The translations under genes and the position numbers were made by a program. Shown piece by piece: positions 1 to 64,000 of a stretch of 64,000 nt of DNA. The stretch comes from Paralichthys olivaceus (lineage: Eukaryota > Chordata > Actinopteri > Pleuronectiformes > Paralichthyidae). The stretch covers positions 8,561,001 through 8,625,000 of the forward strand of contig NC_091102.1 of the NCBI RefSeq assembly GCF_024713975.1, written 5' to 3'. Under the pieces are notes generated by a model. The model worked only from the letters and a program-made list of their open reading frames with translations, did no database searches and was not told the origin of the DNA. Position 1 is the stretch's first letter. Each line of letters begins with the position of its first letter.

Positions 1-499
1 ACCATCACACACAAACACAGATGCTCAAATTTCACTGACACAGTTGCAGAAGAAGGTGCAACCAAACACACTCAAGCCTTCATCCTTGGAAAAATACACC
101 AGCATCAGTTCCTCAAAGGAAATGATACTACATCAGCTACGTGGATCTGTTGCAACATGTGTTTTTTTCACTCATTGCTGCCTCCATTCACAGTCTATCT
201 ACAACTTTCAATCATTTTCCATCTTGTTTTTCCTGTTGTTTTACCACCTATGGCTTTATTTATCTGCCAATTTCCTTTTCACTCCACTCTTGATTAAAAG
301 TAGAAATATAACAAGATACACAGACACACAGCCTTGTGATTCATGTCATCATGTGATGATTATTTCAGGGGGGAAAAACTGCTTTTCAGATGTTGCATCC
401 ACAGGCCATCTGAATACATACTGAAAAGATCACTGACAGCACGACTGGCTGTTTATCAAAATTCTTCTCGAGTTCTGGCAAGAAGTGACAGAGGGAAAT

Positions 500-965
500 C
501 AGCTGCAGGATTTAGATTCTCCTAAACAACACGGAGAGACATTGTTAGAGTTTGAGTAGAGAGCAGGTGGTCCAGCAAGAAACAAATAGCTAAACTCAAA
601 CTGTCCAAGAAAAAACACAAAGGAAAAAACCAACCTGAGACAAAACTGACAGAGACTAAGACCACAACTAGACAGACGACTCGACAAAGACAGAACTGAG
701 GACTTAAATACAAACTGAACTGATGACAAACTGGAGACAGGTGGTAGAGGACAAACAGGTGAAACACATTAAGACAGGAAGTAATGTCAACAAAAACATG
801 GGGGAGATCAGTATTTCAAAATAAAACAAGAAACATAGAATGAACACAAATCTGTAAACAAGGAAACAGGTAAAAGTGAAATAACCAAAAAGAAGTCCAT
901 AATCCGAACCAAAAAACCTCTTAATCCAAGAGCTTAGAGCCTGACAGAGTCATGACAGACAACAA
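500..965 (-). mobile_element. Probable solo LTR of a retrotransposon
   Basis: Read on the minus strand, the stretch begins near 955 with a TGTCATGACTCTGTCAGG-type start. It contains a TATTTAAG box at about 700-710 and has the long pyrimidine-rich composition I associate with Gypsy-type LTRs of teleosts. I see no gag or pol coding sequence on either side, so a solo LTR is the simplest reading. The boundaries are approximate and no target-site duplication was established. A different class of teleost repeat is possible. Confidence 0.4.
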
Positions 966-3900
966 GTTGCTTGGTTGATTCAAAGCTCCTGCCTCCACTC
1001 AGCCACACTGAAATGTTTCTAAGTCACTTGCAGGCTAAGCCCTTTCCCATTTCACCCCTTAGTCCTACCACTGGGCCCTACTCCATCGTTTTGCATGTGG
1101 CTTAGAATGGCTAGTGTCCCATTTCTCTTTGTGATGTAGGGGTAGTGGTCATTCAGTCATTTAAACACCCCTTAGTGTATTCAGGACTCCCTAAAAACGA
1201 AGGGGTAGATGGAAGTTTCAGGACAGAGCGAATCAAGATGGTGCCCACTGTGGGAAAAATGCTCATAAACTTTAGTATGAAATCTTGCTCAATAATCATG
1301 AAAATGTTTTAAATCCAGCATCTTATTTTAATCCAGTAGCAAATGAAAATGTAACAATTTAAACAGTGAGAGTAACACATGTTAATTCTGTGTCCTGTAT
1401 ATGAAGTTTAAAAAAAATGTCCCTACTCATGTTATAATGTTTTCAGTGAGGGGCAAAGTTTCTGTGGACATTGAAAATACATTGAAATAACCGATGTAAA
1501 CACAAGATGTGTATTTATCAATCTAGATTGTTTGCTGCTGATGTAGTGTGTCCCAATTCTCTCTCAGATGCACAGACACTCATGCACATTCAGTCTTCCC
1601 ATCTAATGACATGTGGCTTCACCATCTGGCCACACACTCCTATGCAAATAAGAATCTGTAGCCAGTGGGTGATGTTCTGCAGATGGAACATCAGGGTTTC
1701 TCCTCGAGAACAGGCTTGCAACCAAAAAATAGTGTTCAGTTCTGTGCTTGTGTGTGAGGGTACGTGTGCATCAGCATGAGTGTAAAACAAATGTGCAGAC
1801 AGAAGATTGGAGAGAGAGGAGAACCAACGCTCTCTCCTTTATTACTTTCTCTCACGCTCTTGACAAATGAAATATGTTACAATGGCTTCTGGCTAATCAA
1901 AGCTAATTAGCCTTCCTGTGTGCACACTGACTGTGAGGGAAACACTGATAACTCCCTAAGCACCATTACTCTTTCCTCCTGGCCAGAACTTTCAAAAGCT
2001 GCTATAATCCTCGTGTGTAGGGCAGAAACATTTGTGTCAGTCACACATTTTCATTTACATACCAATGCTTCACCAGCACACAACTTGTAATTACTGATTT
2101 TTTAAGCCACTTGGAGGCAGAGAAACAAGTTGTGAACACAATATAGACATTGACGCGTCTTCACCTTTCAACTTGCAATGTTTAATGTGTTTCTCATTTG
2201 CACATTTAGCTATTATGGGGGCACATTAGAAGTTGTGTGTCTGCTCACAAGATGAATATATCCAATATTCAGTCTCCTTATGCTCTGTTTTTGGCTCAAG
2301 AATTAACTGATGTGATAAAATATGTCGGAGGAAGTATAAATACAAATGTGTGAATACAAACCTAACGACAAAGCAAATGATTCCCAAAACGGTCCTGTCT
2401 TTTAGAAGCTGGTCAGTATTAGTGGTCAGTAGATATTGTGCAGATCAGAGATACATGTATGTTTTAGGAAACGTTAATATTTTTTGCTTGGAATGAGACG
2501 AAAATGTCTCATATCTGTATGCAGTGTTGCAGAATTACAAATTGCTGTTTTTACACTTTTCTTATGTTAAACAGCTGCTGGTTACAGAGTTATATTTAGC
2601 GAGCAGACACAAGAGTGCTATCACTCTTCCCCTTAGTTATAAAGTTACAATAAAGGTATTTCCCAGAATTTCAAATTAATTCTTTGAACTGTGATGAGTT
2701 TCATTATAACAGCAGCTGGTGCAGGGTTCAACCCTCAAGCTAATTTTCAACCACAAACTCTGAGCCACACTGCAATGAAACTATGGGCTCAATGCAAATT
2801 TAGAAAGAGGCTAACTCTATAGTCCACCAATTATTTTGAGTGCTATTTTCAGTTCAAAGAGCCAAACGACAGAAGGGAAGCCTGCAGCACTGGAGGTGTG
2901 GGTGGAGTGTGATGTCTGACCACTGGCTCTGGATTACAGCATGTTCTCTGTTTGCAGACCAGAGGAACTGAGCAGCTGCAGGATGTGAGAGGAAAATACT
3001 CTGATTCAAATTTCAGAGGTTTTATTATTGCAAATACCTCAACTGATTGAGGCAGATTGGAGTACGCTGCTTCAATTTATACCTCATTTACATCATATTA
3101 ATTTCCTGCACATGCTATCTGTCTAATGTATCTGCATGTAGTTAAATGCATAATTTCATGCAGTGCTATCTCAAGACTGATCAGGTCCAGTCTGTGAGGT
3201 CGGGTTGGATGGATTGTCTGTGCACATGGGAGGAGATTTGAAGGCGAGATTAAAGAAGGTCTGGGTGTATCGAGACCGAGGATTTTACCTGAGAGAAACA
3301 CATCTGTTCTTTATGAAGACTTTGTCAGTAGTGACAGTAGTTAATGCACAAACTATGTAACCAACTTTATGTTGATTTTATTTATCACCTCCCACATGGA
3401 GGTAATGTTTTCATTTATTACGCTTGTTTGTTGATTGATTTGTGCGCAAAATTACACAATTAAAACTAAATGGATTTCCATGAATGTTGGTGGGGGGATG
3501 TGATATAGGGGGCAAATGTTTCTCCACATCTGAAGCATAAACATTGTATTTTTCCAGGGAATAATTCATGAGGTGATAATGAGGCATGTTTGGGGAACTG
3601 ATGTCTATCAGTGTGTGCAGCTTGATTGAATTTAAGGGACTGTATGCACTCCAGTGTATGCACTCCAGTGAATACTATTCTAGTTTTATTATTTTGTTTA
3701 GTGATGGTTTACATTGGAATGAGTTCATTACCTTGACGTTAACTTTAAAATATTTGTCTCATTATCTATGGCCTGCCATATTAAACAACCTTGTGTAAAT
3801 ATGTGAAAACACTGTTAAGTTCAACTTTTCCACCTCTTGTGTAACATCACTCATAACACATCAGTATTGTTATTTTACCAACAATATGAAGGCTGGTGAG

Positions 3901-5950
3901 CAGGTTCGTCAACAGCAACATTAAAGTAATTCAAGTGAAAAGTTAACTAGCGTGGCAGAGGCTATTATTAGATATGCTGCAAAAACAGTGGATGAATTAT
4001 TAATGAGGTTCATATTTTACCCATGAATATTAAGGTTTCATTTTTTTTTTCTTTCACACAGTATATCAGACATTCTGTAGACTATATAAATTACAACCCC
4101 CCCTCTCTGTTTAATTCATATGCAGTGTATGACTCTCTATCCCAGCTGGCCCCTCGTGTTGCTGCAGCTATCAGAGAAAAGACGGCTCTATCCTATAAGA
4201 CCAAGGTATTCGTAAATGTCACGGACATAGTGGCTAATCCAGCATGGTAAATGTCATCCAAACCTTGCCACTAAGCCAAGTGCCCCCACCTCCTCAAACA
4301 GTCGATGGAGCACTGAATGAAAAACACTTTCTGTTGACTGACAGGCTACAACAGGCAGCGGCTCTGGTCACAGCAGTCGGAATGGAAAAAAGAACGCAGT
4401 GGTTGCTTTGCACACAGCACAGGTACGCATTAAACACCTCAACTCTCAACAGGCCGCGTGAAACCAGAGTGTGAGATGCAGAGATAATGACATACAAACA
4501 AACTGGATGATGGAGTCCAGAGGGAAGTGGTGGGAGAGAGGGCGCGGTATGAAAAGCAGAAAGCAGTTTTTAAAAAAAAATGTTTTTGTCTAAATGCCTT
4601 TTGTCAGGAATAAAGTGTTTTGTGTTCAGGGACTCAAGATTTTGCTTTGTTTAAACCCCCTCATTTGTTTCTGTAACCATCATCTCCAAAGTAATGATCT
4701 CCCGTTGGTGTATGATGAATTGTACTGCACAGCATCCCAGATAACTTCTTGACATTTGTTTTGTGCAGTGAACAAGGTGTGCCTCCTTCAGATGCCTGTC
4801 TGCAGCAAGGCAGTCAAATGTGTCATGAAGTGCACACAGCCTGCAGGTCTTTGTTCCAAATCAGAACAGCTTCCCCTCAGAGCTGGACAAGGTTTTTCTC
4901 TACTTGTGTGGGCTCGATGCGAGCATCCACGAATACAATCTCACAGCAGTGACATTCAAATTTTGAAATATTTTACAAAACTATCAATGACAAACAGGAT
5001 GCATTTTGCACCATTGAGATGATACTCAGACAATTTACAGCTGCCTTCACATAAAAATTGGGAACGTGCCTCAAAGAGATTCATAGAAGACATCATGGAC
5101 ATCAAATATGCTTTTCACAACTTGATGAAGATGTACGTGGCAACAATGGTGCATTAAATGTTTGTGTGTATCAAACTATTCCACTGATTAGAAAAAATGT
5201 ATGATGCGACATAGTCCATGTTGATATCCCTGGTATTGTGAAAAGTTAATGGAAATCTGACAGCGACGTGATTCATTTTCCTCCGTGGACAAAGAGCGGC
5301 AGCGTGATGGACAAGAATGAGCCGGTGTGGCAGACGAGCAATCGATTTGTGGAGTGACGTCGAGCGTAATAATGGTGACAGCAGCTATGAAGGGTCACAC
5401 ACGCTCATTTACTCTCTTTAAATGATGATCTCAGATTGGTGCAAGGTCCTTAGAAAATGCAAAAATAGAGAGAAAGATGGCAGTGATAAGCCTGAATGAA
5501 AAGAAGTTATTGAAGCAGTGTATATGTGCGAAACATAACTTAATAGCACAGCATTGAAATAGATACAGCTCGTACTTTATCTACGTTGCTGTGATAGAGC
5601 ATAATACAAACCTCCCACTTTAAGAATGACTCTAGAGAGTTACTTGAGAAATGTGACAACATACCTAGAAATCACTAAGACAAGTTGCCCCGAACTGCCA
5701 TGTTTGCTGATTTTAGTTATAAGTGTGAAAAATGGTAAATCAGTGCTCACCTCAGACAGGATATGACATCAGACCAAGCAGATGCACAAATCTCGTATTC
5801 TACTTCTAAGTATCGCCTTTTAGAGGTGAAGATATTAACGATGTGACAAGAATGAGTCCCCTGAATGCTGAACTATCATATTTTAGCCAACATGATTTCA
5901 ATGGTTGTGATCAACATTTCCATGGTAAAAGCGAACTCCACCAATAAGTA

Positions 5951-6214
5951 GTAAATGGTTGTATTTATATAGTGCTTTTCTAGTCTGGAAGACCACTCAA
6001 AGTGCTTTACACTACAGTTTTCCATTCACCCATTCACACACACATTCATACAGTGCTTCTATAGCTAGCACTTTTTTTGATGTTCTATTGGGCAGTTTTG
6101 GGGTTCAGTATCTTGCCCAAGGACACTTTGGCATGCAGATGGGAAGACTGGGGATTGAACTTCTGACCTTCTGGTTGGAGGATGACCGCTCTATCCCCCT
6201 CAGCCACAGCCACC
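5951..6214 (-). mobile_element. tRNA-derived SINE
   Basis: On the minus strand the head reads GGCTGTGGCTGAGGGGGAT, then TAGAGCGG, which resembles a pol III A box. About 35 bases on comes GTCAGAAGTTCAATCCCC, a B-box-like element. The body contains the very common teleost segments 'cttgcccaaggacactttgg' and 'gtgctttacac' (plus strand). Together these match the tRNA-derived short interspersed repeat seen in many percomorph genomes. The 98-base-scale ORFs across it are not coding. Confidence 0.75.
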
Positions 6215-6650
6215 CCAGTGTAATACTTCTCCATGACGTTGCAAATAAAACAGTTTTAGTTCAAATATAGCTGATATCATTTGGACTTGCAGCTTCTATA
6301 GCAGCATATAACATCCTCTCACAATCTCGTAGCTGGTGGTAAGTCTACCTTGGATGGTTCAAATTTTATGGATGAACATTTTTAAACCATGCTGTTGAGC
6401 TCTATTCTCACCAAACGTTGGATGCATCCTTGTTTGGTTTGTAAAGTGTGATGTTCTGATTTAGTTCAGAATCACAAGTCATTATCATGCCTGCGTGCCA
6501 CATATCACTCATCACTGACATCTATAGAAGATTTCAAACAGCAGTGGGGATGACTAACGGTGAATGAAATTGTTGAGAACAGTTGTCAGCTGCCACAAGC
6601 ACAATGAAGGTGCTTGATCTCTGCACTGTCTTCTGTGCACGTTTAGCAAA

Positions 6651-6658
6651 CACACACA

Positions 6659-6689
<31 letters not shown>

Positions 6690-6740
6690 ACTCACTCACT
6701 CACTCACTCACTCACTCACTCACAAACACACACACACACC
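6651..6740. repeat. (CT)n / (CTCA)n / (CA)n compound microsatellite
   Basis: A run of CT dinucleotides passes into CTCA (ACTC) tetranucleotides and then CA dinucleotides. No gene lies nearby. Confidence 0.95.
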
Positions 6741-7450
6741 TCATCAACTACCAATTGTTGGGAATAAAAATAGAAAGTGTTGATTAATAAAGTAGCAGGT
6801 GCAGAAAGGACTGAAGGGAAATTGCAGGAGCCATGACGCACTTTAATGTTCAATCTCTTTCTTCTCAAGTCAAGTCAGTTTTATTAATATCGCTCAAAAT
6901 AACCACTTTCTCCCCAGGGAGGTTCAGATCTGTGTGTGACCTGCGACTGACTTGCGAAAGACTCTGCAGACCCTCGATTAGGATAAAGCGTATTTATTTT
7001 TATGAATAAATGCCCCGTGTGACCAGGATTTGATTCCTGACTCTCTCTCTCACACACACACTAAGCCTTTAGAGAAAGACAGGCTGGCACATCAGCATAT
7101 AATAACCCACTGAATTACAGAAGCCTCAGATACTTTAAAGATGCGTCCTTTTTTCCAGCAGAAGTCCCATAAATTCTTCTCTTCTTCAGAAATGTGTGAA
7201 ACCATAAAAAACAGTCTATCCTCATTTGAATTTGGAGATAAGCAGATATAATTGTCTTGATGAAAATGAGTGGTGGTATTTTTAAAGGGAAGTCCTAGTC
7301 AAACATATAGGACTGTAGTTTTTCCTCATTTGGATCTCCAGCTGGACACAAGTTAAGTCAGGTCACTTTCTACAAAACGCAGCAGACAGAATGTATAGGG
7401 GGGTAACAAACCTCTGGGTAACAAATATGAAGTGGTGTGTGTTTGCTCAC

Positions 7451-7604
7451 CTCTCTGCCTCACACTTCGAGGTACGAGCTGTGTGAAGGCGTTGTCGCAG
7501 GTGACGTTTGAAGCCTCGAAGCTCCCGTTACCTTGGATCGCATCCGCCTGAGCTCCGGCGCACTCGGGGGAGGTCGAGGTCTCATTTTGCGCGTAAAGAT
7601 CCAT
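7451..7604 (-). CDS. Candidate first coding exon of an unidentified gene
   Basis: An ATG at 7,604 with A at -3 and G at +4 opens 51 codons that end at a strong donor, GAG|GTGAGC (exon end 7,451, phase 1). The peptide starts MDLYAQNETSTS and has three N-glycosylation sequons (NET, NGS, NVT) and two cysteines. It has no hydrophobic signal segment. It lies in the most GC- and CpG-rich patch of the left half of the window (about 7,480-7,950), as a promoter-proximal exon would. A short, glycosylated N-terminus ending in a phase-1 intron would fit a multi-exon class A G-protein-coupled receptor, but I cannot identify one. No downstream exon is visible to the left edge, so the gene would need an intron longer than 7.4 kb. 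It may not be a gene. Confidence 0.35.
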
Positions 7605-7960
7605 ATTTTGGATTCAGAGTTACAGAGAGTTCAAATCACAGCTTCTGTCCAATTTCGTCTGGGTCTCTAAAGGGGTGACAAATAACGCTCTCTGCATCCG
7701 TGTCCCATCTCACCTGGTGAGCAGAGTTAAGATGTGGTGAGCGACTGTCTCCCGATGTCCAAAACAAAAAAAGAAAAACTGAACATAATTAGTTTACCTA
7801 TTTCCGATGTTTTTCCGCTTGTACTGAAGATGCGTCTCACTTGGCATCACGCGAGTTGATCAAGGATCTGTGCGCGCCAGGAGAGAGAGGAGGGAGGAGG
7901 GAGGAGCGCGGCGCACTGCTGCGCCTCTGCCAAGTGAAGCACATGGAGAGAGCGACTGAC
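7480..7960. promoter_or_regulatory. GC-rich, CpG-containing patch (possible promoter)
   Basis: This patch is clearly richer in G+C and CpG than its AT-rich surroundings (for example ggcgcactcg, gtgcgcgcc, gcgcggcgcac). It covers the candidate leftward exon and about 350 bases upstream of it. A CpG-island-type promoter firing leftward is the likely reading. Its role is inferred from composition only. Confidence 0.35.
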
Positions 7961-10777
7961 TGCAGAGTGTGGAGGACTAATGTAGGGCTGCTGGTGTGTG
8001 TGTGTGTGTGTGCATGTGTATGAGGGGTGGACATCACTGAAAAAGTACACACACACCATCAGTGCTGAGCAAACTGCTGCTAAACATTTTTAAGTGGTGC
8101 CAGACGCAGAGGACACAGACTGAAATTAACCTGAACAATCATTAAGAGGTTTTTTTTTATACAGGAAAATAGAAAATAGCCTGAAAGATACTGTATCTCG
8201 GCTCTTGACCTGTGATGCTGTTGCAACAATATCACTGAATCTTTTATTATAGATACAGTTTGGAAGAAGAAAAACAAACATACGCTATGAAATGTTCCAT
8301 AACTCTGATGTGACAGGTCCAACGCACTTTTTGTGGTTTCACAATCTATTTTAAAATTGTGGGTCATATTAAATGAATGAGACTGATGAGAATTTTAGAG
8401 AATTTAACATGATGCATTGCATGATCATTTTACACTCTCTTGATTGCTCCTCTTTTATATCAATAACATCTGCTGACAAACCTTATTCATTAAAACCTTA
8501 TTAGAGCTTTGTTCAACAAAAGCGCCTGTTGTGGTTGCAGGTGCTCACTGTCGCCCCCATCTGGTGTATGGGTGCACTTTCTGTCTTCATCAATAAGCTC
8601 TGTGCTGATTGTGGAAGATTCTGGGCAGCAGGGTTGTCTCAGTCCTCAGCAAGAGTACAAACATTCTCATCTCCTATTAAAGGATGATCTTACTTTATCT
8701 TAAGCCATCTTTCACAAAAACTTGTGATTCAATGTGTGCTCTGAGCCTGGACAGGTTACAAGCTTGTTTGTGTCTTCCACACCACCTTTACAATTGGGAG
8801 GTTTCAACTGTTCTGCTTTCTGAGGCATGTTATTGCTGCAGACAATGAAGGGTTTAGCCTCTGAATGCTCAAATGACTCCCGGCAAATGGCTCCCATTAT
8901 TTCAAGCAGCCCAGCTCTCATCCTTCTCCCGCTCTAATTAGCCGGCTCGGTCAGGTCCTGTCCACAGCCTCTTAGCCCCTCATAAACAAGCCACGTAAGG
9001 ATGCTAATCAACGTGAGGAGAGAGACTAGTGCTCCCTGTTGAGTGCAGTAATCACAAACTGGTATGACTTGTTAATTACTGATGTTCCACTACTGATGAC
9101 GACTGGTTGGAGATAATCACTTGTGGTGTGGCGTTTTGCTCATGCCTGTATCCTCTCGTTGCTACAGCATATGAATACTTTGCTGCAGCTATAGTAAACA
9201 CACAATGAGATTATGTTCCGGATCTAATAAACAACTGCAGCTCCGGAGAATTCATCAGTCCGGGAAGCCAGCGTCACGGAAATACTTTTCTTTTGGCAAA
9301 CACAAGGCAGTGACAGGGGGTAACGGATAGTGAATGCATCAGTGCTAAGCCGAGCTGAAGGAGATTCCTGGCTCCTGGACCCCTGTTATCGATTGTTCAA
9401 ACATGGCTCTGGAGCTGGAGTGGAGTGTGTGGCTGAGTGTGTTTGTGTGTGTTTTAATGGGACCAGAACATCAGCAGTCGCATGAGACTGATCTGAGGAT
9501 GCATACACCTGGATCAGAGTGTCTGTGTGTACAAGCAGGGAGGCCGGTGCCCCCAAGCCTGCACTGATTCCTCCGTTTCCTGCTGGTGTTCATTAGCAGA
9601 GAGTCACGTATTTTGTTTTTACCCATGAGTGCTGTGTAAAAAAACAGCAATGGAAAGTAATGAAGTACATTTACTGTCCTGTACTTGAGTACAATTTGAG
9701 TCACATAGCTTCAGCATTTGCATTTTATACTTTGCTCCTTTTTAAATGGTGCAACAAAGTGTTAACAAAAGAAGTGTAGACAAGCACAGGGACACACACA
9801 CACACAGCCAAAAGAGAAAAGACGAGACAAAAACAAAGGGGACACAAACAAACTGAGGAACACGATATAATTTCAACCTGGTGGGTATGAGACATGAAAA
9901 CAGAAGGTCTGTATCTATGTGCAAGGACAAAGATGATGGGGGTAAGGGATGTTGAGTGATGCATGGTATAGGGGCTTTTTTACAAATGAGGTATGTGCAT
10001 CATCACACACAAAACAAAATGTACATTTTGCATTAGTGCTCACAAGGCTATTAACATTTTATATCTAATTTGTTTTCCACTCCAGGATGCATTGGGGGAC
10101 CATTTTCAGTCATGGCACTACAACAAATTAACAACAAAAGGAGAATCACAACAGCAAAAGGCAATATTTGTTGTTGTGTTTCCCTTTTTGTCGCCACCGT
10201 ATGACACTCAAGATGACAATAAATTGAGCCCTTAAGTCTCACCAGGCAGATTCAGGTTTGAACAACAGACATATTTTGACCTTGCTTTGATTTTGTCCAC
10301 TTAATGTTGTTTTTGGTTTGAATTGGAGAGGACTTCTGAGGAAAATGTCACCATCTCTGTGTGTATTCATGGAATTACAGAGATTTATAGTCTCCCTGGA
10401 GACTGTGTGAAAGGATAATACTGGAATAATCCTAATAGAATTCAGATCACAATGATTAAACAGAGAAAATGAGCCTCGTCTTGTAGCACAGTAATGAATT
10501 AACTTCTGCAGATTTGCTTCTCTTGGCTTTTGTTATGTTATTCTCACCTTTGTCCCGTGCCGAGGACAGTGTTGTAATAACGTGTCTTTTATAACTAAAG
10601 GACTCTCCCAGAACACAGTAACCATAAAACTGGAGGACTGAGCTACACCCGAGCTCACCCTGAACTTTGTTGCTCTGACCATAAATGTCTGTTTAGTCCA
10701 AGAACAGAGTAATAAAGGGTTTTTTTTAAGCTCACTTCTGATTCATATTGACATGGAAAACGTTTAAATGTGCTGCA

Positions 10778-10951
10778 TTTACATTGACCACCACTCAGAG
10801 TGCTTCACACTTCGAGTCCCTTTCAACCATTTACACTCACTGATCCATCAGGATACTTTGACATGCGGACACTAAAGGACACCAAATGACACTTTAGCGG
10901 ATTGGATGTTCCAATATGAGGACGAGCTGCTTTACCTCCTGAACCACTGTT
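10778..10951 (-). mobile_element. Degraded copy of the teleost SINE
   Basis: The plus strand contains 'gaccaccactcagagtgctt', 'actttgacatgcgg' and 'ctgctttacctcctgaacca'. These align in order with the body and tRNA-like head of the better preserved copy at 5,951-6,214. The central part is rearranged and the B box is poor, so this looks like an old, decayed copy. Confidence 0.5.
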
Positions 10952-12333
10952 AAAAAATTTAAATCTTAAAAGAGCTGCAAGACTGCGGTGAGGAAAAACT
11001 TCAACATATAATGTTCCTCGAGGCTCAACAGTCCCTTCATGAAAACACATTTAAATTCACTGGATCCAGAATTTTATTTGGATCTGCACCAAATTGCACA
11101 CACTCATGACTATGAGCCCCCAACATATGTTTGATTGTTTTCATCAAGATCCTTGAATTAGTCTCTGCGTAATTAACGAAAATCATGAAAACCGTCTTAT
11201 CTTGTAAAACTGAATGGGTTCTTTCTTGGCTCGTGTCTTAACCATCCACATAATTTCACAGAAATTGTTTGAGGAATTTTCGCATTAATCCTGTAAAATA
11301 TAACAATAACAACAATAAATGTAATAAATGAATTATAACATATATCAGGACTCTTTTTTTGAAGAACTGTAATGTGTGAGGTGATACTTGAGTTGGATTG
11401 TCACTGTACGTTTGTCTCTTGATTATGTCACACATTGTTTTCCTTTCGTGTTTCAGGGGAAACAATGCAGTTATGTGTGTAAATGAGTACATGTGCAAAT
11501 GATGCAACTCCTGTGATGTAGTGACTGTGATGTCTGTGCCCATCACCACCTGCATCATCTACATTTGACCTCCGCTGCTTCACGCTTCCATCGTTCTTTC
11601 TGAGGGCAGACTGCACAGGGACATGAGACATTTACTAACGAAAAGCTCTGTTAAATAGCTCATCCTTTAGTCTTACCTTTGGCCCTTTGTCAGAGTACCA
11701 GCAGAGAGGCAGAGTGGGGGGGCGGAGGAGGGAGGAGGACAGGTTGAAGCTACAGGAGATAACAACCACGCAGTAACGGGTGAGCTCCTCCTTTGGACTG
11801 GGTCAGCGAGCAGAGAAGAGCTGGTGAGCATTTTACCTGCACTGAACATGAACATTTACATCAACTCTCTGAATTGTGACACATATACCTTGATAACAGA
11901 AAGCTTCTACAGGCATAATTATTGCTGAATTTGGAAAAAAGTTTGTGTAAATTAATTTTGTGTAACAGAATTTGACGTTTATTAATGCAAATGCACTTGG
12001 CAAGGTGTGATTTTTTTTGTTTGATTTAAGGAGAAGATTCAAAAGGTATTAAATGATGTAAGATTGAAGGTTTTGTCAACAATGACTTCTTGTCATTAGG
12101 AGTCAGAGTGTGGGCATTTTGTTTCATTGTAATCGATTGGAAACACTGATGTTTCATTTTTAATTTATGTTACAGATGTTATGTGCAAGTAATGCAGTGG
12201 ATTATATTTATCGGTGTTTTTTTCTCTTTCAACTGTCCTTGTGCTCTTGAAATTACATATTAACACATTATCTAACACAATGGAACAGGAAGAACTGTAT
12301 ATGATTCTGTCAATCAATAGAGTAGACCCAAAC

Positions 12334-12392
12334 ACACACACCTGGCCACCTGCCCCCCCACACTCACACACACTCACACACTCACACTCTCA

Positions 12393-12435
<43 letters not shown>

Positions 12436-12448
12436 ACACACACACACC
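12334..12448. repeat. (CA)n / (CTCACA)n microsatellite
   Basis: CA dinucleotides are interrupted by CTCACA units, then form a long run of perfect CA. It lies in the 5' region of pdzk1. Confidence 0.95.
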
Positions 12449-12985
12449 TTTACGAGTCTCAGATATGGAAATAACCGTTTCAAGCGGAGGATTAGAGTGA
12501 CATTCCTCACTGTGGAATTCAAAGTCCAAGCCGTCTTTTAAAAGAGAGTCATCACCATCAGTCAGCTGTGGCTCCTATTAACCGTTAACTGCCAATGCAG
12601 TGCTGACACGGGAGATTAACTTTTCATCCAAAGCTATCAGCTCTTCTATGGCTTCTTTAAGTCCAGGGCTATTCAATGAATATATTATATATATATAAGG
12701 GCGACAGTGGTGACAGGAAAAGGGGGAAGACAGAGGACAGACTTCCTAGTTTATAAGTAAATCCAATACTGGCAGCTGCTTCTTTACTGAAGGTTTACAT
12801 TGTGAAAATTGAGAAGCACTTGTGTCTTGTTTATATCACAGCCACAAAGCACCAAGGCATCTACATGTTCTACCATTCTGTTTTTATCTCTACATTGATT
12901 CAAACTAGTGAGGCAACATTTGGAGATTAGTGTTAAAACTAAGGCAACTTTATCACATTTTATGAAAGACATTAGAAGTTATAAC

Positions 12986-12989
<4 letters not shown>

Positions 12990-13046
<57 letters not shown>
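12990..13046 (+). repeat. (TG)n tract beside the pdzk1 acceptor
   Basis: About 28 TG units end 18 bases before the AG acceptor of the first coding exon of pdzk1. Only the pyrimidine tract TTCTTTCCTCCTTGTC lies between. The same arrangement, TG repeat then T-rich tract then acceptor, is known from human CFTR exon 9, where its length changes exon inclusion. Confidence 0.95.
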
Positions 13047-13048
<2 letters not shown>

Positions 13049-13067
13049 CTTTCCTCCTTGTCAGGAC

Positions 13068-15961
13068 ATGGCTGGGTACAAGCAGAAGGTGATTTCTCTA
13101 ACCAAGAGGCAGGGTCAGACATTTGGCTTCTATCTCAGGGTGGAGCATGGCGAGGAGGGTCACCTAGTTCGCTGCCTGGAAATGGGAGGACCGGCCGAAC
13201 TGGCAGGCATGAAAGATGGAGACCGCATTATCCGGGTCAATGGAACATTTACTGATGCACTGTCCCATTCCATGGTGAGTCGAGGATGTGAATTTACTGC
13301 AGTGCATTAACCCAATCAATAACGACTCCCGGGCAGGTGGAATAAATCCCGTGACAAGCAATTTTCCTCAGTCGCTTCTTTGTTTCCCCGGTGCAGGTGG
13401 TGGACCTGGTGAGAAACAGCGGACCCTCAGTCACGTTCCACATCTTGGATGAAGCCTCCTACAAGCAAGCAAAAGCACAGGGAGTAAACTTCTCCCAGCC
13501 TCAAAACAAACCGGTCACTAACGGTGTCGAGAAACAAGCTCCAAAACCCAAACTCTGCCACCTGCTCAAGTCTAGCTCAGGATACGGGTTTTCTATTCGC
13601 TCAGTCAAAGGTGAGGTCACGAGACAAAAAAACGTTAAAAAGATAAATCAAGACACAAATGTATCAACCACTATAGATAATGAAATATATCTATGTGTAA
13701 ATGTAACTTTAAATTTGCTAAACATTGTTGAACAACAATTTGTTTTCCACAGTGTGGAAAAGCAGTTTTTTTAATATCAATTTCCTTGCAACTGCACATG
13801 TGTTTATAGAAAAGAAAGCAATGGTGCTGGTGCCTCATCATAAAGGAAGAGAATTTGATCCGTGAACAAAATTAATTTTTCTTATTTCATATTTTCTGTA
13901 CCTCTCCAGGTGAGCCTGGTTTGTTCATGACGGAGGTGACCCCAGGAGATGTAGCTGACAGAGCCGGGGTCAAAGCCAACGACCGCCTGTTGGAAATCAA
14001 CGGAGAGTCCATCGAAGACTACACACACGACCAAGTTGTGGACAAGATCAGGCTGGCGGGTAGCAGCATTATGTTCCTATTGGCTGATGAGGAAACAGAC
14101 AAGCACTATAAGAGCAAGCATATGAAGATCGAAACCTGGTTTGCGACGACCAAGTACCTCCCTCACAAGCCGCGCATAATCAACATGACCAAAGGACCTG
14201 ATGGATATGGCTTCTTGCTCAGGGAAGAGCCCAACCAAAGAGGCAAGGCCAATATCATATGTTCATTTGACCATGACTGTGGTTTTCATCGACATTGAAG
14301 AGAGGAGGCTTTGTTCTGACTCATTTACACTGTGCAGGACACTTCATCAGGGACATAGACAGAGGCAGCCCCGCAGAAAGAGCAGCTCTGAAGGACATGG
14401 ACAGACTGGTGGCTGTGGACGGCCAGGAGATGGACAGCTGCACCCATGAGCAGGTGGTGGAAAAGATCAAGCAGAGTGGCAAAGATTGCTGCTTCCTGGT
14501 GGTGGACAAAGACACGGATCAAATGTACTGGCAGGTGAGTAAGGATTCCGCTGTCTAACTTATATAAATCGAATATAATATCCTGCAGACAATCATTACT
14601 ATGTAATGTCACTCACAGGGGAGAGTGTCTCCTCTGCTTTTCTGGGAGGAGATGAAGGATTCACCACCCAGTTACACAGAGGCCATCAATTTACCTGCTC
14701 CTGTCCAACAACCCACACCAGTCCAGGAGAGGGAAGAGAAGCTCAAGCCAAAACTCTGTAAGATGGAGAGGACCTCAGCTGGGTATGGCTTCCACCTTAA
14801 CGGCATCCAAGGAGTTCATGGACAGTACATTAAGGTGAGATAAGAGGAACATCCATTATTTAATAATCACACCTTCAAATCAATGAGGTATAAGTCACAC
14901 TTTGTTTCAGGTGGCAAAGGGTGGAGTGGCTGACCGGGCAGGTCTGGAAGACGAGGACGTTGTGGTGGAGGTGAATGGAGTGAACGTGGAACAGAGTGCC
15001 CATGAGGAGGTGGTGGAAATTATCCGTAACAGTGGCAGCTCTCTGGAGATGCTGGTGGCTAAAAGGAGCGTCTATGACGAGCTCAAAGCTCGAGAAGTGG
15101 CCATCACGCGGCTGCTACTTGAGGAAACCTCCTATGTTCAAGTTCACAATCAAGAGCTCAGCAAGGAGGAGCAACATCAGGAGGAGGCCAGGCCTGAAAC
15201 ACCATCTGAACCAGCAAGAGAGCGGGTGAATGATCCTTCTTTTCAAATGTTTACAGAAACGATTTTGGAGTCTCTCCACCACTTTGGTCCTAACAACCAT
15301 CGCATGGCTCTAGAAAGTTTGATATCCACCAACAACAGGTCAGCTAGCTAATGTTAGCTAATGAGCAGGTACCGGGGCCGTCGTAGCGAGATCCCGTCAA
15401 TACACACGTTCAACTTCGATTCAGTCTCGGGCGTCTATAATGACTTTTCACTCTGTTTTCATAGCATCAAATCACTCATTAATACCAAGCTGATTGGAAA
15501 CGTGAACACTTGAACACATCTGATAAGATACACCTAAAATGACAGAATCTTTTGTTTGGGCCATGTCCCGTCTGTTAACAAGGAGGAGGCGGGGTTTATG
15601 ACCTTTACTGCAGCCAGCCAACAGGGGGCTTTGGCTTGTTCTGAAGAGCTCCATCTTTTTACACAGTCTATGGTCTACACAACAGCAGTGTTCTATATAT
15701 AGCATTTAGCTCATAGCGCCAGACTACACCTTCAGTATAGCCTCCTAGCAATGGCTGTACACCACAGGTCTCGTTTTTGTAGCCATGAATCTTTACTAAG
15801 ATCTTAAAATGACTTCAACATGTCAATCTCCTTTTATCCTTTTAAATACCAGGTGACACATTAACATGTTCACAGGTTGAAATCATTTCACTGTTTTTCT
15901 CTTTTAGACCTCGTCAGTGTCATCATCTGCATCTCAAGAAAGTGTCGACGAGAGGCTCTGA
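13068..15961 (+). CDS. pdzk1: PDZ domain-containing protein 1 (NHERF3) scaffold
   Basis: Seven coding exons join in phase to 511 codons: 13068-13274, 13397-13610, 13910-14242, 14338-14534, 14619-14834, 14911-15225 and 15908-15961. The human protein is about 519 residues. Four PDZ domains are visible at about residues 8-88, 119-200, 225-305 and 361-443. Their carboxylate-binding loops are FGFYL, YGFSI, YGFLL and YGFHL. The linker pattern (KPKLC before PDZ2 and PDZ4, HKPRI before PDZ3) matches PDZK1. The family clusters transporters and receptors such as SR-BI, CFTR and solute carriers at apical membranes of kidney, liver and gut. Start: the ATG lies three bases into the exon, and MAGYKQ leads directly into PDZ1. 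The third intron uses a GC donor (AGAG|GCAAGG, 14243-14337). Reading past the donor at 15,226 gives a 41-codon alternative end, which I take as intron. A likely poly(A) signal AATAAA is at 16,324. The gene converges on gpr89. Confidence 0.93.
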
Positions 15962-16868
15962 GATCTCACCCTGAGGACACATTCCCTGATTTGGCCTTTG
16001 TCAATTTAACATTGATCCATTGTGTTGGTTTTTAAATCAGCTCTGTGAGCTTCACTTCTTTCAATTAATATCACACAAGAGACAAAGGAAAACAGAATGA
16101 AGGCAAAAAAAGACTTCCTAAAATTCACTGTCACGTATTCACTGCAATTTTCAATCAAATAAGAAAAGCTGCATTAGCTTTATGAAAATGGAAAAGAACA
16201 CAAACATGTTCCTGAAAACTATAGAGTATGGTGGTAATGAGATCTACTTGTTGATGAACCTGTGTGATGATAACTTATATCTCCCTACGAAACAAAACTG
16301 CTGCTAATATTTAATGATCTAAGAATAAAATTAATTTCTCAAATGAATGTAAACGAGTGAGAATTTATATGAACACAAGTAAATGAACACGTACCATCTG
16401 GATTAAGCTTATTTTACTTAAGTTTTTTGTTCCAAATGAAATGGCATTTATTTTTTAAGCTCACAAGTGAAGTCATATCTTTGTTTTCATTGACACCTCA
16501 GTGCGAGTGAAGCCGGGATGTGCTGTGAACAGGACAGCTCCAGTGTGTTCAGAGCGACTTTAAGAAAAATAATATTTTGACAAAGATAATCAAAATTTAA
16601 GAGCACACAGAATATCTGCTGGTAAAATTAAATTCTAATAGAATCATTGTTCTGAAAATACTTTTTTAATTCAACAGAGCACATTTCCAAAGCTGCTCCA
16701 GTCGTTCACCATCACCTGGATCCAACAACATTCCTGATTCAGGAATAAGCAGTCAAGACAATCATGTCTTGTAAACAAAAAAAGTCTGGATATCCTTATA
16801 TTCCAGATTTAAAGTCGCCCTGTGGGCAGAGAGTCACATTAAAGAAACAGGAGATGCAGTGCAGGGGC
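15962..16868. other. 3' UTRs between convergent pdzk1 and gpr89
   Basis: No coding exon is present. The plus strand holds AATAAA at 16,324-16,329, suited to pdzk1. The minus strand has AATAAA (plus TTTATT) at about 16,447-16,452, suited to gpr89. The two transcripts therefore probably end within about 130 bases of each other. Confidence 0.5.
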
Positions 16869-17700
16869 TCAGAAGGTCATGTGTTTCTCTGGTGCCTGTT
16901 TATGAGCAAGATAAAGAAAGAGGATGCTGGACAGGGCGCTGACCAGGAAGATGACGTCAAACCAGCGGTGATAGAAGTTGAACTGCAGCTCTCCAAGAAC
17001 CTCAGTCACAATGGAGCGATACTCCAGCGGCATGCTCATGCGCATCAGCAGTACAGATGATACGAAATACATCCCCTGTTAGAGTGAGACACAAGAAATG
17101 TTCTGGTTTGTCTGTGGCCTGTCAGCTCAGAGTTATTGGACAATAAGGACACAAACACACTCACCATTATCTGAGCAAGGACGAGCACGATGACATTGGA
17201 AGACTTGCTGCTTGATATTGCATAGAAGAACTAAAAACAATTAAAACATTAAGTGTTAAAAGATATCTCAGTTATATTATCCACAGGATCTATTCAATTA
17301 CATGTACCAAATGATAGACTTTACCTTGGTGAGGGTGATGAGTAAGCCACGTATTGATGTAACGATTATTATTCCCACCAGGATGAAAGAGATGTGTTGA
17401 GACCAAAACTTAACCTGTGAAGTGTAAAAAACAATGAAGAGGGAAATTACAGTAGAGAAAGAGGGAGTCAGCTTTGATTTTACAGTTATTATTTATTCAT
17501 TAAGTGAAATAACATGCTCTTAGTGTGAGCTGTAAGAAGTCTATCAAATAATTTGTCTCGGTGGAAAGAGATTAAAAGCGATCATGACCGAGATAACTGC
17601 AGAGAAAGCCTGCAGAGAAGATAATGGGCTGGCAATTATCTTTACAGGAGGTCACACTGTGTGAAACGTGCTCTGTTCCTGCAGGTGTAGGTGTGTAGGT

Positions 17701-17767
<67 letters not shown>

Positions 17768-20700
17768 TTACATCAAACTGGATACCCAAGTAGTTCACGG
17801 TAATTTCAATGCCCCTCGTCACTGGATCTGTCTTCCCCACTCGGTCAAACACAATGTTTATCGTGGCCTATGACAGAAAAGACACAGATTTTAAAAATAA
17901 ATCATTTTATCTACCTCTTTGACAATATATACAAACACAACAACAATGATTATGTAACTTGGGTGTTTGAAAAAGACAAAATGCATAAAAACCAGTTCTC
18001 ACCATGAAGATTTTCCAAACACAATAGATGGAAAAGAAGTAGCCGAGGAAGTTGAAGTATTTCCCCTGGAATGTCTTCGAGTACTCAATTCGCTCCTTAT
18101 GATAAAGGAAGGCGGTGTTAGCTAATCATTTATCGTAGATACAAAGTAGGTGATTAAAATGGGTGTGGTGTGCACAGATAAATGTGTGTGTGTGTGTGTC
18201 TGTAATGCAGCCAGAGTTTGAGGAGAACACTTCTTAGAACAGACGTCACTGGTGGTTTTAACTGTGTTATCAGGCCGGGGTTTGAACAACCACTGATATG
18301 AAAGATATACAGAGACATTTTTAGAAAAGAAGATTAACTGACTAGGTACTATAGACCAGGATATTGGAGGAGATCAAACAACAGTGAAGGTGAAGTTTCA
18401 ACACTTTATCAATTGAGATATGATTAATGCTTTGTGTTTTATAGGTGTGACAGAACTCCACATGTCACTTAAGTCCTTTTCTACCTCTATAATATTTTTT
18501 TCCCTTAATATAGACATCCTGCTGTTTTGGCATTAAGAAGAACCCTGATTGTACATGCTCATGTGTGTTACCTTGGTAGCTTGCAGGTCCACAGTCTCCA
18601 GAAAGAGTTGCCGACTCAGCTCTTCCAGAGCATCGACTTCCTGCTGGATCAGAGAGAGGTCTGGGGGGGAGGTGGTCAAGGCTTGTGTCTACTACATATA
18701 CTGCACTAGTCCATAGTTATCTCATAACAATAAGCAAATTGTGACCGGTTAGTCAACATGTTGAATGTGAGGTTAAAGGATACTTTCACTGCCTGTTTGG
18801 GTGGAGGTAACACTCTTGATCATGCCCCAAAATCCCGTCTGTTTGTTCTGGTCTTCTCCACGTTGGTACATCTGCCTCCGCGTCATAGCGATTCTACACA
18901 CACACACACACACACATAGTAAAAACACTTAGAACAATGTGGTGGCACAATTCTTTGAGTCACTTCCTTCACAAAATGTATGGATTTGGTTACCGTTTCT
19001 TCTTGCTCACAATCATGTCCATAGTTTGGAGCAGCCGCCGCTCAAGAGCAAGGATGTCGCTGTCTGTTACATTTCTGTAAACATAAAAAGATGAAATTGT
19101 CTTGAGCTTGTGTCCAATCACAGATCAAATTTCAGGCATTTAAACAAAAAACTTAGATTTCAGGACAAGAGAACCAAAAAAGAGCAAAAGTGCTAACTCA
19201 TTTCTGGTTATAGGACTCTTTCCTGAAGGCCTCAATTCTGTGTTTCTAGCATTGAGAAATCTAGAGCAATAAAAAAGCACCTTTCAGAGACAAAATAATA
19301 TGTAACCGTAGTAATATGAAAGTTGTGTGCATAATCAACAAGTAATTATTTTGTTTTAACTCATTTAAAAAACAATAATCTACAGAATAATAGTCTCAAA
19401 GCAATGACCATGTATACAGCACTAAAAGCAGGATAAATGAAGTCATTTGCAGAGATACATTTTTAAAATGACATCACGCTAATGCCACATATTGAGCTGT
19501 TGAGCAATGACTGAGTGTAGCAGACTTAGATAAACCGGCTGTGTGATGCAGCTGTTGGTCGTAAAGTCAGAGCTCACCTGAGGAAATAGGACATGTACGT
19601 GTAGGGACAGTTAACAGCACCAAAGCCAGACAGTAGAGCCATGAGAGTAACGCCGATCACACCAACTCGACTGATGAGCTGCTCGATGGACAGGATGCCT
19701 GAACAAAAGATAGAGAACAGACTGAAAATAGCAAAAACATTGTTTCATCTGCACCTCAACAGTTCCCCTTACATTAAACAAGAAAGAACAAGAAGCACAT
19801 TTACCATGTTTGGGACTGAGGATGGGAAATGGGTCTCCCAACTTCCAGAAGAAATACATGAAGGTAAACCACACCATACAGGCGAAAAGAAGCTTCTGTC
19901 TCTGCACTAAAAAGACAAAGAACAAACTGTTTTAAGTTTAAAATCATTCCAACAGCATCAAACTTTTTTTTTGTATGACAGTTCTTACGCAGGCGTATGT
20001 TGCTGACAACAAAGTATCCAATGTAAAAAGGCACCACGAAGATTAGAACCAGCAGGATCACGTACAGGTTCAGTTTCCAGTGGAAATACCTGGAACTGTG
20101 GCAAGAACATTGTTTCTGTGTAAAAGTCTTCATCAGAGATGATCAGCAATATAAGACAGTTACATCCAATAGAAAATGCACTTACGTGCTACTCAAGGCC
20201 CCCAGAATCTCAAAGATGATGAGCTCAAACATGGTACATGAAAAAGCAAAAGTGACGGAGAAAACCACTTGGACGACGTACTGTCGCACCTGTCAGTAAA
20301 CACAGGAAAAGACCAGTCAGCACCTCGATGACATGATATCCAGAGGTTGTATTGAGCTTACAATTTAAATGATGTGTGTTTTATAATAATTATTGTTATA
20401 TTTTTCAGAGGCCACTGGTTTACACATGTAACCAGTGATGAATGATGTGGAATAACACTGTACCTCATAGTCTTTGAAAAGTTGACGCATAAAGAATAAC
20501 CAACCAAATCCAAAGAACAGCACCTGCCACAGATTACATGAGAAATATATATGAAAGAAGATCAGGAAGTAGAGGATCAGATTGATTAAGATATGTTCAT
20601 TATAAAAACTGTGTTTTCCTGTCATCAAGCTGAAAAGTTTAGTAATGAATGTATGAATGTAACACACATTTATATATATATATATATATGGCAGAAGTAT

Positions 20701-21091
20701 TATCAGTTTAGTTTTAATAATGAAAAGACACAAACAGACTGGTTCAAATAGACTGATGATGTACTTTAGACCTTTTATTCACATCAGGCATGTTGACATG
20801 TAATAGCAGGAAACTGTGTTAGGGATATAATAACATGATATAATAGCAGAAAATAACAATAACTATATATAATATAATTCATTGACGGTATTTTCACTCC
20901 TGAGTCATGTCAACACGTCTGCTGAGGAAAATGCTCTTCTGCTGAATAAACTATTTAACATGGTGAACTCTGAGATGAGTTCTTGAGTCTCTCTGCTGCA
21001 GGAGAACAAGCAGCTAGCTCCACAGCATCAATGAAGCAGTGAGCTTTACCTGAGAGGTGAACATGATGACTGAGTCCACCAGGAACGACAT
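16869..21091 (-). CDS. gpr89: Golgi pH regulator (GPHR / GPR89)
   Basis: Fourteen exons join in phase to 453 codons (human 455): 21091-21050, 20523-20464, 20289-20186, 20095-19989, 19906-19805, 19698-19578, 19074-18994, 18893-18790, 18660-18572, 18095-18003, 17867-17772, 17414-17325, 17230-17165 and 17075-16869. The protein starts [14 protein letters not shown] and ends APEKHMTF. Nearly every exon is recognisably GPHR, for example [50 protein letters not shown] and [14 protein letters not shown]. The family is a multi-pass membrane protein of the Golgi, an anion conductance needed for normal luminal acidification, glycosylation and Golgi structure. Plant relatives were described as GPCR-type G proteins. 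Hydrophobic segments lie in exons 1-6 and 10-14, with the hydrophilic middle loop in exons 7-9. It is tail-to-tail with pdzk1, its neighbour in human 1q21. Confidence 0.96.
17692..17768. repeat. (GT)n microsatellite at a gpr89 donor site
   Basis: A near-perfect GT run on the plus strand. In the sense (minus) direction of gpr89 it is a CA run that begins within a few bases of the donor of exon 11 (GAT|GTAAGACACAC, exon end 17,772). Confidence 0.95.
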
Positions 21092-22998
21092 GACGTCTGT
21101 GAACCAGATCCGCCTTTAGTCCGTGAAACACTCGCTGCACAGATGAAACGGGCTCGAGGACTCGTTCACTCCATGTTGAGGGAAACACTCAGTTACACGA
21201 AAGAAGCTCGAAGCTCTTTTCTTTTCGTCATTTCAGCTCATTTGTTGTTCAGCTGTCAAGTTACATGTAGCCGCGTCACCAACGTGCGCCCGATCAACAC
21301 ACTTCCGTCGCAAAACTGTGACGTCATATACAAAAATCTGCCAATACAGAAAAACAAAACTTTAAAATACCTTTAAAAAATTTTTTAAATTTAATTCTGA
21401 TTGGAACCAAATCGTAAAACTTAATAACTCGATGTCTTTATTTGATGCTGCTGGGTTGTCTGCAGTCTCGTAGTAATTACCATAATAGCCTGCAGAGGGC
21501 AACAAAGCAGAACTACGGCAGCTGCTACTTTTTATATAAACACATTTTATAAATTATATGTTTCATAGTAAAGATACATAATCAATATATATATATTTAT
21601 ACATATATATATATACATATAAATATATTTAGAGGTAGCTTCAGAGGTATTTTATACAATCGCGACAAACAACACACAATTAAACATTAGAATATAAATA
21701 ACATACTAAGAGGGGGGACATAAAGAAGTTTGCATCCACGTTAATCCACCTCTTAAGATACAAAATTAAAATAAAAATCATTTCAAAATATTCTTCCTAT
21801 GTTTTATTTTACAGTGGAATACCTACTGTGGTCTGTGCTTTGGAACTGTGCAATAATTCACGTGGTGTGCAATCTGCTTACTATAGCACTTTATATTTAT
21901 GTGTGTTGTGTGTGTGCTCTTATTTTTTTTTGGTTGTTCTTAACTTTATTCTATTCTTTTGTTTTGTATTCTATTCTATTCTCTTATATTCCATTCTCTT
22001 CCTTTCTATTGTTATCTCTTTTTTTATATTCTATTCTATTATTCATGTTATTTTATTTTTACATTTTTTCTATGTTCTGTTCTATTCTATTTTGAGTTAA
22101 TACACTGATATATCTCCATTGATCCCACAATGTAATGTGCATTGAGTGACAAAAGAAGGCGCTGTGAGCCTCAAACATGACCCGTGGCTCTGTTTTTATT
22201 CAGAGCTGCTCCACATCCAGTGGGGAGAAGTGTGGAGCTGCCGCCGGCTGGTGTTCATTGTGCTGCTGGTTGGCAGAATAGAAAACACACGCATGAGTAA
22301 AAATAGTTTGAGCTTGTTCTGGAGTGATGTTTCAGGAGACTGCTGGGTCGTAGGGATGGACAGGATGTGGCAGAAGTAGAACATCTCCAGCTGCTGGATT
22401 TTAACTTTTGTCCCAGGACACAAGTAGAGGTGAGTGTCTCTTTATTATTAGTTTATTATCAGACGAGGAAGAATATAGAATATACAGAATATAAGAGATG
22501 ATTCCATTTTTCTCATTTCATCAAAATATTTAACTTTGATGTAGTTTCTGTTGATCTTTAGTGAGTAATTGGCTTTAACAAGATGTATTTTATTTTAATC
22601 TATAAATGCAGTGCCAGTTGTTGTGTTAGACTTGAATTCACGTTGTGGTGCATTAAGTCTGTGATCTGGCAGATGTGTTTAATAAGCTCGTGTATCATAT
22701 TGATCACATCTGTCTAATCTGAAAATCTCCGTTGTATAACTTCAGGACAATATGTTTGCACTTAATAGTTTTCTGGATGCTTTACTATATATAAACATGT
22801 TTGAAGCATCTGATTGAAGACAGGAGACGATCTGACTCTGGGTGAAGGGAAAATGAGAATGTAGCTTAGCTCAGCCTCTCAGTATCACTGCTGGATCAAC
22901 AGGTGTAGAAACTATAGGAGAGTTTGAGTTGGGCTGATGAATGAAAACTGCTTCTCCACATCAGAGCACCACTCTTCCATCTCCCTGTTTAATGAGCA
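21092..22998. other. Divergent intergenic region, gpr89 and CD200-like gene
   Basis: The two genes point away from each other across 1.9 kb. A possible non-coding first exon of the CD200-like gene ends at AGAG|GTGAGT near 22,429. From about 21,950 to 22,100 the sequence is built of irregular ATTCT pentanucleotide units, which may be the tail of a decayed LINE. AT-rich runs of TA lie at about 21,580-21,630. Confidence 0.4.
21955..22095. repeat. Irregular ATTCT-type pentanucleotide tract
   Basis: Repeated TATTC/TTCTAT units with T-rich interruptions. It could be a simple repeat or the 3' end of a decayed LINE; nothing coding remains. Confidence 0.6.
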
Positions 22999-25900
22999 AT
23001 GAAGACGATGGTGATCCAGGCTTCCTGTAGGAGAGGTCTGCAGGTGTGTTTACTCCTGCTGCTGCTGGGACGACTGCAGGGTGAGTGGATGAGAAAAATG
23101 TCAAATCAAGACCGACACATTTAAACTGGAGTATTGTTTTATGTACAGTATGTAATTGACCTTAGGGTGGATGTATCAGGCAGGGTCACAGCACCAGAGC
23201 GTCTGGAGGCTCCGGTGGAGAAGCCCTTCACTCTGACCTGCAGTGTCTCGAGGGAGCGAGGTGAATCCCTGAGGCAGGTGCGTTGGCTGGACGTCCAGAA
23301 CCAGACCCTGCTGAGCTACCAGCCCGGACACAGAGACAGCGTGAGTGGACAGCAGCACGTGGAGCTCGCCTCCTCCCCAAAGGACACCTCGGCCATCACC
23401 ATCCGCAGGGTGGGCTTCCGAGACGAAGGCTGCTACACCTGCATCTTTGACATGCATCCCTCGGGTTCAAAGCAGGGTCAGACCTGCCTCACGGTCACCT
23501 GTAAGTAACGATGACTTTAATTTTTATGATTTAAATGCAGTTTTGGCAAACATCCATATGTTAATGCTTATATAATCCTAATATATGTATTCAAGAAGAT
23601 GGGTTTTCAGCCTATGATTGATGAGATGTCCTGTTGTCTGTTTGATCCAGAATTAATATTTTTCATCAGTTTTTTTGAGTTTAAGAGATTCGTTAGAGAA
23701 AGCTAGGAGCCATTAGTGAGAAATAACACAGCCGAATAGATTCTTACTTGACAATAATAAAATTAGTGAATTCAATTCACCTTTTAATGCTGGATGAACT
23801 CTTGGATGCCCGCCTCTTGCCCCTCTCCCCATCAAAACTAAACAAAAAGCAACAGACTCCAGGGATATTTACTCCTCCCTACAAGACAAATATCAATCTG
23901 CTGTGGGGATTTACTGAGAAAATATGTGCATACACATGTCCTTAACCACTCCTAACCTCTGAACACAAGTTGATGAGTCTGTGGAGGCTCAGCCAGTCAT
24001 GTTAATAAAGAGCTGGAGCCCAGGGAGAGGGAGGTCTCACTAACCAGGAACAGCTGCTGCAGATTCCACTGACTGGTTTATGTTTGGGTGCCTCATAGTT
24101 GTGGATATTAACCATGTTCTGTTCTTCACCCTCTGTCTCCCTGTTTCCTCCCCCATCCCTCACTCTGTCACTGGACTGTGGCCCTTTGTTTCACTCCCAG
24201 CACATGTCACCGCTGACAGCAACAAGACGGCGGTGAATGGCAAGAAAGCGTCTCTCTCCTGCTCTTACGGTTTGCCCGAGAAGGTGCAGCAGATCTCGTG
24301 GAGATACACCCCCGCACAAGGAGAGTCCGCAGACGTGGCCTCTTTTGCGAAGCGCAGTGACCCCATGATTGAGCCATCGTACCAGGGGAGGGTCTGGCTC
24401 AGTGCCTCCCTGTCCGACAGCCAGCTCACCATCCAGCCCGTCACCATCCAAGACGAGGGCTGCTACACCTGCCTGTACAACACAGATCCTGACAAACCAA
24501 AGAGCTCCACAGTTTGCCTCTCCACCTATGGTAAACATAGGTTTTCCCCAGACAGCAATCAATAATAATTTCATATATGATAAGATGCATTTGGAAATAT
24601 AGTGGTTGTGCAAAACTGGAGCTGCCATTGTGGAGCAGGTTAAGCACAATATACCGGGTGTAGAGCCATGCACCATGTTTAGACTTTTTCAATACTGTCG
24701 GAATGCAAGTTTTGATGCTCATGTGTATGTTATATAAGTGCAGTTAGTTATCATCATTCCTCCTGCTCAAACTCAAAAAGCTTCCAATAACAGAAGCTTA
24801 TTTAGGAAATTATCTTTTCCTTGTTCTTTCAGTCAGAGAAGAAGATTGATGCCAGTTTCATATCTCCAGAGTTAATATGAATATTTGGAACAACAGTTTT
24901 GATTTCCAACATCTTACTCACTATTCAAAGTAATCACAAACCATCCCTTTGTCGGGAAACATACATGTCTGCAACTAATTTCTGTCCCTGACCCACCAGG
25001 GAATAATTCCTTGATGAAAAAAAATCAGGCACATTTAGGGAAGTGATGGTGTGCGATATCCTCTACAGAGTGCCATCATCTTTTAACAATACAGAAAGAG
25101 GGGAAATCTAGATCCAACCCTTGATCAAATCTGCTACATGTTTAATTGGTTCTTCTTTGGCCCATTCCCCACATCTCCTCCAAGTTTCAAGAAAATCAGT
25201 TTTGTAGTTTTTTTGCGTGAATCGGCTAAAAGTCAGACAAACTCTCAAACAACAATGAAAACGTTGGCAGAGGGAATAGTTTTTCTTTTATAGTTTTTCA
25301 GATGCTTGGTAGCAGCCAGTCTCCTGCAGTAGATGCAGCTGCCACCTATAGACCAGCTCCTGTGGAAGAAATAACATGCGAGGAGACGTAACCCCTCGGA
25401 TTTAGACAGGAATGTTGATCTTTCCTTCCTGATGATAGCCGCTGAATACTTTCATGATACAGCAGCAAAGCTGAGCTGTCGGGTGATTTGTTAACACAAA
25501 CACAGAGCGGTGTGTGTGTCCACGTGAAGAATGGGCCATTGGAAAAAGAATGATGGAGGCAGGGAGCGAGCTCCTGATGCATGACTGTGACAGTGTTGGA
25601 GCAGACACTGATTCCCTCTGTGCGTTGTCTCGCTCTCTTTCTGCTCTCTCGCGTTCCCACTTTTTCTCTCCCGCTCCCATTCTCTCTCAGTTATCTCAAC
25701 AGACAGATGAGCTTTTGTTTGAGATGTGAACTGTACAGTAGCCTACAGTAGGTGTTTCTAATAGCGAGGCTCCATTAGCATTAATGTTTTTTTCTTCTTG
25801 CAGCTCATTGCTCTTCCACCCTCATCCCACTCTGGATGATGTGATCCCCTCCCTCCCTCTCTTCCTCTCTCCCTCCCTCCCTCCCTCCCTCCCACACACA

Positions 25901-28439
25901 CATAAACACACATACACACACACACATTATTCTTGTTATTCACCGAGACAGGTGACTGTGTGACCCCAGATTGTGTGTGTGTGTGTGTGTGTGTGTGTAA
26001 GTCTATGAGATGCAGTTTTAAATCTGTCTACTTGCACTAGACATGTCCAAGGAAACAATGTTAATCTTTTGAGAAGGTCATAAAATTATATTTGAATTAT
26101 GTAAAGATTTATTAAGGTGGTTACAATCTTCAACCTCACCACTAGATGCCACTAAATCCATCACACTGGTCCTCTGATAGAAATATTTGTTTTATTCCTT
26201 TGTGAATTTAAGAGTTGTAAAGTAGAATAAAAAACCCTAACATTTGTACATTTATACATTTTATATATTATAACACCAGCACAGAATATTATAAATCCAA
26301 TGTTAGAATAAAGAAAAGCTTCTGTTCTGTGGAATGTAACTCAGCGCTGTAACTCTTATCTCCTTCACTGGGCACTGTGGTTTGGATTGTTATCAGAGTT
26401 TCTTCCTGTTGTTCATTCAACCAACCCCAAATTTGACACTGCTGCAGAGTGATGGCAGACGAAGTTCATTGCTTAGAAACTTTGAGAAGAAGAAGATGAA
26501 ACTATGAGGGCCAAATATATGTGGCTGCATGTGTTCTTGCCAACAACAATGTTCTCGGTTTCAGTGTATCACATTCCTCGCTTACCCCAGAGAACAGAAA
26601 ATTGAAAACAGCCTCAGATTTACTTATGGATCTTAAGTGTGCGGGAACTCACATACCGTAACTGATCCAGAGGCTTCAAGGTCTTTCCCAGGTATCATCT
26701 TAGCAATTTGCCCAAAGACACTTTCCAAATACTCAAACACAAACCGTACTACAATCTGAATTTGTAAATTAAACAAATATGTCCACCCCTGACCACATAT
26801 TAAAACTTTTCCTCTACATGTCCCACAGTGCTGCCCAAACCCCAGGTGAGCTACAAGACCACCTCTCCAGGAGTGATCGAGGCCAACTGCACCTGCGTGT
26901 CACGTCCCCCGGCAGAGATCGTGTGGAACGTGGAGCGAGATAACCGCACCATGGGCCCCCCTGTGACCACACAGCTTCCGCAGGCTGATGGGACCACTCT
27001 GATCATCAGTACGTTGACTGTGAAGTCAGGGCTGCTGAAAGACGTGTCTGTCAAGTGCCTGGTGCACCACAAAGGCCTGGAATCCCCGATCGCTGTTTCC
27101 ATGAACACTAAAAGTGAGTTGGCGGCGGTAAAGCTTCACTTGTGGAACTGCATCTTCTTTTGTCTGGGGGTGAACTTAACTTAACTCTACACATCATGAT
27201 TTCCTCAAGTAAAGACCACTAGTTAACCAGAATACCACTAAGAAAACTCAAAAACACAGTTCTGTTCTTGACTCAGAAAATTCAGTCGAGTCAGAACGAC
27301 AAATTGAAAGTCTGAAAATTTAGCTGCACAAACTGACAGGAAACGGGGGGTGCCATCGGGGGAGAGGTCAGGAGACAACTACAACTATATATAGTGTCTC
27401 TGTACTTTTGCTTGGCTGATAAAGCCGAGCGCAAAGCACTATTCTATTCTTCCACGCATAAACACAACAAGTGTTGTTTACAGCATTCATGTGTTGTGCA
27501 CATTCTGACTTGAAAGAACATGAACACATCAATTTTATCGAGCACCTTAAAACCTCAATCTTAACTCCATCATGCCTTATTTTACTTTCTTTCTCTTCCT
27601 CCAGTTGGAACAGCTCTCACCATCCTGATCTCAGTCACCACAGTAGCAGCTCTGTTGGTCATGTCCCTGTGCTTCTGCCTTTGGAAGTGTTTCCTGCACA
27701 AAGAAGGTGAGTGTGTATAATGACAAATGATTGCTTTGTGTCAAGGTTTGCACAGAATAGTCTAAAGAAAATTGTTCTTATTCTCAAATATATCGATTAT
27801 TTTCTTTAGATTTAATGAAACAGCAGTCTATGTTTATTTTTGGGGTGGCAATGTTTCCAAGAATGTGCAGCGGTATGGTGCAGTAAACTCTAGAGGAGTA
27901 ATACTGTGCCTTTCTTCATTCTTTCCTGGCTTGAACAAGAAATTATTAGAAAATCGATGAAATGCAATATTTAGGACTCGATCGCTATTCTAGCTTTTGA
28001 CAAACTGCAATGATGCAACTGAAACAATAAAAACGGAACAATGGCCCATTGGGTTGAGTAGCATCACAAGCTTTAATCACTGGTTGTGATATCAAAAGCC
28101 AGAAGGTAAAAACTCAGAGGGCCTAAGGGGCATCCTGTTTCTTAAAGTTACACCAATCATGTTTTTGTTGTGTTTTGGATCATATGGCTGCATGTGTGGG
28201 TTGAAACGAAGGTCAGTGAGGAACCCACAAGAATATGATTGGACTTTGCAGTTGCCTTTCAGAACATGACAGCGACGTCTACCTGCACTCAATCTGCACT
28301 TTTCTCACAGTCAGTCGCTGCTCTGTCTGTGTACAGAGAAAATAAAGATAACGGTGCCTCAGCTGAGCAGACGACTGAAACACAATCTGGAGGGATGAAG
28401 TCTGGCACGCACAGGGAAAGTTATGTGAAAGTTAAATAA
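22999..28439 (+). CDS. CD200-like Ig membrane glycoprotein, V-V-C2
   Basis: Exons 22999-23080, 23180-23500, 24201-24530, 26829-27113, 27605-27706 and a tail exon to 28439 all join in phase 1. They give about 435 codons if the tail exon starts at 28252. In order: signal peptide with a poly-leucine core (residues 1-27), V-type domain 1 (28-134), V-type domain 2 (135-244), C2-type domain (245-339), stalk and transmembrane helix (about 343-365), and a tail of about 65 residues. Both V domains end in DEGCYTC with further cysteines, the signature of CD200 (OX-2). The C2 domain has the CD200-type N-C-T-C start and the ISTLTVKS strand. CD200 binds the inhibitory receptor CD200R on myeloid cells; a CD200R gene lies 13 kb away. 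Mammalian CD200 has one V and one C2 domain, so the second V domain is unusual. The tail acceptor is the weak point: TTTGCAG|TTGCC at 28,252 keeps the frame open to HRESYVKVK-stop. An AG at 28,262 gives a shorter tail. Confidence 0.8.
25856..25926. repeat. (CCCT)n and (CA)n simple repeats
   Basis: CCCT/CTCT units run into CACA units inside the large third intron of the CD200-like gene, with a separate (GT)n at 25,974-25,998. Confidence 0.9.
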
Positions 28440-31400
28440 ACCATGAAATTAAGGGTATTTGCTTTTATGGTTTAGTGGCAGAGAAGAACTGATGCTCTTC
28501 ATACTTTCCTGTCCTCCAATTGGCTCACAGACCCCGGGGTCCTTATACACAAGGTCTGCAGCTGGAAGCTGCTCCCACTGCCACAGCCACGTCTAACTGA
28601 AAGTTATAAAAAAAACTGTCCATGTTTCACATCATACACTTCTTTCAAATCAATATGTGAATGAAAATCTAGGATACCCAACCCCAGCCTGTCGGGACTC
28701 ATCGGAGAGACATTTTTGAAGGATATTTGGGTTGGGGTCATGTTGGCTGGGTCAAAATACCTCAGTTTTTACACTGTACATGTCAGTAATCAAAGAAAAC
28801 ATGTATAACCATGTGTGTCAGGGACAAGGTGACACAAACTGAATTGGGTTTGGACAGAAAAATCCTTGATTTTAGATATGCTGATGTGATGTCTCATCAT
28901 TTTTCTTTATAAGCAGCACTTCAAAGATGAACAGATATGAAGAGGGATTTTTATTGATTTGTTTCGATTGTTTTCTTTGGTAGTACGCCAGATATGAAAT
29001 TCGATTTTCCTTTAATAAACCATAGAAAGAACTTTGGGTGCCTTGAAATGTTTCTTCCATTTTGTGTCATTACTCCTACTGCTCTTTTCACGCGTTTCGT
29101 TTCAGCTGATTAATTTTCCGAGTCTGAACAGCAGAGGCAGTGCTTCTCAGATCGAACGTTGCAGAAGTGATTCCAGACATCCTCCTCCTCATCATCATCA
29201 TCATCACCTTGGTACAAATTGAAGATGGTCTGACACACCTCTGTGGCTGTGTCCAACACAATCCTACACATGAGCTCCGACCGTTGGACGTTCAACTCTG
29301 CTCCTCTGCATCTGACTCTCACAAAATCTCCAGGCTGTGTTCACTTGAAGTCTGTGGACTGGGTCATATTTATTCTCTGTAATGGATGAGTCGCTGTATG
29401 GTCAATTAAAGTACAGGAACTTCTCTTTGACAGCAGGTTTCTTTTCCTTAAAACACTTTCCTCTGTTTGTCACTGGTGTTTAAATGATGTTAAAAGAAAC
29501 ATGTGTGGTGACATTTTATATTTTTCTTATTCAAACAAATCCTATTCAAAAAGATCAAAAACAGATCAAAGAGCCACATGATGCACCAGTGGCATGAACG
29601 TGGGAAATGTAGTTTAGTTTTAAGTTGATCCCATAAACACCATTCTGCTTCTTTACATTTTCACTGGCTCACAAAATGACTGTTAATCCCAACAAATTCC
29701 ACGATTTATCCCACGACTGTTTGTGTACAATTAGCTTAAACTACAGAATGAAAATATTTATCTTGGTATTTATCTTTTTGTTATGCTGAATCTATATATA
29801 TATTTCTGTATGCCCTACTTTTAAAGATGTGTCTCAGTTAGTTTCACTTCCTTCACCAGACTATAGACTGTGTAGAAAGATGGACGACATGAGAGCTCCC
29901 TAACCCTGTCTGCAGTGTTGGTCATAAATCCAACCTCCTCCATGTTAGTAGATGGGACATGGGCCAAAGTACACATCAAATAACATTTTTCAGAGATGGT
30001 TTCTTCCTTTTTAGTTAGTTCTTATCACACTGATGTATGTTCAAGTGACTCAGTATATGGGTTAAGCGTGTCCATCGCTGTCCCCCTTATACTTCGGCTC
30101 AATCCTCCAATTGTGTCTGTGCAGACTCCGGCAGTATTTGTGTTTTTTTGTTTGAATTTTTTGGCTTGATTTCTGGATAATGGGAGGAGGTGGAAACGTC
30201 ATCCATTGTAGAGATTGACTTGTGTTTTTTTTTATATTTTCATAGGATTTTTGACTGTAGGAAAAATATTAAATATATAAATGTAGAATAACACAGCTAA
30301 GGGATTGATTTTTCCTCTTCTTGTACCTCAGTCGATGATCTCCTTCACTTTTGTGTTTTGTGAAAGCTGGGAGGGGTCATGGGTAGATGCCATCAGATAA
30401 ACTAAAAAGGCTGCACGCTAATTTGTTTGCGTATCAACAGAAAACTTTTCTACATGTTGTGTGAGGGTGCATCTGTGTGTGTGTGTGAGTGAGAGAGAGG
30501 GAGTGTAGAGGTTAAATTCCATGAACAAATAGCTTGAATAAATTCCCTGAAGAAGAAATGCTGAAACCTTTTCTGGTGCCTCTAAAAGAATGCGTGTCTG
30601 TCTACATCGAAAGAGTCCAACGAGTTCCTGTGGGTGACCTCAGGTTAGGCTGTGAAGGGGTGTAGAGAGTGAGCGGCCTTGTGGTTTTAGAAATTACTTA
30701 AGTGCTGCAGGTTGAACACGTTAAAGAGAAACTCCACGACTCCTCTAAATATACTTGAACAAAACCCTAAAAGCCGGCTTCAAGCACCTCAAGTATACTG
30801 TAAATATGCTTTGTGGATATATAAAATGCGTATTTGTACTGTACATGCTTTTCAAAATGTATTGTTGCATGTAAAATAGATACAAATCTGTCAGTTATGT
30901 ATCGACAGAAGAATTACATACAGGTTTTCAGACTATTATAGACTGTAATTCAGTCATATGATTTTTCAGTAATAACATGATTATCAGTCGTGTGGAGCTA
31001 CATTATACTGATTATGAGTCCAGTCCTGTACAGAGCAAAAAGAGAGTACTAGTTACGACCAACTATTTAAACTTGATATAATAAATGCAACAAACAGAAT
31101 AATAAAACTTAAAACCTATCAAGTTTCTGAATCTTTTATCATTTTTAACATCCTGCCAACTTCTCTGCTAGTTTGGCTCAGCTTTTAAAAAACATAAAAG
31201 TCTTCTGTGCCTTGTCCACACCTGCCGGCCAGATGCTCATTTTATAAGGCCCTTTTCATCCTCTGCCAAGCGGGTTATGGTGGACCATGCAGAGCACACA
31301 CACACACACATGCTGTGCTCACACTTACTGCTGTGTTCTTATGTGTTCAAAAGCTCTGAGATGACACAGAATATTTGTCAGTACAGTTTAAGTAAAGTAA

Positions 31401-33807
31401 AGAGGTATGTATGTGTAAGATAAATACATATCATAAAACAGCTAGAAGAAACAGCAGAGTGGGCTTAATATAACGAAGTGAAAGCGATTGTTGACTTGGT
31501 GCCTTTGTGGTGCACCATGCAGTTGACACATATTTCTGCAGCATGTGTGCGCGATGTGTGTTTTTAGAAAATGCACATGCAGTGTCAGGTACGTGACATA
31601 TTTTTTCATGTAGGTTTGTGGAGTATGAGTGTGCAGGTCAGGCTGTGGTGAAGTGAAGAGCTTACAGTAACCTGTGAAAAAAGGGTAATAAATTGAATCA
31701 ACTTCTCCTGTTACTTGAGAGCTGCAGATGAGCCACTCTGATCCTCTGAAGTGCCCTTTAAAAAAATACTGGATGAAAATAAAAGATAGAAACATTTTAA
31801 TATAAATTAAAAAAATGTAAAATTAATAACTGCCTCTTTTATTTTCTTTGATTTTTTGGAACTTGGTCATGTCATGGCAGTCCCAAACATGAATCCAAGA
31901 CCACAAGCGTTCTGCTTTTCTGAACAGCTCATTCAATGCTGCGGACTGAGTCCACACGCTGTGACTGACCCCGAGCTCGATCGTATCAGGCTCGTGTGTG
32001 TGTGAGAGAGAGAAACAGAGAATGAGAGAGGTGTGTGTGTATGTTTGTGAGGATGTAAAAGCTTTCTTGGAACAATAATTGTGATAATAAAGTTTTTTTA
32101 TTTATTTTATACAAAAAACATACAGAAAATCCACTGGACTTATTTTAAAGCCTCTACCTCAATGATGTTGACAATTTAAAAAATCAGGAAAAACAATGTA
32201 GGATGCAGAAATGATACAAATAATGTGTTTGATAAAAACAATATTAATATCAATATAAAAACACCAACATGTGGTCAGGAGATTTAATGTATGTTAGGGA
32301 TTGACCCTAACATCAACCCTTGAAACTCTGGGTGTGAGCAGTTAGTCTGGGAGAATGGAGGAGCAACAATGAGACCAGAAATCCAGGAACGTGGTTCAGA
32401 GTTCTCATCTCACTTCCTCACAAGATAAAAAAAGATACACGGCACCGATACACACAAACTCACAGACAGACAGGAGAGTTCCCAGCCCACAGACAAAAAG
32501 GGCCACATGCTTCAAACAATAGCTTTAAATAAGTTTGGGTAAAACCAACCCCTAAAGAGAAAAGGTCAAATGAAAACAATTTAAGCAAACAAGAATAATT
32601 ATAAATTGCTTTAACTTAATACAGTAAAGAGTACAATAACTTTACAACTATGTATTAAGACTAGAGTTAATATGACTGAAGGCTAGGAGAAGAAGAAGAA
32701 AATACAAAAGAAAACCAATAGCTCCCTCCCCCCATTCCTACATGGTTTAGTCCACATTGAAACCACCTGGTGGAGATGTGGCATTCATGTGCACCAGCCT
32801 CAACCAGGAATATGGATATATTAATTTCAACAAATACATTAACAGCAAAGTGGATCCTAATTTAGTTGACAACACAAACAGGGAAACAAATGTTCTCAAC
32901 AGGAACCAAATATTCACAATGAATAAACAGAGAGCTGACCTGACTGGTGAGGGAGTGAGCTTCCTCACAATGTATCAGGAAGAATGAAAAGCTTTACCTC
33001 TTCCTGAGAGACAGAATCCACTGAGCATCATTTCTAATGAGGGGTTGCAGGTCTAGATTTGTTTCAAGGGCTCACATGGGAACCAGTAGTCAACTGTGAC
33101 ATATTGTCTTAAGTTGGTTTGGGAAATTCCTCATCGTTCCTTCCCTCTCTTTGTTTTCTGGAATCCACCAAGGAGCTATTTGTTTGTCTTTTAGCAGGAC
33201 TACGCAAAAGTTGGTGAATCGTCTTCTGTGAGATGGATGCTGATGATGATGATGATGATGCTGGACTCTTAAATATGTTTTCTCATTATCTGATTTCTTT
33301 TTATCATTTCACAGACCAGATTGTTGTTTCTCAAACATATTTTGATCTCCAGTGAAACGGAGGAATAAAGGAATGCAAAAATAAATCTTAAAGACATCAC
33401 ATCTGCTGCCTTGAAAAAAACAAAGTACTTGCACTTGTCACAGATCAGCCCGAGGGATCATATTCAAATGCTGAGTAATTGTTTTTTAATACAAACTGCT
33501 GAACAAAGCTTTGGCTGACAAGTAAAAAAAGAAAAACTCTTAAGGTCCTGTAAATGAAATGAATGAGGAAAAAAAATCACATAAGAAGATGCTAATAATA
33601 AGAAGCAGCATCAGCTGGAACAAATGTGGGGATGAGAGAGCAAATAAAATCCAGCTTCTACTTTGTTGTAGCATCTGCACGACCACAAGCCTCCTCCATG
33701 CACCTCCTCGGCAGTGATCGTGTAACCTCTGCCTGTTCCACCACATCATGCTGTACACTTGTGTGAACATGTTTCCATTCATGTCTATAATACATTTAAA
33801 AAAACAT
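28440..33807. other. 3' flanks of the CD200-like gene and btla
   Basis: No exon is recognised between these convergent genes. The left part is probably the 3' UTR of the CD200-like gene: AATAAA overlaps its stop at 28,436, and there is ATTAAA near 29,404. The right part may hold the 3' UTR of btla. Simple repeats occur at 30,476-30,502 (GT/GA), 31,292-31,309 (CA) and 33,241-33,259 (GAT). The short ORFs here carry no recognisable domain. Confidence 0.4.
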
Positions 33808-35946
33808 CTAGGAAACTTTGACGCCAGCATACTCCGTTTTTTTTCCTTCAGAGGCAGCATGCTGGTTTCTGACAGGTCTCCCTGCCTGTGTATGGTCGAT
33901 GGTGGTGTACATGCCTAAAGGCTGGTTCCCACTGGTGATGACGGTCGGTGGTGTCCCTGGAGAGTGGAAGTTATTCAGACCAAACATGACGGGAGTGGAA
34001 GGAGTGCTCCACTTGGGCAGGTCAGGCATCATACGAGTGGACATTTGCTGTGACACCAGATCAAGATTAGTTGAGACAATGAAATGCTCCAGATTGACTC
34101 AATTAGACTATTATCTATCTATCATCCATCCACCCATCCATCCATCCATCCATCCATCCATCCATCCATCCATCCATCCATCCATCCATCCATCCATCCA
34201 TCCATCCATCCATCCATCCATCCATCTATATACGAGAACAGAACATGTTCTCCTTTAAATTAGCAGCACCAATAAATGTTACCTTTGCCTTTGTTGACTT
34301 CTGGGTCAGAATTTCTGCGAAGAGACAAATCACAAATTGTTTATGTTGTAAAATCCAATCTTCTTACAGTCTGATCCAAAATGTTAACAAGTGTTAATGT
34401 TCTTACGTTTCCAGCAGTAAGAACTCAGGAGGGTTATTGCCGATAATGTGAAAACCAGAAGAGCGATGCTGGCACAGATTAAGAGGTAAGGCAGCCAGGA
34501 CTCAGTCTCAACACCAGGAGCGGTCAGTGACTGTTCTACAAAAAAAAGAGCCAGATCAATAAGTCTGTTTTGATTCAAATGTATTTAGAATAACTGATAA
34601 ATAAAGTTTCTTACTTGCGGCAGTGTGAGTTTGCGCAGCCTTCTGATGTGTGCCTGATCAGAGCGATGGAATAGAATGAATACTTATGACATATTACATG
34701 TATGTTGTGACAATGAAGGAAAAAAATGTACCAATACCTGAAACTGAGATGTTGATGGTGTGACTGATTTCGTGATATCCATTTTCTTTTAAATGACATC
34801 TGTACTGGCCGCCATCTTTCGCAGAAATTCTTTTGAAAGTTAAACTCGAGACCAGTTTGTTTCTCCCTCTGTCTCCTGTCTGACTTATTATTACATTACT
34901 TGTGATTTTAATCTGTTCACAGACGTTTGTGTCTAGTATTTTACACCACATGACGTTCATTGACCTGCCACAGTGTTTGACCGGACAGTTGATCGTCACC
35001 CGGTCGCGTGGTGCTTTTCTCAGCACCGTGCCTCTCCGCACCATCAGCCCAACTTCACATGTAGGAACCATGCCTGAAATTTAACAAAATGAGAAAAAGG
35101 AAAATTTATTTAATTGGAAAGAAACTGAATAACTTCCAAAAATATTATTCCAGATAACAGGAATAATGTTTCCTTTGAGGGTGGAGATATTTCTATTTAT
35201 GTATTCTGTGATCTATGTTGTCAAGTTCCTTATATGTACACACACGGCACAACCCAATATATACATTCATATTACTCTTGAACACGTTTCTTTTTATGAA
35301 ATTATACAGCTGCCAAATTACATAGTAAATACTGTTTAGATACATGATTTTCAAGTCACAGATGTAGCAACAACCTGTATATACTTACAGGGAACTTAGA
35401 TGAAAGTTTTTTATAGCTTATGTTTTACAAATTGATTTTAAAAACAAAGATATTTAGAAGATATATGTTTAAATATATATTTTTTCAAAAATTACATCAC
35501 AATTTTATGGTCCCAACTATTTCTGTTTGGATTCCTACCTACAGCAGCAATGTAATAAAAAAACTAGGTCACAATTATAGAATTTTTTTAACACTAAAAT
35601 AATTATATGTTTGATAATTTCCTTGCAGTACCAGAACTGTTATATAACGCTCATGCTAAGGTTGTTGGATTTTGTAATTATGACTTAGATACTGAGAAAA
35701 AATACTGTTGTTACCCAATTATTTGTCCTTTTCTGTCGTACGTATGTACAGGTAACTAGCAGGTATTCTATATACACCTCGTACCTTTAATGATTACACA
35801 GAAATCCCTACCATTCCACTTTTGTCCAATTAATAGCTGTAGTCTATTTGAAATATTCCCTCAGACTCACCTTCAGGTCTTCCATAGATGGAAACAGAGA
35901 GGTACAAGATCATCAGATAAGTGTATGAGGGTCTGTCCATGTTCAT
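33808..35946 (-). CDS. btla: B- and T-lymphocyte attenuator (BTLA)
   Basis: Six exons join in phase to 283 codons: 35946-35871, 35073-34738, 34653-34615, 34535-34407, 34314-34283 and 34047-33808. They encode a signal peptide (1-25), one Ig domain (26-137), a stalk (138-150), a transmembrane helix around 165-188, and a tail. The Ig domain keeps all six cysteines of mammalian BTLA in order: [21 protein letters not shown] and YRC. The CPVKHC...MWCK spacing is diagnostic. BTLA is an inhibitory receptor of lymphocytes that binds HVEM (TNFRSF14) and recruits SHP-1/SHP-2. The tail has two tyrosines: Tyr251 in GMYTTIDH, at the place of mammalian IVYASLNH, and Tyr277 in TEYAGV, at the place of TEYASI, which also fits the TxYxxV switch motif. 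The membrane-proximal tyrosines of the mammalian tail are absent. It is head-to-head with the adaptor gene at 37,451. Confidence 0.85.
34123..34227. repeat. (ATCC)n tetranucleotide microsatellite
   Basis: About 25 uninterrupted CCAT/ATCC units fill nearly half of the 235-base last intron of btla. Confidence 0.97.
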
Positions 35947-37279
35947 GACCTGAAACTTCACGAATGACTTAAGACGGCAGCGACTGCAGGGGCTCAGTTC
36001 ACTCGTTAGCTCACTCACCACTTCCTGAGCACCAACGCATCTTCCCTAAGACCATCGTACATGTGGGTATTTCAGTGTGTCATGTTTCAGTATGTCGTGT
36101 TTCCAAGCTACATGTGTGAAAACTGTGATTCTGTAGTTAATCCAGATTTATATATATTTATATATACAAATAATCTCACAACAGAGACTACACATGTAGC
36201 TTTTAATCTCTACTGTCAGAGTATTTTACATACAACCACATTGTACTGACAATGACTCAGGTAACCATGGAGCCCAGCAGGAAGTTAAATGAAGACCTTG
36301 ACCTTTGATGCCTGTTTTTCCAATAAGTGACAAATATTGACTGAAATCTATTCTAGACAAAATAACATGGAATATGTTGAATTTCTACCATCGGTAAAGT
36401 CTTAAAAACAGTGAAGAGACGATGAAGCTGTGCTGTGGCCTGGTTCAGTAATGTTCAGTCTAAAACTATACAGCAGTCATTTGTTTTGTGACAGTCGATT
36501 CATATCCACTGCATCATTTTGTGTTTCATCAGCTGATTATTGCTGCTGTACACTGACACTGTAAAAACAAGGTGGAGGGATTGTGTTACTTCCGTTACTC
36601 AGATGTATAAATGTCAGTCACTTTTCTACTGTAGACTGAAGTCTTGGTGAATCAGACTTTTCCAACAGCTCCCTCCAGTGTTTAATAAAGAGCCTGCAAT
36701 GATTGCATATGTAGAATCTTGCAACATCCTCCTCGTATTGAGCTGCTTTTCTCCTCTAAAACCTCCAAAGCTGGTTGATTTTACTGCACTGTGCATATCA
36801 CAAGTGTCTAATTGATCACGACAACCACTGCACCCATTGACGTCTATTTCTGACTGTTGACAAAGATGCAGTTTGTGAAGTAAACTGGACTTTCACAGAA
36901 AGTGAAAAGAAGTGAGTAACTTCCTTATTTTCTCTCCTCAAGATGCATTTCAATTCATTTTGCAAAATTACGCAAATGAGAGTATAAAGCAACGAGAGAA
37001 CTCGAGCTTCTATTTGCACAAATACAACTTCCGTCAATGCACGTTTCTTCAGATACCTGCTACTAACAGTTCTGCCACTGACACATGAAAGAAAGGAGGA
37101 AGGAAATGACAATTGAAATTTGATTTAAAAATAAAAATGTTCAATATATATTTGTGTATCTGAGACTTACCCCTACAACATGAATGCATGCATTTTCGTG
37201 TGTGTATGTGCGTGCGAGCATGTGTGCACGCGCACGTGTGTGTTTGTATACAGGAAATAAAAAAAGCAGTCTCAACTCT

Positions 37280-37320
<41 letters not shown>

Positions 37321-37450
37321 GTGGCCTGTGTGCTCTCAGTCAGAGATCAGCGATATCAGTGTGTGCTACAGTGCCAAGCTAACAGATACCTTCAGCCATA
37401 GGCACCTCTTGGCAAATACATTGTGAGCGTCTAGAGTCCGTGGAGTCATC
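35947..37450. promoter_or_regulatory. Shared upstream region of btla and the adaptor gene
   Basis: The two genes are transcribed away from each other from this 1.5-kb interval, so it must hold both promoters. ETS-type cores (ACTTCCT at about 36,020 near the btla start; AGGAAGT near 36,283) would suit expression in blood cells. A perfect CT run lies at about 37,286-37,317, about 130 bases before the adaptor ATG. The functional reading is inference. Confidence 0.4.
37286..37317. repeat. (CT)n microsatellite
   Basis: Sixteen or so CT units upstream of the adaptor gene, in the probable promoter or 5' UTR. Confidence 0.9.
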
Positions 37451-39135
37451 ATGGGAAACTGCACCTCAGGGTAAGTCATTATCCTCACACACGGTACACA
37501 GACCACTTACACTCGCACAACATTTCACTGTCTGATAATTATCCTCTAGAGCTCCACAGATGGAGAAATTCCAAAGTAATGTGGGTAAGAACAATTTAAG
37601 GCAACAGTATGAGAGAGGCTGTTGGTTCTTGGTTAAATGAAGCTGGTGCATTGTGGCCCTGTGGTGAGACAATGGTGAGGGACAGTGTGTAGAATTGTGT
37701 TATATCTACAGTTGAAATTGCATGTTGCAGCTGAACACCCCTCATCTCACCCTCTCCACATGAAAAAGAACCTCTGGTAGCTTCAGTTGTCATAAAAACT
37801 CAAAAGGTGTTTAGTTTGTCCAGTCTGGACTAATGTAAAAACATAGAGAGGGTCCCCTCCATGTAAATATAAAGTATTTCAATATAAAAGGTCTTTTCTG
37901 GGGTAAAGAAAACTACAATTCATACAATGTAGATGAAATGAACTAGTGAAAACATCTTGAGGATTATTCTACTTTGAATTTCTGCCAATAGTTCCCTTTC
38001 ACCTAAATCTTACACACTGGACCTTTAACTTAGTAACCGTGCACTACATTCTGTATTTGTATTGGGAGATGTTGACCTTAAAGAATGCAAGTTTCCACAA
38101 CGTCCTGTAGTCTATGACATAAACAGTTGCTCTTTTATCAATGTGGGTTGTAGACTTAGGCAAAGTGTTTCCTGTTCTAGCACACGCTGTCATTTGTTGA
38201 ACTGTCAAGGAAATGCTGCTGCGGTCAAACGCTACACAACTGAAAAGCAGAAGATATTTTAGGTTTTTGCTATTTCAGGATATAAAAGTCCAGCTAAACC
38301 AGCTAAATAATAATTAACATTTACAGTCTTTTAAATAAATGTACCACACATTAATGTCTGGATAACTGTGTCCTTATTCGATTCTTATAATTTCATTTTG
38401 TTTTACTTCCAGGACAAAGAAGAGCAGAGAAGGTAAAACTACACTTAGGAAAGCATTGTTGTCATTTATATAAATCTATTTGTTGTTTTTATACATTTTT
38501 ATTTCCTCCTTCAGATGAGTCTGCCCCAGATGATAGAAACCACACAGATAATAAGGTACGTGGGCCCACAGTAATGTTGAGTTAATCATTTATCGAGCAT
38601 GAATCTTCACAGTTATTCAGCTGCAGTTCTTCATAGGACACAGTCCTCCAGCTTCTGTGCTTTTATGATGACCTAGAAATAGATCATACCACATCAGATT
38701 TGCATATTAGGTTCTTCAATTCACAGGAAGTTATAGCAGTTAACCAAATATGCTGTTGCTATATATGCTGTATGAAAAAAATCAGAAAACTATTTTTGGC
38801 ATATGTTCAGGAAGATAGATTTCAGGTAGGTTAGTTGTAGTTTGTTCATTTATTTATGCATTTGAGCAGTCACATGACCTGACAGGTGACTCCTGATCTC
38901 TCTGCTTTGGAGGTAACTCGTGGGAGCATTCACATTTTTTATCTCTTGACAGCCGGTCGAGGATGTAACGTATGCCTCCATCGACCACAGCACTGCCAAA
39001 GGATCAAGAACAACCAGAGCTGTATCTGATGACGACTGTGATTACGCCACAGTTCAGGTCCCAGCAGCACCCGAACCTGAGTCTGAGTCTGAGTCTGAGC
39101 CCTCATTGAGAGATGATTATGTGCTGATGGGGTGA
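37451..39135 (+). CDS. 87-residue lipid-anchored phosphotyrosine adaptor (unnamed)
   Basis: Four exons join exactly in phase to 87 codons: 37451-37470, 38413-38432, 38515-38555 and 38953-39135. The ATG has an optimal context (A at -3, G at +4). The N-terminus MGNCTSGTKKSR fits N-myristoylation (Gly2, Ser6), with a candidate palmitoyl cysteine (Cys4) and following basic residues, as in Src-family kinases. There is no signal peptide, Ig domain or membrane helix. The tail part carries Tyr34 in VTYASI (a perfect ITIM), Tyr58 in DYATVQV, an acidic SESESESE stretch, and Tyr83 in DDYVLM (a YxxM, PI3-kinase-type motif). The stop codon follows Gly87. The small exon sizes and the VTYASIDH motif resemble the cytoplasmic tails of Ig inhibitory receptors, btla next door included. 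I infer a membrane-inner-face adaptor for SH2 proteins in blood cells. I do not recognise it as a named gene. Possible poly(A) signal AATAAA at 40,062. Confidence 0.72.
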
Positions 39136-39452
39136 ATATGAAGTTCATTTGGACCATTCCCAGAGGACTGGCAGATGGTACCATAAACATGCATGTCTGC
39201 AGTTTGACTGAGAAGAAATCTTGATTTTCCATGAAGATAATGTGACAGAATGAAAAAAACAAAAAACTTTTATAACAGCAGCCGTGGAAAAATCAAGACC
39301 TGACATGTTTCTCTTCAGGGATTCTGACGTCTACATTCACCTGTGGTGTTTCTCTCTCAAGAAGAGAAATGTGTCTGGCCTCTTTACAGCAATTATTGGG
39401 AAGCATCAGACTCGAGGACCTGAAGATGCCGAAGGATTAATCTGTACTGCGC

Positions 39453-39455
<3 letters not shown>

Positions 39456-39532
<77 letters not shown>
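39456..39532. repeat. (GT)n microsatellite
   Basis: Nearly 38 perfect GT units in the probable 3' UTR of the adaptor gene. Confidence 0.97.
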
Positions 39533-39535
<3 letters not shown>

Positions 39536-39654
39536 ATTCAGAATTACTGCACACCACCTAGAAAAAGATATTTAAGGGCAAGAATTCCTGCAGCCTTGTG
39601 ACATTAGCACATAATCTAAGCGTAAGAAGTCAAAGACAACTGAAATGGTGTGGA

Positions 39655-39855
39655 ATTAAAAATCCATCCGTCCATTAACAATACCATTTATTCTGGAAGT
39701 GTTGCAGCGGGGACCGGAGCCAATCAGGTTGCGAGTGTGTTGCAGGGTGGACATAAAGAGACAAAAAGTCACATACAGTCAATTAGAGTCTCCAATCAAC
39801 CTAAGCCCAGTCTGCTTGTCTCTAAACTGTGGGAGGGAACAGGATGACTTCGGCC
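39655..39855 (+). mobile_element. Decayed teleost interspersed repeat
   Basis: The order 'catccgtccatt', then 'acataaagagac', then 'aattagagtctccaatcaac', then 'aactgtgggaggg' matches a repeat that is very common in teleost genomes. In that repeat the intact form reads 'atagagacaaac', 'atttagagtcaccaatta' and 'actgtgggaggaa'. The class (LINE tail or DNA element) cannot be decided from this copy. Confidence 0.5.
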
Positions 39856-41061
39856 GAAGCAATAATAAGAAATAAGGTATATCCCAAGAAAACAGGATGA
39901 CCAAAAGCTGCTGTTCACAGAACCTGAAAAACCAAATTGAGTTCATGCTGTTTTAAGTACTACTGAGCAGATAAAGGTTGGATTTTTATCTACACAGCCT
40001 CAAACATTTACTCCACCAATAAGCAAAATTTCAGTTAAGCTCAGACTTCTAATGTTTGCACAATAAATTGGCGAAAACAAATCATGTGTGCAGTTCATGC
40101 TGCTGCCGCCTTATCACTATTCATTGCGACAAAAATGTAGTGTTGATAAAAATGTACACAGCACTTCCAATACTACTATGATTGCACGTCACTCAAACGT
40201 AATACATCTTATCTAAGAGTTGATCTAAATGTTTTGTTTATTTATTTTTTGTATGTGTGTGTGCAGAAAACACAGTCTCAGCTTGAATCTCACTGGATAA
40301 TTTATATGTTTGAGTAAAGTGGTATATTAAGTTGTAACTTACTGAAATTTGTCTTTGTTTCATTGTGGTTTTATTGATTTTTGTATTTTACTGATTAAAA
40401 GTTTACAATTTTGTTTGTTATTAATAATCTGCATTTCTGAAAACATCTGAAACATCTCACAGCAGTGACCTCTTTGACTTACAGTCAAACCATAAGCAAG
40501 ATTCTTTGCTAGAGGAAATGATGTATTATATATATATATAGATATGTATTATAATACGTGCATTTGCATAATGTAACACAGATATGAATACTTCCCACAC
40601 TCCACTTATTGTGATGTAGTTGTTTAAACGAGTATCCTTTACTTATCACTACTGCAGTAAGAATCTTAAAAGATAAAAGATGATAATCTCTGTTAATGTA
40701 CAAATTATTATAACATCGAATTACAGCTCCTGTATTTCATCAGCAACATCAACAGTCTGTAGTTCTGTAGTCTGACACGTCCGGCTGAAGAGTTCAGCTA
40801 AAAGTTATTAATAATAATAATAATATAATATAACACACACACACAGGGCAATGGGCTGCATGTTTTGGAGCCGGTACGAGACATGAGGGGCTCCCCTGTT
40901 CCATCAGTCGAGTGTTTGTCAGGAAGGAGGTGAGAGGCTCTCCTCCCTCATCGAAAGACTAACTTCTCTTTCTTTAACTGCTTCTCCTCCACCTCTCCTT
41001 TTCTCTTCTTTCAGACCCTCAAAAAGAGCCACGTGCATTGAAGTGTGAACAAACGTGCAGC

Positions 41062-44000
41062 TCAGTTATAGATCGAGTTCACACGTTGAACATAGCTGGC
41101 ATAAGGTTCCACTTCCTCCACATCCTCTATCTGAGTAACAAAACACAAAACAGCAGAGATGAACAAAACTTCACATGGTACAAAATAGAAATCACAAGAG
41201 TGAGTTACAGAGAAAATGACCCACCGGTGGAGATTTGGATGATGATGAGACAGACCGGTGGCATCGCCTTAACCAAAAGGTGAACACACAAACCATCAGT
41301 GACTCAATACAAAAAAAAATACTAATTTATGATCAAATGCAACTTCTTACCTCAACATTATGATTTTCTTTTGTGCAAAAACTGCAAATCCCACCAAAAG
41401 CACACTGATAACCACACCAATGAGGATGAGCAGAAAAGGAACGTAATCTGAAATGACAGAAAATATGAAACTTTCATTCATAATTTGACACTAACTCAGT
41501 GCCGGTATAATGTTCTCTTGCGGTGCAGCCTGACCTTTTCTGAGTTTTGGCGTCAGAATCTGCTCCTGTTGCCAGTACGGGTGCCTGACAGCACAGGACA
41601 GGTTCTGCGTGTCTGTGCCCTCGTCGAGCTCCAGACGACTTTCCACTGTAATGAGTTCGTCTGAGACACGCGTCTCCACAGACTGCGAGTCTCTGCTGTG
41701 AGTCCAGCTGATGTTGGCTGCAGGTTTTCCTCCTTCAGCTCTGCACACTGCCACCATCTTGTCCTTGCTGTGCTCTATCCAGGCTGACAAACTGGGAGGA
41801 ACTGAGCCAGGGAAGACAGAAGAATGGCAAAAGTTTGACTTAAACACATAAACACGGACATAAACACACAAGTGTTATGTACAAATGTCAGTTTATTTAA
41901 TCACACTCAACATGATAGAAACTCTTTACATTGAATTTATGCAATAAAGGTACATGGGAATTTAATGTATAAATATAAACAATTATTTCAAAATTTTGAT
42001 GTTTACAATAAATAAACTAGAATGTCCCTCAGTAGAGCTCATACCTCAACAGTGCCCTTAAGAATCCACGTTAAAATTCACTAGATCTGGATTTTTATCT
42101 GGAACTGCACCACATTGCACACACTCATGTAGATCAGTCTCTAAAACACGCCTGGATTCTCAAATCCATGAATCATCCTCTGAGAAATCAATGAAAATGT
42201 TGAAAAGATCTCGAAATGATAAAGACAGGTGACAATATAAATCACCCCCCCCCCCCCCCCCCCATTCCACATTCATTCATTTTCATGATAAATCAACAAA
42301 TAAATAAATAAATAAAGAAGAAATAAAAAGTGAGGCGACATTGTATCCAGAAAGACATAATGCTATTAATTCATTCATATATGTAACTGGAAGTAACAGT
42401 AAATAGTATTTTTTCAGCTCTTACCTGTGATGGCCACGTTGATCTTATAGCTCTCTTCCCCACCGAAGAAAACAAAATCACATTTGTAGACCCCCTCGTC
42501 AGCGGCGGAGAGGTTTGGGATGTGCAGGTACGACTGAGCCCTGGAGGGGTTCCTGAGAGACTTGCTATCGTTGCAGGAGTCTAGCTTCTCGCCCGTAATG
42601 TTGCTGAAGGAGATCTCACAGTTTTTGTGCTGGATTTTCCAAATTACATAGATGGTGTTGTTCCACTCCCTGTCACTGCAGGTCAGGTTCACGTCACTGC
42701 CCAAGTTGAACATTAGATTTCTGACAACTGGAGGAAAAAAGTTAAAAGAATATTGCTTATCTTTTTAAAAGGACATAAAATTCAGTATAAAATAGATCAT
42801 AGTTATTTTTTTAAACGATTAGTTTGGATTAGAGGTGTGAAAAGAAAATAATAAGATTTTATCTAAAATCATGCAAAAGTAAATGATTACTAAGAACAAT
42901 GTTACACATCTAACAAATCCAGATCTTTAAGAACAGATTCAATTAATGACAAATGTTTTTTCACAGTGGTGGAATATGTGGTCCAGACTCTTAATATTTC
43001 ATTCACATTTCACTTCTTCAAATTCAAAATAAAGACTTTCTACTTCAGAAGTAACTTATGTCAAAGTATTTCTCGTTCATTTAGTTCATTCAACTCTTAA
43101 AAAGTGGATTAATGACAAAAGCGGGGACTTAAATGTATTTTATATGTTGGTCAACTGTCTCCTTTAACGTTTCAGTGAAATACCCAGAGAGGAAAATAAG
43201 AAAATGAGTTTACCATAAATCCTGGAGGTCACAGAGGTGCTTTGATTAGTTCCTGAGAGAGACGATCGTGAACATTAGTAAAAAGCTTAGTTAAACAGTG
43301 TGTGAGTGTTCGATCTGCTCAGTCCTTAATTAGTTATTAGTTGGTTTGTTAGTCAGTTAGGGTGTAAATGTAAATAACAAACAGTTGTGAGAGAAATTGC
43401 AATTTGTTTTTGTGGAGAAATTGTGAAATCTCTGAGAGGAAAAGCTCAACTTATAAAACGGCATAATGTCATTGCCATTGTCTTCTTCCTCTCGTCTGCT
43501 CGGTGAAACAAGCTCAGGACTTCCCCATAGTTATTTCATGTTGTGGAGGCCTGAGACTTGTTTGTTTTTCTGATGGGGGTGAGCACAGACAGAGTGCTAC
43601 TGCAGTGGCACAGCGAAACCACAGAAATCTCTCTCCCACCCGTCAGACCCCACAGTGGAGGGAAAAAAAAGCTGATCTGATAACATGATTTCCATTACAG
43701 GTGCTGCTTGTTCATTCAAAAAATAGGGCGCAGATCTGTTATGGAACAGTTTTCATTACACCTCCATCCTTGTGCTTTCCACTGAGCTGTGAGTCACAGG
43801 AATAAGAAAAATCTCAGAGCGAAACTTACATTTACATTAGGTGGAAAACCTTTTACTACAAATGACTATGAGGAGAGTAATTAGAGTTAAGGATAATACA
43901 TTCATGCAAAATATTAACATGCTGTGTCAAGTACCTCAAATGACACATTCAGAAAAAAGAGAGTATCTCTGTATAGAAATCCTGTTTACATCTAAATCCT

Positions 44001-44139
44001 GGATTTCATCACAACTTGAAAGTATAAAGTATTTAACTATATGGAAGTAAATTGTGTTTATGATCAAACCTGGGTCGAGGCTCCACGCTTCAGATACCAA
44101 GAAGAAAACTATGGCAGAAATCAACATCATGTTCCTCAT
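41062..44139 (-). CDS. cd200r1: CD200 receptor (CD200R1-like)
   Basis: Seven exons join in phase to 295 codons: 44139-44070, 43252-43214, 42727-42425, 41801-41535, 41447-41351, 41267-41225 and 41130-41062. In order: signal peptide (1-21), a short linker exon, a V-type domain (37-137), a C2-type domain (138-226), a transmembrane helix (about 230-250), and a tail. The C2 core MVAVCRAEGGKPAANISW matches mammalian CD200R (AVC, then AGKPAAQISW). The last exon encodes IEDVEEVEPYASYVQ, then RVNSIYN and stop. It lines up with the mammalian CD200R end, EEDEMQPYASYTEKN then NPLYD. CD200R inhibits myeloid cells without an ITIM, through the adaptors Dok2/Dok1 and RasGAP. The 43-base exon 6 was inferred because it is needed to keep phase; its acceptor TTAAG|G and donor CCG|GTGGGT are acceptable. 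The gene symbol is by family; gene-copy orthology is untested. Confidence 0.86.
42245..42263. repeat. Homopolymer C19
   Basis: Nineteen cytosines in a row inside the cd200r intron before the C2 exon, followed shortly by (AAAT)n. The sense strand of the gene would carry G19. Confidence 0.95.
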
Positions 44140-46862
44140 CTCCTGCAGACGTTCCTCTGTGACGGTACTTCACTCCAGTAAGAGAAGCATCGAGTCTGAT
44201 CGTCCAGTGAGTCCTCAGTCTTTTTAAATTTGCTCCACATTAATATCGAATTGGTGTCTCCTTCACTTTCTATCTTCAGTTTCAATCAGCTCAGAGGTTA
44301 GAGCGTGGCCGTCTCTTCATCTCATCCAGACAAAGAGAAAAACTGTGACAGCCCTTGTGCTCAAGAAATGTAAAGGACGAATATGAGTAATAAATCCCTC
44401 CCTCCTTTTTTCTTTCTCTTCCCCTCTCTCCAAACAGCTATCCTCGCAATCATCTGTCATTTTTGCCCCAACACAGGATGTTTTCTAAAACCAAGACACC
44501 AGTTTCCTTTCTGTGTCACATGATCACCCTCTTTGAAAGTATGTAGAGAAGAATGCATGACATTGTTAGATTGATGCCTCACTATAGGGTTCATATAATG
44601 AAAAAAAGTTTACTGAAGGCATAATGTTGATGTATAATGTATAATGTATAATGTTTGTGAACATCAGTGGAACCTCCAAAAAACACCCCAAAACCTCAAT
44701 TAAATAACATTTCCTGATGGTTGTATGATTAAAATTTTAAATATCAGCTGAATTATTACCCTTCTTAAAATGAAATAAAATAAAAAGGCGTATCATAAAG
44801 TTTATAATAAGGAAGACACAACTTCAGGGGTTTGTTTTACTGCGATGGTTGTGACAATAAGCATAGACATTTCCAGAAATATCTTTCCTGCTGAGCAAGC
44901 ACAGATGCACACTGTTGGTCGTGGGCTGATGTAAGAGCACGCTCATATTTGACAGAAAACACAGATGCAGCGGGTTAGGGTTCAAGTGTTAGTGTAGGTA
45001 GAGGTGTCAGTGCTCCGTCCCCGCTTTACAGATCAATCACTGACACTTTAATTACTGATATTTTGTGTGGTTATCACATCTCAAAGTGACACATCACAAT
45101 TGTGACAGTTAATAAAAAAAAAAAAATCAGTTCTGTATCTTCTCTCGCTGCTCATAACAGAATGAAACGTTCTGTGTAGCAGATGGTTTGAGGATTTTTC
45201 TCCAAAACAGTAATGTGAGGAAGTAATATCTGCAGTGAGCTATAGTCAGACACAAGCCTCTTCTCCTTTTTTTTCCTGAGAGCTCATTTAAGAAACTGTT
45301 CGTCAGACATAGGCAGCCGCTCACCAGCTGTCTGTGAGCTGGCACGCTCCAAGGAAGGAGCTAGCTTTTCCAAAGACATCTTAGAGTTGTGAAGTCCTGT
45401 TGCTGTGGTCAGCGCTCGTCAAATAGGCTGGCTTTGTGGGTGTCTGGCTGTGTGGCTCTGTGGCTGTGTGTGTGGCTGTTTCCCCTTGATAACAGCGACT
45501 TCTTGTTCATGTCAAAATCAACTGTTTAGAGGAAAGAAAAGGAAAAATAGAGACGCATGAAGCAAAACGATAAATGTGTCTTGATGAAATTAACAGTATT
45601 GCCAAAAAGAAACAAAAAACATTCACACTTTGACTTCAGGTACAAAATCAGGTGTTCAGATCTTCACCATTTTAAACAATACTGTGTGATGACTTTGTTG
45701 AAACCATGAATGTCCAGTCTATACCTGGACCCACCGCTTCAACAGTCTGATCAGTGGCTTTACACTCTGATGACAGATCCCCTCAGGCGGTTTTCTGCCT
45801 GCCGAGTCAGCAGAAGCGGTCGTGACAGAGCGGTCATGTGTCAAACAAGCCGAGGAGGCCAGTCATCTTCCTCCACTGGAAACTTGAGTCAGCGTGACAA
45901 GGTGTAGGAGGCATAGAAAAGAGGCCAAATGGGGCTTTTAGACAGAAAGTGCAGCACCTCAACCACTATTTTAATCCCAAATCAGAAAAGATGTAAATAA
46001 TACAGTAAACCACTGCCTACTTAAAATGTTGCGGGTTTTGTTTGGAAAACTTAGTAGCTGCTGACTTTTTATGCTCAATTCATCATCTATAGTGTTTATC
46101 CTTTTAGTGTCATGGGTTTGTAGGAGCCAATCCCAACCCACATTGCATGAGAGGCAGGATACACCATGGACATCATATCTTGCACCAGGGCCTCTGTCCA
46201 TTTGTTTTATGTCTCTTGTTGTCAGAGTTTGTGTGTTTAGAATGACTGTTTTAGAATCAAACTAGACTATGGGTCATTCTTCACAATTATAAGTTAATAA
46301 ATACGTTTTTATTCCTGAAGGTTTATAAAAGCTAAAACAACAAATACTGAGACCACAGAGGTATAACACACGTTAACCTAAATAGCAGGGACCATTATGC
46401 AGGTAGTGTACATACCATAGTGAGATTATATTGCAACCACAATAGACACCCCTACGTGAGCACACTCATCACTACCACTGCAACCACAACCCACTGTTCT
46501 AGTGACCACCACACTTCAGGTTTAAAACCCTGCACACAAAGTGGTGTGAGTCCCACGACTACATCCCTGTAGGTCGTCCAGCTGCCTACAACTAGGCAAA
46601 GAGTGAGAGACTCAGTTGGTTCAGGGTCGCAATAAAATATTTAAAAGAAAACAATCAATACGATCAAAGTACCAACGGTATAAGACCAACGCAGAAACCA
46701 GTGGTCAGACAACACTGGTGGAGGCAAGGCAGCAGCCTGGCACTTGATCTTGCTCCACATGGGGCCCTACTTTACAGCCACAATGGATGGCTGAACCTGA
46801 ACTGTGGCTCAAACAGGGGGAGAGGTCAACCCCGAATCTTCGCCACAGAAATCTGAGTGGAG

Positions 46863-47078
46863 ATGCAGCCACTCAACACAAACACGGCAGTCACCATCTA
46901 CCAGGCATCAGACAAAGAGCCAGTAATGGCCCACACCTGTCAGTATAAAGGCAGGGAGCTCTCTAGTCCCATCTACCAGGGCGGTGCTCTGACTCCTATA
47001 GCTGTCAAGAGGAAGAACATGGTTTTCTCAACTCCTCCCCAGGGCAACACCAAAGTCAGCACAGAGGAGACTGGCTGA
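46863..47078 (+). other. Orphan coding-like ORF (exon or retrocopy fragment)
   Basis: From the ATG at 46,863, 71 codons run to TGA, starting MQPLNTNTAVTIYQASDK. An in-frame TGA lies six bases upstream of the ATG. Base use at codon third positions is G/C-rich, unlike the AT-rich surroundings. The peptide is polar, without a signal peptide or helix; it includes SSPIYQGG and VKRKNMVFSTPP and ends STEETG. It reads like the C-terminal tail of a membrane or adhesion protein, but I cannot name one. It might be a last exon of an unseen gene, a processed-gene fragment, or chance. Confidence 0.3.
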
Positions 47079-47186
47079 CTGGACTCCCACAGACAGAGGA
47101 CATAACATGAGAGGTACTCAGGGAACCTGGAGACCAACAAAGATCCATAATACAGTCTCCATAATATAAAGCTCTGACTTAACAGT

Positions 47187-47211
47187 GATATAGAATAGAA
47201 TAGAATAGAAT
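47187..47211. repeat. (TAGAA)n pentanucleotide repeat
   Basis: About four to five copies of ATAGA/TAGAA just downstream of the orphan ORF. Confidence 0.8.
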
Positions 47212-50200
47212 ACAGAGTAACGTATGTTGATTTGTAAACTAGCAACATATCTATTACTTACTGAGCACTTCAAAGATGATTTATCTTCCTCATTAAGCTG
47301 CTGATCACTGAGGGTGAAGAAGGTAAGTTTGAGCCTCTGGTTAAAGTGATACAGTCTGTTGACTCATCTATAGCATGAAAACAAGGATAAAGATTGTTGT
47401 GTTATTACTGATTTTAACACTTAATGCTGCGACTTTCTTGATTTTTTTGTAAAAGTCAAAGTGTGTTATAGGTTTCATTTTCATTTCACTGAAATTACCT
47501 ATTGAGCCAAGAAGGTCCCAAAAGTCCTGAAAGACTCCTCATCTGGTGACCTTCAACTGAGAGAAGAAGTTTAAAACCATAAAGAGATATATCATAGAAA
47601 CCATGAAGCACTAACTTTTACAGTTTTCTTAATGAAGCATTGCGTATTCCCATTTGTGCAATAAATGGTTAAACCATGACGAAGTGTTTCTGACTCAATG
47701 TATATAAATGTATCACAACTGAATTAGTTTTATCACAGAGAAGTGTTTGTTTTCTGAGAATGAAAAGAGCTGCTGTTGCAAAAACAATCTTTGCTTTTAT
47801 ATATATTTGTATCTTCAGGCTCTATTTTTATCGTTTTTGATCGTGAACAACGAGAATGAAGTTGAATAGAATTGATCCTAAAAATAAAGGGCAATTTGCA
47901 GCAAGACAAACAGTGCCACCTAGTGGCCATACAGGAGCATCGGATAAATGACAAAATAAGAGACTGAAATCTGTTGGTGCCACGGAAAAAATAAAGCTGG
48001 TAATGTGTTAAACCAAATTTTAGTCTTAAAATGTACCTGTTGGGTGAAAAAGTATGCTTTTCTAAGATAAATGTAATAAACAAAGATTAATAATCGATGG
48101 GGATGATTCTTAAGGGTTAGGGTTAATCCAAATTTAGCCAAAATCTAGTAAATAGAGCAAACTATGCTGAACTGTAAGTAGTTCACACTGTAGAGAATAA
48201 AGAGCAATGACAGGTGTCCAGGGCTGATGCGTCTGGGCACTGAGAACATTTGATGGTATTTTGCATCTAAGAACTAAAGGAAAATTGCACGCTTTTATAA
48301 AATGTTAACACATCCATGAAGAAGACAAAAAGACACTAAAAGAAGATGTGAAAGACAGTTTTTTTTTTTTTATCATTTCCAGGCTATCCTACTCTTTATT
48401 TAATGCAAATTACAGTACCAGGGAACTATTCCTCAGAGCACGCAGGGGGAATATTTACAGAGGTGCACATTTAGCATACCTTCACAGAACAAAAGAAAAA
48501 AACAAACAAAAAACAAAAACAAATGAAATAAAAATTTCAGTCACAAACAGAGGCATTCAAGTAGTAGTACTGTTATACAGGATGTTTTTTGTAATATTTT
48601 CTTTTCTTTAGCCCCAGTTAAACCCAGTTAGTATTTGAAACCAGTAAATATGCTGGTATAATAAAATGAATAATAATATACCAGCACATGTACTCGCTCG
48701 TCTTCTTTTTTGGTAGCTTTTGTGGTTGTTTTTTATTGAACTGGAGTTGGGAAGGGTGAAGTGGTCAGACCTTCTGGTGGAGGGTAGCAACACGTTCATG
48801 AATGCAAAATTACAGCAAGCGGGAGACAAGGAGAAAGGCTACATGACTCGACGACCCCTTTAGGTGCTACTGAATTCCCCCCACCCCAGCCCCACCCCGA
48901 AAATAGAGGAGAGACGAGAGAAACAACAGAAATATCCAGAGAGAAGAAGAGTCAGAATACATTATTGCCTCTGAGGATGGCTCATCACAACTATATCATA
49001 GTTTGGCTTTGGTAGCAGAACCAACACTGTGAGTAATACAGAAACGGTACTGTATTTGTATATATACAGTATATGAGGCCTTTTTTCTTTTAGAACCCCT
49101 GCTGCCATCCACAACACACCCCCTCCCCATGATTCGCCACACACGCCCGGGAGTCCGTGCAAGGACTACTGTGTTTTACATGTGAGTGTGTCCAAGATAA
49201 AACATCTATTAAAATAAACACTACACTTTTCCATCTTCAGTTAAGGAACAATATCCTTAAGATTAACCATGTCTGTATATGACATCACATGTGCAATGAA
49301 AAGGGGGAGAGAGTGGGAGAGAGTGGGAGAGAGAGGGAGGGTGGAAATCAAGTGAGGGAGGGAGGGAGAGAGAGTGTGAGTGTGTGTGTGAGTGTGTGTG
49401 AGTGTGTGTGAGTGTGTGGCGGGATAGCAGGACATTCAACAGCACCAAAGGGAGAGTCACAATATTCGGGTGGGTTGGTGGCGTGGGCTGAGTGAGGAGG
49501 GGGCGAGGAAACAAGGCGAAGGTGTATGAAAGCAAAGGCACTCCAAACTATAGTTACACTATACATGACTAGTTCTTGTTACAATAATACAGCTGTCATC
49601 TACTGTACTGTACAGGTAAGATTGAACATATGGCTGGATAAAGCTGATCATTATCGTCATCTACAATATCCATGAACATCAGTTTCGCCCTGATTCTGGT
49701 TTTTCTTTTCATCTTTTATCTTTTTTGAAATCTTTCCCTACCCTTCGTCATCTTTGTTTTTGCTCATAAACAGTACATGGGTCTGCATATATACATACCT
49801 TGAACACAACATGGAAAAAAATAAATCAACGTAACATTTAAAAAAAAAAACAACAGACAAGTCAGAATTTTGGTGAGGAGCATTTATACTGTATATACAA
49901 ATTCAGCTTTTTTTATTTATGTATTTATTTTTATTTGTTTTTTTAAATGTAGTGAATATTCTCTGTAAATAAGACGCTTCGACAGACTGTACCGAGTGGC
50001 TCTATGTGCGGCAGGTGGAGGACAGAGAGAGAGTGAGAGGGCGAGCGCCTGGCTAACACTTCAGTCAGTGGTCACAGCACATGAGGAAGTCAGCGGTGGA
50101 GCCAAGGAGGACGACCGCCGAGATTTCTCAAAGAGTCGAGGGAAGAAAGAAAAGTGTTAAGGAACAATTTCGAATTCTTCACGGAGACAAAGAGGAAGAT

Positions 50201-50855
50201 CTAGACTGTGGGGAGAGGAGGTGTCTAGATGCTGCACTGTCACAGAAAAAAACACTGTTACAGACAGAGTTGGTAAAAAGACAGAGAATAGAGCGGTGCC
50301 CTAAATCCACCGACGGCCTTAATACAGACGACACAAGGGAACGGAGAAGTGACGGCTGGAGTCATACTGCGCTCCAGCAACGAACCGAGAAAAAAACAAA
50401 AACACCACCACATCTAAATCTATCGTCTTTAGGCAGCGGCAAATATTGCCCCTGCTCTACCAGATATGAGCTCACCATAACTGATTTCTGAACCATTGTA
50501 GTTAATATACATATATCTATATATACTTTTTATACATAAGGAAAAGTAATATATAAACTGTGTATGTATGCATGTTTGTTTTTTTTTGTATTGTATGTAT
50601 ATATTATACAAGCACACAGGACCAGTTACATGTCACATCCATCGCACATGGCGAAGAAAAAAAACTAAACGTCTGCCCGGGAGTAAAAAAAAAAAAAGAA
50701 GAAAATTAAGAACAAGGTCGAGTAAAACCGTTCGCTAAACATTTAAAAACGAACCCCAGGCAATGAAAAAAAATTAAAACAAATCAACGTGTCCAAACAT
50801 CACCTCCAGGATTGGACTGCTTTTTTTCCACATACATCAGGATCGTCATGCATCC

Positions 50856-50946
50856 ATGTGTGTGTGTGTGTGTGTGTTTCTTGTGTGTGTGTGTATGTGT
50901 GTTTCTTGTGTGTGTGTGTGTTTCTTGAGTGAGTGTGTGTGTGTAT
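50856..50946. repeat. Interrupted (GT)n minisatellite
   Basis: GT runs of 14-22 bases are separated three times by the same 'TTTCTT' spacer, giving a higher-order repeat of about 26-30 bases in the gsk3b 3' UTR. Confidence 0.85.
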
Positions 50947-51003
50947 ACACGTGCGTGAGCCTCATGCCTTGTTTGCAGAAGTGGAGGTGAGAGGGTATGG
51001 TGA

Positions 51004-51021
51004 CCCCCCCCCCCCCCCCCC
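51004..51021. repeat. Homopolymer C18
   Basis: Eighteen cytosines on the plus strand, which are G18 in the gsk3b transcript. Confidence 0.95.
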
Positions 51022-51599
51022 AGGTGATCCTAACCATACTCAGGCCATGCACTACAGGACAAACCGAGGGAGGGAGGGAGAGGAGGGTGTGGGGGGAGGC
51101 AGAGGATGTAGGTGCAGAAAAATGGATCAATGCAGGGGGGGAGGACGAGAGGAGTCAGGGGTGAGGGACGAGGGGAACAGCTCAGGACTTTTTTTTCTAC
51201 AGATTGTCCTCTTACAAACATTAGCAGGCTAGCATTGTGTATACATGTACAGTGTACTTTTATCAATAGTACAGTCGACAACACCTTTGGCCCTGCGCAT
51301 CGCTTCCCCGCTGAAAGAGCACGGAGAGACGTCTTCGATGGAGGATGGAGTAGAGTTCAAACAGCTGGATCAGGGGGAGGGGGGTGTCAGTCGGGGATAA
51401 AAGAGGGAGAGGCTTGGGTTTTGTGTTCGTGGTCGTCTTAGCTGTTGAGACCGGACTGCGTCAGCATCGCTCCGCTGGTGTCAGGGAGGAGAGCAGGGCA
51501 GAGCAGAGCTGGGCGGAGCTCACCCCCTTGGCCGGGGCAATGGAGAGGCCGTGGGGCTGGGGCTGAGACCGGGGCGGGGCGCGGTGGCAGTCCGCGGGC

Positions 51600-64000
<12,401 letters not shown>

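Follow-up and report, generated by a model that had tools for sequence, protein, structure and literature searches.

The window, a stretch of 64,000 nucleotides (C10:8561001-8625000 of a genome searched as 588 Mb in 25 contigs), carries a small four-exon gene, here called the adaptor gene, between btla and a cd200r-like gene. The coordinates are collected in Table 1. Joined in phase, the four exons amount to 264 nt, or 87 codons and a TGA stop, and translate as MGNCTSGTKKSREDESAPDDRNHTDNKPVEDVTYASIDHSTAKGSRTTRAVSDDDCDYATVQVPAAPEPESESESEPSLRDDYVLMG. The introns are all GT-AG, with donors AGG/GTAAGT, AAG/GTAAAA and AAG/GTACGT and acceptors CTTCCAG, CCTTCAG and TTGACAG. Exon 4 has a GC content of 52%, as compared with 37–38% in introns 1 and 3, and poly(A)-type signals lie 3′ of the gene at 39655, 40062 and 40394. 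A genome search matched two places, both belonging to this same gene, and gave no other locus; its structure, motifs, position and copy number are read directly from the DNA. Replacing exon 2 with the candidate alternative exon in intron 1 keeps the frame and would yield a form that lacks the basic KKSR stretch; as an extra exon ahead of exon 2 the same segment breaks the frame, and it was rejected in that role. Intron 1 also contains a dispersed repeat (37678-38032) with at least 39 other places in the genome at 87–91% identity, among 3755 first-look candidates, and a long (TG)n repeat occupies 39458-39532 in the presumed 3′ UTR, after the stop codon and ahead of the first poly(A)-type signal.

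Table 1. Coding exons of the adaptor gene and the two genes that flank it (window coordinates).
Feature	Position	Strand	Description
Coding exon 1	37451..37470	+	20 nt; MGNCTS and 2 bases of codon 7; ends in phase 2; Gly2, Cys4, Ser6
Coding exon 2	38413..38432	+	20 nt; basic stretch TKKSRE; phase 2 to 1
Coding exon 3	38515..38555	+	41 nt; acidic/polar linker DESAPDDRNHTDNK; phase 1 to 0, as in btla exon 5
Coding exon 4 with stop	38953..39135	+	183 nt; VTYASI (Tyr34), DYATV (Tyr58), DDYVLM (Tyr83); starts in phase 0
Candidate alternative exon 2	37550..37584	+	35 nt; AG/GT borders; in intron 1; MGNCTSGAPQMEKFQSNVDESAP...
btla	33808..35946	-	Six coding exons; head-to-head with the adaptor gene; closest tail by exon phases
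cd200r-like gene	41062..44139	-	V-set, C2-set, TM-type exon, tail EPYASYVQRVNSIYN; tail-to-tail with the adaptor gene

The encoded protein opens with a lipid-anchor-type start followed by basic residues (MGNCTSGTKKSRE), and its MG myristoylation-type N-terminus with a basic cluster (MGNCTSGTKKSR) predicts lipidation. Cysteines occur at positions 4 and 56 only. The three tyrosines, Tyr34 (VTYASIDH), Tyr58 (DYATV) and Tyr83 (DDYVLMG, the extreme C-terminus), are spaced 24–25 residues apart, and VTYASI conforms to the ITIM consensus (as given in excerpts of PMC11518702). We looked for an Ig domain or a convincing membrane segment in the protein and found none. Pfam returned no domain, the sole entry listed being a low-complexity repeat family far under the cut-off (E 0.077), and a search of PDB sequences gave one match, to an unrelated chain (E 0.089). 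When relatives were sought in viral contigs, nine stretches fitted a pattern and none was confirmed.

Of the neighbouring genes, btla is identified by its Ig domain, for which BTLA chains take the first five places among PDB matches (E 2.9e-8 to 1.2e-6); one of its exons is hydrophobic and of TM type, and its tail carries GMYTTIDH and TEYAGV. Within that tail (33808-34047, minus strand) GMYTTI misses the strict ITIM consensus, having Gly at Y-2, while the adjoining adaptor gene has the strict form. For the cd200r-like gene the best solved chain is CD226, not CD200R, and its name rests on an earlier reader of this DNA, the V-set/C2-set pair and a tail motif. Upstream, a cd200-like Ig gene on the plus strand at 23–27.6 kb is already equipped with a TM segment, near 27574, and therefore has no need of the adaptor's tail exons. 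Its region (23125-27640) contains V-set ORFs at 23125-23508 and 24044-24565 and a C2-set ORF at 26804-27184; a second V-set exon would be unusual for CD200, and the two V-set ORFs may be alternative exons or belong to two genes. Elsewhere in the window there is a GSK3 exon at about 54 kb, and open frames on the plus strand at 12966-15351 carry PDZ domains (Pfam PDZ at 13876-14298 and 14887-15351) that presumably represent an NHERF-type multi-PDZ scaffold. An earlier note, made from the letters of this DNA, had described four exons joining exactly in phase to 87 codons, a product with an MGNCTS start, basic residues, VTYASI, DYATV and DDYVLM and neither Ig nor membrane segment, and a position head-to-head with btla and tail-to-tail with cd200r. 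The GT-AG introns and joined translation, the domain and transmembrane scans and the BTLA chain matches bear out this description, as does the orientation of the downstream gene, the name of which we keep as "cd200r-like" in view of the CD226 match.

The gene order within human 3q13 is probably GCSAM, SLC9C1, CD200, BTLA; our literature search found no paper that gives the order of genes inside this band. GCSAM (HGAL, GCET2, mouse M17) is a protein of 178 residues encoded at 3q13 (excerpts of PMC4262766), the human band to which BTLA is also assigned (excerpts of PMC6449624). As described in excerpts of PMC11518702, HGAL has a myristoylation site (MG2NS), palmitoylation at Cys43/45, an N-terminal basic cluster and a PDZ-binding end; Y86 fits the ITIM consensus, His91 binds FBXO10, Y107 binds GRB2 and Y128/Y148 bind SYK, and at the B-cell receptor the protein stimulates SYK and attenuates migration. 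The same excerpts give GCSAML (C1ORF150) an MG2N start, four tyrosine sites that include an ITIM-type Y69 and a YEN (Y89), and neither the palmitoyl pair nor the PDZ end, and report that mouse, rat and lower vertebrates lack it. Its coding exon 1 is 29 bp long (excerpts of PMC10333346) and therefore ends in phase 2.

The fish adaptor resembles these proteins chiefly in design. It shares with GCSAM an MGN start with basic residues (its lipid anchor being a prediction), the lack of Ig and TM segments, and an ITIM-type tyrosine followed by spaced tyrosine motifs. In both, the ITIM-type tyrosine has His at +5 (Y86/H91 in HGAL, Y34/H39 here). The HGAL tyrosines Y86, Y107, Y128 and Y148 stand 20–21 residues apart, somewhat closer than those of the adaptor, and the C-terminal pair is separated by 25 residues here (Y58/Y83) and by 20 at the SYK sites of HGAL. 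The last motif, DDYVLM, resembles DEYELLM in HGAL but is YxxM, not YxxL. Both the adaptor and GCSAML begin with a short coding exon ending in phase 2 (20 and 29 bp), an MG2N start and an ITIM-type tyrosine, and both lack a palmitoyl pair and a PDZ end; of the two, GCSAML alone keeps the YEN site. Mouse M17 begins MGNC like the adaptor, and its alignment to the adaptor scored above 1997 of 2000 shuffles. Against a two-sequence profile built from working HGAL and M17 sequences, the adaptor ranked about 21st of 5001 when set among 5000 shuffles (5.3 bits).

Membership of the HGAL family was not borne out by profile searches. Pfam PF15666 (HGAL), which gives the working HGAL sequence 145 bits in this library, matched neither the adaptor protein nor pieces of it at E up to 10. 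Searched against the genome, this profile did not match the adaptor locus and pointed to two other places, at 19.2 and 18.6 bits against a cut-off of 27, both with stops inside; one candidate from a genome search with M17 (E 0.72) also has stops inside and was rejected. Neither search thus revealed a better GCSAM candidate elsewhere in the genome. A reading of 400 bases of one place (L011) showed nothing telling. The working human HGAL sequence aligns poorly with the adaptor (157 of 2000 shuffles reached its score; z 1.8 and 57 of 1000 in a second run), and tblastn of HGAL against the window missed the gene; M17 ranked it first, at E 0.40, but only once composition correction had been switched off. 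The GRB2 site (YENV, HGAL Y107) is absent, the adaptor motifs YASI, YATV and YVLM having no Asn at +2; so are a Cys43/Cys45-type palmitoylation pair and, at the DDYVLMG end, a PDZ-binding motif, although GCSAML is without these last two as well. Moreover, the adaptor is about half the length of GCSAM, with three tyrosines instead of four and a terminal YxxM. In human, BTLA is also linked to ATG3; ATG3-family places in the fish genome lie on C16 and C24, not C10, so this wider linkage is not kept. A literature search of open-licence papers, judged partly by titles and the beginnings of abstracts, found none on fish GCSAM; excerpts of PMC12132402 deal with GCSAM in mammalian T cells.

We also compared the adaptor with receptor tails, in shuffle alignments of 19 sequences, of which 18 were working sequences of known proteins and one, the btla tail, was taken from the window. 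The human BTLA tail came out best, with z 6.4 and a score reached by 0 of 1000 shuffles (0 of 2000 in a separate run). It was followed by M17 and the SIRPA tail (z 5.2 and 1 of 1000 shuffles for each) and LAIR1 (z 4.6; 3 of 1000); the window's own btla tail had z 2.9 (13 of 1000). The CD200R1 and HCST tails were rejected as sources, the former aligning weakly (10 of 1000 shuffles) and the latter, that of DAP10, at chance (629 of 1000). In tblastn against the window, the human BTLA tail found the adaptor gene at E 0.051, above the window's own btla exon at E 1.4. In common are an ITIM-type YAS[IL][DN]HS and a second motif, YA[ST][VI], a combination seen in the human tails of BTLA, LAIR1 and SIRPA. 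Exon structure agrees: the last two exons run from phase 1 to 0 (41 nt in the adaptor gene, 32 nt in btla) and then from phase 0 to the stop, an arrangement that other ITIM receptors also have. The ITIM and a second tyrosine motif in a last exon that starts in phase 0 make up a BTLA-type tail module, whereas the Ig domain and transmembrane segment of a BTLA receptor were not found in the adaptor gene, which adds a YxxM and a lipid-anchor-type start. YxxM sites bind PI3-kinase p85 in DAP10 (HCST) and CD28-type chains; those chains are transmembrane, and no convincing membrane segment was found in the adaptor. We conclude that the protein does resemble receptor tails, though no single receptor in particular, because SIRPA, LAIR1 and M17 come close to BTLA.

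Two alternatives concern the gene model, the weakest part of which is exon 1. If that exon is wrong, exons 2 to 4 could encode the tail of a transmembrane protein, and its true start, with a signal or membrane segment, would have been missed. The window has a single MG-type start with a near GTAAG donor, and 23 of 60 shuffles have one or more; in addition, a TM-like stretch (SLSLSL at 37277, encoded by a (CT)n repeat) is followed by a right-phase donor at 37422. Nevertheless, with GTRAG or GTAMGT donors admitted, the interval from the btla ATG to exon 2 contains just four single-exon ATG-to-donor stretches of the required phase 2. Of the three competitors of MGNCTS, two share donor 37422 and cross simple repeats and one, at 37637-37674, reads MKLVHCGPVVRQ; MGNCTS alone combines the donor AGG/GTAAGT with A at -3 and G at +4, the best signals of the four. 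Seven TM-like stretches lie on the plus strand between 35900 and 39135, and for those other than the one at 37277 no compatible donor was found in the slice searched, which ended short of 37422; a start through the (CT)n repeat that would give a hydrophobic segment is unlikely. Upstream receptor exons were likewise rejected: the only plus-strand ORF of at least 100 aa within 27184-37451 (33812-34258) is antisense to btla and has no Pfam match, so that no Ig-matching ORF of this size lies between the cd200-like gene, itself with a TM segment, and exon 1. We therefore regard a missed transmembrane start as distinctly improbable. Slighter still are the chances that the locus is a decayed tail fragment or a set of chance open exons and not an expressed protein-coding gene. 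The shortness of the frame, with only 87 codons, and the lack of a database match would fit such an origin, but the frame is intact across three canonical introns and exon 4 stands out in GC content. In addition, the motif trio (ITIM-type Y, then Yxx[ILV], then YxxM, at spacings of 15–40 residues within one open frame) turns up at a single place in the window and, of 60 dinucleotide-preserving shuffles, in 1, a count that serves as a guide and not a test since the pattern was composed after the sequence had been seen.

A third alternative accepts the gene but derives it from a local duplicate of a BTLA-type tail that acquired a lipid-anchor first exon within the fish lineage, with no ancestry in common with GCSAM; the product might then be a free ITIM/YxxM scaffold that competes with or assists btla. 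The top rank of the human BTLA tail in alignments and tblastn and the last-two-exon phases common to two adjoining, head-to-head genes speak for it. It is weakened by the general nature of the likeness and by the poorer alignment of the window's own btla tail, and it leaves unexplained the MGN start and the exon 1 phase that are common to the adaptor and GCSAM/GCSAML. We consider it rather unlikely. At the level of residues, a BTLA-type tail is at least as good a match as GCSAM, and GCSAM orthology and an independently detached tail are inseparable by sequence alone. The lipid-anchor start, the lack of an ectodomain, the ITIM with spaced tyrosines, the phase in which exon 1 ends and the human band nonetheless point to GCSAM. 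Since design favours GCSAM and the residue match falls short of proof, we describe the protein as one that works like HGAL and is its probable divergent counterpart, and do not file it as a family member. Our preferred reading, to which we assign a probability of roughly 0.5, is that this is a real gene, present once in the genome, that encodes a small inner-membrane adaptor like GCSAM/HGAL; it is probably the divergent fish counterpart of GCSAM or at least a functional analogue, orthology not being proven. The earlier note knew of no named mammalian counterpart at this locus, a view that the literature does not support, GCSAM/HGAL being a myristoylated, tail-like tyrosine-motif adaptor in the same band as BTLA. 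Its proposal of a receptor tail detached and given a lipid anchor agrees with the tail likeness, the type of start and the gene structure; the tail cannot be attributed to one receptor, and we give more weight to a GCSAM-type origin.

The two origins could in principle be one, if GCSAM-type adaptors as a class arose from a duplicated BTLA-type receptor tail joined to a lipid-anchor exon and fish kept the tail-like form with its PI3-kinase site. We think this improbable. Comparing the working sequences directly tells against it so far: M17 aligned to the BTLA tail at chance (350 of 500 shuffles) and HGAL weakly (45 of 500). KIR2DL1 was the best tail for HGAL among those compared (2 of 500), and TRAT1 scored above most shuffles for both M17 and HGAL (5 and 4 of 500).

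Expression, lipidation, phosphorylation, partners and function of the adaptor are inferred from these features by way of the recognized meanings of SHP-type and p85-type docking motifs. Under the preferred reading of a GCSAM-like adaptor, Gly2 would be myristoylated and Cys4 probably palmitoylated, with the basic KKSR helping to hold the protein at the inner leaflet. Close to a clustered antigen receptor, SYK or Src-family kinases might then phosphorylate Y34, Y58 and Y83, creating a putative SHP-1/SHP-2-type site at pY34 (VTYASI), a further SH2 site at Y58 (YATV) and a candidate PI3-kinase p85-type site at pY83 (YVLM). On these motifs the protein could be a mixed inhibitory/activating adaptor. 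By keeping phosphatase and PI3-kinase at the membrane, it would damp or redirect antigen-receptor signalling and tune cell movement, parallel to the action of HGAL through SYK and GRB2.

To our knowledge, fish do not have mammalian-style germinal centres. Should the adaptor be the fish counterpart of GCSAM/HGAL, this B-cell adaptor, which mammals associate with germinal centres and lymphoma, would be older than germinal centres themselves. Its fish version would then signal through SHP phosphatases and PI3-kinase in place of GRB2 and PDZ-RhoGEF. Should it instead be a tail that was detached separately, the gene would give a clear example, open to experiment, of how a receptor tail can become a free adaptor.
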